Source: Chitinophagaceae bacterium (GTDB lineage Bacteria; Bacteroidota; Bacteroidia; Chitinophagales; Chitinophagaceae). Taken from it: DNA of 64,000 nucleotides. A model generated the notes under the pieces. It was not told the DNA's origin. It searched no databases and was given only the letters and a program-made list of their open reading frames with translations. Both the position numbers and the translations under genes were made by a program. The stretch lies in contig CANGYR010000007.1 in NCBI GenBank assembly GCA_947458275.1, positions 1 to 64,000 on the forward strand, written 5' to 3'. Of this stretch, positions 1 to 64,000 are shown in pieces; the stretch's first letter is position 1, and each line of letters opens with the position of its first letter.

Positions 1-50
1 ACATCCGCTTTTTATGCTACAAAAACAACTGATTCTTTATTCAATTTTTA

Positions 51-135
51 GGGGGTCAATTTCAGCCGGAATCAGGGGGTCAATTTGAAATGGAATGAGG
101 GGGTCAGTTTCAAATGGATTTAGGGGGTCAATTTG
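51..135. mobile_element. End of an IS21-like element (24-bp tandem terminal repeats)
   Basis: The word GGGGGTCA(A/G)TTT begins at 51, 75, 99 and 123, an exact 24-bp period with the rest of each unit partly conserved. Multiple terminal repeats of this kind are a known property of IS21-family ends. No transposase lies inside the window, so istA/istB would be to the left. The open frame after the last repeat is a gene fragment, which fits an insertion that removed its 5' part. The family call rests on the repeat pattern only. Confidence 0.6.
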
Positions 136-364
136 CGTGGATTTTCCAGTAATGCTATACGCACAAATAAGTGGCTATGGTTGGCGTGCAATGATTTTAA
201 ACGACTGGCTACCGGAATTAAAACATTTAAAAGGTTTTGGGGTTTCTCTTTGGGTAACTTATATAGTTTGGATTGTGATTATACTTTTACTTTTCCCTCT
301 TTGTAAATGGTTTGACAATTATAAACAATCTCACAAAGAAAAATGGTGGTTAAGTTATTTATAA
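136..364 (+). pseudogene. C-terminal remnant of a DUF5009/HGSNAT-like membrane acyltransferase
   Basis: Only about 75 residues remain, ending in a transmembrane segment (VTYIVWIVIILLLFPLCKWF) followed by a basic tail and WWLSYL. This ending is characteristic of multi-span inner-membrane proteins of the heparan-alpha-glucosaminide N-acetyltransferase/DUF1624-DUF5009 group, which are normally 350-400 residues. The 5' part is missing and is replaced by the IS21-like terminal repeats. The fragment has no start of its own: the first in-frame ATG (95) lies inside the repeats. I treat it as a dead gene end. Confidence 0.6.
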
Positions 365-447
365 CTTAAAGCTGCGGTAACCCCTGTTTGTGACTTTTCT
401 TTTTGGAAATCGAGGTGTTTAATTTATTTCTAAAAGTTCATCCAAAT

Positions 448-490
448 CCTCCTCCCAAAAGTCCGAACTCAGGCTCGTTAGGACTACAAA
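448..490. repeat. Hairpin repeat, copy 1
   Basis: It contains CCAAAAGTCCGAAC followed by a hairpin: AGTCC at 460-464 pairs with GGACT at 481-485, and AAC at 466-468 pairs with GTT at 477-479 around an 8-nt loop. A related copy in direct orientation lies at 6024-6063. The stretch 365-575 otherwise shows no gene. Confidence 0.5.
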
Positions 491-575
491 CTTGTTTTAT
501 AAGAAAACAATTATGAATTTACTTAACATGCCAAGATTGAAACACTGCTGATTTTTTTAATTTTACCCTACTAGC

Positions 576-787
576 ATGAATTACAAAGTATCATTTCAGG
601 AGCTGGCAGCCATTCAACAGAAGATATTATCCAGGCAGCAGCCCACTACATTAGAAAAAGCAAAAAAACAAGTAGAAACGCTGAAGAACCTAAGTTCACA
701 AAAGAACAAGAAGCAAAGAAGTTAATTTATAATCAGTCCCGGTTAGTATGCGAAGAAGAAGCTAAAAGATTTCATACTATAAAATAA
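576..787 (+). pseudogene. Frameshifted N-terminal fragment, polyvalent-kinase-like
   Basis: An ATG at 576 opens a 49-codon frame. The next frame, from 578 to the TAA at 785-787, reads ELQSIISGAGSHSTEDI and then an amphipathic stretch ending RFHTIK. The second frame has no start codon, and one inserted base in codon 2 would join it to the ATG. The sequence resembles what I recall of the N-terminus of Bacteroidota hypothetical proteins carrying a polyvalent-type kinase domain, but that domain is absent. This is probably a broken leftover; the family assignment is weak. Confidence 0.3.
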
Positions 788-821
788 AAAAGGGTTTCAA
801 TTTGAAAATTGAAACCCTTTT
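788..821 (-). terminator. Intrinsic terminator of the exported-protein operon
   Basis: Perfect 16-bp arms (788-803 and 806-821) form a hairpin with a minimal loop. On the minus strand it is followed by a run of T, so it can end the operon whose last gene stops at 886. On the plus strand the T run is shorter, so it may also act weakly on the 576-787 fragment. Confidence 0.8.
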
Positions 822-885
822 AACTTATGTAATTTATAGTAAAGTATTTTTATCAATGTATATTTTATACATTAATTTAAATATA

Positions 886-1869
886 TTACCACCATCCTCT
901 AACATTGTATACTACAGTTGTGGGTCTGCTTTTTGCGTAAGCAACTCCCACTGCTTTAACAGCATCAATTCTTGCTTTCTCTAAATCAACTGCGTTCTTT
1001 TTATCCATTAGTTCAACCTTACGATTAAACTGTTCGATATTGTTTAGTTTGGTTTTTATTGCGCTAGTGATTTTATTGATTAAATCCTTAGCAGATGCAA
1101 AACAGGATGTTTCTGGATCTATCTGACTCAACAAGTTTGTTGCTTCTTGAGCGCCTTGTTCGTTTTGATTAGCTGTCCAAGCATTTTGTGCCTGATTTAA
1201 CTTGATCTTACACTCACGCTCTTGAGCCCTTCGGTAAAATTCAACAGCCATGGCATTAGCTTTGGTATAACAATCTTTAGAAACATCAGGAACTGAATTT
1301 AATTTATAAATGGCCTCATCTAGTTTGTTTTGATCAGAAAGGCCTTTTGCATCAGACAAAATAAAATCACATTTTGAATTGTAGTATTCAATTATTTTTT
1401 TCTTTCCGGATTCAATAAATGTAGCAATTTCCGGATTGTTTACATTGAATTTTTTAATTGCATCATTGTAAGCTTTAGTTTCATTTGGACCAGCACCCTT
1501 TGCAGTAAGTGATGTTGAGGCAAACTTAATTCCCTCATAACCGTCACCAATATACAGACTTACCTGTAACTCCAGGATAGTCATAGCAGGAGCCGTAGCA
1601 GTGACTTCTTTTGCCAAGACGTTAATTACAGGGGCAACAATAAATCGGCCACCTTCACTGTTCCCTGTTAGACCATATTTGGTTAACATTTGTGTTACCT
1701 TATCCTTCAATAAGGAGGAAGAAATATCAGATACACGTTCAGCTTGGTCGGGAATATAGACATTTAATGCAATTCGTGCATTGTCATCACTCTTACCTAG
1801 TTGGTTTTGTGCAAATGCAAATTGAAAATTTAGCAAACAAAGGCTAATAATAACTAGTATTTTTTTCAT
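886..1869 (-). CDS. Exported protein of unknown function, operon gene 5
   Basis: This is a 327-residue protein with a clear signal peptide (MKKILVIISLCLLNFQFAFAQ). Residues about 30-130 look like an alpha/beta domain of the kind found in CsgG/LPP20-type periplasmic proteins; this is inference from the pattern, not a database result. The middle (about 165-270) is helical with spaced Cys residues (CDF, KDCY, RECK, SCF) and could form TPR-like hairpins. The C-terminus ends NVRGWW, which looks like a conserved tail. It is last in a five-gene operon, 12 nt after its neighbour. I recall similar proteins only from Bacteroidota, with no known function. Confidence 0.8.
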   Translation of the reverse strand: MKKILVIISLCLLNFQFAFAQNQLGKSDDNARIALNVYIPDQAERVSDISSSLLKDKVTQMLTKYGLTGNSEGGRFIVAPVINVLAKEVTATAPAMTILELQVSLYIGDGYEGIKFASTSLTAKGAGPNETKAYNDAIKKFNVNNPEIATFIESGKKKIIEYYNSKCDFILSDAKGLSDQNKLDEAIYKLNSVPDVSKDCYTKANAMAVEFYRRAQERECKIKLNQAQNAWTANQNEQGAQEATNLLSQIDPETSCFASAKDLINKITSAIKTKLNNIEQFNRKVELMDKKNAVDLEKARIDAVKAVGVAYAKSRPTTVVYNVRGWW

Positions 1870-1881
1870 AATTGAAATTTT

Positions 1882-2844
1882 TTATTTTTCACCTAAAATT
1901 ACCCAAGTCTGACCAAGGCCTTTTTTGACTAATTTTACACCGGGTATGTTAAATGGAGCTCCTTGTAAATAGCTTTGTAATGGCTTACAAAAGTCTTTAC
2001 AATCAATTGCCCTGCCGGAAGCATTGTAGAGAGGTATACGTACCTGTTCAAAAGTCATTTTATTTTCGGTAGCATCTGTATTTTCAAATCTTCCTTTTAC
2101 AGTGTTTTTGCTCATCCAGTCTTCAATGATAGAGCTAAGTTCTTTCTTTTCCCCGTCGATATCATATTCTTTTTCAAGGTCGCCATCCCAGGAATCGAAC
2201 TTGCTCACTTTAACTATTACTTCACGTCCGTTTGCAAATAAATCATCGAAATAAGTCTGTAGTCTTGCATTGAAATTATCAATGATTGATAACACCGCTT
2301 CCGAAAGCATAGTCGGCATATCTGCTGTAGCCGATGGATTTCCGGGAGGGTTTTGAGAGGCGATTGATTTTCCGGTATAAGCATCTACTGCCTCCAGATT
2401 AATTTGAACTGAATTGTTAAACCCTGATTTTGTAGTTTTCCAACCCAATTTCAAGATAATGTCCGCTTTTGCAACATTGGTTAGCTTGTCGTAAAGGCTT
2501 TCTGACACTCCGGATCCACTTGTTTTTGAAGTCATCGCCATAGACTCAGCAGCATCCTGCTTTACTTTTTTTAAAGACTCTTCAAGTGTTTTGAGTGGAA
2601 AACCTCTGTCGGCCATCAAACCATTGATTTTAGTGATTACGTTTCCTAAATCAGTATGTTCTCTCAAAGCGCGCTCATAGTCAGGGTTAACTACCTTTGT
2701 CCCCTGATTGTCGGATGTAATTTCGAAACCATTAATATTACACCAATTGTCACTAGGGAAAATCATTAAAGTCGGTTTTTTTGCTTGTCCGTAGCTTATA
2801 TTCATTAATAATAATGACAAACAAACTATTATAATTTTTTTCAT
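1882..2844 (-). CDS. DUF6175 family exported protein, operon gene 4
   Basis: This 320-residue protein has a signal peptide ending near SYGQ. The mature start KPTLMIFPSDNWCN and the stretch MADRGFPLKTLEESL are what I associate with DUF6175, a Bacteroidota family of unknown function. A block around ADIILKLGWKT, followed by an 'AVDAYTGKSIAS' strand, resembles the TolB/CsgG-like fold in which periplasmic proteins report variable cofactors; this is inference. Two Cys residues near DCKDFCKP could pair. It is separated by 27 nt from the upstream gene and 12 nt from the downstream gene, so it is almost surely co-transcribed. Confidence 0.8.
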   Translation of the reverse strand: MKKIIIVCLSLLLMNISYGQAKKPTLMIFPSDNWCNINGFEITSDNQGTKVVNPDYERALREHTDLGNVITKINGLMADRGFPLKTLEESLKKVKQDAAESMAMTSKTSGSGVSESLYDKLTNVAKADIILKLGWKTTKSGFNNSVQINLEAVDAYTGKSIASQNPPGNPSATADMPTMLSEAVLSIIDNFNARLQTYFDDLFANGREVIVKVSKFDSWDGDLEKEYDIDGEKKELSSIIEDWMSKNTVKGRFENTDATENKMTFEQVRIPLYNASGRAIDCKDFCKPLQSYLQGAPFNIPGVKLVKKGLGQTWVILGEK

Positions 2845-2871
2845 AAATCTACTATTTGAAAGTTTTAATTA

Positions 2872-3354
2872 TTAAAATCCAGCATCTAGTTTCTTAACTA
2901 TCCCAGCAGCTTCCAACTCTTTTCTTAAGTTGGCTTTTTGTACAGAAACTATCACTCCGATTTTTAATTTTTTACCAACCTTCAATCTGTCATCTTCAGC
3001 GATTGAGCCATCGTTGCTGATTGCTACATAATTGAGGTATTTTCCGCCTTCTTTGAAGAATTCCTTGAAAAAATCTCTGTACTTGTCCTCTGCACCAACT
3101 TCAGTAACCATTGGTCTTTGCATACCGGAACCGGGTATTCCCTTAAAAACGATAGCTTTAACTGCATCCATTTTTGCATATTCGAAACAATCCCTTTCTT
3201 TTTTGCAATAGGCATACACCTTAAAAAGCTCGGTACCCTCTAAACCAGTACGCAAAAATTGTACTTCATAGTTATAATTAGCAGGATCAGACTGTGCTTT
3301 TACGCTGCTAACTGATAAAAGCACGACAATTAAACAAATTGAAAACTTTTTCAT
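2872..3354 (-). CDS. Small exported protein, paralog A, operon gene 3
   Basis: This 160-residue protein has a signal peptide ending VKAQ. It aligns over its whole length with the next upstream gene: YNYEVQF versus YYNWETIF, IVFKGIPGSG versus LIFKGIAGSP, KYRDFFKEFFKEGG versus KYRNYFATFFQDGG, and the C-terminal ANLRKELE versus ADLRNALE. The two genes are therefore a tandem duplication. The segment AKMDAVKAIVFKG resembles the first helix of LPP20/FlgT-like domains. Function is unknown; the conserved pairing suggests two related subunits of one exported assembly. Confidence 0.75.
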   Translation of the reverse strand: MKKFSICLIVVLLSVSSVKAQSDPANYNYEVQFLRTGLEGTELFKVYAYCKKERDCFEYAKMDAVKAIVFKGIPGSGMQRPMVTEVGAEDKYRDFFKEFFKEGGKYLNYVAISNDGSIAEDDRLKVGKKLKIGVIVSVQKANLRKELEAAGIVKKLDAGF

Positions 3355-3365
3355 AAATATAATTT

Positions 3366-3848
3366 TTAATTTTTTGGTATGATTTTAGCAGATTCCAATG
3401 CATTTCTTAAATCTGCTCTCTTAACAATTATTTCAATTCCTTTTTTCTTACGATCTCTCCTTTTACCTGTTTTAATCCTGTCATTCTTATTTAAATTTCC
3501 GCTTCTGTATAGTTCAACGAAATTTTTATAATCACCACCATCTTGGAAAAAAGTTGCGAAATAATTACGATATTTTTCTTCCGCGTTCACTTCAAATACC
3601 AAAGGTCTCGGATCTGGCGAACCAGCAATGCCTTTAAATATCAGTTGTTTCAACACGTCAACTTCAGACTGATGGATTGACTCAGATTTATTTTTTCCGG
3701 CACCAAAATACTTGTAAACTTCTGAGCCATTGAACTCTGATTTTACAAATATAGTTTCCCAATTGTAGTAAGCGGAAGTAGAACGACGACTACAGCTAAT
3801 TGAGAAAAGGCATGAAATAACCAAAGCAATCGCAATGTATTTTTTCAT
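3366..3848 (-). CDS. Small lipoprotein, paralog B, operon gene 2
   Basis: This 160-residue paralog of the downstream gene is tethered rather than free: its N-terminus carries a lipobox (LFSISC) followed by a basic CSRRST. The body shares the KYRNYF...FFQDGGDY and KRADLRNALE blocks with paralog A, but has an extra basic insertion (KTGKRRDRKKKG). Lipid anchoring of one copy and free secretion of the other suggests division of labour. Gaps are 17 nt upstream and 11 nt downstream. No known function. Confidence 0.75.
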   Translation of the reverse strand: MKKYIAIALVISCLFSISCSRRSTSAYYNWETIFVKSEFNGSEVYKYFGAGKNKSESIHQSEVDVLKQLIFKGIAGSPDPRPLVFEVNAEEKYRNYFATFFQDGGDYKNFVELYRSGNLNKNDRIKTGKRRDRKKKGIEIIVKRADLRNALESAKIIPKN

Positions 3849-3865
3849 TTGTTAAGATTTAATTA

Positions 3866-5698
3866 TTAAAACCCATATATTCTTAAACCGATACTGATTA
3901 CAGATGGGGCATTAAATATTATTTCCGAAGTTGATTCGTTTAAGGGGTCTGCATTGGCTTCATCTTTTGACAATGAAGAAGAAAACGCGAATCCGTATTT
4001 GTAACCTATGTTAATCTGTGCATGAGGACCGAAATTGTAACCAGCTTTGATTCCGATCAAGCCGCCGTAAGAAGTATTTGTTAGACCTTTAAAATAATTC
4101 TCTTCAACTTTTGTGCCACCTAATTTACTGATTGATACGGAACTCAAATATGCGCCCACCATTGGAGTAAGTTCCAGATGATTGGCTTGAAATATTTTTT
4201 GCGCCGTTGCATCAATGTAGATAGGTGTTCCCTCAGTGATGCCTTCTTCTTTACCACCATTAATTGTTGCTTCTTTAGCTTTCAATGGCAGAAAACCTCC
4301 ACCTGAAATTCCGAATCTTACCCCAGGATAAATATGAGAGATATACTCAGCACTTAGCATTAGGCCTGCAGCAACATCACTTTCTGATCCAATATTAAAC
4401 CCTAATCCAAAAACAGTCCCAAATTGCCTTCTTTGTGTTAATTTCATTCCTCTTTCAACTTTCTTTGAGCTAACTTTGTAGAAAACTGAGGGCTCCATCT
4501 TTCCATCGGCATTTTTTAGGTTATCAGCCACTTTTTTAACTCTAATCCAACCCACTTTTTTATCTACTTTTGAACCATCCTTCTTTAAGACCGATTCAGT
4601 AACCTTGTATAATTCATCGATTTTTATAGCTTCTTTTTTACCGATCTTAGCAGTAATGGGCGAATTTCCAAAAACAGGTACTTTTACTTTAAATGGTTCA
4701 TATTTTCTTGAAAAGTAGAACTCGGCAGAAGAAAACAACCCGTTCACCAAATCTTTACTGACTTCTTCGTCGGATTTCATTATAAATTTAACCAAGTCTG
4801 TAGGTTCTTTTGAACCACCTGATAATGCCCCCAATAAAGCTTTTCCTGAAATTTTAGGTTTTTCGAGCTTGTAATTTGTAGTTACTGCTTCTGCCGACCC
4901 TATCATGATAAATTTAAGCGGGAAGTTGAATGAAGCAAATGCCTGCGCTTTTGCATTGTCTTTCTCTGTAAAAATCAATGGGTCAAACTGACCTGTACGC
5001 ATCAAACTATCAATATCAACCTGAAAAAGATATGCAATAGAGCTTACTCCGATTGTTTTGTTCTGAGGATTTTTTTCAGATGCAGTTTCAGTTTGCATAT
5101 TATCGTCAAAAATTATGAAGTAAACATTTTTCAATAAATCAATTCCTTTATCTCTTATTGCCGCCATTTTCGTCTCTGAGTTCATAGCTTTAACAAAATC
5201 TGCATCACTGGCGTTGTATTCTGCTCTTTTTGCAATAACATCTGTAGTCATATATCCCAAACTAGGATCTATGAGAATACTGGCAAGAATTTTGTTAGCG
5301 ATTTTTCCATTATTCAATGCCTGAATGAGTTTTGGCATTCTTAATGAGTCATCTATCTTAAGTTTTACAGTTACTTCTTCCAAATCGTTTCTAAGTTGTT
5401 TTAGTTGATCCGGGGATGGAGAACTACTTTTCAACAAATTATTTATCTGAGTTTGCAGGTTAGCAGCAGTTGCTGCATAAGGAGAAACTCTTGGGAAATC
5501 TACACTTAGTGTATTATTACCGAAGTAATTATAATCATATTTTTCGCTTAATGTCACAGAATCAGAAAAAGAAACTAAAGACAAAGCACCAGAACTGTGT
5601 TTTAAGTGAATTGGGGTTATGCTTAGCCTTGAATATTGCTGAGAATAAACAGCATTAAAGAAAAGCAAGGAAACCGCTAAATAGATAATTTTTTTCAT
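3866..5698 (-). CDS. Outer-membrane barrel-bearing protein, operon gene 1
   Basis: This 610-residue protein has a signal peptide ending AVYSQ. The N-terminal 400 residues are probably periplasmic or surface-exposed and include a coiled-coil-prone stretch (about 80-115). The last 180 residues alternate in beta-strands (FGTVFGLGFNIG, GLIGIKAGYNFG, INIGYKYGFAFS) and end in IYGF, an aromatic C-terminal residue typical of outer-membrane barrels. As first gene of the operon it is the likely membrane anchor for the other four products. I do not recognise a named family. Confidence 0.75.
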   Translation of the reverse strand: MKKIIYLAVSLLFFNAVYSQQYSRLSITPIHLKHSSGALSLVSFSDSVTLSEKYDYNYFGNNTLSVDFPRVSPYAATAANLQTQINNLLKSSSPSPDQLKQLRNDLEEVTVKLKIDDSLRMPKLIQALNNGKIANKILASILIDPSLGYMTTDVIAKRAEYNASDADFVKAMNSETKMAAIRDKGIDLLKNVYFIIFDDNMQTETASEKNPQNKTIGVSSIAYLFQVDIDSLMRTGQFDPLIFTEKDNAKAQAFASFNFPLKFIMIGSAEAVTTNYKLEKPKISGKALLGALSGGSKEPTDLVKFIMKSDEEVSKDLVNGLFSSAEFYFSRKYEPFKVKVPVFGNSPITAKIGKKEAIKIDELYKVTESVLKKDGSKVDKKVGWIRVKKVADNLKNADGKMEPSVFYKVSSKKVERGMKLTQRRQFGTVFGLGFNIGSESDVAAGLMLSAEYISHIYPGVRFGISGGGFLPLKAKEATINGGKEEGITEGTPIYIDATAQKIFQANHLELTPMVGAYLSSVSISKLGGTKVEENYFKGLTNTSYGGLIGIKAGYNFGPHAQINIGYKYGFAFSSSLSKDEANADPLNESTSEIIFNAPSVISIGLRIYGF

Positions 5699-5726
5699 GT
5701 TGTTAATTTTGAATATAATTTGGGCG

Positions 5727-5734
5727 CAAAACTA
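5727..5734 (-). promoter_or_regulatory. -7 promoter element of the exported-protein operon
   Basis: On the minus strand the motif TAGTTTTG matches the Bacteroidota -7 consensus TAnnTTTG and lies 29 bp before the first ATG of the operon. No good -33 TTTG is visible, so strength is uncertain. Confidence 0.5.
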
Positions 5735-6023
5735 TTTTATTAATTTGATATAATTAAAAAATTTATTGAGGTTTTTTAAAATAATTTTGATTTATGATAT
5801 ATTTTTTATAAAATAGATTGATAGTCAATATATTATAAGTAATAGATAATAAATTTTTACGCGAAATTTACTGGTTTTCAAAAAATATTTTATATATTCT
5901 GGTGTAGATTTTCTTGTAAACCTAGAGATAGTCGAGAATTCTATATTGCTTACAAATGAATGATTTGTAAAGAAGTGGTAGAAATATATATATTATATCA
6001 TTCACTAGTGATTGCTCACTGAA
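5735..6023. other. AT-rich spacer with one dyad
   Basis: No gene is visible. The stretch is very AT-rich. It contains a perfect inverted repeat TTACAAAT-gaatg-ATTTGTAA at 5950-5970, whose size would suit a dimeric regulator, and a palindrome TCACTAGTGA at 6002-6011. Either could be an operator or a recombination site; neither assignment can be tested here. Confidence 0.4.
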
Positions 6024-6063
6024 CCTTCTTCCAAAAGTCCGAACGCTAGCCCAACGAGGCTAC
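6024..6063. repeat. Hairpin repeat, copy 2
   Basis: The first 21 bases match copy 1 (448-468) at 19 positions. They are followed by a hairpin, TAGCC at 6047-6051 pairing with GGCTA at 6058-6062. The loop segment resembles the reverse complement of the loop segment in copy 1 (CTCGTTRGG followed by CTA). It lies directly upstream of a truncated coding region. Confidence 0.5.
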
Positions 6064-6102
6064 ATCGTTTTTCTGACCTTGTTCTACGTATTTACTACAT
6101 AC

Positions 6103-6450
6103 AATGAATTATATATTATTTCTGGAGGTTTGGGTACCGGAGGCACAGGTAGTTTGGGCGGAGTGACCAATTCTTTGGCTGGTGGTAAAAAAAATGTTCC
6201 GGCGCAATTCTGGAAAGTCATTCTGGTATTGCCGGCAGGAACAAATGACATCAGCAGAGTATCGGCAAGCTCTCGTGCTATTGCCGTTATGATGCCGAAC
6301 AATCAAACCGTAAACGCTAATAACTGGGGATTCTATCGTACAAGTATAGACGCTATTGAAACCGCAACGGGATTTGATTTTCTATCCGGGTTACCGGCAG
6401 ATATTCAATCAGCACTTGAATCGGCTGTTGACAATGGGCCAATACTTTAA
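6103..6450 (+). pseudogene. C-terminal fragment of a DNA/RNA non-specific endonuclease
   Basis: The frame reads NELYIISGGLGTGGTGS, then VPAQFWKVILVLPAG, RAIAVMMPN, WGFYRTSIDAIETATGFDFLSGLP. These are the C-terminal half of the EndA/NucA (endonuclease G) fold of Bacteroidota secreted nucleases, normally 250-350 residues. The catalytic DRGH motif and the signal peptide are absent because the 5' half is missing. The break coincides with hairpin repeat copy 2. Homology begins near 6106, and there is no credible start codon. Treat as inactive. Confidence 0.75.
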
Positions 6451-6470
6451 ATTCATTGATAGATGTATAA

Positions 6471-6503
6471 AAAAAGAGTGTAGTTAATCGCTACACTCTT
6501 TTT
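6471..6503. terminator. Bidirectional terminator
   Basis: AAAAAGAGTGTAG (6471-6483) pairs with CTACACTCTTTTT (6491-6503) around a 7-nt loop, with A/T tracts on both sides. It sits between the plus-strand nuclease fragment (end 6450) and the minus-strand dehydrogenase gene (end 6546). Confidence 0.8.
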
Positions 6504-6545
6504 ATTGATAGGGTTTAATCTGCCCGATAATTTATTACCAAATAA

Positions 6546-7322
6546 CTATGCTTTGTCTTGAATCTTTCTGGTTATTTTAACTACCAGAGCTCTTGGAGTG
6601 AATCGAACAGAAGCTGCTAAAAGCCAATTCTTGAGTCCGTGTATCGCAACTGTTTTTCCTTTTATCATAGCAGCATAGCCATATTCGGCAACTTCTTTTG
6701 AGGTAGGCAACTTTTTATTTTTCACCAAACCGCTTTCTTCCATTGCTGCTGCCGCCTGGAACCCGCTTTCTGTCGCGCCGGGGCAAAGCGTTGTAACTGT
6801 CACGCCTTTGTCTCTGACCTCATTGTCAATCGCTTCAGAAAAACTTAGAACATATGCTTTGGTGGCAAAATAAACAGCCATGGTTGGACCAGATTGAAAC
6901 GCTGCCGTTGACGCCACATTCATAATCTTTCCGCTACCTCTTTTTACCATGTCTTTTAAAAACAATTTGGTAAACTGAGTTAATGCGGTGATGTTGAGAT
7001 TAATCATTTGCAGCTCTTTGTTCCAGTCTGTTTCAACAAACATCCCAAAGTCGCCAAAGCCGGCATTGTTTATTAAATAGTCAACTTGAATATTCTGTTT
7101 TTTTATTTCATCATACACATCTTGTGCAGCATTGGGCTCTGAAAGATCTTTTCCGATAGAATACACATTTGTTTTGTGTTGCGCTTCCAACTCTTTTTTA
7201 AGTTCATCTAGTTTTGACTTGTTTCGTGCCACCAAAACCAAATCATCGCCTTTTGATGCATGAACTTTTGCCAGTTCCAGTCCAATTCCGTTGGATGCGC
7301 CTGTTATGAGTGCTGTTGCCAT
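6546..7322 (-). CDS. Short-chain dehydrogenase/reductase
   Basis: This is a 258-residue classical SDR. The Rossmann nucleotide-binding motif TGASNGIG is near residues 7-14, NNAG near 87-90, and the catalytic Ser and YFATK (Tyr-x3-Lys) follow in the middle of the chain. It is expected to be a cytosolic NAD(P)(H)-dependent oxidoreductase. Overall it is closest to the YqjQ/DltE type, whose substrate is generally unknown. It is a single gene between two terminators, and nothing in the context indicates a pathway. Confidence 0.9.
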   Translation of the reverse strand: MATALITGASNGIGLELAKVHASKGDDLVLVARNKSKLDELKKELEAQHKTNVYSIGKDLSEPNAAQDVYDEIKKQNIQVDYLINNAGFGDFGMFVETDWNKELQMINLNITALTQFTKLFLKDMVKRGSGKIMNVASTAAFQSGPTMAVYFATKAYVLSFSEAIDNEVRDKGVTVTTLCPGATESGFQAAAAMEESGLVKNKKLPTSKEVAEYGYAAMIKGKTVAIHGLKNWLLAASVRFTPRALVVKITRKIQDKA

Positions 7323-7456
7323 GTTGATATATAATTAATTCGTTTTCAAATTACGGATAATATCATTGAATTAGCAACTTATGGTCGGAATACAAACAAC
7401 CATAAGGCCGGAAAGAGCAAAAAACTGATTTCAAAAAAATATTATTGAAAAAACAA

Positions 7457-7482
7457 GGGCAGTGGAAACTGCCCCTTTTTTT
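7457..7482. terminator. Terminator downstream of the RND efflux operon
   Basis: GGGCAGT (7457-7463) pairs with ACTGCCC (7468-7474) around GGAA, with T runs on both strands. It can end minus-strand transcription from the efflux genes and insulate the dehydrogenase gene. Confidence 0.75.
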
Positions 7483-7600
7483 GCCATGAGAAAGGTTTCA
7501 AGGATATGGAGTATTTTTAAAAACTAATTATTACTTGGTATCATTAACCACCGATATTTCAGATCGTAAAATTTTTTCACAGGATATTGAACGAAATTTA

Positions 7601-9031
7601 TCACCATCCTCCCCCAAGGGCCTTATAGATATTGATAGCAGACGACATCTGTCGTTGGTTCACCTCAACAAATTCAATTTTCGTTTGCAAAGAGTTTTGC
7701 TGGGCAATCAACACTTCCAGATAATTGGCCTTCGCTGTTTTAAATAAATCCGTTGCTGTTTCAACAGATTTATCAAGCACTTCGTTTTGTTGCTTTTTCA
7801 GCGCATTGATTTCTTTCAGTCGCTGTATATTGGAAAGTTCATTGGCAACTTCCACATATCCATTGAGAATGGTTTTTTGATAATAATACATTGCCGATAG
7901 CTGATTGGCTTTGGCATTGCTGAATGCTGCCTGAATGGCTTTTCTGTTTATAACCGGCATCATCAGACTACCTAAAGCAGCATACATCATGGATTGAGGT
8001 GTAATAAATAAAAACCTTGGGTTGAAGGCCTGGTAACCCAATCCCGCACTGATGTTAAACCCCGGTAAAAAGGAGGCCTTAGCAGCATGAAGTTCAAATT
8101 TGGTTGCCAACAATCGCAGTTCAGCTTCACGAATATCCGGACGATAAGTCAGCAACTGGGATGGTACACCGGCGGTAAATCGATCGGGCATGTAATCAAA
8201 AAGGTGGTCTTTGTTTCTTTTGATTGGCTGTGGAAAACGGCCCACCAGTAAATTAATCCTGTTTTCTGTTTCAGTGATTTTATTAACGGTTTCTTTTTCC
8301 ATTATTTGCGATTGCAGTAATTGAGCCTGAAACTGCTGTACTGCGAGACTATTCGCTCTGCCACTTTCTTTCATTGATAATACCACTTCGAGTGACTGTT
8401 CCTGCTTTTTGATGGTCTCTTTAATGATATCAAGTTCATGATCGAGCGCAAGTAGAGAATAGTATGAAGAGGTGATGTCTGCAATCAGATTGGATACAAC
8501 AAAATTTTTTCCTTCAATAGAAGCCAGGTAATTTGTAACGGCAGATTTCCTGAGATTCTTCAGCTTACCCCAAATATCCGCTTCCCATGTAGTGGTAAGA
8601 CCAATAAAAAAATCCGGCAAATGAGTAGGTATCGTATCTCCCGGCGCAAATTCTGTAACACGGTTACCCGCATCATCCATTGTATAAAAGCCGAATTTTC
8701 TGGCAGAAGCGTTGATGTTGGCATTTACAGTTGGTAGTTGTGCTGCACGAGCAGTTTTAATCTGCGCCCGTGCATTTTCAATTCGCTGTAAAACAATTTT
8801 CAAATCCGGACTGGAAGACAATGTGCTGTCTATTAATTCATGCAGGAGAGGATCCCTGAAATAATCCCGCCAGTTTACTTTTGCAATGGTGACTGTATCT
8901 GCAGCCGATCCGTCAAATTTTGCGGGAATATTCATTTCTCTGACTGAGACGTCAGTTTTAATCACCCTGCATCCTCCCAGTATTAAAATAAAAACTGACA
9001 GAAAAAATAATTTAACACACTTCATCATCAT
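7601..9031 (-). CDS. Outer-membrane efflux lipoprotein, TolC/OprM (NodT) family
   Basis: This 476-residue outer-membrane channel belongs to a tripartite efflux pump. A lipobox (LILGGC) near residue 21 predicts lipid anchoring, as in OprM/CusC. Two OEP repeats follow, with long coiled helices (for example LKIVLQRIENARAQIKTARAAQLP and RPDIREAELRLLATKFELHAAKASFLP segments). It ends YKALGGGW, typical of the family. It is the third gene of the operon, 23 nt after the inner-membrane pump gene. Substrates cannot be read from sequence. Confidence 0.93.
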   Translation of the reverse strand: MMMKCVKLFFLSVFILILGGCRVIKTDVSVREMNIPAKFDGSAADTVTIAKVNWRDYFRDPLLHELIDSTLSSSPDLKIVLQRIENARAQIKTARAAQLPTVNANINASARKFGFYTMDDAGNRVTEFAPGDTIPTHLPDFFIGLTTTWEADIWGKLKNLRKSAVTNYLASIEGKNFVVSNLIADITSSYYSLLALDHELDIIKETIKKQEQSLEVVLSMKESGRANSLAVQQFQAQLLQSQIMEKETVNKITETENRINLLVGRFPQPIKRNKDHLFDYMPDRFTAGVPSQLLTYRPDIREAELRLLATKFELHAAKASFLPGFNISAGLGYQAFNPRFLFITPQSMMYAALGSLMMPVINRKAIQAAFSNAKANQLSAMYYYQKTILNGYVEVANELSNIQRLKEINALKKQQNEVLDKSVETATDLFKTAKANYLEVLIAQQNSLQTKIEFVEVNQRQMSSAINIYKALGGGW

Positions 9032-9054
9032 ATTTTAAAATTGTTACACCTTCA

Positions 9055-12000
9055 TCAAACCGAATGATTTTTTTTACTTCCAAGTCTTTCAGAAATTGTT
9101 GCAAAAAGCACATACAAACCTGGGATGATAAGTACTCCGAAAATGGTACCAAACAACATTCCTCCCAATGCAGCAGAACCAATTGTTCTGTTTCCAATAG
9201 CGCCGGCGCCGGAAGCAACCACTAAAGGAATCAGGCCTGCAATGAAAGCAAATGAAGTCATCAGTATCGGCCGTAAGCGAAGTGTTGCTGCTTCAACGGC
9301 TGCCGCAAGCGGCTTTAATCCTTCCCTACTTTTGATAGCGGCAAATTCAACAATCAGAATAGCATTTTTTCCGAGGATACCAATCAGCATGATCATGGCA
9401 ATCTGTGCATAAATATTATTTTCCAAACCCATCACCCACAATAGAAACAACGCGCCGAACACTCCGACAGGAAGAGAAAGAATAACGGAGAGTGGCAGAA
9501 TAAAACTTTCATACTGTGCAGATAAAAGAAGATATACGAACAGCAGACAAATACAAAAAATATAAATCGCCTGGTTGCCCTGATTGGCCTGATCGCGCGA
9601 AGAGCCGGCCCAATCATATCCATATCCTTTGGGTAGTTTTGCTGCAGCAACTTCTTTCACCGCATCAATCGCCTGTCCACTGCTGTAGCCCGCTGCGGGC
9701 TGTCCGTTTACCATAGCAGAAGGATACATATTGTACCGGGTTACCTGCTCCGGTCCGTATACTTTTTCTATTCTCAGAAACGAAGAAAACGGAACCATTT
9801 CCTCTTTATCATTTTTGATATAAAGATTCATGAGATCCTGTGGCTGCGATCTATATTGCGGCAGGGCCTGTACCATCACACGATACATCTGTCCGAACCG
9901 AATAAAGTTGGTGGCATATTCACTTCCTATCAGCGTCTGCAAAGTGCTCATGGCATTGTCTGCAGTAATCCCTTTTTGTGCAGCCTTGTCTCCGTCTATA
10001 TGCAACAGATACTGAGGAAAGCTTGCATTGAATGTGGTAAAACTCCCGGCTATCTCCGGTCGCTTGTTCAGCTCATTGATAAAATCCCTGGTTGTAGTTT
10101 GTAATTGCTGCAAATCACCTTTTCCGGTACGATCGAGCAACCGCAATTCAAATCCACTCGAATTTCCGTAGCCGGGTACAGGAGGAGGTGTAAAAAATTC
10201 TATCCCGGCATCTTTGATATGACGAGTTTTTTCTTCAAGCTGACGAATGATATCATTGTCGGAAAGCTTACGATCTTCCCAGTTTTTCAGACTAATCAAA
10301 TTCATTCCGTAAACGGCGCCAACACCTTCTGATAAAACACTATAGCCCGCGAGACTTGATACAGAATTTACCTCTTTTATACCTTGAGCAATTCTTTGTA
10401 CTTCATCCACTACCTCCTCCGTACGTTCAAGTGTAGCGCCTGAAGGTGTGGTGATATTCGCATAAATGGCACCCTGATCTTCATTCGGAATAAATCCGGA
10501 AGGAACCAGTTTTCCAATGATGCCCGTGCATAAACAGAACGCCATCAAAACAGTAAATGTGACAACGCGTCTGTTTGCAATCAAACTGACCAGCCGGCTG
10601 TAGCGCCCGGAAATCCTATCATACCAACGATTGAATGCATCGAAGAAACGAGCGAGTTTGCTTTTTTTCTTTCCATGTGCTTGCACATGATGGACAGGCT
10701 TCATCATCAAAATACATAATGCCGGTGTGAGTGTCAGAGAAGTAATCCCGGAAATCACAATAGATATGGCCATGGTGAGAGAAAACTGTCGGTAGAAAAT
10801 TCCGGTGGGCCCATCCATGAAAGCCACGGGAATAAATACGGCCGACATCACCAGTGTAATGGCAATGATGGCACCACTGATTTCCTGCATGGAGCGAACC
10901 GTCGCTTCTTTGGGACCAAGTCCATGCAACTCCATATTGGCATGTACGGCTTCCACCACCACAATAGCATTGTCAACCACAATGCCAATTGCAAGAACCA
11001 GGGCAAACAATGTAATGAGATTGAGTGAGAAGCCCATCAGCTGCATGAAGAAAAAAGTTCCGATGAGAGAAACCGGAATGGCAATGATGGGAATTATGGT
11101 AGACCGGATATCCTGTAAAAAAAGAAAGACAACCAGTGCAACAAGAATAAAAGCCTCGATCAGCGTTTTAATTACTTCATGTATGGAGGCATTTAAAAAA
11201 GAAGATACATCAAAACTGATGGTATAGTCCATTCCGGGAGCAAAGGAAGATGTTTTAATTTCTTCCATTCGCTTCTTGATATTTTTGATTACCTCCTGTG
11301 CATTTGTTCCCGGTCTTTGTTTTAGCAGAATGGCTGCAGAAGGCTTTCCATTTTCTTTTGAAAGCACATCGTATTCCTGAGAATCAAATTCCACATCGGC
11401 TATATCCCGCAACCGCAGGAGCTCTCCGTTTTCTTCATTTCTCAAAACAATATTTTCATACGCTTCTTTGGTATTGTGTTTACCGGTGTACTTCAATACA
11501 TACTGCATCGACTGCGCAAGCTTGCCTGAACTCTCGCCGATTTTTCCCGGAGCGGCTTCTACATTCTGTGCCTTAAGCATAGCAATCACTTCGGGTGCAG
11601 AAAGATTATACATCACCATCTTATCAGGTTTCAACCAAACACGCATGGCATATTCGCGCATACCCATGATGTCGGCAAAACCTACCCCTTCAATTCTTTT
11701 CAGTTCCGGTAAGATGTTGATATCGGTGAAATTGTACAAAAACTTTTCATCGAGTGCAGAATCTTTACTGAGAATGTTCAGGTACATCAACATGCTGTTC
11801 TGCACCTTCTCCACAATCACCCCTGCCTTGATTACTTCTTCCGGCAGCTCATCCAATGTAGATGAAACACGATTCTGCACATTCACTGCTGCCACATCAG
11901 GATCTGTACCGGCCTTGAATACTATTTGTATGACCGATGTTCCGTCATTACCGGAAACAGAAGACATATACGACATGCCCGGAACGCCGTTGATAGCACG

Positions 12001-12201
12001 TTCCAAAGGAGTAACCACTGCCTTCACACAAGCCTCGGCATTGGCGCCCGTATATTTTGTGGTGACAGTCACCTCGGGAGGAGCAATTTCAGGAAACTGC
12101 GTAAGCGGAAGGCCTGTCAGTGCGAGCAAACCCAACAGCGTTATGATAACCGATATAACAATAGAGGTAACCGGTCGGTGAATAAATTTAGAAATCATCA
12201 A
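9055..12201 (-). CDS. RND efflux transporter, HAE1/AcrB type
   Basis: At 1048 residues this is the standard length for hydrophobe/amphiphile RND pumps. It is an inner-membrane proton antiporter forming the drug-binding trimer. The TM4 motif GIVVDNAIVVVE carries the Asp used in proton relay, and GKNAILIVEFA lies in TM10. Two large periplasmic loops contain the porter and docking domains (NGVPGMSYMSS, and GATLERTEEVVDEV in the second half). It lies between the adaptor and outer-membrane genes in one operon. Likely substrates are drugs, detergents or dyes. Confidence 0.95.
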   Translation of the reverse strand: MMISKFIHRPVTSIVISVIITLLGLLALTGLPLTQFPEIAPPEVTVTTKYTGANAEACVKAVVTPLERAINGVPGMSYMSSVSGNDGTSVIQIVFKAGTDPDVAAVNVQNRVSSTLDELPEEVIKAGVIVEKVQNSMLMYLNILSKDSALDEKFLYNFTDINILPELKRIEGVGFADIMGMREYAMRVWLKPDKMVMYNLSAPEVIAMLKAQNVEAAPGKIGESSGKLAQSMQYVLKYTGKHNTKEAYENIVLRNEENGELLRLRDIADVEFDSQEYDVLSKENGKPSAAILLKQRPGTNAQEVIKNIKKRMEEIKTSSFAPGMDYTISFDVSSFLNASIHEVIKTLIEAFILVALVVFLFLQDIRSTIIPIIAIPVSLIGTFFFMQLMGFSLNLITLFALVLAIGIVVDNAIVVVEAVHANMELHGLGPKEATVRSMQEISGAIIAITLVMSAVFIPVAFMDGPTGIFYRQFSLTMAISIVISGITSLTLTPALCILMMKPVHHVQAHGKKKSKLARFFDAFNRWYDRISGRYSRLVSLIANRRVVTFTVLMAFCLCTGIIGKLVPSGFIPNEDQGAIYANITTPSGATLERTEEVVDEVQRIAQGIKEVNSVSSLAGYSVLSEGVGAVYGMNLISLKNWEDRKLSDNDIIRQLEEKTRHIKDAGIEFFTPPPVPGYGNSSGFELRLLDRTGKGDLQQLQTTTRDFINELNKRPEIAGSFTTFNASFPQYLLHIDGDKAAQKGITADNAMSTLQTLIGSEYATNFIRFGQMYRVMVQALPQYRSQPQDLMNLYIKNDKEEMVPFSSFLRIEKVYGPEQVTRYNMYPSAMVNGQPAAGYSSGQAIDAVKEVAAAKLPKGYGYDWAGSSRDQANQGNQAIYIFCICLLFVYLLLSAQYESFILPLSVILSLPVGVFGALFLLWVMGLENNIYAQIAMIMLIGILGKNAILIVEFAAIKSREGLKPLAAAVEAATLRLRPILMTSFAFIAGLIPLVVASGAGAIGNRTIGSAALGGMLFGTIFGVLIIPGLYVLFATISERLGSKKNHSV

Positions 12202-12210
12202 TAGGTGCTT

Positions 12211-13350
12211 TTATGGTTGGCTGCGATTGATCAAACGGTCTTTCAGACTAATCCGCTGAGCGTTAATTTTTTGTCCGTCTTTAAGGTTTTCCATACCCTC
12301 ATACACGATGGTTTCATTTGGGAGGAGACCTGATTCTACTGCATAATAGTGCGGCAAGCGCCTGCCTGTAACAATATTCTTTTGTTTCACCTTATTGTTA
12401 CCGTCTACAACATAGACGAAAACTTTATCCTGTATTTCAAAAGTAGATTTCTGCGGAATGAGCAATTTGTTTTGTAATGCTTTATCGATAATCACTTTTC
12501 CGTTTCCTCCATGCTTCAACAAACCATCGGGGTTGGGAAAGCGGGCCCGAAAAGCAATATTTCCTGATGATTGGTCAAACTCTGTTTCAGACACTTCAAT
12601 GTTTCCCCTTTGGTCATATAAAGACTGATTGGCAAGCTTTAAAGCGACGCTGCCTTTGTGGCCTTGCTTTTCAGCCATTATGAAATTCAGGTAATCACTT
12701 TCAGACAGATTAAAATAGGCAAAAACCTCTCGGTTATCTGAAATAGAAGTAAGCAGGGCTCCTTCTTCGAGAAGACTGCCCGTCTTGAGAGGAATGCGAT
12801 TGATGACGCCTGTGAAGGGCGCACGCATCTCAGTATAAGAAAGATTTAACTGAGCTAGTGAAATGGCAGCCCTGGCTTCTTCTATCCTCGCCATAACGGC
12901 TTCTTTCTTAGCCATAATCATTTCCAATTCGGTTTTGGATACTATATTTTTTTCAACAAGGTGTTTGGTGTTTTTCAATTCGACTTCAACGGCCTTCAAT
13001 TCAGCAGTAGCACTTTTTAACTGGGCATTCGCTTTTAAAAGGTCATCACGAAAACTACGGCTACTGAGCGTAAACAATAGCTGACCTGCTTTTACAGACT
13101 GACCTTCATCCACATGTATGCGTTCAAGAAATCCCTTAAGACGAGAACGAATCTCTACTTTCTGCAAGGCATGAATCTCAGCAACATATTCCTCCTGATA
13201 AGAAGTGTCTGTCAAAACAGGACTGACAACCTTGAACGTTTCAGATTGTTTAACCGATTTGCCCTCACTCTGACTACAGGATATTGTATATATGCTTACA
13301 GATATGGCGAATAAAACCATAAACCCAAAAGTGCGTGCTTTATATTGCAT
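12211..13350 (-). CDS. RND periplasmic adaptor (membrane fusion lipoprotein)
   Basis: This 379-residue AcrA/MexA-like adaptor has a lipobox (YTISC) near residue 25, so it should be lipid-anchored in the inner membrane. A lipoyl-type half motif (IHVDEGQSVKAGQLLF) precedes a coiled-coil hairpin (about 100-165), followed by LSYTEMRAPFTGVINR and the beta-barrel domain. It is the first gene of the three-gene efflux operon, with only 9 nt to the pump gene. Dyad sequences upstream suggest repression by a dimeric regulator, but no regulator gene is adjacent. Confidence 0.94.
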   Translation of the reverse strand: MQYKARTFGFMVLFAISVSIYTISCSQSEGKSVKQSETFKVVSPVLTDTSYQEEYVAEIHALQKVEIRSRLKGFLERIHVDEGQSVKAGQLLFTLSSRSFRDDLLKANAQLKSATAELKAVEVELKNTKHLVEKNIVSKTELEMIMAKKEAVMARIEEARAAISLAQLNLSYTEMRAPFTGVINRIPLKTGSLLEEGALLTSISDNREVFAYFNLSESDYLNFIMAEKQGHKGSVALKLANQSLYDQRGNIEVSETEFDQSSGNIAFRARFPNPDGLLKHGGNGKVIIDKALQNKLLIPQKSTFEIQDKVFVYVVDGNNKVKQKNIVTGRRLPHYYAVESGLLPNETIVYEGMENLKDGQKINAQRISLKDRLINRSQP

Positions 13351-13374
13351 GTGTTTTTGTTTTTAAAAGGTGAA

Positions 13375-13389
13375 TTGTCCAGCGGACAA
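13375..13389. promoter_or_regulatory. Candidate operator of the efflux operon
   Basis: TTGTCC-agc-GGACAA is a perfect 15-bp dyad, 25 bp upstream of the adaptor start codon. Size and symmetry fit a TetR-like repressor site; the regulator is not encoded nearby. Confidence 0.45.
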
Positions 13390-13409
13390 ACAACCTTCCA
13401 TAGCATTTT

Positions 13410-13484
13410 GAGTCGGTTGAATCCGACTCTCCATGTTTTTAAATAAATAGATGTAAGATTGGCCTCTCATCTTCTTTGCCAATC
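13410..13484. promoter_or_regulatory. Two further inverted repeats upstream of the efflux operon
   Basis: GAGTCGG-ttgaat-CCGACTC occupies 13410-13429. A wider repeat, GATTGGC/GCCAATC, spans 13457-13484. Neither has a clean T tract, so they could be operators or weak ends for the minus-strand small gene that stops at 13534. Confidence 0.35.
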
Positions 13485-13533
13485 AGAGAAAAGATGATGA
13501 AGCAGTTAACGTGAATGTTAAAGTATGCGAAAT

Positions 13534-13818
13534 TCAGGCTTCGGGTGGAGGTGCTATTACCGGATAATGGGCGTTTTCAAAATAAGATATACAGGATTCA
13601 CTGCACTCTTTTGAATCGATTTGAAAAGTAAAACAATAAGGATATAGTTCAGTATCATCCTCAAGTCCTTCTTCTGCTATTTCATCAACTATTTCAGTTT
13701 CAGCGGCTTTACCTTCATTCAATTCAAAGGACGCAGAGAGCTGCATGCTCTTTATTGAAGCGATGTAGTACACATTTAGTACAAGTACCAGAAAAATATA
13801 TGTCAGAATTTTTTTCAC
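13534..13818 (-). CDS. Small exported hypothetical protein
   Basis: This 94-residue protein has an N-terminal hydrophobic segment (ILTYIFLVLVLNVYYIASI). It is followed by an acidic mature part, a Cys-containing block (PYCFTFQIDSKECSESC) and a PPPEA end. It is probably secreted or membrane-tethered. The three Cys residues might bind metal or form a disulfide. It is located just upstream of the efflux operon on the same strand, separated by several dyads. No family recognised. Confidence 0.55.
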   Translation of the reverse strand: MKKILTYIFLVLVLNVYYIASIKSMQLSASFELNEGKAAETEIVDEIAEEGLEDDTELYPYCFTFQIDSKECSESCISYFENAHYPVIAPPPEA

Positions 13819-14171
13819 TTGCAGTTTCAGTTGAGAAAATAATTGTCATTTAACAATCACCTTACTTTGCCGGCAAAATTATAACGCCTGACATTGGCAG
13901 ATTGTTAAAAAATAATTAAAGGTATATTTTATGTGATAAATTAATGGCGAGACTGCGTTTTGTTTAATTTTTTTTAAAAGAAATACGAAAATTCTCAACG
14001 CCTTTAACTTCATATTTTTTTTAAAAAGACCCACACATTAAAAATTCCCAATTAACATAAATTCAACTTACCCTTAACGTTCTCTTATTAAACCTGAAGA
14101 TAACTTTAGTTTATTAAGCCAAAAGTGGCTTTTTATTTGAAACAATATTCCTCACCTTAAAACTCTGCCTT
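13819..14171. other. AT-rich divergent spacer
   Basis: No gene is visible in this 353-bp gap between divergent genes. A TAACTTTA element at 14101-14108, like those before several other genes here, could be the -7 box of the plus-strand gene starting at 14172. Confidence 0.4.
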
Positions 14172-15524
14172 ATGCGTACAGCCCTCCTCGGATTGTTGTT
14201 GATGACAATCACCTCCTCTACAGACGATGACAAAAAAGAATTCGAATCTATTGAATCTGAATTTAAACTTCAATGGAAGTCAAAAATCGGCAATGCCAGT
14301 TTCAGAAGCAATGTAACCTTCACCGAAAATGACATCATCATCGGATCGAATGGTAAAAATTTCAGGGACTACTACCCTATTGACAAGACTTCCGGTGTTT
14401 ACAAATTAAACAGAAGAACCGGAAAAGTTATTGCACATTTTGCCAATGAAAGTATAGGGGATATGGATGTCAACGGTATCGTTATGTACAAAGGCAAACT
14501 CTATTTTGGCAATGACAATGAAGAGTTTCTGTGCACTACCTCCGAGGGAAAAATACTTTGGAGAAATGCGACTTCAGGGGATATTGAACACGAGCCGGTA
14601 ATGATTAACAATAAGGGAAAAAAATACATTGTATATGCATCCGAACTCGGTGAAGTATGCGCGGTAGACCCCGAAAATGGGATTAGAGCATGGAGTTACT
14701 ATACTCCCGATTTTTCAGGATGGAAACCCGGAGACAATCGTTCTGCATTCAAAGTGAAAGCGTTTTTTTCTAATTCATCAGCATTTTTTACCAAACCGGA
14801 ACTGGAAGATTTAAACGGTGATGGTGTAGAGGATCTGATTTATATGTCTTTCAATAGTTTCATTTACTCAATCAATGGAGCAACGGGAAAATTATTGTGG
14901 AGCAAGGAGAAAAAAGATAGTTCCCCCTTTTTTCAGGCAGTTGTAAAAAATGAACAATCTAATATAAGAATGGCAAACTTTGCATACAACTACAATAGTG
15001 AAGAAGAAAACTACACGAATACGCTTGAAATAGCAGACAGCAGAGGAAATATAGTTTCAACCAGAAAATTTGAAGATGTCTCCTACGGCATTGGATTGAA
15101 TTACATGAATTTGAATAACAAGGTCATACTAACCACTACCGATTCATTGATTGTTATAGGAAGCAACGGAAATATTGAAACCTATGCACACGGCTTATCC
15201 TATAATTACACCGACTGGAACAATATTGAAAAAACGGGGAATAGAAACACTTATGATGCAGTTTTTGCCAACAGAACATTCAGTTATAAAGGGAATAAAA
15301 ACTGTGTATTGATTCTATATCAAAGAGACAATGCCTATTACGATCATGGTTTCATTGAAATATTTTCACTTGATACAAAAGAAGTTGTAAAAAGACTTTC
15401 AATCCCAGCCGTAAGCGAAATGGCTCCGATTATAGAAGATGTCAACAAGGACGGATACCTGGATCTGTTAATCAACTGCAATGACGAATACCTTTATTGT
15501 TACAATCTGGGTATAAAAGCCTGA
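14172..15524 (+). CDS. Beta-propeller protein (PQQ-like/FG-GAP repeats)
   Basis: This 450-residue protein has a short hydrophobic N-terminus. It carries repeats of the PQQ-like propeller type (GVYKLNRRTGKVIAHF, GEVCAVDPENGIRAWSY, FIYSINGATGKLLWS) and two calcium-loop-like motifs (DLNGDGVEDLIY near 215 and DVNKDGYLDLLIN near the end) as in FG-GAP repeats. This predicts an extracytoplasmic propeller. No catalytic residues of quinoprotein dehydrogenases are obvious, so a binding role is more likely. It is followed after 43 nt by a lipoprotein gene, probably co-transcribed. Confidence 0.7.
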   Translation: MRTALLGLLLMTITSSTDDDKKEFESIESEFKLQWKSKIGNASFRSNVTFTENDIIIGSNGKNFRDYYPIDKTSGVYKLNRRTGKVIAHFANESIGDMDVNGIVMYKGKLYFGNDNEEFLCTTSEGKILWRNATSGDIEHEPVMINNKGKKYIVYASELGEVCAVDPENGIRAWSYYTPDFSGWKPGDNRSAFKVKAFFSNSSAFFTKPELEDLNGDGVEDLIYMSFNSFIYSINGATGKLLWSKEKKDSSPFFQAVVKNEQSNIRMANFAYNYNSEEENYTNTLEIADSRGNIVSTRKFEDVSYGIGLNYMNLNNKVILTTTDSLIVIGSNGNIETYAHGLSYNYTDWNNIEKTGNRNTYDAVFANRTFSYKGNKNCVLILYQRDNAYYDHGFIEIFSLDTKEVVKRLSIPAVSEMAPIIEDVNKDGYLDLLINCNDEYLYCYNLGIKA

Positions 15525-15567
15525 TCAATCATTTCTTTTAATTTAATCACCCTTTAAATCAAACAAT

Positions 15568-16908
15568 ATGAATACGAATATAAAATTGCTGATCAACACA
15601 ATGCTGCTGATTGGTTTGGTATCCATAATGAGTAACTGCAGCAGACATAAAACTACCTACCACCAAAAAATTGAAGCTCCTGTTGCAGGACATGATATTC
15701 CATTTCAGGAGTATTCATTTCAACAGGATAGCGGATTAACAGTGGAAAGAAGCACTGGAACAATGATTAAAATAGCCCCGGGGTCATTTGAAAAAAACGA
15801 TGGCAGTCCGATCACCGGACCAATTACCTTAAAAGTAAGAGAGTTTCATAATCCATCTGAAATTTTTCAATCCGGTATACCGATGAGCCAGGACAGTTTG
15901 CGCAACAACTTTTTACAATCGGCAGGGATGATTGAATTGAGGGCATTTAATAACGGAGAAGAATTGAAACTAAAAAATAATAAGTCTGTTGATGTAGAGT
16001 TGGCAGGCTTTAAAGCTTCAGACGGATACCAGCTCTATTATCTTGAAAATAATAAAAACTGGATAGTCACTGATACATTTAAATCAGTTGAAAACGAAAG
16101 AAAAAAAACAAAACTGGGTAAGATCCTCTCTTTTCTAGGTAAGCCTTTCAGAAAAAAAGAGGTTCCGGATGAAATCATTTTTGATCTGGTGGGCAATGTG
16201 AAAGAGGCGCCTTATTTAAAAAATCTTCAAAATCAAAAATGGAGAGTATCGGGAAAAAATGTAACCCCCGCAGTAGTAGAAGCAATGCGTATCAATTGGG
16301 ATGAAGTGAAGGTGGTTGCATTGAATAAAAAGAAAAACAGGTTTGCTTTGACTTTTTCAACAACGATGATGGATGAAAACGAATCGTCTATTACAAAAAA
16401 AATTACCGTAGAAGCAACTCCTGTATTTGACCAAAACAATCAGCTTGCTCAAAACTCTTTTGAAAATGACCTGAAAGAATATGAACTCACACTAAAGAAA
16501 ATGGAAGTAGAGAAAAAAAGAGTTGAACAGGAAGCCGATATGGTCAACTCATTCAAAGTGAACAAAATGGGCATCTGGAATATAGACAAACTAATGTCTG
16601 CCGAAGGAGTTACTGAAGTAGCGGTGAGTTTTGATTTTGAAAAAGAGATAGATCCGGTTGTAAACAACATCACACTTTTTGCGATTTATGTGGATGATAA
16701 TTCCGTTATAAAATATATGCCGGGCGACTGGAAAAAAGTGAAATTTCAGACAAATAAAAAAATGCGACTGGTAGCAGTGTTGCCAAATAATAAAATTGCC
16801 AGTGTAGAAGCAAATGTGATTGATACAAAACTGAAATCAACAGGAAATAAATTTCATTTCAGTACTATGAGATCAGATGCGGGAAGTTTTTTTAAGAAAG
16901 AGAGTTAG
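15568..16908 (+). CDS. Lipoprotein with a ZU5-like N-terminal domain
   Basis: This 446-residue lipoprotein has a lipobox (SIMSNC) at about residue 24. Residues 50-130 (GTMIKIAPGSFEKNDGSPI followed by TLKVREFHNPSEIF) resemble the ZU5-like beta domain found in Bacteroidota surface proteins. A charged helical stretch (about 290-330) looks coiled-coil. It lies downstream of a propeller protein on the same strand and ends 17 nt before the convergent uvrB. Function unknown; probably an outer-membrane-associated structural or binding protein. Confidence 0.65.
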   Translation: MNTNIKLLINTMLLIGLVSIMSNCSRHKTTYHQKIEAPVAGHDIPFQEYSFQQDSGLTVERSTGTMIKIAPGSFEKNDGSPITGPITLKVREFHNPSEIFQSGIPMSQDSLRNNFLQSAGMIELRAFNNGEELKLKNNKSVDVELAGFKASDGYQLYYLENNKNWIVTDTFKSVENERKKTKLGKILSFLGKPFRKKEVPDEIIFDLVGNVKEAPYLKNLQNQKWRVSGKNVTPAVVEAMRINWDEVKVVALNKKKNRFALTFSTTMMDENESSITKKITVEATPVFDQNNQLAQNSFENDLKEYELTLKKMEVEKKRVEQEADMVNSFKVNKMGIWNIDKLMSAEGVTEVAVSFDFEKEIDPVVNNITLFAIYVDDNSVIKYMPGDWKKVKFQTNKKMRLVAVLPNNKIASVEANVIDTKLKSTGNKFHFSTMRSDAGSFFKKES

Positions 16909-16925
16909 GGAATGGCTGCAATAAA

Positions 16926-18965
16926 TCACTGTTGCATATTCTCCAATACCTTTTTCAATTCAAACATACGGTCCCTTAATCTGGCCGCCTCCATGAAATC
17001 CATATCACGGGCGGCCTTCTCCATTGCTTTCTTTGCCTTCCCGATTGCTTTCTCTAACTGGGGAATGGTACTATACTCCTCCTGCTCTTCAGCTGCAACG
17101 GCAAGTGATTGAGCTTCGTTTTGCAACGCATAGGGATTAGACGGATCATACCCTTTCACATCCAGCACACTACCCTGCGCTATGACTTGTTCTGTCGTTT
17201 TTTTGATAGTAGTGGGAACGATGCCATGTTCAGCATTGTATGCCAATTGTTTTTCTCTGCGTCGGTTCGTTTCATCTATTGTCTTTTGCATACTCTGCGT
17301 CATGCGGTCGGCATAAAAAATAACTTTTCCGTCAACATTACGGGCAGCCCTACCCGCAGTTTGAGTGAGACTTTTTTCATTTCTCAAAAAACCTTCTTTG
17401 TCTGCATCCATGATGGCCACTAAAGACACTTCCGGTAAATCCAGTCCTTCTCTCAATAAGTTCACTCCTACCAGCACATCAATTTTTCCGAGTCTGAGTT
17501 CTCTCAAAATCTCCACGCGTTCCAGTGTGTCCACATCACTATGGATGTATCTTGACTTGATATTTATTCTTCCGAGGTATTTATTCATCTCTTCCGCCAT
17601 GCGTTTGGTCAAAGTGGTCACCAGAACACGATCTCCTTTTGTCACACGCTGATCAATTTCATCCAGTAGATCATCTATCTGATTCAATGAAGGCCTCACT
17701 TCGATGGGCGGATCCAACAACCCCGTGGGTCTCACCACTTGTTCCACTACAACACCTCCACATTTTTGCAACTCATAATCACCCGGTGTGGCAGACACAA
17801 AAATTATCTGATTGGTAAGATTTTCAAACTCACTGAAACTCTGCGGTCTGTTGTCCAGAGCGGATGGCAGCCTGAATCCATAATCTACCAGGACAAGCTT
17901 CCTGCTGCGATCACCGCCATACATGCCGCTAATCTGAGGAATGGTTTGATGACTTTCATCTAAAATAGTAAGATAGTCTTTAGGAAAATAATCCAACAGA
18001 CAAAAAGGTCTCGCACCTGGCTTCCTGCGGTCAAAAAAACGGGAATAGTTTTCAATGCCGGTACAATAACCCAGCTCACGAATCATTTCAAGATCATAAC
18101 TAACCCTCTCGCCTATGCGCTGCGCTTCCATCAGTTTACCTGAACTTTTAAAATACTCCACTTGTGCGGCACATTCATCCTGTATTTCGCTGATGACCTG
18201 CGCCATCATATCTTTCGGAGCAAGGTAGAGATTGGCAGGAAAGATAGCCGCATTATCCACCGTGCTGATGCGTTTGCCCGATGTAAGTTCAAGTGTTTCG
18301 ATACTTTCTATCTCATCACCGAAAAAACAAATTCTGTACCCAAAATCTACATAAGGCAGATTGATATCAATCGTATCTCCTTTCACACGAAAAGAGCCTC
18401 TTTCAAATTCACCCTGGCTTCGGTGATACAATGAATTGACCAGTGAATGCAGAAAGCCCTGTCGCGATATGACCTGGCCTTTGTGTATGCGGATGATTCC
18501 GTTTTCGTATTCTGTCGGATTGCCCATGCCATAAATACAACTTACGCTGGCGACGATGACGATGTCTCTTCTGCCGCTGAGCAACTGTGCGGTGGCCTGC
18601 AAACGAAGTTTATCCAACTCCTCATTTATACTCAAATCCTTTTCTATGTATGTATTCGATACCGGCATGTAGGCCTCCGGTTGATAATAATCATAATATG
18701 AAACAAAATAACCGACAGCATTTTCAGGAAAAAATTGCTTGAACTCGCCATACAATTGCGCCACCAATGTTTTATTGTGGGTCAACACCAGCGTCGGCCG
18801 CTGAATATTTTGAATGACATTGGCCATAGTAAACGTCTTCCCGCTGCCCGTAACCCCCAGCAGTGTCTGATAGCGCTCTACGTCAAGTAACCCCTGAGTC
18901 AGCTCGGCAATGGCGCGCGGCTGATCCCCGGCGGGGGTATAGTCGGAATGTAGTTTGAATGGCAT
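16926..18965 (-). CDS. uvrB: UvrABC system protein B
   Basis: This 679-residue protein is the damage-verification helicase of nucleotide excision repair. Walker A GVTGSGKT is at residues 37-44, the beta-hairpin YYDYYQPEAY near 90-99 is used to clamp DNA, LDESHQT is the Walker B region, and TAGRAARN is motif VI. The C-terminal UVR domain (about 635-675) binds UvrC. Length and start (MPFKLHSDYTPAGDQP) are standard. It is a single gene, convergent with the upstream lipoprotein gene; its 5' side faces typA across a repeat-filled spacer. Confidence 0.97.
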   Translation of the reverse strand: MPFKLHSDYTPAGDQPRAIAELTQGLLDVERYQTLLGVTGSGKTFTMANVIQNIQRPTLVLTHNKTLVAQLYGEFKQFFPENAVGYFVSYYDYYQPEAYMPVSNTYIEKDLSINEELDKLRLQATAQLLSGRRDIVIVASVSCIYGMGNPTEYENGIIRIHKGQVISRQGFLHSLVNSLYHRSQGEFERGSFRVKGDTIDINLPYVDFGYRICFFGDEIESIETLELTSGKRISTVDNAAIFPANLYLAPKDMMAQVISEIQDECAAQVEYFKSSGKLMEAQRIGERVSYDLEMIRELGYCTGIENYSRFFDRRKPGARPFCLLDYFPKDYLTILDESHQTIPQISGMYGGDRSRKLVLVDYGFRLPSALDNRPQSFSEFENLTNQIIFVSATPGDYELQKCGGVVVEQVVRPTGLLDPPIEVRPSLNQIDDLLDEIDQRVTKGDRVLVTTLTKRMAEEMNKYLGRINIKSRYIHSDVDTLERVEILRELRLGKIDVLVGVNLLREGLDLPEVSLVAIMDADKEGFLRNEKSLTQTAGRAARNVDGKVIFYADRMTQSMQKTIDETNRRREKQLAYNAEHGIVPTTIKKTTEQVIAQGSVLDVKGYDPSNPYALQNEAQSLAVAAEEQEEYSTIPQLEKAIGKAKKAMEKAARDMDFMEAARLRDRMFELKKVLENMQQ

Positions 18966-19000
18966 GATTGGACATTAAAATTATGAAATCCGACAGAGAC

Positions 19001-19143
19001 AGGTTGAAAAAGTTCAAAAGGTTCAAAAAGTTGAATAGGTTACTTTGAACATCTTGAACCTATTGAACATCTTGAACCTCTTGAACCTTTTGAACCTCTT
19101 CAACCTCTTCAACCTTTTCAACCTGTTAAACCTTTGAAACCTC
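19001..19143. repeat. Inverted 9-bp tandem arrays
   Basis: From 19045 to 19143 there are eleven 9-bp units of the form TTgAACCTn. From 19001 to 19045 there are about five units of the reverse-complement form (AGGTTCAAA-like). The whole can fold as a long imperfect hairpin. It occupies the divergent spacer between uvrB and typA. Related 9-bp units occur at 21162-21203, 30314-30433, 39137-39360 and 49322-49352. Confidence 0.85.
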
Positions 19144-19163
19144 GTTTATTAATGCTACCTTTG
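19133..19163 (+). promoter_or_regulatory. typA promoter
   Basis: TTTG (19133-19136), 19 bp, then TACCTTTG (19156-19163) match the Bacteroidota -33/-7 consensus. The -33 box lies in the last unit of the 9-bp array, so the array may influence expression. Confidence 0.65.
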
Positions 19164-19225
19164 CGGCGACAAAAACAAGGATTTTTGGCGGTTTCGTTAA
19201 AATCAAAAATCCGCAATCACCCGAT

Positions 19226-21037
19226 ATGAATATTCGCAACATAGCCATCATTGCGCACGTTGACCACGGAAAAACTACGCTGGTAGATAAAATCCTTCAT
19301 GCTACCAAGGTTTTCAGAGAAAATCAGGAGACCGGTGAGTTGATTATGGACAGCAATGACCTGGAAAGGGAAAGAGGTATTACTATTTTCAGTAAAAATG
19401 TTTCTGTAACCTATAAAGACGTTAAGATTAACGTAATTGATACTCCTGGTCACTCGGATTTTGGAGGTGAGGTAGAAAGGGTTTTAAAAATGGCAGATGG
19501 TGTAATTCTTTTAGTGGATGCTTTTGAAGGTCCAATGCCTCAAACCCGTTTCGTATTGCAAAAAGCATTGGCTTTGGGTCTGCGTCCGATTGTGGTAATC
19601 AATAAAGTTGATAAACCAAATTGCCGCCCTGACGAAGTGCACGATGCCGTATTCGAATTGTTCTTTAATTTGGATGCAACTGAAGAGCAGCTTGACTTTC
19701 CAACTTTCTACGGATCCGGAAAAAATGGCTGGTTCAACGATTCATTAACACCTATTGATAACATCGCTCCTCTTTTAGATGGCATTATCAAGTATGTTCC
19801 TGAGCCTAAAGCCAATCAGGGTTATTCTCAGATGCAAATCACATCATTAGATTATTCTTCATTTTTAGGAAGAATTGCCGTGGGAAAAGTAGCTCGTGGA
19901 AGTCTGAAAGAAAATCAACAAATCGCTCTGATGCAAGCCGATGGCAGCATCAAAAGAATGAAGATAAAAGAATTGTATGTTTTTGAAGGGATGGGCAAGA
20001 AAAAAGCGGAAGAAGTTTTTGCCGGCGATATATGTGCAGTGGTAGGTTTGGATGAATTTAATATTGGAGATACTATCGCAGATTTCGAAAATCCTGAAGC
20101 GCTTCCAATCATCAGCGTAGATGAACCAACCATGAGCATGTTATTTGGTATCAACAATTCTCCTTTCTTTGGTAAAGAAGGAAAATTTGTTACCAGCAGA
20201 CATTTACGCGATCGTTTGTTTAAAGAAACAGAAAAGAACCTGGCCCTGAGAGTAGAAGATAGCGATAGCGCTGATAGCTTCCTGGTTTATGGGCGCGGAA
20301 TTCTTCACTTAGGTATTTTGATTGAAACCATGAGAAGAGAAGGATTTGAATTGACTATTGGTCAGCCTCAGGTATTGATAAAACATATTGACGGAAAAAA
20401 ACATGAGCCTTATGAGAATTTAGTGGTTGATGTACCTTCTGAATTCAGTGGCAAAGTAATTGATATGGTTACCCAACGCAAGGGTGAAATGCTGATTATG
20501 GAAACAAAAGGTGAAATGCAGCATTTGGAATTTGAAATTCCATCAAGAGGCTTGATAGGATTGAGAAGCAATATGTTAACCAATACTGCCGGCGAAGCGG
20601 TAATGGCGCATCGTTTCCTTGAATACAAACCATGGAAAGGACCTATTCCGGGAAGAAACAATGGCGTATTGTTGTCCAAAACAACTGAAAAGACTACTGC
20701 TTACTCAATAGATAAATTACAGGATCGCGGACGTTTCTTCGTAGATCCGGGAGATGATGTATATGCGGGACAAATTATTGCCGAGCACATTAAGCCTGGA
20801 GATCTGGTAGTAAATGCGACTGAAGCAAAAAAGCTTACAAATCACAGAGCTAGCGGCAGTGATGATGCCAGCAGAGCTGCACCAAAAATTCTGATGACCC
20901 TGGAAGAATGTATGGAATACATCCAGCAAGATGAGTGTATAGAAGTAACTCCAAAAAATATTCGCCTTAGAAAAACAATTCTGAACGAAGACGACAGGAA
21001 AAGGGTAAGTAAGTCTATGGCACAGGAAGCGAGTTAG
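19226..21037 (+). CDS. typA: Translational GTPase TypA/BipA
   Basis: This 603-residue ribosome-associated GTPase has G1 AHVDHGKTT (residues 10-18), the G3 motif DTPGHSDFGGE (72-82) and G4 NKVDK (about 126-130), followed by EF-G-like domains III and V and the TypA-specific C-terminal domain. Length is standard. It is linked to ribosome assembly and stress adaptation in other bacteria. It is preceded by its own promoter and by the uvrB-typA repeat array. Confidence 0.97.
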   Translation: MNIRNIAIIAHVDHGKTTLVDKILHATKVFRENQETGELIMDSNDLERERGITIFSKNVSVTYKDVKINVIDTPGHSDFGGEVERVLKMADGVILLVDAFEGPMPQTRFVLQKALALGLRPIVVINKVDKPNCRPDEVHDAVFELFFNLDATEEQLDFPTFYGSGKNGWFNDSLTPIDNIAPLLDGIIKYVPEPKANQGYSQMQITSLDYSSFLGRIAVGKVARGSLKENQQIALMQADGSIKRMKIKELYVFEGMGKKKAEEVFAGDICAVVGLDEFNIGDTIADFENPEALPIISVDEPTMSMLFGINNSPFFGKEGKFVTSRHLRDRLFKETEKNLALRVEDSDSADSFLVYGRGILHLGILIETMRREGFELTIGQPQVLIKHIDGKKHEPYENLVVDVPSEFSGKVIDMVTQRKGEMLIMETKGEMQHLEFEIPSRGLIGLRSNMLTNTAGEAVMAHRFLEYKPWKGPIPGRNNGVLLSKTTEKTTAYSIDKLQDRGRFFVDPGDDVYAGQIIAEHIKPGDLVVNATEAKKLTNHRASGSDDASRAAPKILMTLEECMEYIQQDECIEVTPKNIRLRKTILNEDDRKRVSKSMAQEAS

Positions 21038-21161
21038 GAATGTAGAATATTGAATAGCCAATTGCGTTTAAGGTTGTTGAACATAGCTAAATGTTGTTTA
21101 AATTCACAACAGAATTGAACTGGCATTGATTGTAACTTTAGGGTTGACGACTCACATCCTA

Positions 21162-21203
21162 TTGAACATATTGAACCTATTGAACCTATCGAACCTGTTG
21201 AAC
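21162..21203. repeat. 9-bp tandem repeat array
   Basis: Four to five units of TTGAACCTA type (21162, 21171, 21180, 21189, 21198) lie just before the start codon at 21214. It is the same unit as the array at 19045-19143 but without the inverted half. Confidence 0.75.
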
Positions 21204-21213
21204 TAAAACAACA

Positions 21214-21432
21214 ATGAAAAAAACAATACTCCTCCTATTCATTTCATTGCTTCTATTTGGGATAATTAACGACACCTCTGCCCAATGTGCCATGTGTACT
21301 AAAACCGCTTCTCAGTTGGGAGAAAAACCTGCATTAGGATTGAATAACGGCATTTTGTATCTCATGCTTGCACCATTTGCAATTATGGGATTTATAGGAT
21401 ATAGGTGGTGGAAGAACCGAGAGAACAGCTGA
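21214..21432 (+). CDS. Small exported CxxC membrane protein
   Basis: This 72-residue protein has a signal peptide ending DTSAQ. The mature start is CAMCTKTASQLGEKPALGLN, followed by a single transmembrane segment and a basic tail (YRWWKNRENS). The CxxC at the mature N-terminus would face the periplasm and could be redox-active or bind a metal. I recall similar tiny proteins in other Bacteroidota but know no function. It is preceded by a 9-bp repeat array. Confidence 0.65.
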   Translation: MKKTILLLFISLLLFGIINDTSAQCAMCTKTASQLGEKPALGLNNGILYLMLAPFAIMGFIGYRWWKNRENS

Positions 21433-21485
21433 TGATATTTGTAAATGGTATTTAATAGAAAATCTATTATAGCAAAGATTTTTTT

Positions 21486-22277
21486 ATGACCCCTTCTATT
21501 TGTTTGATTATTTCTACCTACAACAGTCCCATTTTTTTAGAATTAGTGCTATTGAGTGTAATAAGACAAAGAGTACTTCCTAAAGAAGTAATAATTGCGG
21601 ATGATGGATCTACAAGTGATACAAAAAATTTAATAGAAAGTTATAAAAGCCAATTCCCCATTCCTCTTTCTCATATTTGGCAAAAAGATGAAGGATACCA
21701 ATTATCGAAAATTAAAAATAAAGCTGTTGCGGCATCTTCATCTGATTACATCATTTTTATAGATGGAGATCTTTTGCTTCATCCGTTTTTTATATCCGAT
21801 TACCAAAAAAACATATGCAAGGGTGAGATACTGGTTGCAAGTAGGGTATTTTTAAAAAAATCATTTACAGAAAATTTAATTAAGAATAAAAACAAAAGAG
21901 TAAATGTGTCTTTACCGGATATTGAGAAAAATATTTTAAACTCATTTCGAATATATGGACTGCATCAATTAATCAAAGGCAAAACTTCATACAAGGGTGC
22001 GAGAGGGGGGTTGTTAGGTATTTTTAAGAAGGACTATTTAGATGTTAATGGATTCGACGAGGCCTTTACTGGTTGGGGGAGAGAAGACTCCGATCTTTTT
22101 GTACGCTTGTTGAACAACGGAATCAGACGACGCAATATTAAATTCGCTGCAATAACATACCACTTATGGCATCCTCAACTGTCCAGGGATAAATTATCTG
22201 TAAATGATGCTTTATTGGAAAAGACAATTTCCCTTCAATTAAAATGGTGTGAAAAAGGAATTAATCAGTATTTATAA
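21486..22277 (+). CDS. Family 2 glycosyltransferase
   Basis: This 263-residue GT-A fold enzyme has nucleotide-sugar-binding start ICLIISTYNSP, ADDGST, and the metal-binding DGD (IIFIDGDLLLH). A C-terminal galactosyltransferase-like segment contains GFDEAFTGWGREDSDLFVRL. It is probably cytosolic and acts on a lipid-linked or surface glycan. It ends 1 nt before the convergent fucosyltransferase gene and resembles the GT2 at 23127-23924, so the cluster probably builds one glycan. Confidence 0.85.
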   Translation: MTPSICLIISTYNSPIFLELVLLSVIRQRVLPKEVIIADDGSTSDTKNLIESYKSQFPIPLSHIWQKDEGYQLSKIKNKAVAASSSDYIIFIDGDLLLHPFFISDYQKNICKGEILVASRVFLKKSFTENLIKNKNKRVNVSLPDIEKNILNSFRIYGLHQLIKGKTSYKGARGGLLGIFKKDYLDVNGFDEAFTGWGREDSDLFVRLLNNGIRRRNIKFAAITYHLWHPQLSRDKLSVNDALLEKTISLQLKWCEKGINQYL

Positions 22278-22278
22278 T

Positions 22279-23118
22279 TTATTCCACCGCTATTTTTATC
22301 CATTCATCTGGTATTATATCTCTTGTTCCTTCAATATCAGGCAGCCATTTCTGAGGCGCAAGGACAATTTTTTCTTCGTTTTTATTTAACCATGCCGCCC
22401 ACCAACTGAATGTACTATTGGCAATGATGTTGTGCTTACATTCGCTCATTAGTTGCATATCAATATAGCTGTTAGCTTCAATATTCCAGTCTATAAAAAA
22501 AACATTGGAAAGTGATAAATTTCTAGCGGCCCAATCAGGATCATCTGAAAAAACAAAAAAAACAGGTTGTGCTATGTTGTCTTTTATATATTGTATAGCG
22601 TTTCGATAGTATTGTAATCCAAGCGTCCATCCGATTCCCGCATCCAAATAGTCGCCCCTTCTGATGTGAATGCTTACAGATGACATCTTGTTGATTTTAT
22701 CCAAGATTTCAATATTTTTTGTATCGCAAACCGATGGAAATTTAAATACATTCAATAATTCAGATTTAGTCTCAACGAAGTACTTCTCAGATTGCCAGTA
22801 TCCTTTAAGATATGCGAATGTCAGTTGATGAATTGATTTGTCAAATGTTCCGAATTTATTGTGCGACTCGATATATTCATTTGTAAAAAACCGATACAGA
22901 AGCTTCCAAAAAAATTTGACAAATATTTTAGTGGGCAAACTTATGGTGTCAGCTTGTGCATTAAACAATTTATCAAGTTGATAAGTTGTCTTTTGATGAC
23001 GATGACGATAATGAGAAAGATCTATATAAGAGCGAACGCCTTTTTTTTTAAAAAAATGATACAGCGCGTATTGAAACATTTGATTTCCTAGACCTCCTCT
23101 TATATGAATTATGACCAT
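22279..23118 (-). CDS. Alpha-1,2-fucosyltransferase (GT11)
   Basis: This 279-residue enzyme has the three conserved GT11 blocks: N-terminal IHIRGGLGNQMFQYALY, the central HIRRGD motif that binds GDP-fucose (SVSIHIRRGDYLDAG), and the C-terminal ANSTFSWWAAWLN. It transfers fucose in alpha-1,2 linkage to terminal galactose, forming an H-antigen-like structure. The next genes on the same strand are a GT2 and a GT6. The GDP-fucose pathway is not in this window. Confidence 0.92.
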   Translation of the reverse strand: MVIIHIRGGLGNQMFQYALYHFFKKKGVRSYIDLSHYRHRHQKTTYQLDKLFNAQADTISLPTKIFVKFFWKLLYRFFTNEYIESHNKFGTFDKSIHQLTFAYLKGYWQSEKYFVETKSELLNVFKFPSVCDTKNIEILDKINKMSSVSIHIRRGDYLDAGIGWTLGLQYYRNAIQYIKDNIAQPVFFVFSDDPDWAARNLSLSNVFFIDWNIEANSYIDMQLMSECKHNIIANSTFSWWAAWLNKNEEKIVLAPQKWLPDIEGTRDIIPDEWIKIAVE

Positions 23119-23126
23119 ACTTTGGG

Positions 23127-23924
23127 TTATGGTTTGAGTTTTTTAATAAGTCCATTTTCACAAAAGAAATTTGAAGTCTTCCTCTTTTTTTCTAAAAGTA
23201 GTTCTCCGCGGGCAATCAATTCCTCGTTAGATTTTGTTTTGTGGTAAAGATGAAATAAAATGGAAGCGTACTTTACCGAAAATGTTTTGCATCCTGAACG
23301 AATCAGACGATTACAAAAGTCTAAATCTTCAGGACCCCATTCTTTGAAGTCTTCATCATAACCATTTATGGCTTCAATATTATTTTTCATTGCTCCTAAA
23401 TTACAACCCCATGGTTGTCTTTTTGACTTTATAAAGTCGGGACAATTAGGGAAATAAAATCCTTCTGAAACACGGGAGCTGTCTGAGAACAGAAGATTCG
23501 AGATAGATAAAAGGTTAAGGTTTTTTGTTTTCCTTATTTTTTCACTAGTGACCCTGCCAAGATTTACTCTTCTTCCATAAAGCAGGGTATCAATTTTGGC
23601 ATGTCGAATATAGTTTTTAATAAAATGTTTGTGAGGAATGCAATCTCCATCAATAAAAACAATCAATTCACCGGAGGCGATACGAATGCCATTATTTAAT
23701 GCTGCAGAGCGACGATATCCTTTATCCTCCTGAGAAATATGCAATAACGGGTATGTGAGGTGTGGCTTGAATTCATTTATTAAATCTAGCGTCTCCGGCG
23801 CATTGTCATCTTCGGCAATAATTACTTCGAAACTACCCAAGGCGGACTGTTTGTTCAGTGCATCAAGTATTAATCCCAGTGCCACTGTATCTTTATAAAA
23901 TGGAATAATTACTGACACCTTCAT
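23127..23924 (-). CDS. Family 2 glycosyltransferase
   Basis: This 265-residue GT-A glycosyltransferase carries VSVIIPFYKD, AEDDNAPET and FIDGDCIPH, followed by the C-terminal block GYDEDFKEWGPEDLDFCNRLI. It is similar in plan to the plus-strand GT2 at 21486, suggesting related acceptors. Spacing is 8 nt to the fucosyltransferase gene, so co-transcription with it is likely. Confidence 0.85.
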   Translation of the reverse strand: MKVSVIIPFYKDTVALGLILDALNKQSALGSFEVIIAEDDNAPETLDLINEFKPHLTYPLLHISQEDKGYRRSAALNNGIRIASGELIVFIDGDCIPHKHFIKNYIRHAKIDTLLYGRRVNLGRVTSEKIRKTKNLNLLSISNLLFSDSSRVSEGFYFPNCPDFIKSKRQPWGCNLGAMKNNIEAINGYDEDFKEWGPEDLDFCNRLIRSGCKTFSVKYASILFHLYHKTKSNEELIARGELLLEKKRKTSNFFCENGLIKKLKP

Positions 23925-23968
23925 TCGGTAAATTTTAGAAGTAAAAATAGTGATTTAGTAAATGAAAA

Positions 23969-24751
23969 TTATTGAACTCTTTTGTCAGGTCTTTTGAAAA
24001 AGAGCAATTTTCTAAGCAGCTTTTCTTTTAGTGAATACTTGCCATATCCTTTCAGCGTCTTTTTTTTATTTGAGAGATGAATGATTTTTTCAAATGGAAG
24101 ATTTGAATCTTCGGGATATAAATAACCCGGATGCAATATTTTAACTTTTTTATCCAGGATGTATTTATTCAGATGTGATTCATCATGCCAGATAGCCATT
24201 ATCTTATTATTTTCATCTTCTTCAATCCACTGTGCAGCTGTTTTTATGAATTTCAGATATTTATCCGCGCTCCCGCCATTGAGTCCTCCGGCAACATACA
24301 CCGAACCTGTTCCGACCGGAACAAATGCTTTTGATGCCGGATTTGTTTCATAAGTAAATGCAGTAACGGGCTTATTCCAATATCCGGGATGTTGAGTTAC
24401 TACTAAGTCCTCATCTATTGTCGGAAGTATGTCATCTTCATGTATTGTTTTACATATTTTAATATTGGCGTTGAAAAAATATATAAAATCAAAAGATTCC
24501 AGACTGGAGCTAATCTTATTGAAAAATTTAAACCGATATAATGTTGGATAAGGCCAGGGTAAATTTTCCTGATAAATCTTATTAACAAAAGGCGATTCTT
24601 CATCTAAAATTGACTTGGCATCAGTAAAAACAAAGTAATGTTTCTGACATGAAGGCAATAAAAATTTTTCAGCGCTTGTATAAAAATCAGCCCAAAATTT
24701 TTCATACCTACCGGTACAAATGTATAATACAGCTATTTTTATTTTACTCAT
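23969..24751 (-). CDS. GT6 glycosyltransferase (ABO blood-group-like)
   Basis: This 260-residue enzyme of the family that includes human A/B transferases and alpha-1,3-galactosyltransferase has GRYEKFWADFYTSAEKFLLP, then YFVFTDA, TQHPGYWNKP, and GTGSVYVAGGLNGGSADKYL with WHDESHLNKY. The metal-binding DxD of vertebrate members is replaced by NAN (YFFNANIKI), as known for bacterial GT6 enzymes, which are metal-independent. It likely adds Gal or GalNAc in alpha-1,3 linkage to a fucosylated galactose. It is the first gene of the minus-strand cluster with GT2 and GT11. Confidence 0.88.
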   Translation of the reverse strand: MSKIKIAVLYICTGRYEKFWADFYTSAEKFLLPSCQKHYFVFTDAKSILDEESPFVNKIYQENLPWPYPTLYRFKFFNKISSSLESFDFIYFFNANIKICKTIHEDDILPTIDEDLVVTQHPGYWNKPVTAFTYETNPASKAFVPVGTGSVYVAGGLNGGSADKYLKFIKTAAQWIEEDENNKIMAIWHDESHLNKYILDKKVKILHPGYLYPEDSNLPFEKIIHLSNKKKTLKGYGKYSLKEKLLRKLLFFKRPDKRVQ

Positions 24752-24861
24752 GTATTACATTTATTGAAAGAAGAAAAATTCCGGATTATTGTTTATAATG
24801 AAAGATTGTACATTAAGTATCCATAAATTAAAAACATCCGAAAAGACAAGAATTACATGCT

Positions 24862-25758
24862 TTATGAAAAACGGCTCACAAACCGATAGAGATTAAATTT
24901 ATCTGATTCTTTCTCTATAATTTCTTTTAAACTCAATTTACTGACATCCGACATTCGTCTGCTCTGAATCAAATGAAAAGCCCTCTCTGCCAGCAACCAG
25001 TATTTCTTGTCATTAAATGGTAGTTGAGCAATTTGTTCCTGAATATTAATCAATATCTGTTCCACTCCTTCCCTTTTAGAAGCAACGGACTTCAAAACAT
25101 TTACAGACGCTCCTTCCATAGTTAGTGCAGGCAAAAGCATTTTCTGTAGATTACTTACAAACAAGTCGGCGCCCGGACGATCCGATTTATTGACTACAAA
25201 CAAATCAGCAATTTCCATCAATCCTGATTTCATAGTCTGAATTTCATCCCCCGCTTCAGGAACCAAAACAACAACCGTAACATCTGCCAATCCAGCTATT
25301 TCAATTTCACTCTGACCAACGCCAACTGTTTCAACAATGATAAAATCAAAATCAGAAGATTTCATTACATCAGATATTTCAATAATCTTGGGATGTAACC
25401 CTCCTAGAGATCCTCTTGTTGCTAAAGACCTTATAAAAACATTTGGATTAGTATACCATTCGCTCATCCTGATTCGATCTCCGAGTACAGCACCCAAATT
25501 AAATGGAGATGAAGGATCAACGCATATTACACCTACTTTTTTTGATTGTCTGTTCATTATATCAATCAAAGCATCTACCATTGTGCTTTTGCCGGCACCG
25601 GGAGGTCCGGTGATGCCAATGATTGGAGTGTTATTGGGAGGAAGCATTTCCAAAAACGATTGATATCCATCAAATTCATTTTCGACCAACGAGATAGCCC
25701 TTGCCAGGTCCTTCCGATTACCTTTTTTTATTTCATTATAAATTTGCTCCCAAGACAT
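24862..25758 (-). CDS. meaB: Methylmalonyl-CoA mutase-associated GTPase MeaB
   Basis: This 298-residue G3E-type P-loop GTPase protects and reloads B12-dependent methylmalonyl-CoA mutase. Walker A GITGPPGAGKST is near residue 45, VETVGVGQSE is switch II, and NKSDRPGAD is the base-recognition motif. I chose the ATG at 25758 (MSWEQIYNEIKKGN). The longer frame from 25836 adds 26 residues unlike the family. The mutase genes are not in the window. Confidence 0.93.
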   Translation of the reverse strand: MSWEQIYNEIKKGNRKDLARAISLVENEFDGYQSFLEMLPPNNTPIIGITGPPGAGKSTMVDALIDIMNRQSKKVGVICVDPSSPFNLGAVLGDRIRMSEWYTNPNVFIRSLATRGSLGGLHPKIIEISDVMKSSDFDFIIVETVGVGQSEIEIAGLADVTVVVLVPEAGDEIQTMKSGLMEIADLFVVNKSDRPGADLFVSNLQKMLLPALTMEGASVNVLKSVASKREGVEQILINIQEQIAQLPFNDKKYWLLAERAFHLIQSRRMSDVSKLSLKEIIEKESDKFNLYRFVSRFS

Positions 25759-25929
25759 CAAAAAGAATGATTTATTATTACAACAAATAAAAATACCAAC
25801 AAAAAATATCTTCTCCAATTTTATAGAAGAAATCAAAAAATTTCCATCATTAAAATAGTTAGAGATGTTGATATAACAAATAGATAGATAAAGTTAGAAA
25901 AGCAGGAATTAAATTGAAGATAGTCGGAG

Positions 25930-26814
25930 CTATTGTCTTCTTATAATTTTATGATTTCTAAAAGTAAACAATCTTTTCCCCGTAAGATTTTCAATCCACT
26001 GTAAGATTCTGTATTTGAGTTTCATTTTTTTCCTGGACAAATCCAGTTCAAGATGCCAGTTTTTATTATTAATCCTATCCTGCATCACGGCAGGATGTGT
26101 TTCTGAAAATTTCTTTAATGAATCAAAATTACCGTAATCAAAAAAATCCTCCTCTGCTTGTATTTTATTGACCAGGTTGTCATCTTCAAACCATAAAGGC
26201 GCCATGTTTTTTTGCTTGATCTTCATTTGTCTGGGATTTTTCACCCATCCATAATGATACACAAATGCATCAATCAAAGCCACATTTATTTTCTCATTCC
26301 CTTGTTTTCTAAACCCCTGTGCATCCCGATAAGCAGTAATATTTTTATTATTTCTAATGATGCGCGTTTCATATTTATACCATTTTCTGCTATCCGCTAC
26401 ATAATCATAGGTGCCATAGAAATGAAGGTAATTAAACAACAGCCCTTCCACTTTTGCATCATGATTATATTGTTGTAGAGCACGCTTAATATTATCGTGA
26501 TATTTTTCATGCACCACCTCATCTCCCTGAATGTAAAATATCCAGTCGGTATCGGCAGAAATATGCTGTAATGCTTTGTTTGTTTCTACGGCAAGAATAC
26601 TGCCTCCTTTTCTAAGTGAAAGATCCCATTTGGAATAGACTATCTTGATTTTGTCGGAACCAATGTCTTTTATCAAATCTTCCGTTTCATCATCAGAGTC
26701 TCCCACGGCAACAATCATTTCATCTACAACCGGCAATATTGACTTGATGGCCTCTACAACAGGATAGTCGTTAATCACTGCATTTCTGATGATGGTAACT
26801 CCACTGATTTTCAT
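25930..26814 (-). CDS. Glycosyltransferase family 2-like protein
   Basis: This 294-residue protein has start ISGVTIIRNAVINDYPVVEAI, AVGDSDDETEDLI and IFYIQGDEVVHEKY, a GT2 variant in which the usual DxD is QGD. The C-terminus is basic. It could be a glycosyltransferase acting on the same surface glycan as the nearby cluster, but meaB separates it from those genes. Confidence 0.75.
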   Translation of the reverse strand: MKISGVTIIRNAVINDYPVVEAIKSILPVVDEMIVAVGDSDDETEDLIKDIGSDKIKIVYSKWDLSLRKGGSILAVETNKALQHISADTDWIFYIQGDEVVHEKYHDNIKRALQQYNHDAKVEGLLFNYLHFYGTYDYVADSRKWYKYETRIIRNNKNITAYRDAQGFRKQGNEKINVALIDAFVYHYGWVKNPRQMKIKQKNMAPLWFEDDNLVNKIQAEEDFFDYGNFDSLKKFSETHPAVMQDRINNKNWHLELDLSRKKMKLKYRILQWIENLTGKRLFTFRNHKIIRRQ

Positions 26815-26923
26815 AATAGAAATATAAAATTATACGCTTTGACTGATAATAAAAAGTATTCTCCCTTCAATGGGTTTACAATGCTAACAAATAACTAATT
26901 TGCATGAGCATAATATTTGCTGA

Positions 26924-27559
26924 ATGACCAATTTCATCCCTATATTTCCTCTGTCAATTGTGGTTTTTCCGGGCGAAAAACTAAACCTGCATATTTTTGA
27001 GCCGAGGTATAAGCAGTTGATAATAGATTGTTTTGAAAATAAAAAACCTTTTGGCATCCCGGCTATTATCGGAGAAAAAGCAACAGAACTGGGAACGCTG
27101 GTGGAAATCATTGAAATATCCAATACCTATGATGATGGTAAAATGGATATCAAAACACAAGGATTGTCTGTTTTTAAAATTTTAGAAATCATAAAAGAAC
27201 TGCCGGATAAATTATACAGCGGTGCAATAGTTTCTTATCAGAACAACTTCAACAATGGCAGTAAGAGTTTGATGAAAAAAATCATTGAAGGAACGCGTGA
27301 GCTTCACAAAAATATTGAAGTATCAAAGGATTTTGGAAAACCGGATGACGAACTCATCAGCTACGATATTGCCCATCATTTGGGAATGTCGCCCGATCAG
27401 GAGTACCAGCTGCTTGAATACGAAAACGAACTACACCGGCAGGAATATTTAAAAAGACATCTTGCCAACATTCTTCCGGTGATAAAAGAAATTGAAGGAC
27501 TGAAAAAGAAAATTAAACTGAACGGTCATTTTAAAAACCTTCAGGGCTTTGATTTATAA
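26924..27559 (+). CDS. LON substrate-binding (N-terminal-like) domain protein
   Basis: This 211-residue protein has IPIFPLSIVVFPGEKLNLHIFEPRYKQLI at the start, typical of the Lon N-terminal (PUA-like) domain without AAA+ or protease parts. Stand-alone LON domains are common in bacteria and are thought to bind proteins; the role is unknown. It is followed after 51 nt by coaX on the same strand. Confidence 0.88.
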   Translation: MTNFIPIFPLSIVVFPGEKLNLHIFEPRYKQLIIDCFENKKPFGIPAIIGEKATELGTLVEIIEISNTYDDGKMDIKTQGLSVFKILEIIKELPDKLYSGAIVSYQNNFNNGSKSLMKKIIEGTRELHKNIEVSKDFGKPDDELISYDIAHHLGMSPDQEYQLLEYENELHRQEYLKRHLANILPVIKEIEGLKKKIKLNGHFKNLQGFDL

Positions 27560-27579
27560 CCATCCTATCAAAAATATTT

Positions 27580-27592
27580 TAACTTTATATAC
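27580..27592 (+). promoter_or_regulatory. Candidate -7 region of coaX
   Basis: The 13-mer TAACTTTATATAC lies 18 bp upstream of the coaX start. The identical 13-mer occurs at 30448-30460 before the aldo/keto reductase gene. It fits a TAnnTTTR -7 box. Confidence 0.5.
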
Positions 27593-27610
27593 GAAACATT
27601 TATATAATTA

Positions 27611-28333
27611 ATGACTACACTCTGTCTCGATTTCGGAAACACGCGACTGAAAGCTGCTATTTTTCAAAATGATAGTTTTTATAAAGAAATCAATCTGACA
27701 GATGACAATACGGAAACCATTGCTTCATTGATTACTGAATATGCTCCTCAGAAGAGCATCCTTGCTTCTGTGGTGCATCATAATCCCGAGATAGAAACAT
27801 TGCTTGCGGACAAAACGCGGTTTCATAAAATATCGAATGAGACAAAGAAAAACTTCAGCATAGCAGTCAGCAAACCAGATACGATCGGTCCCGACAGAAT
27901 TGCACTTATAGCTGCGGCCGTGCATTTCCATTCCGGAAAAAATAACCTGATTATCGGAGTGGGGAGCTGCATCACCTATAATTTTGTTGACCAGAATAAT
28001 TGTTTTCTGGGAGGAGCCATCTCTCCTGGAATGGATATGCGCTTCAGAGCAATGCACGAGTTTACCGCCAAATTACCACTGACACAAGCCGATTGGAATT
28101 TTCCGCTTATCGGATATGACACCAAAACAAACCTGCAATCCGGAGTAATCACCGGTATTTTAGGTGAAATGGAAGGTTTTACAGCCAGGTACGGTGAAAA
28201 ATACGGGAATTTCAACACAATCCTCACGGGAGGGAATGCATCGTATTTTGCCAGTCAACTTAAAAGCAGGATATTTGCCGACGTTAATTTTTTATTTAAA
28301 GGAATGTATGTGCTCAGTGAAATCAATAATTGA
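27611..28333 (+). CDS. coaX: Type III pantothenate kinase
   Basis: This 240-residue kinase phosphorylates pantothenate in the first step of CoA synthesis. The phosphate-binding DFGNTRLK is at residues 7-14, GPDRIALIAAA near 95 is the pantothenate-site motif, and GVGSCITYNFVD follows with GGAISPGMDMR. Type III enzymes are the usual form in Bacteroidota. It overlaps the next gene by 26 nt, suggesting translational coupling. Confidence 0.95.
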   Translation: MTTLCLDFGNTRLKAAIFQNDSFYKEINLTDDNTETIASLITEYAPQKSILASVVHHNPEIETLLADKTRFHKISNETKKNFSIAVSKPDTIGPDRIALIAAAVHFHSGKNNLIIGVGSCITYNFVDQNNCFLGGAISPGMDMRFRAMHEFTAKLPLTQADWNFPLIGYDTKTNLQSGVITGILGEMEGFTARYGEKYGNFNTILTGGNASYFASQLKSRIFADVNFLFKGMYVLSEINN

Positions 28334-29714
28334 GGATTTGGGAAAATATTTTTTGGCCTGTTTTAGTTTGCTGGTTTATAATCAAACATTCGCACAGGAG
28401 AATTCGCCTTATTCCAGATATGGAACTGGCGATATTTTGCCGAGTCAGAATATTGCTACCAGGGCTATGGGAGGAATTTCGGCAGGTTATTCAGACTACG
28501 GTCTGGTAGGATCTCCCTTTAACCTCAATATGAATAATCCTGCCTCACTGGGAGACCTTTCTCACTCTAAAAATTTTTCCAACACCATTTTTGATCTGGG
28601 CGGTGAAGTTCCTATCAGAACATTGAAAAGCAATACCTCTACTGATAAATATAAATCTGTAAATGCCAATCTCTCCTATCTTCAAGTTGGCTTTCCCATC
28701 TCCACAAAAAAAATGGAAAAAAGAGGAATGCAATGGAGTGTAAGTTTTGGATTAAGACCACTTAACAGAATAAATTATAAAATTGAACAAAACGGAAGAC
28801 TGGATGGCATAGACAGCATCAACAGATTATACGAAGGTTCAGGCGGAATTAATCAGGCCAATGTAAGCAGCGGATTCAAAATAACCGGTAAGGGAAAAAG
28901 CAAAAATGAGTTGAATGTCGGATTCAGCAGTGGTTATACTTTTGGCAACAGAGATTACAGCAGCAAGACTTCTCTGATCAACGACAGTGTTTCTTATTAC
29001 AAATCCAATTTTCAATCCACTAGCAGATTTGGCGGCGTATTTTTAACTGCGGGGTTACAATATGAAATACATTTTCAAAATGCAGGGAATTTGAGACTGG
29101 GTGCGTTTTCTACTTTACAGCAAAATCTTACCGCCGCTAAAACCAGCATCAACGAAACCTACGGCTTCGATGGAAATGGTAATACCATATCAATTGACAG
29201 TGTATACGCTATTAACGATATCAAAGGGAAAGTTATACTGCCCGCGCAGCATTGTGTTGGGTTTACTTATCAAACCAATAATAGACATTGGTTGATTGGT
29301 GTCGATTATGAATGGTGTGATTGGAGCAAATACCGTTATTACAACGATAACGAAAAAGCTGCCGACAACTGGACCATCAGAGGTGGTGTAGAGTTCTACC
29401 CCGCCAATCCGAATACTGCCGCAACAAACAAATACTGGAACTATGTAAAATACAGAGCAGGTTTTTATTACGGACCAGATTATATCAAGTTCAATGATAC
29501 CAGATATAACTACGCTGCAACTTTCGGAGCGAGTATGCCGCTTACTACCCCCAGGTACATTCAAACGCGGGGCGAATTTGTTTCCCTGAATATAGCCTGC
29601 GAAATGGGCAACAGAGGAAATAAAAATACCGGATCATTAAGAGAAAATAATTTACGTTTTAGTTTTGGCATATCAATGAACGCAAGATGGTTCCAGAAAA
29701 GAAGCTATGATTAA
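28308..29714 (+). CDS. Outer-membrane beta-barrel protein
   Basis: From the ATG at 28308 this is 468 residues. The open frame extends back to 28164 inside coaX, but the later start gives a proper signal peptide (YFLACFSLLVYNQTFAQ). The mature start ENSPYSRYGTGDI, the RAMGGISAGY stretch and many alternating strands are typical of a Bacteroidota outer-membrane barrel of unknown function. It lies between coaX and lptC and is likely transcribed with both. Confidence 0.75.
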   Translation: MCSVKSIIEDLGKYFLACFSLLVYNQTFAQENSPYSRYGTGDILPSQNIATRAMGGISAGYSDYGLVGSPFNLNMNNPASLGDLSHSKNFSNTIFDLGGEVPIRTLKSNTSTDKYKSVNANLSYLQVGFPISTKKMEKRGMQWSVSFGLRPLNRINYKIEQNGRLDGIDSINRLYEGSGGINQANVSSGFKITGKGKSKNELNVGFSSGYTFGNRDYSSKTSLINDSVSYYKSNFQSTSRFGGVFLTAGLQYEIHFQNAGNLRLGAFSTLQQNLTAAKTSINETYGFDGNGNTISIDSVYAINDIKGKVILPAQHCVGFTYQTNNRHWLIGVDYEWCDWSKYRYYNDNEKAADNWTIRGGVEFYPANPNTAATNKYWNYVKYRAGFYYGPDYIKFNDTRYNYAATFGASMPLTTPRYIQTRGEFVSLNIACEMGNRGNKNTGSLRENNLRFSFGISMNARWFQKRSYD

Positions 29715-29737
29715 TCGCTTGCTTAAAATAAGCATCA

Positions 29738-30313
29738 ATGAATTTTTCTTTCTCACATAAAGCATTTATCGCAGCCATTTTAACCGGCTGCATTTTTTTG
29801 CAAAGCTGTGAAAATGATGCAACGAAAGTAAAAAATCTTACCACTAAAAAAACTGGCATTGAAGAAGCCAGAGAGGTGCTGGTAAACTATACCATCGGAG
29901 GAAAAACAAAAGCCATTCTCCGTAGCCCGCTCATGCTCAATGTTCAGGAAGCCGTTCCTTATGTAGAATTTCCAAAAACACTTAACGTGGATTTTTACAA
30001 CGATTCCGGAAAAATTGAAAGTAAAATGTTTGCACGCTACGGTAAGTACAACCAAAATCAAAGTGTTGTCTTTTTGAGAGACAGTGTAATCGTCACCAAC
30101 ATTGAAAAAGGAGATACGCTGTATTGCAAAGAACTCAACTGGGACCGCAACAGAACGGGTACAGAATTCTATACTGACAAACCTGTGCGCATCCGAACTA
30201 AAACCGAAGTGATAGACGGAATGGGTATGGAATCAAGTCAGGATTTTAAAAACTGGCATATACTGCAATCGGTGGGAACAATTAGTGTGCCGGCGGGGCA
30301 ATTCCCTCAATAA
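29738..30313 (+). CDS. lptC: LPS export protein LptC
   Basis: This 191-residue protein has an N-terminal hydrophobic segment with a lipobox (FLQSC). The mature part is a single LptC/OstA-like beta-jellyroll, with typical strands NVDFYNDSGKIESKMFARYGKY and RNRTGTEFYTDKPVRIRT and the end DFKNWHI. In the Lpt bridge it receives LPS from LptBFG at the inner membrane. The lipoprotein form is usual in Bacteroidota. It lies 23 nt after the barrel gene. Confidence 0.88.
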   Translation: MNFSFSHKAFIAAILTGCIFLQSCENDATKVKNLTTKKTGIEEAREVLVNYTIGGKTKAILRSPLMLNVQEAVPYVEFPKTLNVDFYNDSGKIESKMFARYGKYNQNQSVVFLRDSVIVTNIEKGDTLYCKELNWDRNRTGTEFYTDKPVRIRTKTEVIDGMGMESSQDFKNWHILQSVGTISVPAGQFPQ

Positions 30314-30433
30314 AGGTTTAAGAGGTTGAAGGGGTTTAAGTCGCTGCGCTGGTTTAAAGGTTTAAGAGTTTGAGAGTTTAATGGTTAATTGTATTGAACT
30401 ATTAAACCGTTAGACCATTAAACATTTAAACCA
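30314..30433. repeat. Inverted 9-bp-type repeat array
   Basis: Units GGTTTAAGA, GGTTGAAGG and GGTTTAAAG run up to about 30385. After a turn they reappear in opposite orientation (TTGAACTATTAAACC, ATTTAAACC). It begins directly after the lptC stop codon. Same architecture as 19001-19143 with a diverged unit. Confidence 0.75.
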
Positions 30434-30479
30434 TAACATGGTTTTACTAACTTTATATACTAATCTTAAAAAATAACAA

Positions 30480-31469
30480 ATGGAATATCGTCGTTTGGGA
30501 AATTCGGGACTGCAAGTAAGCGCCCTTTCTTTTGGAAGCTGGGTAAGTTTCAGCAAACAAATCAATGATAAGACTGCGGAAGAGTTGATGAGCATGGCGT
30601 ATGACAACGGCATCAATTTCTTTGACAATGCAGAAATATATGCATTGGGTGAAAGTGAGAAAATGATGGGGCGTGTTATCAAAAAGAAAAAATGGGACAG
30701 AACCTCATTTATTGTTTCATCCAAAGTTTTCTGGGGATGGAGAGGCAAAGGAAACAAGCCCAATCAAACCGGATTAAGCAGAAAGCATGTTATTGAAGCA
30801 TGTAATGAAGCGCTTCAGCGGTTGCAGGTAGATTATCTTGATTTATACTTCTGTCACAGGCCTGATAAAAATACGCCCATCGAAGAAACTGTCTGGGCCA
30901 TGAACCATCTGATACAGCAGGGAAAAATTCTCTATTGGGGCACCAGCGAATGGAGCGGCGTTGAAATCATGGAAGCACACCGCATTGCCGCACAATACAG
31001 ATTAATCGGTCCTGTTGTTGAGCAACCGCAATACAATATGTTTGAAAGAGAAAAACTTGAAAAAGAATATCTCGATGTATTCAGAACCGTTGGCTTGGGA
31101 ACCACCATCTGGAGTCCACTGGCAGCCGGATTATTGAGCGGGAAATACAACGACGGCATTCCTAAAGGCAGCCGCTTTGCCCTGCAGGGATTTGATTGGC
31201 TTAGAGACAGATGGGCGTCAGAAGACAAAATAAAGAAAGTGAAAAAGATTGCAGAACTGGCAAAAAAGCTCGGTGTATCTACCGCTGCACTCAGCATTGC
31301 CTGGTGTATTAAAAATAAAAATGTGAGCACCGCTATTTTAGGTGCCACAAAAAAACAGCAACTGACTGAAAATTTAAAATCGCTAGAAGTCTTACCGCTG
31401 CTTACTCCTGATGTAATGGAGAAGATTGACGGCATTATGAAAAACAAACCCGTTTTACCCGATTATTGA
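30480..31469 (+). CDS. Aldo/keto reductase, Kv-beta-like
   Basis: This 329-residue TIM-barrel NADPH-dependent oxidoreductase has MEYRRLGNSGLQVSALSFGSW, the catalytic Asp-Tyr pair (FFDNAEIYALGESE), Lys (VSSKVFW) and His (LYFCHRPD), and the cofactor-site GLGTTIWSPLAAGLLSGKY and GATKKQQLTENL. It resembles the potassium-channel beta subunit/YghZ branch. It is probably transcribed with the next two genes (1- and 2-nt gaps). Confidence 0.93.
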   Translation: MEYRRLGNSGLQVSALSFGSWVSFSKQINDKTAEELMSMAYDNGINFFDNAEIYALGESEKMMGRVIKKKKWDRTSFIVSSKVFWGWRGKGNKPNQTGLSRKHVIEACNEALQRLQVDYLDLYFCHRPDKNTPIEETVWAMNHLIQQGKILYWGTSEWSGVEIMEAHRIAAQYRLIGPVVEQPQYNMFEREKLEKEYLDVFRTVGLGTTIWSPLAAGLLSGKYNDGIPKGSRFALQGFDWLRDRWASEDKIKKVKKIAELAKKLGVSTAALSIAWCIKNKNVSTAILGATKKQQLTENLKSLEVLPLLTPDVMEKIDGIMKNKPVLPDY

Positions 31470-31470
31470 T

Positions 31471-31827
31471 ATGAGCGAGATTAAAATATACGGAATCCCC
31501 AATTGCAACTCGGTAAAGAAAGCATTGGACTGGTGCGATAAACATAAAGTGAAGTATACTTTTCACAATTTAAAGAAAGAGCCTGCTGATACAGAAAAAA
31601 TTAAAACCTGGTGCAAACTGGCAGGATGGGAATTGTTGTTCAATAAAAAAGGGACCACATGGAGATCATTGTCTGAAAAATATAAAAACATTATACTTAC
31701 AGAAAAAATGGCTGCTGATCTAATGCTTGAAAACAATAGCATCATTAAAAGACCTGTTATTGAGTACGGCAAAAAGATCATTGTAGGATACGATGAAGAG
31801 CAATATCTTTTACTGCTAAAAAAATAA
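31471..31827 (+). CDS. ArsC/Spx-family thioredoxin-fold protein
   Basis: This 118-residue protein of the YffB/ArsC group has IKIYGIPNCNSVKKALDWCD, with one Cys at the N-terminal active-site position. It is followed by the family-typical FNKKGTTWRSL and IIKRPVIEYGKKIIVGYDEEQY. The second Cys of the Spx CxxC is absent, which favours the YffB type (glutathione- or thiol-linked reductase, function unclear). It starts 1 nt after the reductase gene. Confidence 0.88.
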   Translation: MSEIKIYGIPNCNSVKKALDWCDKHKVKYTFHNLKKEPADTEKIKTWCKLAGWELLFNKKGTTWRSLSEKYKNIILTEKMAADLMLENNSIIKRPVIEYGKKIIVGYDEEQYLLLLKK

Positions 31828-31829
31828 AC

Positions 31830-32648
31830 ATGTTGTTTAAAAACAAGACCGCATTCATTACCGGTGCTTCAAGAGGTATCGGCAAGGCCATTGCACTGCG
31901 GCTTGCGAGGGAGGGTGCGAATATTGTAGTGGTGGCGAAATCCATTGAAGAAAATCCAAAACTCGGAGGAACAATTTTTTCTGCAGCCAAAGAAATTGAA
32001 GATGCCGGAGGAAAAGCATTGGCCATTCAATGCGATATCCGCGATGAAATACAGGTGGAGAATGCTATTAAAAAAGCAATAGAAACTTTTGGAGGAATAG
32101 ATATACTAATCAACAATGCATCAGCCATCTCTCTTACTACGACAGAAAAAACTGATATAAAAAAATATGACCTGATGCATGACATCAACGTCAGGGGAAC
32201 GTTCATCATTTCAAAAGCATGTACTCCTTATTTGAAACAAGTATCTAATCCACATATACTTACTTTATCTCCACCAATTAATTTGGATGCAAAATGGTTT
32301 GGAAAACATACAGCATATACGGTGAGTAAATATGGCATGTCGATGATCGCATTCGGACTTGCACAAGAACTGAAGGAATGCGGCATAGCATCTAACACGT
32401 TATGGCCGAGGACAACGATTGCTACGGCAGCGGTGAAGAACCTGCTCGGAGGAGAGGCGCTGATGAACAGAAGTCGTACGCCGGAAATCGTTGCCGATGC
32501 TGCATTTTATGTCCTTTCTAAACCGTCCAAATTATGCAGTGGACATCATTTTATTGATGAAGAGGTGCTGTTGTCTGAAGGCATTACTGATTTTTCGAAA
32601 TATGCTGTTGTACCCGGTGCAGACTTGCAGGGTGATTTGTTTTTATGA
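31830..32648 (+). CDS. Short-chain dehydrogenase, HSDL2-like
   Basis: This 272-residue SDR has TGASRGIG near residues 12-19, NNAS (INNASAISLT) and YTVSKYG (Tyr-x3-Lys). The sequences KSIEENPKLGGTIFSAAKEIE and WPRTTIATAAVKNLLGG are typical of hydroxysteroid dehydrogenase-like protein 2, thought to act on fatty acyl intermediates. It is third in a tight three-gene unit with the aldo/keto reductase and the ArsC-like gene. Confidence 0.9.
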   Translation: MLFKNKTAFITGASRGIGKAIALRLAREGANIVVVAKSIEENPKLGGTIFSAAKEIEDAGGKALAIQCDIRDEIQVENAIKKAIETFGGIDILINNASAISLTTTEKTDIKKYDLMHDINVRGTFIISKACTPYLKQVSNPHILTLSPPINLDAKWFGKHTAYTVSKYGMSMIAFGLAQELKECGIASNTLWPRTTIATAAVKNLLGGEALMNRSRTPEIVADAAFYVLSKPSKLCSGHHFIDEEVLLSEGITDFSKYAVVPGADLQGDLFL

Positions 32649-32655
32649 CCACCCT

Positions 32656-32675
32656 TGTTGGTGTTATCACCAACA
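32656..32675. terminator. Hairpin after the dehydrogenase gene
   Basis: TGTTGGTG-ttat-CACCAACA is a perfect 8-bp stem, 8 nt after the stop codon. A T5 run follows only about 10 nt later, so it may be a weak terminator or a dispersed hairpin repeat. Confidence 0.45.
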
Positions 32676-32681
32676 GCGGAG

Positions 32682-32779
32682 AAATTTTTCACCGCAGAGC
32701 CGCAGAGTTCGCGAAGTTATCGCAGAGAATCTTTAATCTCTGCGTTTTCTCAGCGTCCTTCTTTCTCAGCGGTGAAATT
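32682..32779. mobile_element. CGCAGAG-family hairpin element A
   Basis: This 98-bp element has ends AAATTTTTCACCGCAGAG and TTTCTCAGCGGTGAAATT, which are inverted copies of each other. CGCAGAG words repeat inward on the left and their complements on the right, meeting near AATCTTTAATCTCTG. It sits between the convergent dehydrogenase and lysS genes and ends 5 bp from the lysS stop codon. Compare 35298-35340, 35891-35985 and 39196-39287. Confidence 0.75.
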
Positions 32780-32783
32780 ATTC

Positions 32784-34310
32784 TTATTGTCCAAAATCCT
32801 CCGGTCTCATCATTGGGAAGAACAACACATCCTGAATACTGTGCTGATTGGTAAGCAACATACAAATACGATCTATACCAAAACCGATACCACTCGTTGG
32901 TGGCATACCATATTCCAACGCTCTTAAAAAATCATGATCAATAAACATCGCTTCGTCGTCACCGCGCTCCATTAGTTTCACTTGTTCCTCAAATCTTTCG
33001 CGCTGCTCAATGGGATCGTTCAACTCACTGTAGGCATTGGCTATTTCTTTTCCGTTTACCATCAGTTCAAAACGTTCTACCAGTCCGGGTTTGCTGCGAT
33101 GCTTTTTTGTAAGTGGGCTCATTTCCACCGGATAGTCGGTGATGAATGTAGGCTGTATATAACGACCTTCACATTTCTCTCCGAATATTTCATCTATCAG
33201 TTTTCCTTTTCCCCATTTGGCATCTGCATGTATGCCTAACTGTTGGCATACACCTCTGATACCCTCTTCGTCCATTGCAGATATATCAAAACCAGTATGC
33301 TCTTTAATAGCATCAAACATCGTCACTCTTTTGAACGGTGCTTTAAAACTGATTTCTTTATCGCCTACGGTAACGGTAGAAGTACCATTTACTGCAATCG
33401 CCGCTTTCTCCAGCATTTGCTCCGTAGTATCCATCATCCACTCGTAATCTTTATAGGCAACATAAAATTCCAACACGGTAAATTCTGGATTATGTGTTCT
33501 GTCCATCCCCTCATTGCGAAAGTTTCTACTGAACTCATACACCCATTCAAATCCACCTACAATCAGTCTTTTCAGATACAATTCATTAGCAATACGCATG
33601 TACATGGGTACATCCAGTGCATTATGATGTGTAATGAAAGGTCTCGCTGCCGCACCACCCGGAATACTTTGTAATACGGGTGTATCCACCTCCAGCGCGC
33701 CACGTTCGTTCAGAAAATCACGAATGGCATTGATAAATTTGGTTCTTTTTACAAACACCTCTTTCACGCCGGGATTAACAATCAAATCAGCATAGCGCTG
33801 TCTGTAGCGAAACTCAGGATCGGTAACTTCATCAAATGCCTCTCCGTCTTTTTCCTTTACAATCGGCAAAGGACGCAATGATTTACTTAATATCGTGAAC
33901 TCACGGAGATGAATAGACGTTTCTCCGGTTTTGGTAGTGAACACATATCCTTTAATGCCAACGAAGTCTCCAATATCTATGAGTTTTTTCCAAACGTTTT
34001 GATAAAGTGATTTATCTTCTGTGGGGCAGATATCGTCTTGTCTGATATAAAACTGTATTTTTCCTGTGGCATCCTGCAGCACTGCAAAATTGGCTTTACC
34101 CATATCGCGAACACTCATGATTCTGCCGGCAATGCACACATCTGCAAAATCTGCTTTATTCTCCTCGCCTTTATAATGTGTTTTTATATATTCTGCAGTA
34201 GTATTTACCGGATATAAAGCAGCAGGATAAGGATCGATGCCCAGTTTTTCCAGTTCAGCTTTTTTCTCTCTTCTGATGATTTCCTGTTCAGATAAATGTG
34301 GTGTGCTCAT
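32784..34310 (-). CDS. lysS: Lysyl-tRNA synthetase, class II
   Basis: This 508-residue enzyme has an N-terminal OB-fold anticodon-binding domain (residues about 60-165, GRIMSVRDMGKANFAVLQD) and a class II catalytic core. Motif 1 lies around FINAIRDFLNERGALEVDTP, motif 2 is RNFRNEGMDRTHNPEF, and motif 3 is GIGFGIDRICMLL. Length and start are standard. Its stop codon is immediately followed by repeat element A. Confidence 0.97.
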   Translation of the reverse strand: MSTPHLSEQEIIRREKKAELEKLGIDPYPAALYPVNTTAEYIKTHYKGEENKADFADVCIAGRIMSVRDMGKANFAVLQDATGKIQFYIRQDDICPTEDKSLYQNVWKKLIDIGDFVGIKGYVFTTKTGETSIHLREFTILSKSLRPLPIVKEKDGEAFDEVTDPEFRYRQRYADLIVNPGVKEVFVKRTKFINAIRDFLNERGALEVDTPVLQSIPGGAAARPFITHHNALDVPMYMRIANELYLKRLIVGGFEWVYEFSRNFRNEGMDRTHNPEFTVLEFYVAYKDYEWMMDTTEQMLEKAAIAVNGTSTVTVGDKEISFKAPFKRVTMFDAIKEHTGFDISAMDEEGIRGVCQQLGIHADAKWGKGKLIDEIFGEKCEGRYIQPTFITDYPVEMSPLTKKHRSKPGLVERFELMVNGKEIANAYSELNDPIEQRERFEEQVKLMERGDDEAMFIDHDFLRALEYGMPPTSGIGFGIDRICMLLTNQHSIQDVLFFPMMRPEDFGQ

Positions 34311-34384
34311 AAATTATCTATGTGAATTTTTGCGTCACAAAGTTAACTGAATGAGTGCAGGTAAATAGCGAATCCGGAGAAAAA

Positions 34385-35269
34385 TTATGCACCCGATAAC
34401 AACACCTGCCAGGCATGAGTGGTCTTTCCCTGTTGCAGTAACTCTTTTGCGTAGGAGTGAAGTTCTTTTTCCATTTCTTCAGGATTGATGGAATAATACT
34501 GAACAATATTTTTCAGTTTATCGTCATGGAAAGAGGGGTCAATAACGGGGAGTTCATGTACATTGGCCAATTGAGCCAGGTCATTGCCAGTAAGGAGTTT
34601 GCTGTTTATTATTGATGCGGGCAGCGCCTCGAAGCCGATGCCTAACTTAGTATTTGGTTTTTCGACTTCAAAAATAGTGGAGGCGTTGGCCCGTGTATAC
34701 CAGTTGCCTCCCAAACGGGCCACCAGGTCAAGTTTGGTCTGATCGATTTTGTTATCAGCATTTAATACCGACTCATCAATATGCATCATGATTATTTCTG
34801 CAATGATCAGATTACCGGCGCCACCTTCTGTCCCAAGAGGCAGTACCTGATTGACTTTGCACTCCAATTTAATTTTACTTTCTTTCACCATAGGTGGCTT
34901 TACCATAGAAGCTTTTTCTTCTGTGAATCCGGCTTTTTGGAATTCATTTACTTCTTTTGGATATTCACATGAAGCCAGTGACATCTGTTGAATCATGTTA
35001 TAATCAACGATATTGATTACCACCTCCGGCACTTCCATTACATTCTCAAGTGTGTGCTTGGTGGTATTATCCCTCACTCTTCTTGCCGGTGAAAAAACGA
35101 CTATAGGAGGATTGGAAGAAAATAGATTGAAAAAACTAAACGGACTCAGGTTAACATTGCCGGCTTTATCTATTGTAGAAGCAAAACATATCGGCCTCGG
35201 CGCAATGGCGTGTTGCAGATAGTTTTGGAGGTCTACAGGGGATAGTTGTTGGGGATTGAGAGATAACAT
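34385..35269 (-). CDS. Flavin reductase-like FMN-binding protein
   Basis: This 294-residue protein of the flavin reductase/DIM6-NTAB family has IAPRPICFASTIDKAGNVNLSPFSFFNLFSSNPP near residues 25-58, which is the FMN-binding strand and turn, and later VNIVDYNMIQQM. The C-terminal third is family-variable. It is cytosolic, and its substrate is unknown. It is separated from lysS by about 75 nt, and upstream lies the repeat-bounded GxxExxY gene. Confidence 0.85.
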   Translation of the reverse strand: MLSLNPQQLSPVDLQNYLQHAIAPRPICFASTIDKAGNVNLSPFSFFNLFSSNPPIVVFSPARRVRDNTTKHTLENVMEVPEVVINIVDYNMIQQMSLASCEYPKEVNEFQKAGFTEEKASMVKPPMVKESKIKLECKVNQVLPLGTEGGAGNLIIAEIIMMHIDESVLNADNKIDQTKLDLVARLGGNWYTRANASTIFEVEKPNTKLGIGFEALPASIINSKLLTGNDLAQLANVHELPVIDPSFHDDKLKNIVQYYSINPEEMEKELHSYAKELLQQGKTTHAWQVLLSGA

Positions 35270-35297
35270 TATTTAAGCTTTGAACGATAAAATCAAC

Positions 35298-35340
35298 TTT
35301 TACCGCAGAGAACTGAGAGCGCAGAGTTTCCGCAGAGAAA
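35298..35340. repeat. CGCAGAG-family half element (left end)
   Basis: It starts with TTTTACCGCAGAG, with CGCAGAG at 35304, 35320 and 35331. It matches the reverse complement of the right end at about 35943-35985 over roughly 40 bp. Together the two bracket the GxxExxY gene. Confidence 0.75.
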
Positions 35341-35410
35341 TATTTTCTAATGTAAACTTAATGATTTTATTTTATCCAATTATCAGTTTCAGAGGCCTTA
35401 AGTTTAAAAA

Positions 35411-35797
35411 CTAAAAATCGTTTACAATTCTTCTAAATCCTGATTTTAATAAGGGAACATTAAAATTTATAAGATAACCGAGTTTTTTATTGTATAGCTT
35501 AAGATAGGTTATAACCTGTGCTGTATGAATCGGATTTAATGTCTCAACAGACTTATTCTCAATTATAATTTCATTTTCAACCAGAAGATCTATTTCATAA
35601 GCCTTACCAAGACTTTCCTCTTTATAGGTTAATTCAACAGGAACCCTTTCTCTAACATACAATCCTCTTGTCTCAAGTTCTTTTTTAAGGGCAATTTGGT
35701 AAGCTGACTCTAACAATCCGGGTCCCAGTTCCCGATGAACATTAATCGCAGCATCTAGAATGACGGATCCAATTAGATTAAGTTTTTGATTTACCAT
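35411..35797 (-). CDS. GxxExxY protein (PD-(D/E)XK nuclease-like)
   Basis: This 128-residue protein contains the signature GPGLLESAY (GxxExxY) near residue 25. A nuclease-like core follows: the Asp of YEIDLLVE, the E-x-K of IIENKS, and a downstream HTAQVITYLKLY, matching the order of a PD-(D/E)XK active site. The family (Pfam PDDEXK_3) has no established function to my knowledge. The gene is alone in its spacer and is flanked on both sides by CGCAGAG inverted repeats, which suggests that it and the repeats form one mobile or selfish unit. Confidence 0.9.
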   Translation of the reverse strand: MVNQKLNLIGSVILDAAINVHRELGPGLLESAYQIALKKELETRGLYVRERVPVELTYKEESLGKAYEIDLLVENEIIIENKSVETLNPIHTAQVITYLKLYNKKLGYLINFNVPLLKSGFRRIVNDF

Positions 35798-35890
35798 TTT
35801 ATATTTTCATTTGAATAAAAATATAAAAAGTAATCATTTGATTGAACTTTTGAAACTGAACTTTATTTAGAGAAATTGACAGTACAATAA

Positions 35891-35985
35891 AATTCACCTC
35901 AGAGAACCAGAGAAAAATGAGTTTTCGCAGAGAAGCCATAAACTCTGCGTATCCTCTGCGCTCTTCTTTCTCAGCGGTAAAAATT
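35891..35985. mobile_element. CGCAGAG-family hairpin element (full copy)
   Basis: This 95-bp element starts AATTCACCTCAGAG and ends TTTCTCAGCGGTAAAAATT, with CGCAGAG words on the left and their complements on the right around CATAAACTCTGCG. Its right end overlaps the stop codon of the neighbouring hydrolase gene (35984-35986). Confidence 0.75.
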
Positions 35986-36994
35986 ACAAACTCTTTTTCA
36001 AAGAAAGAATCGAAAATTCATCCTCATCCTTCACTATTGTATTCGATAAATGCCCCAGCCCATCTATCTCCATCTCCACTACGTCCCCTGGCTGCAACCA
36101 TTGTTCTTTATAATTAGGGTCATTCAATTTGCCGGTTCCATTTAGCTCAAGAAAACAACCCGTTCCTACAGTACCGCTACCTATCACGTCACCGGGATAT
36201 AAATTGACTCCGTAACTGCATCTTTCAATAATCTCTGCAAACGTCCAGTCCATATCTCCAAGATTTCCCTCGCTCACCTGAATGCCATTGACCTTACATT
36301 TCATAGTAAGATTCCAGCTTTTTCCTGTGTGTCCCTGTTTACAAGGTATTTCAAAAGATTCCAGTTCGTCTAATGTTACCAGCATAGGTCCGATAACGGT
36401 TGAAAAATCTTTTCCTTTAGCGGGTCCGAGATTGAGCAACATCTCCTCCATTTGTAATCTTCTCGCACTCATGTCATTCATTATCATCAAACCGCCAATG
36501 TAATCATCCGCCTTCTCCGCACGAATGTTTCTCCCATGTTTACAAATCACCACCGCCGCTTCCAACTCGAAATCCAATTTTTCAAAATGATCCGGCATAC
36601 ATACAATATCCCCCGGCCCCTGGATGCTGTTGTGATTAGTGAAATAAAATATGGGGTACTGATCAAACTCAGGAATCATATCTACTTTTCTGTTTCTTCT
36701 TGCCGCCGCCACATGCTGACGAAAGGCATACCCATCCCTGCAACTGGTTGGATGCGGAACCGGCGCCAGAATGGAGGACTCATTAAACACCGCCGAATGA
36801 ACCGGGGCAATCAATCCGTCTTTTATGCGCTTTTCGGCAGCCAATGCCAAAGGAAAAACATCCTCCCAGTAATTAAGAAACATGGCCATGCTGATAGGCA
36901 AATCAGGATGAAGCAAATCGGTATCATACAATAGACCATTGACAAGAATTGCCAGCTGATCCTGATCATTTTTTAAATACGTTACTAACTTCAT
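35984..36994 (-). CDS. Fumarylacetoacetate hydrolase family protein
   Basis: From the ATG at 36994 (MKLVTYLKNDQDQ) this is 336 residues; an upstream in-frame start at 37033 adds only 13 atypical residues. The FAH fold carries metal ligands in FELEAAVVICKHGRNI and the Asp of NDMSARRLQ, and GSGTVGTGCFLEL near the end. Members cleave beta-diketo acids, for example in tyrosine degradation. The sequence resembles bacterial FahA-like enzymes, but no other tyrosine-pathway genes are adjacent. The 3' end touches a repeat element. Confidence 0.85.
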   Translation of the reverse strand: MKLVTYLKNDQDQLAILVNGLLYDTDLLHPDLPISMAMFLNYWEDVFPLALAAEKRIKDGLIAPVHSAVFNESSILAPVPHPTSCRDGYAFRQHVAAARRNRKVDMIPEFDQYPIFYFTNHNSIQGPGDIVCMPDHFEKLDFELEAAVVICKHGRNIRAEKADDYIGGLMIMNDMSARRLQMEEMLLNLGPAKGKDFSTVIGPMLVTLDELESFEIPCKQGHTGKSWNLTMKCKVNGIQVSEGNLGDMDWTFAEIIERCSYGVNLYPGDVIGSGTVGTGCFLELNGTGKLNDPNYKEQWLQPGDVVEMEIDGLGHLSNTIVKDEDEFSILSLKKSL

Positions 36995-37079
36995 ATTTGC
37001 AAGATAAGGCAGCAAAAATAACAATCCCTGCACACGTAAAAAAAGTAATTACTATTTTTGTTACGAAAATCATTCTGCT

Positions 37080-37742
37080 ATGAATTTTCAAAAAATAAAT
37101 AATAAAGGACAGGCTCAATTATTTAGAAATGCCTACCTGGAATATCTTACAAAAACCCATCCTTTGGTGATTTGGGCATTGTATACCCCAATGATTGTCC
37201 TTCTGCCTTATTACGCACTTTATAAATTAGGATTTGCCGGATCAACCACATTCTTTGTTTTTTTAGGAGGGATTTTTTTCTGGACACTGACTGAATATGC
37301 TATACATCGTTTTTTATTCCATCATCATCCAGATACAGAAAAAGGAAAAAGAATAAATTATATTCTTCACGGTAACCATCATGAATTCCCGAGAGACAAA
37401 GAACGTTTGTTCATGCCTCCGATACCAAGTCTTATTATCGCTTCTGTCTTTTTTAGTGTTTACTATTTTCTTATCGGAAAATACGCTTTTGCATTTTTTC
37501 CCGGATTCATGCTTGGATACCTTATTTATGCCACCATGCATTACGCCATACATGCCTGGAATCCTCCTTTCAAATGGATGAAACCACTTTGGAGAAACCA
37601 TCATCTTCATCATTATAAACATGACGACCTGGGCTTTGGTGTCAGCAGTACCCTATGGGATCATGTATTCGGTACCATGTTTGATTTGAAAACAGAAAAA
37701 GAAGATAAAGAGAAGGTTAAAGAGCTGATGTTTAGAAATTAA
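37080..37742 (+). CDS. Fatty acid hydroxylase/sterol desaturase family protein
   Basis: This 220-residue integral membrane di-iron enzyme has four hydrophobic segments and the His clusters HRFLFHHHP, HGNHHEFP, HYAIHAW and HHLHHYKH that bind two irons. It is closest to the FA2H type, which 2-hydroxylates fatty acyl chains of sphingolipids or ceramides. Bacteroidota make sphingolipids, so that substrate is plausible but unproven. Confidence 0.9.
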   Translation: MNFQKINNKGQAQLFRNAYLEYLTKTHPLVIWALYTPMIVLLPYYALYKLGFAGSTTFFVFLGGIFFWTLTEYAIHRFLFHHHPDTEKGKRINYILHGNHHEFPRDKERLFMPPIPSLIIASVFFSVYYFLIGKYAFAFFPGFMLGYLIYATMHYAIHAWNPPFKWMKPLWRNHHLHHYKHDDLGFGVSSTLWDHVFGTMFDLKTEKEDKEKVKELMFRN

Positions 37743-37849
37743 GCTTTGAGAAATATAAAATATCCAATATAAAATGTAAAAGGAGGTAAATCATTCAGTT
37801 TTACATTCAGTATTTAACATTTTGCATTTTACATTCTTTTTTCTTTCTC
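37743..37849. repeat. Low-complexity repeat (TAAAATGTAAAA/TTTTACATT type)
   Basis: Left words (AAATATAAAATATCC, AAAATGTAAAA) are complementary to right words (TTTTACATTC, TTTTGCATTTTACATTC), giving an imperfect inverted array between two genes, comparable in plan to the 9-bp arrays. Confidence 0.55.
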
Positions 37850-37857
37850 TATTTTTG
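37850..37857 (+). promoter_or_regulatory. -7 element of trmB
   Basis: TATTTTTG matches TAnnTTTG and ends only 6 bp before the chosen ATG (37864), which would give a very short or absent leader. Confidence 0.5.
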
Positions 37858-37863
37858 CAGCGC

Positions 37864-38571
37864 ATGGGACAAAAGAAATTGCTGCGATTTAATCAGATTA
37901 AAACCTTCTCCAACATTTTCGAATACCCAAAAGAGATGAAGGGTAAATGGCGCGAGTATTTTGGCAACAACCATCCCATTATACTCGAACTTGCCTGTGG
38001 TAGAGGAGAATATACCGTTGGACTTGCGCGCTTATTTCCGCAACAGAATTTTATTGGCGTTGATGTAAAAGGCAATCGCATGTACATAGGGGCTAAGAAA
38101 GCTTTGGAAGAACCCTTGCCCAATGCAGCTTTTCTCAGAACGCAGATTGAAATGCTTCCCGAATATTTTAATGATGAAGAAGTGGATGAGATATGGATTA
38201 CTTTTCCTGATCCGCAACTGCGCACATCCAGAGCAAAAAAAAGACTTACACATCCGAGGTTTTTGAGACTTTATACCCAGGTAATCAAAAAAGGCGGCAT
38301 CATTCACCTGAAAACAGATTCGCCTGACTTATACAGGTTTACTCATAAGGTAATTGAGATGTACGGTTTGCAGTTGATCAACAGTTCGGAAGATGTCTAT
38401 GCACAAAAAGATATTGATGAAAGGTTGACTATCAAAACATATTATGAAAGTCTGGACATTGCACAAAGCAACAAAATTTTTTACCTTTCCTTTTCACTGC
38501 CTGAAAATATTCCCTCCATTGATGGTGAATTACAGGAATTTTTGAAGAAAACCGAACAAACCCAAGACTGA
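37864..38571 (+). CDS. trmB: tRNA (guanine-N7)-methyltransferase TrmB
   Basis: This 235-residue SAM-dependent enzyme methylates G46 of tRNA. Motif I is LELACGRGEYTVGLA, FIGVDVKGNRMYIGAKKA is the SAM acidic loop, and IWITFPDPQLRTSRAKKRLTHPRFL is the family signature. The ATG at 37864 (MGQKKLLRFNQI) fits the family and follows a -7 box; an in-frame ATG at 37822 lies upstream of that box. Confidence 0.94.
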   Translation: MGQKKLLRFNQIKTFSNIFEYPKEMKGKWREYFGNNHPIILELACGRGEYTVGLARLFPQQNFIGVDVKGNRMYIGAKKALEEPLPNAAFLRTQIEMLPEYFNDEEVDEIWITFPDPQLRTSRAKKRLTHPRFLRLYTQVIKKGGIIHLKTDSPDLYRFTHKVIEMYGLQLINSSEDVYAQKDIDERLTIKTYYESLDIAQSNKIFYLSFSLPENIPSIDGELQEFLKKTEQTQD

Positions 38572-38588
38572 AATTGTAATGTACTGAT

Positions 38589-38792
38589 ATGGCGACGAAG
38601 CAACTCGTTGAAGGCGTAGATTTTTATTATAACAAAGACGGATATGTTGTCCTGACCGAGAAATACCATCTCGATAAAGGTGTTTGCTGCGGTAATGGCT
38701 GCTTGCATTGTCCTTATAACTACGAAGCGGTGCCCGAACCCAAAAAATCTGAGCTTATAAAAGCGAATGAGAAAAAAAATAAAGAGCAGTGA
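38589..38792 (+). CDS. DUF5522 family protein
   Basis: This 67-residue protein has LVEGVDFYYNKDGYVVLTEKYHL and a Cys cluster CCGNGCLHCPYNY, suggesting a small metal-binding protein, possibly with an iron-sulfur or zinc site. The family is found in Bacteroidota and other bacteria with no known function. It overlaps the next gene by 26 nt, and this tight link suggests co-expression with the alkyltransferase-like protein. Confidence 0.85.
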   Translation: MATKQLVEGVDFYYNKDGYVVLTEKYHLDKGVCCGNGCLHCPYNYEAVPEPKKSELIKANEKKNKEQ

Positions 38793-39150
38793 TGAGCTGC
38801 CACTCAATCATTCCGGGAAAGAATATAATTTCTTCGAAAACGTTTTCGATGTAGTATTGCAGATACCAAAAGGGCGTGTGACCAGCTACGGAGCGATAGC
38901 GCAATATCTCGGTACAAAAATGAGCGCGAGAATGGTGGGCTGGGCCATGAACGCCTCACATCAATCATCCAAAAAAATACCCGCACACAGAGTTGTAAAC
39001 AGAAACGGCATGCTTACCGGCAAACATCATTTTGCTACTCCTACACTGATGGAAGAATTGCTGAAAAAAGAGGGCATTGCAGTAAAAGACGACACTGTCG
39101 TTGATTTCAAAAAAATATTCTGGAACCCCAAAGAGAGTTTAAATGTTTAG
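38767..39150 (+). CDS. Alkyltransferase-like protein (MGMT family, no acceptor Cys)
   Basis: This 127-residue protein has the DNA-binding wing FDVVLQIPKGRVTSYGAIAQYLG, then MVGWAMNAS and IPAHRVVNRNG. In true O6-alkylguanine transferases the active site is PCHR; here it is PAHR. The protein therefore cannot accept alkyl groups and should belong to the ATL class, which binds alkylated guanine and hands it to nucleotide excision repair. uvrB is elsewhere in this window. Its start overlaps the DUF5522 gene. Confidence 0.9.
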   Translation: MRKKIKSSDELPLNHSGKEYNFFENVFDVVLQIPKGRVTSYGAIAQYLGTKMSARMVGWAMNASHQSSKKIPAHRVVNRNGMLTGKHHFATPTLMEELLKKEGIAVKDDTVVDFKKIFWNPKESLNV

Positions 39151-39360
39151 AAGTTTAGAGGTTTAGGTAAATCGACTAAAGAGCTAAATCTATCCTTTTA
39201 CCGCGGAGTCGCAGAGAGTGCAAAGTTTTCGCAGAGAAGTTAACCTCAGCGTTTCCTCTGCGTTCTTTTTTCTCAGCGGTGAAGTTTGAATGCTTAAACT
39301 TTAATAATTTGAACGTTTAGAAAAATCTACTAAACTTCTAAACACCTAAACCATCAAACT
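39137..39360. repeat. Inverted GTTTAGAAG-type array split by element D
   Basis: Left words (GTTTAGAAG, TTTAGAGG, GTTTAGG) at 39137-39172 are complementary to right words at about 39320-39350 (CTAAACTTCTAAACACC). The CGCAGAG element at 39196-39287 lies between them. Confidence 0.65.
39196..39287. mobile_element. CGCAGAG-family hairpin element D
   Basis: This 92-bp element starts TTTTACCGCGGAGTCGCAG and ends TTTCTCAGCGGTGAA, with inverted CGCAGAG-type words inside. It is nested within another inverted repeat array, implying it arrived later. Confidence 0.75.
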
Positions 39361-39901
39361 AGACATAGTAGGGGCTGATCATCCAATACACAATCACTCC
39401 CGTAACTGCCACATACAACCAAACCGGCCATGTGATACGTGTCAGTTTTTTATGTTTATCATATTCTCCAATCAAAGCGCGATAGGCGGTGAAAAGTATG
39501 AAAGGAAGTATGATGCCTGCAAGCGGAATGTGTGTAAAAAGAATGAGATAGTACAAAGTCTTTATTGTTCCTTCTCCTCCGAATTTGGTTTCTCCGGCAA
39601 ATAAATGATGTGCGATGTAGCTCAACAAAAACAAAACAGAGAGAACGATTGCGGTCATCATAATTTTTTTATGCAACACATAGTTTTTCTGTTTGGCAGT
39701 AACCAATCCTGCAATCAGCAATACAGCCACTAGGGAATTAACGATAGCGCTTATCGTTGCAAAGACGTGTGGATTAAAAGGGAGGTTTACGTCAAGTTGT
39801 ATCTTATTAAGTATCACAACTGCCGCAAATACTATAACCGATAGCGTTAGTATTATGATGCGGGCTTTCGAATCATTTTTTTGCAAAACGGGAGTGAGCA
39901 T
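39359..39901 (-). CDS. DUF420 membrane protein
   Basis: This 180-residue protein has about five transmembrane segments and His residues in FNPHVFA, LHKKIMM and YIAHHLF. DUF420 (CtaM-like) proteins are associated with cytochrome oxidase assembly in Gram-positive and other bacteria. It overlaps the SCO1 gene by 29 nt and lies at the end of the respiratory cluster, consistent with that role. Confidence 0.85.
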   Translation of the reverse strand: MLTPVLQKNDSKARIIILTLSVIVFAAVVILNKIQLDVNLPFNPHVFATISAIVNSLVAVLLIAGLVTAKQKNYVLHKKIMMTAIVLSVLFLLSYIAHHLFAGETKFGGEGTIKTLYYLILFTHIPLAGIILPFILFTAYRALIGEYDKHKKLTRITWPVWLYVAVTGVIVYWMISPYYV

Positions 39902-40676
39902 TATGTTTATTTTTTCTGTTTAAAAAACTAACGGTAAATATAGTTAACCCTATACCAACAAAGATAACCGGAAGATAGGGAATAAACTCTCTAAGTATTG
40001 AAGGACTTTTCTTGTCTTTTTCCAGCATAAGCGTAGGGATGTCTCTAGCCAGTTGTCCTTGTTTTACCGTATCAAAACCATTGTACCAACCTCTCACTAT
40101 TCTGTTGGTATCCAGCAAAAAGAAGTTTTCCGTATGTATAAAAGCTGTATCTACATTCGTATCGGCAATGCTTGCTTTTAATTCATTGATGGCAAAATCA
40201 TAAATTTCTTTTTTATTCCCGCTCACAAACCACCAGTTGTCGTGATTGATGTCAAAACGATCGGCAAACTTTCTCAGCTGAGGAACGCTGTCGTATTCGG
40301 GGTCTACGCTGATGGAGATGAATTGAACAATATCCGGATTCTTGACATAAGAAGTTTGAAGCTTTTTCATAGATTGAGCCAAACCCGGACAAATTGAAGG
40401 GCAACGACTGAAGAAAAAATCAAATACAATTATTTTTCCTTTCAAATCATTTAATGAAACCGAATCTCCCAATTGATTGACAAATGAAACATTTTTTACT
40501 ATATGCCAAATGGTATCATTAAAAGATTTTCCGTTTTTTTCTTTTACCACCACATCATCATAAAAATATTTGCGCGGCATATGAACTGCATCTTTACTGT
40601 AATACTTAACCAGCCAGTATCCGGAAAGAGGCATCAAAATTGCCAGTATGAATACTATGAGTGTTTTTTTATTCAA
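39873..40676 (-). CDS. SCO1/SenC copper chaperone
   Basis: This 267-residue protein is anchored by an N-terminal transmembrane segment, with a thioredoxin fold outside. The copper-binding Cys pair lies in FFFSRCPSICPGL, and the third ligand His in DTAFIHTENFF. A second hydrophobic segment (VIFVGIGLTIFTVSFL) near the C-terminus is unusual for compact SCO proteins. It delivers copper to the CuA site of subunit II. It lies downstream of the oxidase genes beyond a terminator. Confidence 0.93.
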   Translation of the reverse strand: MNKKTLIVFILAILMPLSGYWLVKYYSKDAVHMPRKYFYDDVVVKEKNGKSFNDTIWHIVKNVSFVNQLGDSVSLNDLKGKIIVFDFFFSRCPSICPGLAQSMKKLQTSYVKNPDIVQFISISVDPEYDSVPQLRKFADRFDINHDNWWFVSGNKKEIYDFAINELKASIADTNVDTAFIHTENFFLLDTNRIVRGWYNGFDTVKQGQLARDIPTLMLEKDKKSPSILREFIPYLPVIFVGIGLTIFTVSFLNRKNKHNAHSRFAKK

Positions 40677-40725
40677 TTAGAATCTGTTTAATTTTAAAAA
40701 CGACTAAGTAACGTTATTGTTTAAA

Positions 40726-40761
40726 AAAAACCATCGCTACCCAATGGATACGATGGTTTTT
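40726..40761 (-). terminator. Terminator after the oxidase cluster
   Basis: AAAAACCATCG (40726-40736) pairs with CGATGGTTTTT (40751-40761). On the minus strand the hairpin ends in a T-rich run, between the subunit IV gene and SCO1. Confidence 0.7.
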
Positions 40762-40783
40762 ATATATAATTTAAATTGACTTA

Positions 40784-41200
40784 TTAGTGATGCCCTTTAG
40801 GAGCGGACTGCTCAATAACACTTGGTCTGCTACCTCCATCGGTATTGCGCAGGTTTTTCCAGCTGTTACCATCGGCTAAAAAAGCAATGATAAACCACAC
40901 AAACAAAATTAAAGGAACAGTAATAGTCATAATAAAATTTCTAATTTCATCACCAAGATGCATGAATACAGAAACGATGTAGTATGCTTTTGCCAATGTA
41001 AGTAAAGCAATTGCCCCTTTGGTGGAAAGCACCGTAATATATCCAATATCATTTCCTTTGGCATATAGGAAATACCCCATCGCCAATTCTATTATTGTAA
41101 GAATTGATAGTACCCAAAATATTTTCCAGATTTTTCCTGTACCACCAGAATGATCCGGTTGAAATGTAACTTCAGGATTATCGAAATGTTGTGCTGACAT
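40784..41200 (-). CDS. Cytochrome c oxidase subunit IV
   Basis: This 138-residue protein has three transmembrane segments of the prokaryotic COX4/CyoD type (IFWVLSILTIIELAMGYFL, GAIALLTLAKAYYIVSVFMHL, and IMTITVPLILFVWFIIAFL). It is the small subunit that stabilises the oxidase core and is last in the structural cluster. Confidence 0.88.
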   Translation of the reverse strand: MSAQHFDNPEVTFQPDHSGGTGKIWKIFWVLSILTIIELAMGYFLYAKGNDIGYITVLSTKGAIALLTLAKAYYIVSVFMHLGDEIRNFIMTITVPLILFVWFIIAFLADGNSWKNLRNTDGGSRPSVIEQSAPKGHH

Positions 41201-41280
41201 GATATTATTTTAATTAGAATAGATTTATTGAATCAAATTCAAAAGTCAAAAATCAAAATTAAAAAAGGTATATAGTTAAT

Positions 41281-41334
41281 TTTTTACTTTTTACTTTTTA
41301 CTTTTTACTTTTTACTTTTTACTTTTTACTTTTT
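41281..41334. repeat. TTTTTAC 7-bp tandem array
   Basis: About seven consecutive TTTTTAC units end directly at the stop codon of the subunit III gene (41335). A degenerate array of the same type is at 46613-46650, next to the actF stop codon. Confidence 0.85.
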
Positions 41335-42072
41335 TTATACCAAATAAAAGCAAAGGAATACGAATACCCAAACCAGGTCTACAAAGTGCCAGTATAATCC
41401 TGCTTTTTCAATCATTTCATAATGACCTCTCTGGTCAAAATGGCCGAGTTTAGTTTTGATATACATAACGATATTGATCACTACCCCGCTAAATACGTGA
41501 AATCCGTGAAACCCGGTGATACCAAAGAAATATCCTCCAAACGCAATCGGTCCCGGCGTTGCTACCATCTGACCATTGTGCAGTACTTCGGGTCCCCAAG
41601 GATTTTTGGTTACGGTTGTACCCCACTGCTCAAGCTTTCCATTTACCAATACATCGTGAGTTCCTGTAATTAAATGCGTCCATTCCCAAGCCTGACAACC
41701 TAAGAACGCCAAGCCACCGATGATAGTGAGTAACATGTATTTTTCAACTCCTTTGCGGTTCATTTGGTGACCTTCATGTACCGCCAACACCATGGTAACA
41801 GAACTGAAGATCAATATGAAAGTCATCAAGCTCACAAATGCCAGTGGCAAGTTGGCATGTCCTGCAAAAGGAAAGGCATTAAATACGTGGTTAGGATCAG
41901 CCCAGTGGTTTACACTGAAACGAATTGTACCGTAGCTGATCAAAAAGGCTCCAAAAGTGAAAGCATCACTCATTAAGAAATACCACATCATTACTTTACC
42001 GTAACTGATGTTGAACGGACTTTTACCTCCGCTCCACCATTTTGTTCCCGCCGGAATAGTTGTTGTTGACAT
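41335..42072 (-). CDS. Cytochrome c oxidase subunit III (second copy)
   Basis: This 245-residue protein of the COX3 family has KVMMWYFLMSDAFTFGAFLISY, FGITGFHGFHVFSGVVINIVM, and the end AGLYWHFVDLVWVFVFLCFYLV. It lacks the first two helices of the mitochondrial form, which is common in bacteria. It lies 42 nt after another subunit III-like gene. Confidence 0.93.
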   Translation of the reverse strand: MSTTTIPAGTKWWSGGKSPFNISYGKVMMWYFLMSDAFTFGAFLISYGTIRFSVNHWADPNHVFNAFPFAGHANLPLAFVSLMTFILIFSSVTMVLAVHEGHQMNRKGVEKYMLLTIIGGLAFLGCQAWEWTHLITGTHDVLVNGKLEQWGTTVTKNPWGPEVLHNGQMVATPGPIAFGGYFFGITGFHGFHVFSGVVINIVMYIKTKLGHFDQRGHYEMIEKAGLYWHFVDLVWVFVFLCFYLV

Positions 42073-42114
42073 ATATATTTTATTCTTGTATCTAAATTAA
42101 TTTATATTATTGTA

Positions 42115-42681
42115 TTACTTTATCATTAGTAGAAAAAATAACAAGTAAATCCATAACAAATCTACAAAATGCCAGTAGGTTGAAATCAGTTCAACTGGAA
42201 CTGTGCTGTAGATTCTGGTTTTTTTACTGAAGGAATTTAAAGCCATTACAATCAGTGCAACCACCCCTCCTATAACGTGCAGCGCATGTAATCCAACAAT
42301 TACATACAGAAAAGAAAAAGAGACGTTTGCCTGCAGGGTAATTCCTTTTGACCATAAAGTCTGAAACCCGATAACCTGTAATATTATAAAAAGAACTCCG
42401 AGCAATAATGTGCCCAGCATCAGCTTTCTGTATCTTGCCATCGCTCTTTCCTTGAAAGATTTTGATGCAAGATGAACGGTAATGCTGCTTAACACAATTA
42501 CCGCTGTACTGTACCAAAAAGCCAAAGGCAAATCGTATGATATCCAGTTTGCCTGATTTCTTTTAACGATGTATGCGCTGGTTAATCCGGCAAACATCAT
42601 CACAATACTGCCAATTCCTACCCACAAGGTAAACTTGTGCGGATGAATCCTGTTTCTCTGTTGTGTGACTCCTCTTTCCAT
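42115..42681 (-). CDS. Cytochrome c oxidase subunit III-like (first copy)
   Basis: This 188-residue COX3-family protein is shorter than its neighbour. It has five predicted helices, LHALHVIGGVVALIVMAL and the end STYWHFVDLLWIYLLFFLLMIK. Paired short and long subunit III genes are recurrent in Bacteroidota oxidase clusters; the two may form one functional subunit pair. It lies between the heme O synthase gene and the second copy. Confidence 0.92.
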   Translation of the reverse strand: MERGVTQQRNRIHPHKFTLWVGIGSIVMMFAGLTSAYIVKRNQANWISYDLPLAFWYSTAVIVLSSITVHLASKSFKERAMARYRKLMLGTLLLGVLFIILQVIGFQTLWSKGITLQANVSFSFLYVIVGLHALHVIGGVVALIVMALNSFSKKTRIYSTVPVELISTYWHFVDLLWIYLLFFLLMIK

Positions 42682-42725
42682 ACCACCAATTAGCCGTATT
42701 GTTTAAATTTATATCTAATTAAGCT

Positions 42726-43634
42726 CTAATACTTATCTGCGTAAAGGCTTAAAAAAACAATCATCAAATAAAAATAAGAACTGAACATCACTCTTCTTGC
42801 AGATGGTATATCCATTTTCAACAAAAGCATTACACTCATGTACACCATCATTATGTTACAAGCCAAAACAATCCACATGCTTAACACTCCACTAATGTGA
42901 TACATGTAGGGCAGTATTCCTATAGGTATCATCAATGCACTGTACATCACAGTTTGAATTGCCGTAAATTTCGTCGGCCCTTTATCACTTGGCAACAGTT
43001 TGAATCCCGCTGCCGAATAATCTTTATGCGCAACCCAGGCAATTGCCCAAAAATGAGGAAACTGCCAGAGAAATTGAATAGCAAATAAAATCCATCCGCC
43101 GGTCCAGTCATTTGCATTACCCTCCGAAAAACTCGCGGTCCACCCAATCAGACAAGGAAGCGCTCCTGGAATGGCGCCCACCAACACCGCAGTGGAATTG
43201 ATTTTTTTAAGTGGTGTATAAACAAAACCATACAACACCAGACTCAAAGCACTCAACCACGCGGCTTCGATACTGAAAGTATACATAATGGCAATACCCG
43301 CAATACCTATAATTCCCGCAAATGACCAACCTTCCGTCGCACTCATTCTTCCGCTCGCTATTGGTCTTTTTGCCGTGCGATTCATCAGGGCATCCGTATC
43401 TTTCTCCAATACCTGATTAATGGCATTGGCAGATCCGGTTACCAGCATCCCTCCTGCAAAAAGTAAAAGAACTTGAATCAGATCGAATCTGATATTCGGG
43501 GCTAGCAGGTAACTGATTACCGAGCTGAACACCACCATAAAACTCAAAGTGAACTTTGTCAGTAAAAAATAATCTTTCACTTTGCTTGCCAACACAAAAG
43601 ATGTTGAACCGGATATATCATTCTTATCCTGCAT
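42726..43634 (-). CDS. ctaB: Heme O synthase (protoheme IX farnesyltransferase)
   Basis: This 302-residue UbiA-family prenyltransferase has multiple transmembrane segments. The first Asp-rich motif is NAINQVLEKDTDALMNRTAKRP (N-x3-D-like), with conserved VYTPLKKIN. It converts heme B to heme O for the oxidase. It starts 3 nt after the subunit I stop codon and is clearly in the same operon. Confidence 0.94.
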   Translation of the reverse strand: MQDKNDISGSTSFVLASKVKDYFLLTKFTLSFMVVFSSVISYLLAPNIRFDLIQVLLLFAGGMLVTGSANAINQVLEKDTDALMNRTAKRPIASGRMSATEGWSFAGIIGIAGIAIMYTFSIEAAWLSALSLVLYGFVYTPLKKINSTAVLVGAIPGALPCLIGWTASFSEGNANDWTGGWILFAIQFLWQFPHFWAIAWVAHKDYSAAGFKLLPSDKGPTKFTAIQTVMYSALMIPIGILPYMYHISGVLSMWIVLACNIMMVYMSVMLLLKMDIPSARRVMFSSYFYLMIVFLSLYADKY

Positions 43635-43637
43635 CGA

Positions 43638-45437
43638 TTAGTGTTTGCTTTCTCCGGCACCAACCGGAACATCCTGCGCAATATGATCAATACCATCTTT
43701 TGCATAATCATAAGGCCAGCGATGAACTTCAGGAATATCTCCCTCCCAGTTTCCATGACCCGGACGAATTGGAGTAGTCCATTCCAATGTATTTGCCGCC
43801 CATGGATTCAGGGTGGTTACTTTTCTTCCTTTCCAGATGCTGTAGAAGAAATTGAATACAAACAATAACTGTACAGCAAATACCAGCATAGCGATTAAAC
43901 TGATAAACTCATTTAATCCTCCAAACATTTTAAATGACTCCCAATTAGAGAAATCATAATAACGGCGAGGCATACCCGCTAATCCTTCGTAGTGCATTGG
44001 CCAGAAAATCAAATAAGATCCGATAATCGTTACCCAGAAGTGGATATACGCCAATGTATTATTTAAATAACGACCGAACATTTTAGGATACCAATGATAT
44101 ACACCGGCAAACATTCCAAAGAATGAAGCCACACCCATCACAATATGGAAATGCGCAATTACGAAATAGGTATCATGTAAGTGAATATCCAATGCAGAGT
44201 TTCCAAGGAAGATACCTGTTAAACCACCGCTGATAAATAAACTCACAAATCCTATAGCAAATAACATCGCAGGAGTAAAGCGTATATTTCCTTTCCAAAG
44301 CGTAGTCAGCCAGTTAAACACTTTAATGGCAGAAGGCACCGCAATCAACAAAGTCAACAACACAAACACTGATCCGAGGAAAGGATTCAATCCGGTTACA
44401 AACATATGATGCGCCCAAACTAAAAACGCCAAAATAGTAATAGCAAATAGTGAACCCACCATCGCCATATATCCGAAGATTGGTTTTCTGCTGTTTACAG
44501 AAAGAATTTCAGAAGCCATCCCCATTGCAGGAAGCAAGATGATATATACTTCAGGGTGTCCCAGGAACCAGAACAAGTGCTGGAACAAAATAGCACTACC
44601 ACCTTCATTAGGTAAAACTTTGCCGGCAACAACAATATCGCTGAGGAAGAAGCTAGTTCCTAAATTTCTGTCAAACAATAAAAGTATAGCTCCAGACAAC
44701 AATACAGGGAAAGACAACACACCCAATACTGCCGTAAAGAAAAGCGCCCAAATTGTTAAAGGCATACGCGTCATGCTCATACCTTTGGTACGCATGTTTA
44801 GTATTGTAGTGATATAGTTCAAACCGCCCAATAATGATGAAACAATAAACATTGCCATACTCACCAACCACAAATCCATTCCTATTTTACTTCCCATAGA
44901 AGCATCACCTAAAGCACTGAGTGGAGGATAAATCGTCCAACCGCCACTTGCAGGTCCTGTCTGAACAAACAAAGAAGCCATCATAATTACAGATGCAAGG
45001 AAGAAAAACCAATAGCTCAACATATTCAACATAGGAGAAGCCATATCTCTTGCTCCAATTTGTAATGGAATCAGAAAGTTTGCAAACGTTCCGCTCAATC
45101 CGGCTGTCAATACAAAGAACACCAGAATGGTACCGTGCATGGTTACAAGTGCATAATAAAATTCAGGATTCAGTTTTCCTCCTTTTGCCCAATGACCCAG
45201 AAAATCTTCCAGCCAGGGGAATGTTGCATCAGGATAACCCAATTGCAAACGGAATATAACCGAAAACAATCCACCAATGATAGCCCAAATGATCCCGGTT
45301 ACCAAAAACTGTTTGGCAATGGTTTTATGATCCTGGCTAAACACATACTTGGTGATGAACGTCTCTTTGTGATGCCCGTGATGTGCATCAGCATGGTCTG
45401 CATGATGTGTTGTTTCGTGTAAGCTTGCTGTACTCAT
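43638..45437 (-). CDS. ctaD: Cytochrome c oxidase subunit I
   Basis: This 599-residue heme-copper oxidase catalytic subunit has twelve predicted helices. The CuB site with its His-Tyr crosslink is in FWFLGHPEVYIILLPAMG, the His pair in VWAHHMF, and the heme ligands in HDTYFVIAHFHIVMG. The Tyr in HPEVY marks a type A oxidase. A His-rich N-terminus (HETTHHADHADAHHGHH) may bind metal. It follows subunit II by about 34 nt. Confidence 0.97.
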   Translation of the reverse strand: MSTASLHETTHHADHADAHHGHHKETFITKYVFSQDHKTIAKQFLVTGIIWAIIGGLFSVIFRLQLGYPDATFPWLEDFLGHWAKGGKLNPEFYYALVTMHGTILVFFVLTAGLSGTFANFLIPLQIGARDMASPMLNMLSYWFFFLASVIMMASLFVQTGPASGGWTIYPPLSALGDASMGSKIGMDLWLVSMAMFIVSSLLGGLNYITTILNMRTKGMSMTRMPLTIWALFFTAVLGVLSFPVLLSGAILLLFDRNLGTSFFLSDIVVAGKVLPNEGGSAILFQHLFWFLGHPEVYIILLPAMGMASEILSVNSRKPIFGYMAMVGSLFAITILAFLVWAHHMFVTGLNPFLGSVFVLLTLLIAVPSAIKVFNWLTTLWKGNIRFTPAMLFAIGFVSLFISGGLTGIFLGNSALDIHLHDTYFVIAHFHIVMGVASFFGMFAGVYHWYPKMFGRYLNNTLAYIHFWVTIIGSYLIFWPMHYEGLAGMPRRYYDFSNWESFKMFGGLNEFISLIAMLVFAVQLLFVFNFFYSIWKGRKVTTLNPWAANTLEWTTPIRPGHGNWEGDIPEVHRWPYDYAKDGIDHIAQDVPVGAGESKH

Positions 45438-45471
45438 AGTTATAATTATATGATTCTCTTCGATAAATATT

Positions 45472-46539
45472 TTAATTCGTTCCTGTTGTCAACTTAGCAA
45501 TTGGTTTACTTGCCCCGGCTATAGTGTCAACTGCTTTTGATTGATTAGCAGGGTCTTTGTCAGGGAACAAAGTAAGGTACTCAGGTTTTTGTGATGCCAG
45601 CCATTTGTTGTAATCAGCCTCACTCTCAACAACAATAACACCGCGCATAGAGAAGTGACCTTTTCCGCACATTTGATCGCAACTGATTTCATAAACAAAA
45701 TTCGGATTGCCGGTTCTAACCTTCATTTCTTCTGTAGTATATTTTGGGGTAAACCACATTGTTGTAGGTATACCAGGAACCGCATCCATTTTCATTCTGA
45801 AATGAGAAAGTCCCACATCATGAATAACATCTTGTGCATTGATAACCAGTTTTACCGGTCTGCCTACAGGCAAATGCATTTCTGTTGTATGCAAATCATC
45901 GTGACTTTCAACTTCTTCAAAATTTACTCCTAAAGTATTACCAGAAGGTTGATTGTAAAGTTTGTAATTTTTCTTACCCAACACACCATCTTTACCAGGA
46001 TACCTCATATCCCACGCAAACTGATGTCCTGTAATTTCTACCAGAATGGCTTCTTTAGGGGCATCTCCGGTTACTTTAAACCAGAACTTAAGACCAAATA
46101 CCACAAGAATTGTAAGGAATATTGCAGGAACAGTTGTCCATAATACCTCCAGTTTATTGTTATGCGGAAAATAAAAAGCTTTATTGTTGTCACTTTCCTG
46201 ATATTTAAACGCAAACCAGAATAGTAAAATCTGAGTGATAACAAAAACAAGACCTGTAACGCCTATAGTGATATAAAGCATCTGGTCAATCTTTTCACCC
46301 TCTACTGATGCAGAGCCCTGAGGAAACAAAGTTTTTCCATAATACAATTCATTGCAGTACCAGGCTCCAATCAATCCCAGAATTAAAAATACAATCAACA
46401 AAAAGCCGTTGATTTTATTGTTTTGTCTGCGGGACTTTTCTTCTCCCTTCAACACACTCACATATTCACTTGCTTTGGCAATTTGAAATATGATTACAAA
46501 AATCATCACAACGATTGCAATCAAAAAAAACTCGTTCAT
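45472..46539 (-). CDS. ctaC: Cytochrome c oxidase subunit II
   Basis: This 355-residue protein has three predicted N-terminal transmembrane helices and a periplasmic cupredoxin domain. The CuA ligands are DVIHDVGLSHF (His) and CDQMCGKGHFSMRG (Cys-x3-Cys-x3-His-x2-Met). It accepts electrons from cytochrome c or directly from the adjacent complex. No fused heme domain is present. It lies between actF and subunit I. Confidence 0.95.
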   Translation of the reverse strand: MNEFFLIAIVVMIFVIIFQIAKASEYVSVLKGEEKSRRQNNKINGFLLIVFLILGLIGAWYCNELYYGKTLFPQGSASVEGEKIDQMLYITIGVTGLVFVITQILLFWFAFKYQESDNNKAFYFPHNNKLEVLWTTVPAIFLTILVVFGLKFWFKVTGDAPKEAILVEITGHQFAWDMRYPGKDGVLGKKNYKLYNQPSGNTLGVNFEEVESHDDLHTTEMHLPVGRPVKLVINAQDVIHDVGLSHFRMKMDAVPGIPTTMWFTPKYTTEEMKVRTGNPNFVYEISCDQMCGKGHFSMRGVIVVESEADYNKWLASQKPEYLTLFPDKDPANQSKAVDTIAGASKPIAKLTTGTN

Positions 46540-46612
46540 TTTTTATAATTTTTGTCTCTTATAATCCCTTTTCGGGTCTTTACATTTTTTAAAATAATTT
46601 CTCTATCCTCTT

Positions 46613-46650
46613 TTCACTTTCTACTTTTTACTTTTCACTTTCTACTTTAA
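46613..46650. repeat. Degenerate 7-bp ACTTTNT array
   Basis: Words CACTTTCTACTTTTTACTT repeat with changes up to the stop codon of actF (46652). It resembles the array at 41281-41334 and occupies the same position relative to a stop codon. Confidence 0.65.
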
Positions 46651-46651
46651 A

Positions 46652-47926
46652 TTAGGTATGATGGATCATACTTTCTTTAAGGAAAGGATGATTTTTTGCA
46701 GTCAGCGGATTTTTAGTAAGGTACCTTCCTACACCCCACATGATTATTCCGATAAACAATGCCGCAATACCAAATTCAAATGGCATCATTTCAGCATGGT
46801 CTTTCAGTGTGCCCGGCATGACCATTTGATAAAAATCAATCCAGTGACCAAAAATAATCAACACCGCCATAAATGATACTAATGTCCAATTTCTCTTGGC
46901 TCCTTTTTTCATTAAAATCAACAAAGGAGATAAAAAGTTTAGAATCAGATTCAAAAAGAAGATTCCTTTATATGGACCGGCTTTATCTGCGGTACCAATT
47001 CTTTGAATGAAATATTTGGTTTCCTCAGGCTGATTACTGTACCAGATTAGCATATATTGAGAGAACCACAGGTAAGTCCAGAATACAGAGAAAGCAAACA
47101 TAAATTTACCCACATCATGTAAATGTTCTTCTGTTACATACTCCAGCTCGCCTCTGTTTTTAAGATAGATAACATATAAAGCTACCAAAGACATACCGGC
47201 AACAAATGTACTTGCAAATGTATACCAGCTGTACATGGTACTGTACCAGTGTGCATCAATGCTCATCAACCATATCCATGGAATAGTAGAAGCTACGGTA
47301 AGTCCAAAGAAAACAGTATATAAAGAAGCCCATACAGTATTTTTCCAGATCCATTTTTTTCCTGTCTCATAATCCATCTGACCGTTTTTGTCAGTATCAA
47401 GACTCATACTACGCATTTTTCGACCGAGTAACCACCATAATAAAATAGTTACTGCAGACCAAATGGTATAAAATTTAGCATTTAAAAAGCCACTTTTACC
47501 TTTAAGGATATGATCATTGGCAACAGCTTCTGTATCAAGCCAATGATAAATATCTGTTCTTCCGCCCCAAACAATTGCCATCAATATCAGGAAAGTGATG
47601 ATACCCAAAATTGGCACTACACTCGAAATCGCTTCGGGAACTCTTCTTAGTGCAACCTGCCAGCCGCCCATTGCCATAGTGGTAACGCAAATAAAAAACA
47701 TAGAGGCATTCACTACCAGCAACCAATAAACGCTGTTTTGGAGCAATACGGCCCAAAAACGGGTAGAAGAAGTGTGCTCTCCGCCATGCTCCCCATGCGC
47801 TCCATGAGATACAGGAGAAAATGGATGAAACATGATAAAGCCATACAACAGGGCCAATACTCCCACCACAATCAATCCCCATGTCCATTTTTTGTAACTG
47901 CCCGTTAATTCAAATTTTTGGTTCAT
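46652..47926 (-). CDS. actF: Alternative complex III subunit ActF
   Basis: This 424-residue integral membrane protein with about ten helices is the NrfD-like quinone-binding subunit 2 of alternative complex III. It has GWQVALRRVPEAISSVVPILG, WASLYTVFFGLTVASTIPWIWLMSIDAHWYSTMY, and FSVFWTYLWFSQYMLIWY. It lies at the end of the act gene series, directly before the oxidase subunit II gene. Confidence 0.92.
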   Translation of the reverse strand: MNQKFELTGSYKKWTWGLIVVGVLALLYGFIMFHPFSPVSHGAHGEHGGEHTSSTRFWAVLLQNSVYWLLVVNASMFFICVTTMAMGGWQVALRRVPEAISSVVPILGIITFLILMAIVWGGRTDIYHWLDTEAVANDHILKGKSGFLNAKFYTIWSAVTILLWWLLGRKMRSMSLDTDKNGQMDYETGKKWIWKNTVWASLYTVFFGLTVASTIPWIWLMSIDAHWYSTMYSWYTFASTFVAGMSLVALYVIYLKNRGELEYVTEEHLHDVGKFMFAFSVFWTYLWFSQYMLIWYSNQPEETKYFIQRIGTADKAGPYKGIFFLNLILNFLSPLLILMKKGAKRNWTLVSFMAVLIIFGHWIDFYQMVMPGTLKDHAEMMPFEFGIAALFIGIIMWGVGRYLTKNPLTAKNHPFLKESMIHHT

Positions 47927-47989
47927 CTAAATAAACTTTATGTTTTTTAATGCCGAAACAGGAAAGCTGTTTCAACTTTTGATTTATTA

Positions 47990-48625
47990 TTATTTTCCTG
48001 TACTGTCTTTCGATGCTACAGCTGCGTTTGCTGCCGCAACTGGTTGTAACGTACGAATGTATTTAACAATCATCCATCTTTGATGAGCATCTAACTGTGA
48101 TGCATAGCTGCCCATCAGATTCTTTCCGTAAGTAATAGAATGAAACATCGTTCCATCAGTCATTTTAACATAAGAATCCAATGTAAGATTGGCAATACCT
48201 CCAATCTTTCCTGAGGTTGCAATTGGTCCATTACCTGCTCCTTTTTCACCATGACAAATAGCACAGTTGATATTAAAAAGACGCTGTGATTCTTTCATCT
48301 CTTCAGGAGTTAGACTTTGAATCGGATTTACTACAGCAGCACTCATTTTGTAGCCATTGCTGTCATTAGGTAAAGTATAAGGATACAATTCACCTCTTTT
48401 TATTGTTCCTGCAACCGATCTGTTATTGTAAAATATTTTATTTCCTCCTGCATCGTTAGGGTCTGCAGTAAACAAAGCAGAATCTCTTAAAGAATAGGTT
48501 TCGTAAGCTCGGCTGTATCCCATATCAGGCATATATATTTTTCCGGGCTCACTTTTATTGCCGCAACCTACAAATACTATGGCTCCCGCTAGTATAAGTA
48601 CTGATAATGTTACTATTTTTTTCAT
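47990..48625 (-). CDS. actE: Alternative complex III cytochrome c subunit ActE
   Basis: This 211-residue lipoprotein (lipobox VFVGC) has one heme-binding motif CAICH near residue 118 and an axial Met in GKNLMGSYASQL. Its mature start YMPDMGYSRAYETY is typical of ActE. It is anchored to the periplasmic face and is expected to pass electrons towards the oxidase. Confidence 0.92.
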   Translation of the reverse strand: MKKIVTLSVLILAGAIVFVGCGNKSEPGKIYMPDMGYSRAYETYSLRDSALFTADPNDAGGNKIFYNNRSVAGTIKRGELYPYTLPNDSNGYKMSAAVVNPIQSLTPEEMKESQRLFNINCAICHGEKGAGNGPIATSGKIGGIANLTLDSYVKMTDGTMFHSITYGKNLMGSYASQLDAHQRWMIVKYIRTLQPVAAANAAVASKDSTGK

Positions 48626-48713
48626 CTTTGCTTTATCTTATTTATTGGCTCAAGCCTTAATTCAGATCTCAAATAAATTTAAAGGACGCTTCTTGATCTT
48701 TTCAAAAAACTAA

Positions 48714-49304
48714 TTAATATCCTTTTTCGTCTCTGTACAACTTTTGTTCTTTATCATATCTTCCAATCCACCATCCGGTTTCAGCAACCTGAACATTCAC
48801 TTCCTTTCCACCGGCTTTTTCCAGGAAGCTTTGTAATTCAGCTTCGTTTGTTTTATCCGTACACTCAATGGCCATGACAAAAAGATCGTCTGTAGCTCTT
48901 GCATGAAAATGATGTTTTTTCACAAATGGAGAAAGCTGACAGAGATAACAGAAAGTCAACACCATACCTACGGCAGAGAATAATACTGTGAGCTCAAATG
49001 TTATCGGAATCCATGCCGGCAAAGCGAAATGCGGTTTACCACCAATATTCAACGGCCAGTCCTTGGTAAATATCCAACTCATAAAACTGAGTGCAGTAGT
49101 AGTACCGGTGATGGCATAGATAAAGCCGGCAGTATGCAGACTTGTTTCTCTTAAGCCCATTGCATGATCCAGTCCGTGTACAGGAAATGGTGTGTACACA
49201 TCATGAATTTTGTATCCGGCTTTGCGAACTTGCTTCACCGCCGGAAATAAAACCGCTTCATCATCAAATGAACCAACTACAAATTTTTTTATTCCTCCAG
49301 CCAT
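48714..49304 (-). CDS. actD: Alternative complex III subunit ActD (DUF3341)
   Basis: This 196-residue protein has start KFVVGSFDDEAVLFPAVKQVRKAGYKIHDVYTPFPVHGLD, the DUF3341 signature. Two transmembrane helices follow, then a cytosolic C-terminus. It lies between actC and actE, as in other Bacteroidota. Confidence 0.92.
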   Translation of the reverse strand: MAGGIKKFVVGSFDDEAVLFPAVKQVRKAGYKIHDVYTPFPVHGLDHAMGLRETSLHTAGFIYAITGTTTALSFMSWIFTKDWPLNIGGKPHFALPAWIPITFELTVLFSAVGMVLTFCYLCQLSPFVKKHHFHARATDDLFVMAIECTDKTNEAELQSFLEKAGGKEVNVQVAETGWWIGRYDKEQKLYRDEKGY

Positions 49305-49321
49305 ATAGTAAAAATTAACTT

Positions 49322-49352
49322 TTAAACCTTTAAACTCTTAAACTTTTCAACC
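49322..49352. repeat. Short TTTAAACCT-type array
   Basis: Three to four diverged 9-bp units (TTTAAACCT, TTAAACTCT, TTCAACCTT) lie inside the act operon between actC and actD. Confidence 0.55.
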
Positions 49353-49356
49353 TTAA

Positions 49357-50808
49357 TTAATGCGCATGCTCCACTTCTTCAATATAAAACTTCTCAGAAT
49401 CTGCTTTTTCTATATCAGTCATTTTCGCTTTGTAATTTTCACCGGTTGTTTTCAAGATAGACTTGATTTCTGCGACAGCAATTACAGGGAAATATTTAGC
49501 AAATAAGAAGAAGCATGTGAAGAACAATCCGAACGTTCCCAGATAGAAACCAATCTCCCAGATAGAAGGACTGTAATAAGTACTCCAGCTTGATGGAAGA
49601 AAGTCTCTGTATATAGAAGTAACGATAATCACAAAACGCTCATACCACATACCGATGTTTACTACAATACTCATAAAGAATGTTACTGTGATATTTCTTC
49701 TCAACTTACGGCTCCAGAACAACTGAGGAGAAACTACGTTACAGAACATCATTAACCAATAGCTCCATCCATATGGGCTGAAAAGATTTGCACGGTTCTC
49801 ACTGAATGCATACCACTCGTATGGGTTTTGTCCATACCAGGCGATAAACAACTCGGTTAAGTAAGCGCAACCCACAATACTTCCCGTCAATACAATTACT
49901 TTATTCATTGCCTCAATGTGGCCAAGAGTAATATAATCCTGTAGACCCATTACTTTTCTAACCACAATCAATAGCGTTTGCACCATGGCAAATCCACTAA
50001 AGATAGCACCCGCTACGAAGTAAGGTGGAAAGATAGTAGTATGCCATCCAGGTACAACTGAAGTAGCAAAGTCAAAAGATACTATCGTGTGTACCGAAAG
50101 TACCAACGGTGTACTTAACCCAGCCAATACCAATGAAAGGGATTCATGGCGCTGCCAGTGTTTGGTACTTCCTGTCCAACCGAAAGAAGCAACACCATAT
50201 AATAATTTACGCAATTTGGTTTTAGCTCTGTCTCTTACCGTTGCCATATCTGGAATCAATCCTGAATACCAAAACAACAATGAAACAGTAAAATAAGTAG
50301 ATATCGCAAACACGTCCCAAAGCAGCGGTGAGTTGAAGTTCACCCACAAAGGACCTCTTGAGTTAGGATAAGGTAATACGAAGAATGCCATCCACACACG
50401 ACCCATGTGCCAGATAGGAAACTGACCGGCACACATTACCGCGAAGATAGTCATCGCCTCTGCAGCACGGTTAACACCTGTTCTCCATCCCTGACGGAAA
50501 AGTAACAAAATCGCAGAGATTAGGGTTCCGGCGTGACCAATACCTACCCACCACACGAAGTTGGTAATGTCCCAACCCCAACCGATGGTTTTGTTCAGGT
50601 TCCACTGACCAATACCGTAAGTCACCTCTCTGTATACACTGTACACCCCGAATAACAATAGCGCAACGCTAATGTAAAAACCAATGTACCAAAGCCTGCT
50701 GGGCTTCAATTCAATAGGCTTGATGATATCCTCTGTAACCTGGTGATAATCTTTATTACCATCTACCAGAGGTTCCCTTAGCTGTGATTCGTATTTAAGT
50801 AATGACAT
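49357..50808 (-). CDS. actC: Alternative complex III subunit ActC (NrfD-like)
   Basis: This 483-residue integral membrane protein with about ten helices belongs to the NrfD/PsrC family. It has WVGIGHAGTLISAILLLFRQGWRTGVNRAAEAMT and FPIWHMGRVWMAFFVLPYPN. It is quinone-binding subunit 1. It lies directly downstream of actB. Confidence 0.94.
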   Translation of the reverse strand: MSLLKYESQLREPLVDGNKDYHQVTEDIIKPIELKPSRLWYIGFYISVALLLFGVYSVYREVTYGIGQWNLNKTIGWGWDITNFVWWVGIGHAGTLISAILLLFRQGWRTGVNRAAEAMTIFAVMCAGQFPIWHMGRVWMAFFVLPYPNSRGPLWVNFNSPLLWDVFAISTYFTVSLLFWYSGLIPDMATVRDRAKTKLRKLLYGVASFGWTGSTKHWQRHESLSLVLAGLSTPLVLSVHTIVSFDFATSVVPGWHTTIFPPYFVAGAIFSGFAMVQTLLIVVRKVMGLQDYITLGHIEAMNKVIVLTGSIVGCAYLTELFIAWYGQNPYEWYAFSENRANLFSPYGWSYWLMMFCNVVSPQLFWSRKLRRNITVTFFMSIVVNIGMWYERFVIIVTSIYRDFLPSSWSTYYSPSIWEIGFYLGTFGLFFTCFFLFAKYFPVIAVAEIKSILKTTGENYKAKMTDIEKADSEKFYIEEVEHAH

Positions 50809-50874
50809 ATTTTATTTGCGGTTGCTGAACTTTTGTGAACAGCTACACCATATTTTTTATTTATAGAATTCTTA

Positions 50875-53800
50875 TTATGAATGCTCTTTACTGTGCGCTG
50901 CTTCATGTTCTTCAACAACTCCCACATGCCTGTCAGTGTTTCTGACTTTTGCCAGATAACTAACGTTAGGCAATACGTGCAGTTGCTCTAAAACATAGAA
51001 GTTTCTGTTTTTATCCGCACGGGCTTTAGATACTTCACTGTTTTTATCATTCACATTACCAAAACTGATGGCGTTGGTTGGACAAGCTTGCATACAAGCT
51101 GTTTTAACATCACGCACCAATGATGGATCCTGTTTCTTTTTAGCTTCCAATTTACTTTCCTGTAAACGTTGTACGCAGAAGGAACATTTTTCAATAACCC
51201 CTCTTGAACGAACAGTTACATCAGGATTCAACACCATTCTGGTTAAATCATCGTTCATTTGGAATACTGCCTCATTGAGTTCAGTTCCGCGAAGCGGCTC
51301 CTGGTTGTTGGCAAAACTGTCGGATCCGGTAAAATCCAACCAGTTGAAACGACGTACTTTATAAGGACAGTTGTTAGCACAATATCTTGTTCCGATACAA
51401 CGGTTATAAGTCATTTGATTCAATCCCTCACTGCTATGGTTAGTCGCAGCTACCGGACAAACGTTTTCGCAAGGTGCGTTATCACAATGCTGACACATCA
51501 TCGGCTGGAATACTACATCCGGATTTTTGATATCTCCGGTGAAGTAACGATCGATACGCAACCAGTGCATTTCATGAGCTTTCTGCACCTGAATTTTACC
51601 TACTACGCTCACGTTATTTTCAGCAGTACAAGCCACAACGCAAGCGCTGCAACCGGTACAGGTATTCAAATCGATGCTCATTCCCCATTTAATTCCCGGC
51701 TTTTCATAATCAGGATAAATGGTTCCTTCTTTAACGAAATCTGTTTTACCCTCAGCCAGTAAAGACTGTCTTTCTTTGGTAGGCTCTTCTAATAAAGCTT
51801 CAGGATTTTTTATGAAAGATGGAAGATTCGTCTCGTATATTATTGGTCTGCTTTCAGAAGAACCATGGACCTGTGTTTGAGCTAAAGGATAAGTTTGGTC
51901 CGTTTTTGAAACAGATGCTACATTGTTGTATACAAAAGAAGCGCCGTCAAATGATACGAGAGGATAAACATTTTTTCCCGCTCCCGTAGCAGACTTCCCA
52001 ACTCTTTCCAGAGATTGCTTCTCATCAGCACTACCTCTGCCATATCCTACTGCTACTGCAATGGTTGAATTATTTAAGCCCGGCAAAATCAATACAGGCA
52101 ATTCAACAGATTTACCGTTTACAGTTATTTTAATCACAGGCTTTTCAGGTGTTACTTCATATGAATCCGCCTGACGCTGACTGTTGACAACATCAATATC
52201 AATCAATGTTTTAGCCAACTCCGGACTAACCATTGCATAGTTGTCCCAGGTTACTTTTGAGATAGGATCCGGCAACTCCTGCAACCAGGGGTTGTTTGCC
52301 TGCGATCCGCTGCCTATAGATACTTTTTGATATAATACTACTTCGGTAGCACCACCTTTTACGGCCGCAATTTTAGAAGCTGCCTCTGCAACTTTAGAAC
52401 CGTTGTAAGTAGATGCGCTGCCTGTTGCAGGTTTGTCTATAACACCATCCTGCAGGGCTTTATTCCACAAATCCAAACTACCTAAGTCTCTTACCCAATA
52501 CTCTTTCAAATATGTTTCATAATCGCTTCCGTTAGAAGCAACAACAGGAGCTGATGTTTTAGCAGTACTGTCGTTTACAGCCGCTGCTGGTTTAGCCGAA
52601 GCCGCACCTGACCATTTCAACAAGGAAGTTTGAAATGCTCTTGTTTTGAACAAAGGATTGATTAACGGCTGAATTAAACTTATAGAACCAGTTTTAGGTT
52701 CTGCATCTCCCCAGCTTTCCAGCCAATGATGAGAAGGTATAATGTATTTACAATTCTCCGCTGTTTCATCCAGTGTACCATTGAAAGATATGCTCACCGG
52801 TAGTTTAGCAATAGCTTCTCCCAGTTTTTTTCCATCAGCATAGCTGTACACAGGATTACAATCGTACACCAATAAAGCACCCACATTTCCTGTATTGATA
52901 TCTTTTTCCAGTTGGACCATTTCTGCGTCTACCCCTTTACGATAGTTTGAGGTTACAGCACGATTTATAGTAGTACCATTAGCTCCAATGGCCTCATTGA
53001 TGGCATTTACAATGATCTGAATGTTTACATCATTGCTGCCGCAAACAACCAAACTCGCGCCCTGTGTTTTCTTCAACTCTTCAGCAGCTTTTGCTATTCC
53101 TTTTACCAAAGCAGCATCAGCAATAGAAGGAGCACTTACCACGCCTCCTAATTTTGCCAACAACGCCAATGCAATTGCACCAGTTTCTGATGGCTTGTGC
53201 GTATAGCGATCATCTGCATTACTTCCTGTCAAACTCAAACTGCTTTCAAATTGAAAGTGACGGCTTAATGCAGGATTGGTTCCGGTGATTTTTCTGTTAA
53301 CAGCATATTGAGTGCTGAACTCCACCGGACTCAACCAGGTGCCCAGAAAATCGGCACCTAAACTAACAATTGTTTTTGCCTTATCGAATTGATAAGAAGG
53401 AATCTCTCTTTTTCCGTAAGCAGCTTCATTAGCCAAAATCAGTCCGCTATAACTTACTGCATCATATTGAACATGCTTACTTCCAGGATATTTAGCCAGA
53501 AAACCTTTAATGATTTCTAATGTAGAAGGTGAGTTAATGGTTGATGTAAGCAATACTACCTGCTTGCTGCCAATACCTGCGATTGCATCCGCAACCATTT
53601 TATCAAATGCATCAAACGTACTTACCTCTTTAAAATCGTTTCCTGATTTTTGAAGCGGATGACGAAGACGGGTGGTATCATATAAATCCAAAACAGAAGC
53701 CTGCGCTTGTGCATTGGTTCCTCCTTTTGTTATAGTTGAAAGTTCATTCCCCTCAATTTTGATAGGACGGCCGTCTCTTTGCTTAACCACCACGCTGATA

Positions 53801-54111
53801 GCATCTCCACCATTTACATAAGTTGATGCATAATAATTGGCAACGCCAGGAATAATATTATCAGGTTTGTTCAGATAAGGAACCGCTTTACGAACAGGCA
53901 TCTCACAGCTTGCCGCAATGGTTGCTGCAGCGGTACTGAATCCGAGGTATTTCAGAAAATCTCTTCGAGGCGTCTTTCCTAAAGAAAGTCCTTCATTGGA
54001 AATCTCCTCTATTGGAAGCAAATCCTCTTTGAATTCATTTGCTGAAGACTGCGTAAATGCATCTGTCTGATTCAGCTCTCCGAAATTCTGCCAGTACTTC
54101 TTATTACTCAT
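50875..54111 (-). CDS. actB: Alternative complex III iron-sulfur protein ActB
   Basis: This 1078-residue fusion has a Tat-like leader (TPRRDFLKYLGFSTAAATIA) followed by AASC, so export and possible lipidation are predicted. A molybdopterin-oxidoreductase-like domain without an evident cofactor site covers about 80-750. The C-terminal ferredoxin part has Cys clusters CTGCSACVVAC, CQHCDNAPCENVCP, CIGTRYCANNCPY and CSFC...CMQACPTNAI. The long single-chain form is usual in alternative complex III. It lies between actA and actC. Confidence 0.95.
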   Translation of the reverse strand: MSNKKYWQNFGELNQTDAFTQSSANEFKEDLLPIEEISNEGLSLGKTPRRDFLKYLGFSTAAATIAASCEMPVRKAVPYLNKPDNIIPGVANYYASTYVNGGDAISVVVKQRDGRPIKIEGNELSTITKGGTNAQAQASVLDLYDTTRLRHPLQKSGNDFKEVSTFDAFDKMVADAIAGIGSKQVVLLTSTINSPSTLEIIKGFLAKYPGSKHVQYDAVSYSGLILANEAAYGKREIPSYQFDKAKTIVSLGADFLGTWLSPVEFSTQYAVNRKITGTNPALSRHFQFESSLSLTGSNADDRYTHKPSETGAIALALLAKLGGVVSAPSIADAALVKGIAKAAEELKKTQGASLVVCGSNDVNIQIIVNAINEAIGANGTTINRAVTSNYRKGVDAEMVQLEKDINTGNVGALLVYDCNPVYSYADGKKLGEAIAKLPVSISFNGTLDETAENCKYIIPSHHWLESWGDAEPKTGSISLIQPLINPLFKTRAFQTSLLKWSGAASAKPAAAVNDSTAKTSAPVVASNGSDYETYLKEYWVRDLGSLDLWNKALQDGVIDKPATGSASTYNGSKVAEAASKIAAVKGGATEVVLYQKVSIGSGSQANNPWLQELPDPISKVTWDNYAMVSPELAKTLIDIDVVNSQRQADSYEVTPEKPVIKITVNGKSVELPVLILPGLNNSTIAVAVGYGRGSADEKQSLERVGKSATGAGKNVYPLVSFDGASFVYNNVASVSKTDQTYPLAQTQVHGSSESRPIIYETNLPSFIKNPEALLEEPTKERQSLLAEGKTDFVKEGTIYPDYEKPGIKWGMSIDLNTCTGCSACVVACTAENNVSVVGKIQVQKAHEMHWLRIDRYFTGDIKNPDVVFQPMMCQHCDNAPCENVCPVAATNHSSEGLNQMTYNRCIGTRYCANNCPYKVRRFNWLDFTGSDSFANNQEPLRGTELNEAVFQMNDDLTRMVLNPDVTVRSRGVIEKCSFCVQRLQESKLEAKKKQDPSLVRDVKTACMQACPTNAISFGNVNDKNSEVSKARADKNRNFYVLEQLHVLPNVSYLAKVRNTDRHVGVVEEHEAAHSKEHS

Positions 54112-54183
54112 AGTTTTTTAATTCGGTAATTCGGTAATATGCTTTGGTTCGATGAAATCAAACCGGACTTTTAATGTTTTATT

Positions 54184-55464
54184 TTAATAGTGACATTTTT
54201 GACACTCAGTGCCGCCAATATGCTCAACAGTTACACTGTCCATTTTTTTGTTCTTCAGGTCTTTATGAAACTTCTCATAAATGCTGTAGAATTTATTTCC
54301 TTCGCCGGATTCTTTATTAAAGAAGTCAACCTTGCTTTCTCTGTGACAATTGATACACCATCCCATGCTCAAATCAGAAAACTGATATACTTCGCCCATC
54401 TCCTGGATATTTCCGTGACAGGTTTGACATTGTTGTTTACCAACTTTTATGTGCTGGCTGTGATTAAAGTAAACGTGATCGGGCAGGTTGTGAATTTTTA
54501 CCCATTCGATTGGTCTCGCTCCGTCGGGAACTCCATCCTTATTATTATCAGGATTGTATTGCTTTGTATCAGGATTCCATCCAGCATAAGAATAAAGCTT
54601 TTGAATTTCAGCAGTACCATTTACTTGAGTACCATCTTCTCTTACAATCGGATCTCCTTTGTATTCTTTGATGCCCATGTGACAGTTCATACATACATTC
54701 ACAGAAGGAATTCCTGCATGCTTGCTGTCTTGCGCACTTCCGTGACAATATAAACAACTGATTTGATTTACACCGGCGTGAACTTTGTGAGAATAATAAA
54801 TTGGCTGAACTGGCTGATAGTTTTGCATTCTGCCCAATCCGATAGCTCCATTGATGGTATAATAACCGCCAACAGCAAAAAGCAATAAAATGCCCGCCAT
54901 CAAATAAGTTTTGTTTCTGTAAAAAGGAACCGGCTCTCCGCGATAAATGCCTTCTTTTTCATCTGAAAGTTTACGAAGGTTGCTGTTGACTTGCAGAAGA
55001 ATAAACGCCACAACAGCCAAAATCAAAGTTAGTATTCCGTATAGTAAAGAGTTGTCAGATTCAGCAGCACCACCTGTGGCCGTTCCTCCTGCAGGAGCAG
55101 CAGGCGGTGTATAATCATCCACATATTTCATGATAGCATCCACCTCTTCTTTTTTGAGGTTGCTGAATGCAGTCATTACAGTGGGCTTCCACTTCTCGAA
55201 TAACGACTTCGCATAAGCGTCTGAGGCAATCATCTGAGCAGGATTGGCAACCCATTTGTATATCCATTCCTGATCAGGCACCCTGGTGCTCCAGCCTTTC
55301 AGAGCTGGACCGGTATAGTCTGCATCGGGCTTATGACAATTGGCGCAATTGGCTTTAAACAATGCCTCACCGTCAGCGGCGAAAATATTGTTGTTAATAG
55401 AAAGGGATAAAAATAAAAGTAGACTTGCAAAGACTTTGGTGGTGATTTTTTTATAACAACTCAT
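54184..55464 (-). CDS. actA: Alternative complex III multiheme cytochrome ActA
   Basis: This 426-residue protein has a signal peptide. It has an N-terminal cytochrome c domain with CANCH (residue about 40), one transmembrane helix (about 140-160), and a C-terminal multiheme part with CLYCH, CMNCH, CQTCH, CINCH and a final CQKCHY. That is six CxxCH motifs in total, one more than the classical pentaheme ActA, because of the extra N-terminal domain. It is the first gene of the respiratory cluster, with a promoter just upstream. Confidence 0.94.
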   Translation of the reverse strand: MSCYKKITTKVFASLLLFLSLSINNNIFAADGEALFKANCANCHKPDADYTGPALKGWSTRVPDQEWIYKWVANPAQMIASDAYAKSLFEKWKPTVMTAFSNLKKEEVDAIMKYVDDYTPPAAPAGGTATGGAAESDNSLLYGILTLILAVVAFILLQVNSNLRKLSDEKEGIYRGEPVPFYRNKTYLMAGILLLFAVGGYYTINGAIGLGRMQNYQPVQPIYYSHKVHAGVNQISCLYCHGSAQDSKHAGIPSVNVCMNCHMGIKEYKGDPIVREDGTQVNGTAEIQKLYSYAGWNPDTKQYNPDNNKDGVPDGARPIEWVKIHNLPDHVYFNHSQHIKVGKQQCQTCHGNIQEMGEVYQFSDLSMGWCINCHRESKVDFFNKESGEGNKFYSIYEKFHKDLKNKKMDSVTVEHIGGTECQKCHY

Positions 55465-55507
55465 ACGGTTATCTGGGCTAATGTGGAAAAAAATCCTGAT
55501 TCGGGCA

Positions 55508-55515
55508 CAAAAGTA
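55508..55515 (-). promoter_or_regulatory. -7 element of the act-oxidase operon
   Basis: On the minus strand TACTTTTG fits TAnnTTTG, with TTG 22 bp upstream (55538-55540). It lies 44 bp before the actA start. Confidence 0.6.
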
Positions 55516-55522
55516 AGATAGG

Positions 55523-55543
55523 ATGTTGACATTATATCAACAT
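55523..55543. promoter_or_regulatory. Candidate operator at the act promoter
   Basis: ATGTTGA-cattata-TCAACAT is a perfect inverted repeat with a 7-bp spacer that overlaps the putative -33 box. It resembles but does not match an FNR/CRP site, where the spacing between TTGA and TCAA is 6. Confidence 0.45.
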
Positions 55544-55696
55544 TTTTTAAAAAAATTTTTCTTTTTTTATAATGACTTTCAACACATTGTAATAGAACAT
55601 GCCTCCTTTTGTCATAAAAATGTAAACAAATAAATCGCTGCCGATATTCCAAAAAAAATAGCGTCAATATCGGTTTGTTTTACGCAATTTTGCAAC

Positions 55697-55975
55697 ATGC
55701 TGAATAGATTAAAAGAAAAGTGGAAAGTCAATGGCTGGAATTTGTTCCTTATCATTACAACTTTTGCTTTGGGAGGAAGTCTCTGCGGGTATGTTGGCAG
55801 AATGATTCTTTCCTCATGTGGAATAGATAAGAGTTTTATTTACTTTGGGTTATATATTACAATAATTACTGCTCTTTGGCCTTTTTCCGTTTTACTCGTG
55901 AGCATTCCTCTAGGTCAGTATTTATTTTTTAAAAATTATATAAGAAGAATAATTAATAAAATTGGCAGAAAATAA
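55697..55975 (+). CDS. DUF6787 family membrane protein
   Basis: This 92-residue protein has two transmembrane segments (LFLIITTFALGGSLCGYVG and ITIITALWPFSVLLVSIPLG) and basic ends. I associate this pattern with DUF6787, a small Bacteroidota family next to purN or other housekeeping genes; function unknown. It is divergent from actA, and purN follows with a 19-nt gap. Confidence 0.75.
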   Translation: MLNRLKEKWKVNGWNLFLIITTFALGGSLCGYVGRMILSSCGIDKSFIYFGLYITIITALWPFSVLLVSIPLGQYLFFKNYIRRIINKIGRK

Positions 55976-55994
55976 TAAAGTAACGCTTGTCCGG

Positions 55995-56564
55995 ATGGCC
56001 ATTTTTGCCAGTGGCTCGGGCTCTAATGCAAAAAAAATTATAGATTACTTTACATCTGTTCCGGATATTGATGTTGATGTGGTTGTTTGCAATAAAAAAG
56101 GGGCGGGAGTGATTGGCATTGCCGGAGAAAACAATATCCCCGTTGTAATGATTGACCGGACTTCCTTTCAGGACACTTCCAATCTCGTTGCTGAACTGGA
56201 AAAACGAAACATCAACCTGATTGTGATGGCGGGATTTCTTTGGCAACTGCCGGAATCTTTTGTCAATGCTTTTAAGGGAAATATTCTAAACATCCATCCG
56301 GCGCTCCTTCCCAAATACGGAGGAAAAGGGATGTACGGAAAATTTGTACATGAAGCCGTTTTAGAAAACAAAGAAAAAGAAAGTGGCATCACCATCCACC
56401 TGGCAGATGAATTTTACGACAGAGGTGAAATAATATTTCAGGCCTCCTGTGAAGTTGACCCAAACGAAAACATGGAGAGTCTGGCAAAAAAAATTCAATT
56501 GCTTGAACATCAGCACTACCCAAAGATAATAGAAGGTTTTATCCGCAAACAAAATCATTCATAA
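55995..56564 (+). CDS. purN: Phosphoribosylglycinamide formyltransferase
   Basis: This enzyme adds the formyl group from 10-formyl-THF to GAR, the third step of purine synthesis. The start MAIFASGSGSNAKKII, catalytic NIHPALLPKYGGKGMYG (Asn-x-His) and the Asp in GITIHLADEFYDRGEII are all present. The ATG at 55995 gives 189 residues. A TTG at 55962 would add 11 residues and overlap the upstream gene by 14 nt; both are possible. purF lies about 2 kb downstream. Confidence 0.93.
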   Translation: MAIFASGSGSNAKKIIDYFTSVPDIDVDVVVCNKKGAGVIGIAGENNIPVVMIDRTSFQDTSNLVAELEKRNINLIVMAGFLWQLPESFVNAFKGNILNIHPALLPKYGGKGMYGKFVHEAVLENKEKESGITIHLADEFYDRGEIIFQASCEVDPNENMESLAKKIQLLEHQHYPKIIEGFIRKQNHS

Positions 56565-56616
56565 AGGGTTTATTTTGGTAAGTTCTTTTTGTCTTTTGAA
56601 TTTTTAAAAATCCAAT

Positions 56617-57378
56617 TTGCATAAATTCTTGATATCCATATTGATACTTTTGAACGGCTATGGTCTTTTTGCACAAAAAAAAACCATCAGTGGAACTGTT
56701 TTTGATATCAGCAAACTAAATTATGTTGAAAATGTAAAGGTGATGAGCAACTCCGGTGTAATCGTGAGAACCGATAGCATGGGAAAGTATTCCATCACTG
56801 TCGACAAAAATGATTCGCTCACCTTTGTTTACAATGCCAAGCCAACACAAAAGTTTGCTGTATCCTCAATTACAGATCTGCAGCATTTTGATGTCTCTCT
56901 AAAAATAACCGTCAAAGGAAAATACAGTCTGCTTAAAGATGTGGTGGTCTATTCAAAATCCTTCAAAGAAGATTCTATAGAAAACAGAATTGCATACGCC
57001 GATATTTTTAATTTTCAAAAGCCCGGCATTCGCTCTTCTATTTCTCCGGATGGAGTTGCGGGAGCTGATCTGGACGAGATCATCAATATGTTTCGCTTCA
57101 AAAGAAATAAGAGAATGAGGATCTTTCAGCAAAGACTGGAGCAGGAAGAAAAAGAAAAATATGTTAATTATCGTTTCAGCAAAATATATGTACAGCGGGT
57201 AACAGGTCTTAAAAGTCCGCTGTTGGATACCTTTCTGGTATGGTATCGCCCCGGTTATGAATTTACCATTAAAAGTGATGAGGTTCTATTTAATGAGTAC
57301 ATCCTTGAAGCAAAATATGAATTTGAAAGAATTCAGCGTTTACTAAATGATTCAAAAAAAAGAAAAAAAACAAACAGT
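56617..57378 (+). CDS. Exported protein with carboxypeptidase-regulatory-like domain
   Basis: It has a TTG start with a good signal peptide ([17 protein letters not shown]). A CarboxypepD_reg-like beta domain follows ([32 protein letters not shown]), then a helical part ([20 protein letters not shown]) and VWYRPGYEF. In related Bacteroidota proteins the chain ends soon after this point. Here the frame runs on into MsrB (57379-57741) with no stop, giving a 374-residue fusion. The junction has two A8 tracts; one fewer A in either would place a TGA overlapping the MsrB ATG. Function unknown. Confidence 0.7.
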
Positions 57379-57741
57379 ATGAATTACAACCCGCTTACTC
57401 CTGAAGAAGAAAATGTTATCGTGCATAAAGGAACAGAAAGACCATTTACCGGAGAGTACACCAATAACAAGGCGGCGGGGACTTACATCTGTCGCAGATG
57501 CAACAATCCTCTTTATCTGTCTGACGACAAATTTGATTCTCATTGCGGATGGCCGAGTTTTGATGATGAAATTCCCGGAGCGGTAAAGCGCGTGCCCGAT
57601 GCGGACGGCAGAAGAACCGAAATAATATGCAGCAAGTGCGGAGGACACCTGGGACATGTGTTTATCGGAGAAAAACTAACGCTAAAGAATACACGACATT
57701 GCGTAAACTCCATCTCTATGAAATTTATCCCTGAAAAATGA
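57379..57741 (+). CDS. msrB: Peptide-methionine (R)-S-oxide reductase MsrB
   Basis: From the internal ATG at 57379 this is 120 residues, a complete MsrB. It has [18 protein letters not shown], the zinc-binding CxxC pairs ICRRCNN and [12 protein letters not shown], the substrate loop [11 protein letters not shown], and the catalytic Cys in RHCVNSISM. It repairs methionine-R-sulfoxide in proteins. As written it is in frame with the exported upstream protein, so the fusion would be periplasmic; started alone, it would be cytosolic. Either is possible. Confidence 0.9.
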
Positions 57742-57810
57742 TACGCCGGATTTTCTACCGGACTGACCTGCGTTTCAAATTGTAATAGATTATTTTGGTA
57801 AAATCTTAGT

Positions 57811-57818
57811 TATCTTTG
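57811..57818 (+). promoter_or_regulatory. -7 element of the barrel gene at 57848
   Basis: TATCTTTG matches TAnnTTTG, 29 bp before the ATG. No well-spaced -33 box is seen. Confidence 0.45.
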
Positions 57819-57847
57819 GTTTTAAAACGATTCATTAAAAAGATATC

Positions 57848-58573
57848 ATGTCAATAAAAATAAAAAAAACTTTAGCTCTGCTCTTTTTAATAATATTTTC
57901 CGGAAATATATTGTTCGCCCAAAATAAAGACGTCAATAAAATACCTCCCTCCGGAGATCATTTTATGTTGCAAATCAGCTCAGATCAATGGCTGGGAGCT
58001 CCCGACAGTATCAACAGCAGAATAAAAGGTCTGTCCAGAGGATTCAATGCATACATCATGCTCAACAAAACATTTAAAAAATCTCCCTCTTACAGTATTG
58101 GATTTGGCCTGGGAATCAGCAACAGCAATATCTATTTTGATAAATATGCTGTCGAAATTAAAGGCCCTGGCAACAATCTTCTTTTCAAAGACCTGGAGAA
58201 AACAGAGCGTTTTAAAAAATACAAAATGGCAACCACGTTCGTGGAAGTCCCGTTGGAATTGCGATACAGCTCCAAACCGGAAACACCCAACAAATCATTC
58301 AAAGTAGCTATAGGAGGAAAATTCGGACTGCTGGTCAATTCTCATACCAAAGGCAAAAATTTGCTAGATAATACCGGAAGAACGATTAATGAATACACAG
58401 AAAAAATCACCTCTAAGAGATATTTCAATACCACCAGAATCTCCGCTACCGCAAGGGTAGGCTATGGCAATTTCAGCATCTTCGGCTCTTACGCGCTCAC
58501 CGGAATATTCAAAAACAATGTAGCGGCAGACATCAATTTGCTGCAGGTTGGATTGACCATCAGCGGACTTTAA
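57848..58573 (+). CDS. Outer-membrane beta-barrel protein (PorT-like)
   Basis: This 241-residue protein has a signal peptide (LALLFLIIFSGNILFAQ). Strands such as SYSIGFGLGISNSNIYF, FVEVPLELRYSS, FKVAIGGKFGLLV and ARVGYGNFSIFGSYAL and a hydrophobic end (LTISGL) indicate a small eight-stranded barrel of the outer-membrane beta-barrel (OMP_b-brl_2-like) type. Function unknown. It is a monocistronic gene with its own -7 element. Confidence 0.8.
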   Translation: MSIKIKKTLALLFLIIFSGNILFAQNKDVNKIPPSGDHFMLQISSDQWLGAPDSINSRIKGLSRGFNAYIMLNKTFKKSPSYSIGFGLGISNSNIYFDKYAVEIKGPGNNLLFKDLEKTERFKKYKMATTFVEVPLELRYSSKPETPNKSFKVAIGGKFGLLVNSHTKGKNLLDNTGRTINEYTEKITSKRYFNTTRISATARVGYGNFSIFGSYALTGIFKNNVAADINLLQVGLTISGL

Positions 58574-58606
58574 GTTAATTTTTTATTTAAACGCAAGTGT
58601 TATTTG

Positions 58607-58634
58607 TTTGCTGATGAGTCATAGACTATTTTTG
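58607..58634 (+). promoter_or_regulatory. purF promoter
   Basis: TTTG (58607-58610), a 16-bp gap, and TATTTTTG (58627-58634) match the Bacteroidota -33/-7 pattern, 25 bp before the ATG. No obvious purine riboswitch is seen in the short leader. Confidence 0.6.
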
Positions 58635-58659
58635 CAACTCATAATCTGGCTTCCATCCC

Positions 58660-60507
58660 ATGAGTGATGCTATCAAACACGAATGCGGCCTTGCTTTCAT
58701 TCGTTTAAGAAAATCTTTCAGTTATTATCAGCAACAATACAAGTCGGCGCTATACGGTTTAAATAAACTGTATCTGTTGATGGAGAAACAACATAACCGC
58801 GGACAAGATGGTGCAGGTGTTGCTACTTTAAAACTAAATACAGAACCGGGCTATCCCTTTTTATACCGAATCAGAAGCAATGCTAACCAGCCAATTGCCG
58901 ATGTATTTGATAAAATTGGAAAAGAAATCAAAGAAATAGAACTACATCAGCCCGACATCAAAGCGCATCCGGGTCTGATGAAAGGACACATCAACGTGCT
59001 GGGAGAGATTTTACTGGGCCACCTCAGATACGGAACGCAGGGAAAAAATGATATTAATTTTTGCCACCCCTTTATAAAGAAAAACACCATTCCTGCAAGA
59101 AATCTTGCGCTCGCTGGTAATTTCAATCTGGTGAATACGGAAGAACTCTTCAGCAAAATAAATGTAGCGCCCGGACCTTTTCAGATACAAAGTGATCTGG
59201 CCGCTATGATGGAAATTATTCACCACTTCCTGGTAGAAGCAGATGAAAAAACTCCGGGTGACCCGGAAATAAGTGAGGTGCTGAAAAAAGCCGTTCAGAT
59301 GTTTGACGGAGGTTTTCATTTTGCCGGCATGACAGGCAACGGAGATGCCTTTGTAGTGAGAGATGCACATGGAATCAGGCCTTCTTATTACTACATCAAC
59401 GACGATGTAATTGTTGCAGCCAGTGAAAGAGCCGCCATCAGAACCGCATTCAATCTGGAGGAAAACGAAGTCCAGGAATTAATGCCCGGCTCGGCGCTCA
59501 TCATCAAAGCAAATGGCAATTATGCTGTTGAACAAATTGTTCCCGCCAAAGAAAGAAGAGCCTGCAGCTTTGAAAGAATTTACTTCAGCAGAGGCAGCGA
59601 CGAGAAAATATACAGAGAACGCATCGCGCTTGGTTATAAACTCAGCAATGTAATACTGAAGACCGTTGATTATGATTTGAAAAATACCATTTTCTCTTTT
59701 ATTCCCAATACCGCCGAAACCGCCTTTTATGGTTTAATCAAAGGGGCGGAAGATTATCTCAATAAAATTAAAATTGACAGAATACTGAGCTGGGGAAAAG
59801 AATATGATGAGGATAAGCTGAGAGAAATGATTACCCGTAAAATACGCGTGGAAAAAATAGCCATCAAAGATGTCAAGCTGCGCACCTTCATCACCGAAGA
59901 TGAAAGCAGAAACGAAATGGTGCAGCACGTGTACGACATCACCTATGGAACCGTCCGTAAAAATACAGATACACTGGTGGTTATAGATGACAGCATCGTA
60001 AGAGGCACCACGCTAAAACAGAGTATCATTAAAATGCTGGGCAGACTTTCACCAAAAAAAATCATCATCGTTTCCTCTGCTCCTCAAATAAGATACCCCG
60101 ATTGTTACGGAATTGACATGAGTAAACTGGGAGATTTTGTGGCATTCAAAGCCGCTGTTGAATTACTGAAAGAAAACGGAAAAGAAGAATTACTGAAAGA
60201 GTTACTCGAAGAATGTAAAGCACTTAAAGAGAAAAATCTGCTGCATACCGAGAATCTGGTTAGACGAATATATAAACCATTTACTGTAGAGGAGGTTTCT
60301 AAAAAAATTGCCGAACTGGTTACTCCGGAAGATTCTCGTACACCCATAGACGTTATCTTCCAGTCTATTGAAGACCTGCATGATGCCTGCCCAAATAATA
60401 AGGGCGACTGGTATTTTACCGGAAATTATCCCACACCGGGAGGCAACCGCGTTTGCAACAACGCGCTCCTGAATTATCTGGAAGGAAAAAATGTAAGAGG
60501 ATACTAA
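58660..60507 (+). CDS. purF: Amidophosphoribosyltransferase
   Basis: This enzyme makes phosphoribosylamine from PRPP and glutamine, the first step of purine synthesis. The catalytic N-terminal nucleophile would be the Cys in IKHECGLAFI, so an 8-residue propeptide must be removed, as in the B. subtilis type. LLMEKQHNRGQDGAG and GHLRYGTQG belong to the glutaminase half, and VVIDDSIVRGTTLK is the PRPP motif. At 615 residues it is longer than the usual 470-510, through insertions and a C-terminal extension typical of the long Bacteroidota form. Confidence 0.92.
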   Translation: MSDAIKHECGLAFIRLRKSFSYYQQQYKSALYGLNKLYLLMEKQHNRGQDGAGVATLKLNTEPGYPFLYRIRSNANQPIADVFDKIGKEIKEIELHQPDIKAHPGLMKGHINVLGEILLGHLRYGTQGKNDINFCHPFIKKNTIPARNLALAGNFNLVNTEELFSKINVAPGPFQIQSDLAAMMEIIHHFLVEADEKTPGDPEISEVLKKAVQMFDGGFHFAGMTGNGDAFVVRDAHGIRPSYYYINDDVIVAASERAAIRTAFNLEENEVQELMPGSALIIKANGNYAVEQIVPAKERRACSFERIYFSRGSDEKIYRERIALGYKLSNVILKTVDYDLKNTIFSFIPNTAETAFYGLIKGAEDYLNKIKIDRILSWGKEYDEDKLREMITRKIRVEKIAIKDVKLRTFITEDESRNEMVQHVYDITYGTVRKNTDTLVVIDDSIVRGTTLKQSIIKMLGRLSPKKIIIVSSAPQIRYPDCYGIDMSKLGDFVAFKAAVELLKENGKEELLKELLEECKALKEKNLLHTENLVRRIYKPFTVEEVSKKIAELVTPEDSRTPIDVIFQSIEDLHDACPNNKGDWYFTGNYPTPGGNRVCNNALLNYLEGKNVRGY

Positions 60508-60527
60508 CCGCCTGATCGGGCTGCCTT

Positions 60528-61643
60528 TTATGAATTCAGCATCAGCGGCATCACCAACATTAAAAGCTCTTCATCATCGGCTTGTTCACTGGGCTTGATG
60601 ATGCCGGCTTTGGTTGATGTGCTCAACTCCATATTGATTTCATTTGTATCCGCTCCGTTCAGCATCTCAATCAAAAATTTTGCATTGAAAGCAATCTGAA
60701 GATCCTCGCCGTCATATTGACAAGCCATCTTCTCATTTCCTTCATTACTGAAATCAACATCCTGTGCAATGAGTTGTAAATTATTTCCAGTGATGTTTAA
60801 TGCAATTTGGTTGGTGCTCTTGTTGCTGAATACACTCACCCTGCGCAATGCCCCCTGAAAATCACTTTTATTTACAACGAGCTTATACGGATTGTCAGTA
60901 GGAATCACCACTTTATAATCAGGGAAGCGCGCATCAATCAAACGACAAACCAGCTCAGTGCTGCCGTGTAAAATAAACAGATGATTGGCGTTATATGATA
61001 CATTGAGCTCGTCATCATTCACCGGCAAAGCGGCCTTCAAAAGATTGAGCGGTTTTTTAGGAACAATAAACGATTCTTTTTTAGGACATTCCACATCTTT
61101 TCTGGTGTACTTTACCAAACGATGTGCGTCAGTCGCCACAAAAGTGATACCCTTTTTATCCAGCTCAAAGAAAACACCTGTCATAGCCGGTCTCAAATCA
61201 TCACTGCTCACGGCAAAAATAGTTTTGTTAATTGCAGTTACCAACGCCTCGGAACTCATGGTAAAGCTGTTTGCATCTTCCGCTTTGGGTTCGCGGGGAA
61301 AATTGTCGGGGTTTTCTCCCATCACCTTATACTTACCATTGTCGCTCGTAATTTCAATCGCAAAATTCTTGTCGATATTAAAAGTCAACGGCTGCTCTGA
61401 AATATTTTTTAAAGTATCGAGCAAAATTTTTGCAGGAATACAAACCTTTCCGCTGTCTTTTGCTTCAATATCCATGTGTATTTTCATCACCGTTTCCAGA
61501 TCGGTAGCCACCACAGTCAACCTGTTCTTTTCTATTTCAAAAAGAAAATCTTCCAAAATAGGCAAAACGGTATTAGTGCCAATAACACCACTTATTTGCT
61601 GGAGTTGTTTCAATAGTGATGATGAAGAGACGATAAATTTCAT
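60528..61643 (-). CDS. dnaN: DNA polymerase III beta subunit (sliding clamp)
   Basis: From the ATG at 61643 (MKFIVSSSSLLKQLQQISGVI) this is 371 residues, the standard clamp length. Three repeated clamp domains are visible (LEDFLFEIEKNRLTVVATDLE, MTGVFFELDKKGITFVATDAHRLV, and AFNAKFLIEML in the third) and the C-terminus ends LVMPLMLN. A longer frame from 61697 would include the promoter, so the later start is preferred. dnaA is not adjacent in this window. Confidence 0.96.
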   Translation of the reverse strand: MKFIVSSSSLLKQLQQISGVIGTNTVLPILEDFLFEIEKNRLTVVATDLETVMKIHMDIEAKDSGKVCIPAKILLDTLKNISEQPLTFNIDKNFAIEITSDNGKYKVMGENPDNFPREPKAEDANSFTMSSEALVTAINKTIFAVSSDDLRPAMTGVFFELDKKGITFVATDAHRLVKYTRKDVECPKKESFIVPKKPLNLLKAALPVNDDELNVSYNANHLFILHGSTELVCRLIDARFPDYKVVIPTDNPYKLVVNKSDFQGALRRVSVFSNKSTNQIALNITGNNLQLIAQDVDFSNEGNEKMACQYDGEDLQIAFNAKFLIEMLNGADTNEINMELSTSTKAGIIKPSEQADDEELLMLVMPLMLNS

Positions 61644-61694
61644 TATTTTGATTTTGAGGTTTGTTTGTTTATTATTGCCATAGCCGGCAAGTGC

Positions 61695-61726
61695 CAAAGA
61701 TAAAATATTGCCGGTAATGAATACAA
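61695..61726 (-). promoter_or_regulatory. dnaN promoter
   Basis: On the minus strand TTG (rc at 61724-61726), 21 bp, then TATCTTTG (rc at 61695-61702) lie 51 bp before the chosen start, which supports the shorter dnaN frame. Confidence 0.6.
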
Positions 61727-61773
61727 GATAATTTCTTCATAATTTCAACATAGAATCTACATAATATCAACAT

Positions 61774-62244
61774 TTGAACCGACCGCTCAACATAGGAACA
61801 GACAAGGCGTTACAGAAAATCAAACATTTTTGCGCCTACCAGGAAAGAAACCACCGCGAAGTAAAAGAAAAACTATACAGTTATGGTCTGTATAAACCTC
61901 AAGTGGAGGAGCTGATTTCCTTATTGATTGAAGAGAATTTCCTCAATGAAGAACGCTATGCCATCGCCTTTTCCGGAGGAAAATTCCGGATGAAAGGGTG
62001 GGGAAAAAACAAAATAAAGTATGCCCTCCGGCAACAACAGGTGAGTGAGTATTGCATCCGTACGGGGATGAATTCCATCAATGAAGAAGAGTACGAAAAA
62101 AAACTGCAACAATTGTTTGATCAAAAACTCAAAACGCAGAAAGCAGAAAAAAATATTTTCATTAAAAAAAGAAAGCTGCAGGACTTTCTGATGCAAAGAG
62201 GATTTGAAACATCCTTAATCAATAAACTTTTAAAAGATGTCTGA
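61774..62244 (+). CDS. recX: RecX family regulatory protein
   Basis: This 156-residue helical protein starts with TTG. The repeats KIKHFCAYQERNHREVKEKLYSYG, VEELISLLIEENFLNEERYAIAFSGGKFRMKGWGKNKIKYALRQ and a third three-helix unit are typical of RecX, which modulates RecA filaments. It overlaps the following gene by 8 nt. The recA gene is not in the window. Confidence 0.9.
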   Translation: MNRPLNIGTDKALQKIKHFCAYQERNHREVKEKLYSYGLYKPQVEELISLLIEENFLNEERYAIAFSGGKFRMKGWGKNKIKYALRQQQVSEYCIRTGMNSINEEEYEKKLQQLFDQKLKTQKAEKNIFIKKRKLQDFLMQRGFETSLINKLLKDV

Positions 62245-62719
62245 AGATATAATCTTATCACGCGGAACCAAAGAAGAGCAATATAAAAACCTGATTCCGC
62301 AGATACAAGCCATCATTTCCGGCGAAACAGACCAAACTGCCAATCTGGCCAATATCGCCGCCTGTTTGAAACAGCAGTTTGGCTGGTGGTGGGTGGGGTT
62401 TTATTTGGCGAAAAACGATGAGCTCGTTTTGGGACCTTTTCAGGGACCTGTTGCCTGCAACAGAATTAAAATGGGCAGGGGAGTATGCGGAACCGCCTGG
62501 GAAAAAGGCACCACCATCATTGTTGAAGATGTAGAAAAATTCCCTGGACACATCGCCTGCAGCAGTCTTTCAAAATCAGAAATCGTAGTGCCGGTTATAA
62601 TGAACAATCGTGTTATTGCCGTGCTGGATGCGGACAGCGAGCATTTATCGCATTTTGATGAAATTGATAAAACGTATTTGGAAATATTGGTTGATAAAAT
62701 TGAAACGGTGTTTTCTTAA
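62237..62719 (+). CDS. Free methionine-(R)-sulfoxide reductase (GAF domain)
   Basis: This 160-residue single GAF domain has WWWVGFYLAKNDELVLGPFQGPVAC, GRGVCGTAW and HIACSSLSKSEIVVPV. The three Cys residues are those of fRMsr (MsrC/YebR), which reduces free methionine-R-sulfoxide. It is cytosolic. It is translationally coupled to recX (8-nt overlap). With MsrB at 57379, this window encodes both R-sulfoxide activities. Confidence 0.92.
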   Translation: MSEDIILSRGTKEEQYKNLIPQIQAIISGETDQTANLANIAACLKQQFGWWWVGFYLAKNDELVLGPFQGPVACNRIKMGRGVCGTAWEKGTTIIVEDVEKFPGHIACSSLSKSEIVVPVIMNNRVIAVLDADSEHLSHFDEIDKTYLEILVDKIETVFS

Positions 62720-62910
62720 TTACCTCACCCCCAACCCCTCTACTTTAGGAGAAATGGAATTTTTTTAGTAACTGGTATAAAGGATATTCATCTCAACGAT
62801 TAAACGCCTATCCTAGAAAAACGATGTATTGTCCCCCTCCTTTGGAGGGGCTAGGGGAGGTCAATATAAGCTGAGAATACGCCACATCTCGTTCCGTAGG
62901 AACGACACAT
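62720..62910. repeat. Dispersed hairpin repeats (CCCCTCC- and GTTCCGTAGGAAC-types)
   Basis: CCTCACCCCCAACCCCTC near 62723 and CCCCTCCTTTGGAGGGGCTA near 62837 are the two halves of a common G/C-rich repeat. The second contains the stem CCCCTCC/GGAGGGG. GTTCCGTAGGAAC at 62891-62903 is a separate palindrome. No gene is seen. Confidence 0.6.
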
Positions 62911-62920
62911 CTCTAACAAA

Positions 62921-62945
62921 AAAGTGCCGGAAATTCCGGCACTTT
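62921..62945 (-). terminator. Terminator of the FAS1 protein gene
   Basis: AAAGTGCCGGAA and TTCCGGCACTTT form a perfect 12-bp stem with a 1-nt centre. On the minus strand it is followed by a T run. It lies 25 bp after the stop codon at 62970. Confidence 0.85.
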
Positions 62946-62969
62946 CAAAAGAAATATAGAACCAATTAA

Positions 62970-64000
62970 CTATGGAAGTAGAATTCCAGAGATTTTGTGA
63001 ACCACTCCATTAAAGCAAGTGATGTCTTCTCTTGAAATATTAGCAGATGCACCTTGACCAATAAATGCATCATAGTTGCTTGTTACTTTTAATGGGGCGC
63101 TTGGTGTTAAAGTAGGAGTACCCGGAGCTCCTGTTTGAGATGCAATCAATGCATTTATGAAAAAAGTACGTCCAACAATTACATGTCCTTTCAATACATT
63201 GTACAAAGTAGCTGCAGGAACATCGTTGATTTGTTTAATAGTAGGATTGCCTGTTCCTAAAGCCTGAATTAACTGTGCAAAAGCCTCGTTAGATGGAGCA
63301 AATACTGTTACAATTGATGATTGCAACAGAGCCTTAACCTCAGGATAAGCTGCTTCAACTCTTTTAATAACCTTAGAAAGAGAATCTATTCCGGTTGATA
63401 TAGTTGGGTCTGTTACATAATCATATACATTGGATACCGGTGGCACCAAAATACCATTGATCTTGTATATATTACCATTAGAAGCATCAATTTTGTTCGT
63501 AGCTACAGAACCAACATATTGTTTACCATTTACAAAGAAACCGGGAACAACAGAAATTTTGGTGATGAACAAAGAATCCTGTGGTTGATTAGCAGTGAAT
63601 ACTTTAAAATTAGTTACATCAGCAGCTCCCGGCACATATTTGGTTGCTAATGTATGATAGCGAATTACCGCATCGTTTGTCTCCTGAGAAAAAGTTGCAA
63701 AATCAATTGAAGCGGGAATCGAAGCATTAGTAGGTGCAAAAACTGTATACTGTACATCAGGATTTTGCAGAACAGACTGAAGTTTTCCTTTGTCTATTCC
63801 AGCCTTTATTTTTGATAGGTCACTAGCACCACTAATCTTCGCATACAGATTGTTGGGATCTGGCACGAGATATGTGAATCCTGTTTTTTCACCAGTTCCA
63901 TTAGGAGTTGTGACAGAAACCGCTCCTGATGCACCGGTTCCAACTACAGCAGTGATAGATGTAGCGCTTACTACATTAAAACTTGCTGCAGCAGTACCGC
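62970..64000 (-). CDS. IPT/TIG and FAS1 (fasciclin) domain surface protein, 5' end outside
   Basis: The frame is open to the window edge, so the start is missing. The first visible part (AAASFNVVSATSITAVVG, then GAVSVTTPNG) is the end of an IPT/TIG immunoglobulin-like repeat. Two fasciclin domains follow, each with the H1-like YTVFAPTNASIP or VTVFAPSNEAFAQL and the H2-like region (RYHTLATKY; LKGHVIVGRTFF). FAS1 domains mediate adhesion. A GTG at 63866 is in frame but lies within the domain junction and is unlikely to be the start. Probably an exported cell-surface adhesin. Confidence 0.85.
   Translation of the reverse strand, partial: GTAAASFNVVSATSITAVVGTGASGAVSVTTPNGTGEKTGFTYLVPDPNNLYAKISGASDLSKIKAGIDKGKLQSVLQNPDVQYTVFAPTNASIPASIDFATFSQETNDAVIRYHTLATKYVPGAADVTNFKVFTANQPQDSLFITKISVVPGFFVNGKQYVGSVATNKIDASNGNIYKINGILVPPVSNVYDYVTDPTISTGIDSLSKVIKRVEAAYPEVKALLQSSIVTVFAPSNEAFAQLIQALGTGNPTIKQINDVPAATLYNVLKGHVIVGRTFFINALIASQTGAPGTPTLTPSAPLKVTSNYDAFIGQGASANISREDITCFNGVVHKISGILLP

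Follow-up and report, generated by a model that had tools for sequence, protein, structure and literature searches.

In REP/RAYT systems, a gene for a Y1/HUH transposase lies between inverted REP copies, with a GTAG foot at the repeat. Free-standing homing endonucleases cleave and invade empty alleles. REPs have been counted in two Flavobacterium genomes (PMC12306157); the words nuclease, transposase and RAYT are absent from the accessible text of that study. The S23/IVP intervening sequences of rRNA are bordered by complementary sequences, according to the accessible part of PMC4990558. They are also described in PMC11270868, and 23S rRNA IVP is among the figure-legend labels of a study of CRISPR-linked proteins (PMC10910872), both likewise accessible in part. 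The GxxExxY family is named in three papers (PMC8934634, PMC12085832, PMC9756366), whose accessible portions give neither a repeat association nor a function. No paper tying this family to repeats was found in the literature searched, which contained few subscription papers.

Here, we analyse a GxxExxY gene that lies between inverted repeats in a contig of a Chitinophagaceae bacterium. The window (i.e. the whole stretch of DNA analysed) is 64,000 nucleotides long. The locus resembles REP/RAYT in its layout, and differs from it in its enzyme and its ends.

Results

The locus in the window

A sequence-only reading of the window had described almost identical inverted ends around a single GxxExxY gene, with D and E-x-K residues in PD-(D/E)XK order. 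Both observations were confirmed. The two arms are inverted repeats of 43 nt, 81% complementary and 605 nt apart, and the GxxExxY gene is the sole listed gene between them (Table 1). Its product matches TIGR04256 (E = 7.1e-41; 139.2 bits vs a curated cut-off of 35) and PF13366 (137.5 bits), and has the conserved residues. In the window, 2.84 copies of the word CGCAGAG are expected and 19 are present; 0 of 100 shuffles reached 19.

The host genome (G000) measures 2.9 Mb and has Flavobacterium-like genomes among its class-level relatives. It contains two GxxExxY genes; the arms of the second, at locus L002, use another word, around GATTTAAATGATTGAATGA (arm alignment score 62). Both gene-less palindromes in the window fold as hairpins. 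The repeat search detected an inverted pair in the first palindrome of Table 1 and, at the settings used, none in the second. The tRNA synthetase gene beside the first is presumably lysS. By eye, GTTTAGAAGTTTAGAGGTTTAG-type inverted repeats (39143-39165 and about 39318-39357) surround the second; they resemble an IVP-element word family, and the repeat families are thus apparently nested.

Table 1. Position of the GxxExxY gene, its arms, related palindromes and flanking genes in the window.
Feature	Position	Strand	Remarks
Arm, 3' side of the gene	35295..35337	+	Holds TTTTACCGCAGAGAACTGAGAGCGCAGAGTTTCCGCAGAG; three inward-reading CGCAGAG words
GxxExxY gene (TIGR04256/PF13366), 128 aa	35411..35797	-	E29, D69, E79-x-K81, Q93-x3-Y97; residue 124 is V (predicted CGC reader)
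Extra CGCAGAG word, 5' side of the gene	35919..35934	+	GAGTTTTCGCAGAGAA; opposite direction
Arm, 5' side of the gene, inverted copy	35943..35985	-	ACCGCTGAGAAAGAAGAGCGCAGAGGATACGCAGAG
Gene-less palindrome, same repeat family	32687..32777	no strand	Flanked by two convergent genes, for a short-chain dehydrogenase and a class II tRNA synthetase
Gene-less palindrome, same repeat family as the window arms	39196..39284	no strand
Flanking gene, Flavin_Reduct domain (PF01613)	34385..35269	-	Query for the orthologous site in relatives
Flanking gene, FAA_hydrolase domain (PF01557)	35984..37033	-	Other side of the orthologous site; listed ORF start may be too far upstream

The GxxExxY family

In a 73-row alignment, E29, E79, K81 and Q93 do not vary, and conservation is at least 90% at D69 and Y97. 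The residues H20, D69, E79-x-K81 and Q93-x3-Y97 follow the same order as in Cas4/RecB-type nucleases, and we take the order D, E-x-K, Q-x3-Y to be the PD-(D/E)XK motif of RecB/Cas4 type. We infer that the GxxExxY protein is a PD-(D/E)XK nuclease with a Cas4/RecB-like residue pattern. The window protein has a weak match to PADLOC Cas4 over residues 37-106 (E = 0.0087). Cas4 nucleases carry a cysteine cluster, whereas the window protein, which stands alone between inverted arms, has no cysteine and hence no such cluster. An 8-row GxxExxY profile matched no PDB sequence at E = 10, and a search with the window protein or a small profile gave no PHROG match.

The gene is present in 183 of the 295 genomes of the class; the collections analysed contain one genome for each species. 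At 1e-5, the window protein matched 0 of 50,697 phage records and 7 of 72,556 plasmid records, in a search in which distant lineages could be missed. Spread by phages or plasmids was dropped as an explanation on these counts.

Bracketing by inverted arms

To detect bracketing, the 300-350 nt upstream of a gene were aligned with the reverse complement of the 300-350 nt downstream, with the 99th percentile of shuffles as threshold. In a first set from the window's genus, arms were found in 19 of 29 GxxExxY loci, compared to 5.0% of other-locus pairs and 8 of 113 control ORFs; L078 (GxxExxY) and L115 (IVP) were dropped for short flanks. The first set is contained in an enlarged set of 74 loci drawn from 96 matches; of its 65 distinct loci, one was dropped for a short flank. 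Here, arms matched within 42 of 64 loci, in 1 of 254 pairs of different loci of one genome and in 2.3% of 3,778 pairs between genomes. Among named genomes of several phyla, represented by the best 80 of 582 confirmed matches, 52 of 76 loci were bracketed (L131, L138, L149 and L157 were left out of the count), against 12.0% of 5,700 cross pairs and 8 of 175 neighbour genes (Fisher 1.4e-26). By record title, the bracketed loci among these best 80 include Bacteroidota, Ignavibacteria, Cyanobacteria, Chloroflexi, Planctomycetota, Acidobacteria and Proteobacteria; the two Verrucomicrobia loci, the Zetaproteobacteria locus and the one archaeal bin (L141) in the same 80 were below the threshold. A later, non-random set of 93 loci consisted of the best-scoring listed class matches plus three Flavobacterium loci. 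In this set, 63 of 92 loci were bracketed (one was dropped) and 9.7% of 8,372 cross pairs.

Hence, GxxExxY genes are flanked by repeats beyond chance, as the sequence-only reading had proposed to check. Most of them (about two thirds) own an arm pair, and roughly a third have none visible to this test. In contrast, CGCAGAG did not hold as a signature of the family. Lineages carry different words, which vary even between loci of one genome, and the word was therefore rejected as a signature; the general rule is that a protein and its own arm pair match.

With respect to co-directional flanking genes, 93 GxxExxY genes point with their neighbours and six against them. The gene is therefore probably expressed from the host operon, by read-through, although ordinary middle genes are nearly as often co-oriented (103 of 120 triples; small middle genes 31 of 38). 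Because of this control, strong co-orientation was dropped as evidence for an RNA function.

Word arrays and their match to the protein

Many arms are arrays of 7-mers, CRCNRAG, with spacers of 1-9 nt; other lineages use different words. Left and right words were compared in the 27 of 145 loci that have at least three CRCNRRG words in both arms. Arrays in these 27 loci mostly begin with AAC after T-rich DNA, and AAC or something similar mostly stands before the words. The two arms agreed at word position 2 (0.89-0.93 vs 0.50-0.51 in permuted pairs), at word position 5 (0.85-0.93 vs 0.50) and in spacer length (0.89 and 0.78 vs 0.34 and 0.20). Position 4 was not clearly matched, with agreements of 0.67, 0.56 and 0.63 vs 0.57, 0.45 and 0.60, values reached by 150, 212 and 690 of 2000 permutations. 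Copying of the arms or perfect stem pairing would have matched position 4 along with positions 2 and 5. Thus, recent duplication or gene conversion and selection for a perfect stem are both disfavoured. Spacer letters of the 27 loci agreed above the permuted level (0.43 and 0.46 vs 0.22), so that some copying or pairing of the arms may occur.

Arms also follow the protein. Across the 42 genus loci that have arms, the more similar two proteins are, the more similar their arms tend to be (Spearman 0.24; reached in 0 of 2000 Mantel permutations). When loci are ranked by the similarity of their arms to those of a given gene, that gene's closest protein relative from another genome falls, on average, within the top 4.2%. 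Co-inheritance explains part of this match. Six Flavobacterium elements at one site (see below), in which synonymous sites are for the most part saturated, show 88% identity in word columns and 70% in spacer columns.

Residue 124 (window numbering) tends to be V with CGC words and I with CAC words. In the discovery set (n = 68), residue 124 and word base 2 combined as V-G in 37 loci, V-A in 4, I-G in 0, I-A in 20 and otherwise in 7. On a tree built without the candidate protein columns, word base 2 changed 13 times, vs a mean of 22 for shuffled labels, and residue 124 switched between V and I in 9 of the 12 nearest contrasting pairs. The later set, of which 56 of 93 loci were classified, gave 27 V-G, 2 V-A, 0 I-G, 18 I-A and 9 other (Fisher 4e-11). 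It is not wholly independent of the discovery set: 10 of its 93 proteins share at least 80% identity with a protein of that set, and for two of the 10 the match is exact. After removal of these relatives and of three Flavobacterium at-site loci, the counts (n = 50) were 25 V-G, 2 V-A, 0 I-G, 15 I-A and 8 other (Fisher 1e-9). At less than 70% identity to discovery proteins (n = 28), they were 19 V-G, 1 V-A, 0 I-G, 6 I-A and 2 other (Fisher 3e-5). Residue 98 ranks level with residue 124 in the later set, and residue 124 therefore need not be the sole determinant. Residues 13 and 17 relate to word base 5, less cleanly than residue 124 to base 2. A base-5 code at residue 17 was set aside, since it fared less well in the later set (I: 22 G and 11 A; other residues: 1 G and 12 A). 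Taken as sequence evidence, the matching of word positions, the conservation of words over spacers and the residue-124 correlation argue for recognition of the arms by the protein.

Gene-less relatives

The sequence-only reading had also reported gene-less copies with the same ends. The palindromes are real. However, by eye, one of their arms is of the same type as the arm upstream of the gene (ACCGC[AT]GAGAAAnAAG...), and several copies have another arm that is laid out differently (ACCGCAGAGCCGCAGAG...), which makes them relatives rather than simple deletion copies of the window locus. The pattern CGCAGAG-N0..20-CGCAGAG has 60 matches in the whole genome vs 0 for the reversed control. Sixteen repeat places were sampled from 30 of the 60 matches; 15 are intergenic, with eight between convergent, five between co-directional and two between divergent genes. 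Nine gene-less copies of this genome, picked by their ends, are on average 76% identical, vs 45% for their flanks.

Across the 295 genomes of the class, we counted the pattern ACCRCNRAG-N0..10-CRCNRAG, with the reversed pattern as control. The 183 genomes with a GxxExxY gene have 5.77 repeats per Mb vs 1.34 in the 112 genomes without (p = 2e-13; this and the following p values are optimistic, because the genomes are related), and the control gave 0.85 and 0.90 per Mb, respectively. Median numbers in the genus are six copies in 27 genomes with the gene vs one in 12 without (p = 0.003). Six of the 112 genomes without the gene still have at least 20 repeats. In genomes with at least eight copies, CGC makes up 0.40 of the genome-wide repeats in 13 V-only genomes vs 0.20 in 11 I-only genomes (p = 0.006), a comparison that includes the elements' own arms, uses a sample of the resident genes of each genome, and sets aside five genomes with other letters at residue 124. 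Exceptions are the I genomes G126 and G275, which are high, and the V genomes G219 and G189, which are low.

Occupied and empty sites

The flanking Flavin_Reduct gene was searched against 59 relatives, of which 55 matched, and 30 loci were examined. A GxxExxY gene with arm-like repeats occupies the site in six of them (the window, L037, L041, L042, L045 and L056; the contig of L042 ends before the second neighbour). L052 has a short palindrome alone. In 21 loci the neighbours are 3-110 bp apart, with neither the gene nor a CRCNRAG palindrome, although L039 has other short repeats, and for L035 and L059 no second neighbour was found. The arm word varies among the occupied species, e.g. CGCAGAG in the window and CCGCTAAGACGGGAAGGCGC in L042. 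The host genes of L037 and L045 at the site are 90% and 91% identical, whereas their GxxExxY proteins are only 64% identical. Conversely, the L037 protein shares 76-80% identity with its counterparts in the window and in L056, where the host genes are less closely related. Since close hosts hold distant proteins, different GxxExxY lineages have held this site.

By eye, L045 contains repeats of the arm plus a piece resembling the start of the GxxExxY gene, and tandem arm-like units flank the gene on both sides in L042. These arrangements suggest slippage or repeated end duplication. In L151 (Flavobacterium), the GxxExxY gene lies between an Aconitase-family and an Aconitase_C-domain gene, which we take to be leuC and leuD, and at L257, in a genome of another family, the gene has homologous flanks; the same operon gap is thus filled in distant hosts.

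A second site, between a HemN-type radical SAM gene and a cyclase-family gene, was read in 38 loci of Flavobacterium-like genomes, i.e. the nearest 30 of 320 Flavobacterium genomes with a match plus eight other loci. GxxExxY elements are present in six (one, L286, with a stop near the start), and L314 has a decayed GxxExxY gene that keeps both arms; at a site, the gene can decay while the arms stay. Fifteen loci have gene-less inserts, which by eye are four CRCNRAG palindromes and 11 of other word families; the palindrome of L305 mixes CAC and CGC arms. Seven loci (L285, L288, L289, L291, L308, L313 and L273) have small genes with inverted ends of their own (TGCTGAACTAGTTTCAGCA), and nine are empty (3-25 bp). 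The varied states imply that the junction was entered several times by different elements. Inverted ends of the seven small genes lie around CTGAACTAGTTTCAG. The gene of L285, the one scanned of the seven, is a GIY-YIG gene (PF01541, E = 2.4e-17). As a further observation, the upstream genes of L305 and L306 are 91% identical over 520 nt, while L306 has a GxxExxY element and L305 the mixed-arm palindrome, which suggests recombination between elements at one junction.

The GxxExxY gene at this junction is under strong purifying selection (dN 0.01-0.09, dS mostly saturated), and in most pairs its dS is as high as that of the neighbour genes. L306/L158 is the sole pair with a clearly lower dS of the gene (0.22 vs 0.45 and 0.71). 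Recent homing is unsupported for most pairs, as dS is high or saturated, and the dS comparison with neighbours caught no recent jump at this junction. Purifying selection and neighbour-like dS also fit a host function. Classical insertion sequences and MITEs are characterised by a DDE transposase and a target-site duplication. No target-site duplication was definable, as the junctions have diverged, and no second gene lies between the window arms.

The search for empty orthologous sites thus revealed presence/absence polymorphism, both in the genus and at the Flavobacterium junction; neither this check nor the one on bracketing refuted the sequence-only reading. The idea of an autonomous element with non-autonomous derivatives is partly supported: repeat number is linked to the gene, word type tends to follow the protein, and two lineages (L037, L045) occur at one site in closely related hosts. 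On the other hand, the element was not observed to move, target-site duplications were not resolvable, and the at-site Flavobacterium copies are mostly as diverged at synonymous sites as their neighbours.

Other single-gene carriers

Similar anatomy is found around some small genes of other families. Of the S23/IVP genes in the genus (L093-L122), 16 of 29 are bracketed vs 3.3% of other-locus pairs. Small GIY-YIG genes of the window's genus have matching flanks in 6 of 20 loci, vs 2.6% of other-locus pairs; the small gene L324 and six large genes were dropped for short flanks, and three large genes were left as control. Thus, some small GIY-YIG and S23/IVP genes have an anatomy similar to GxxExxY elements. 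The S23/IVP four-helix-bundle genes have word families of their own in inverted repeats (GTTTAGAAGTTTAG, AGTATTGAGTATTGAG, TTGGAGGTTGGAGG), and of 30 such genes 22 are co-oriented with both neighbours and one is opposed to both. G026:C3:42336-43999 contains five tandem GIY-YIG matches with a regular 365-bp period, as if amplified head to tail.

Discussion

We consider it probable that the window locus is a single-gene element whose ends are word arrays recognised by the GxxExxY protein, and which moves in a REP-like manner. Such a unit would measure about 0.5-0.7 kb. At its ends, short words would be arranged in inverted arrays; the word is CGCAGAG here, CRCNRAG in many relatives and lineage-specific in others. 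The GxxExxY protein would recognise the words of its own arms; as a nuclease it may bind both arrays, bring the ends together and cut there. The element, and gene-less palindromes with matching words, would rarely be copied or moved into intergenic gaps. Bracketing, the matching of arm to arm and of arm to protein, the residue-124 correlation, the gene-less relatives and the occupied and empty sites are all read from the DNA and protein sequences, and the mobility of the element is what we infer.

The words specific to the protein, and the strong purifying selection at the Flavobacterium junction, would also be expected if the protein were a host gene kept by selection, which binds the arrays to control its own gene or acts on structured DNA, with palindromes as binding sites spread in some other way. 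We regard such an operator system without mobility as unlikely. Presence at orthologous sites is patchy, the gene decays in place (L314), lineages turn over at one site (L037, L045), the arms flank the gene on both sides, and the nine gene-less copies, although picked by their ends, are far more alike than their flanks. Arms on both sides also make a type III toxin-antitoxin system a poor fit. In those systems, tandem RNA repeats lie upstream of the gene only.

Pairing of the arms in the operon transcript, followed by removal of the element by RNase III, would render the insertion harmless, as in 23S rRNA intervening sequences. Such an RNA-level element would suit the co-oriented intergenic insertion, the analogous arms of S23/IVP genes, the strong folding of gene-less copies and the spacers that match above permuted pairs. 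However, no perfect stem is kept, given word position 4 and a spacer identity of 0.43-0.46, no Rfam family was matched at 32000-40000 of the window, and the residue-124 correlation is left unexplained; we find this reading quite improbable. We give very little credence to a free-standing homing endonuclease gene whose product would cleave empty alleles at the same junction, so that repair copies the gene in, with palindromes as by-products. The nuclease family (TIGR04256/PF13366), the occupation of the same junction in several species and the GIY-YIG elements found there speak for it, but in most Flavobacterium at-site pairs the gene is no less diverged in dS than its neighbours, indicating little recent same-site spread, and dozens of dispersed gene-less copies are not predicted by homing.

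The mobile single-gene element thus remains our preferred reading. In a wider form, which we advance tentatively and with less than even confidence, it would represent a new minimal class of mobile elements, in which a stand-alone PD-(D/E)XK nuclease reads modular inverted arrays by a residue-to-base code (V124 for CGC, I124 for CAC), a re-targetable lock and key across bacterial phyla. Taken together, this class and the GIY-YIG and S23/IVP carriers, with word families of their own, might explain much of the dispersed palindrome content of Bacteroidota genomes. The mobile-element reading offers a source for one class of dispersed palindromes, and leads to a sharp prediction, namely that a single base of the recognised word is set by a single V/I residue. 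It also gives a widespread family, so far merely named in the papers found, a concrete partner in the form of its own arms. Should it be confirmed, an unrelated nuclease would be driving a REP-like system.

Comparison with known systems

Free-standing homing endonucleases resemble the GxxExxY unit in that a nuclease gene sits in an intergenic junction and is present or absent in relatives. They differ in that the GxxExxY gene has inverted arms of its own and dispersed gene-less relatives, and shows little sign of recent same-site transfer. The 23S rRNA intervening sequences with S23/IVP share a small gene between complementary ends and a patchy distribution in relatives, whereas the GxxExxY unit is intergenic between protein genes, encodes another protein, and has protein-matched words instead of a perfect stem. 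REP/RAYT (TnpA-REP) likewise has a small gene between inverted copies of a dispersed palindromic repeat that is mostly gene-less and often located at gene ends. However, the enzyme of the GxxExxY unit, encoded by the sole gene inside the window arms, is of PD-(D/E)XK rather than Y1/HUH type, and its ends are modular word arrays, mostly with an AAC start, rather than GTAG hairpins. As both enzyme and ends differ, the GxxExxY element is not a RAYT; it has the appearance of a small mobile element of a kind not described before.
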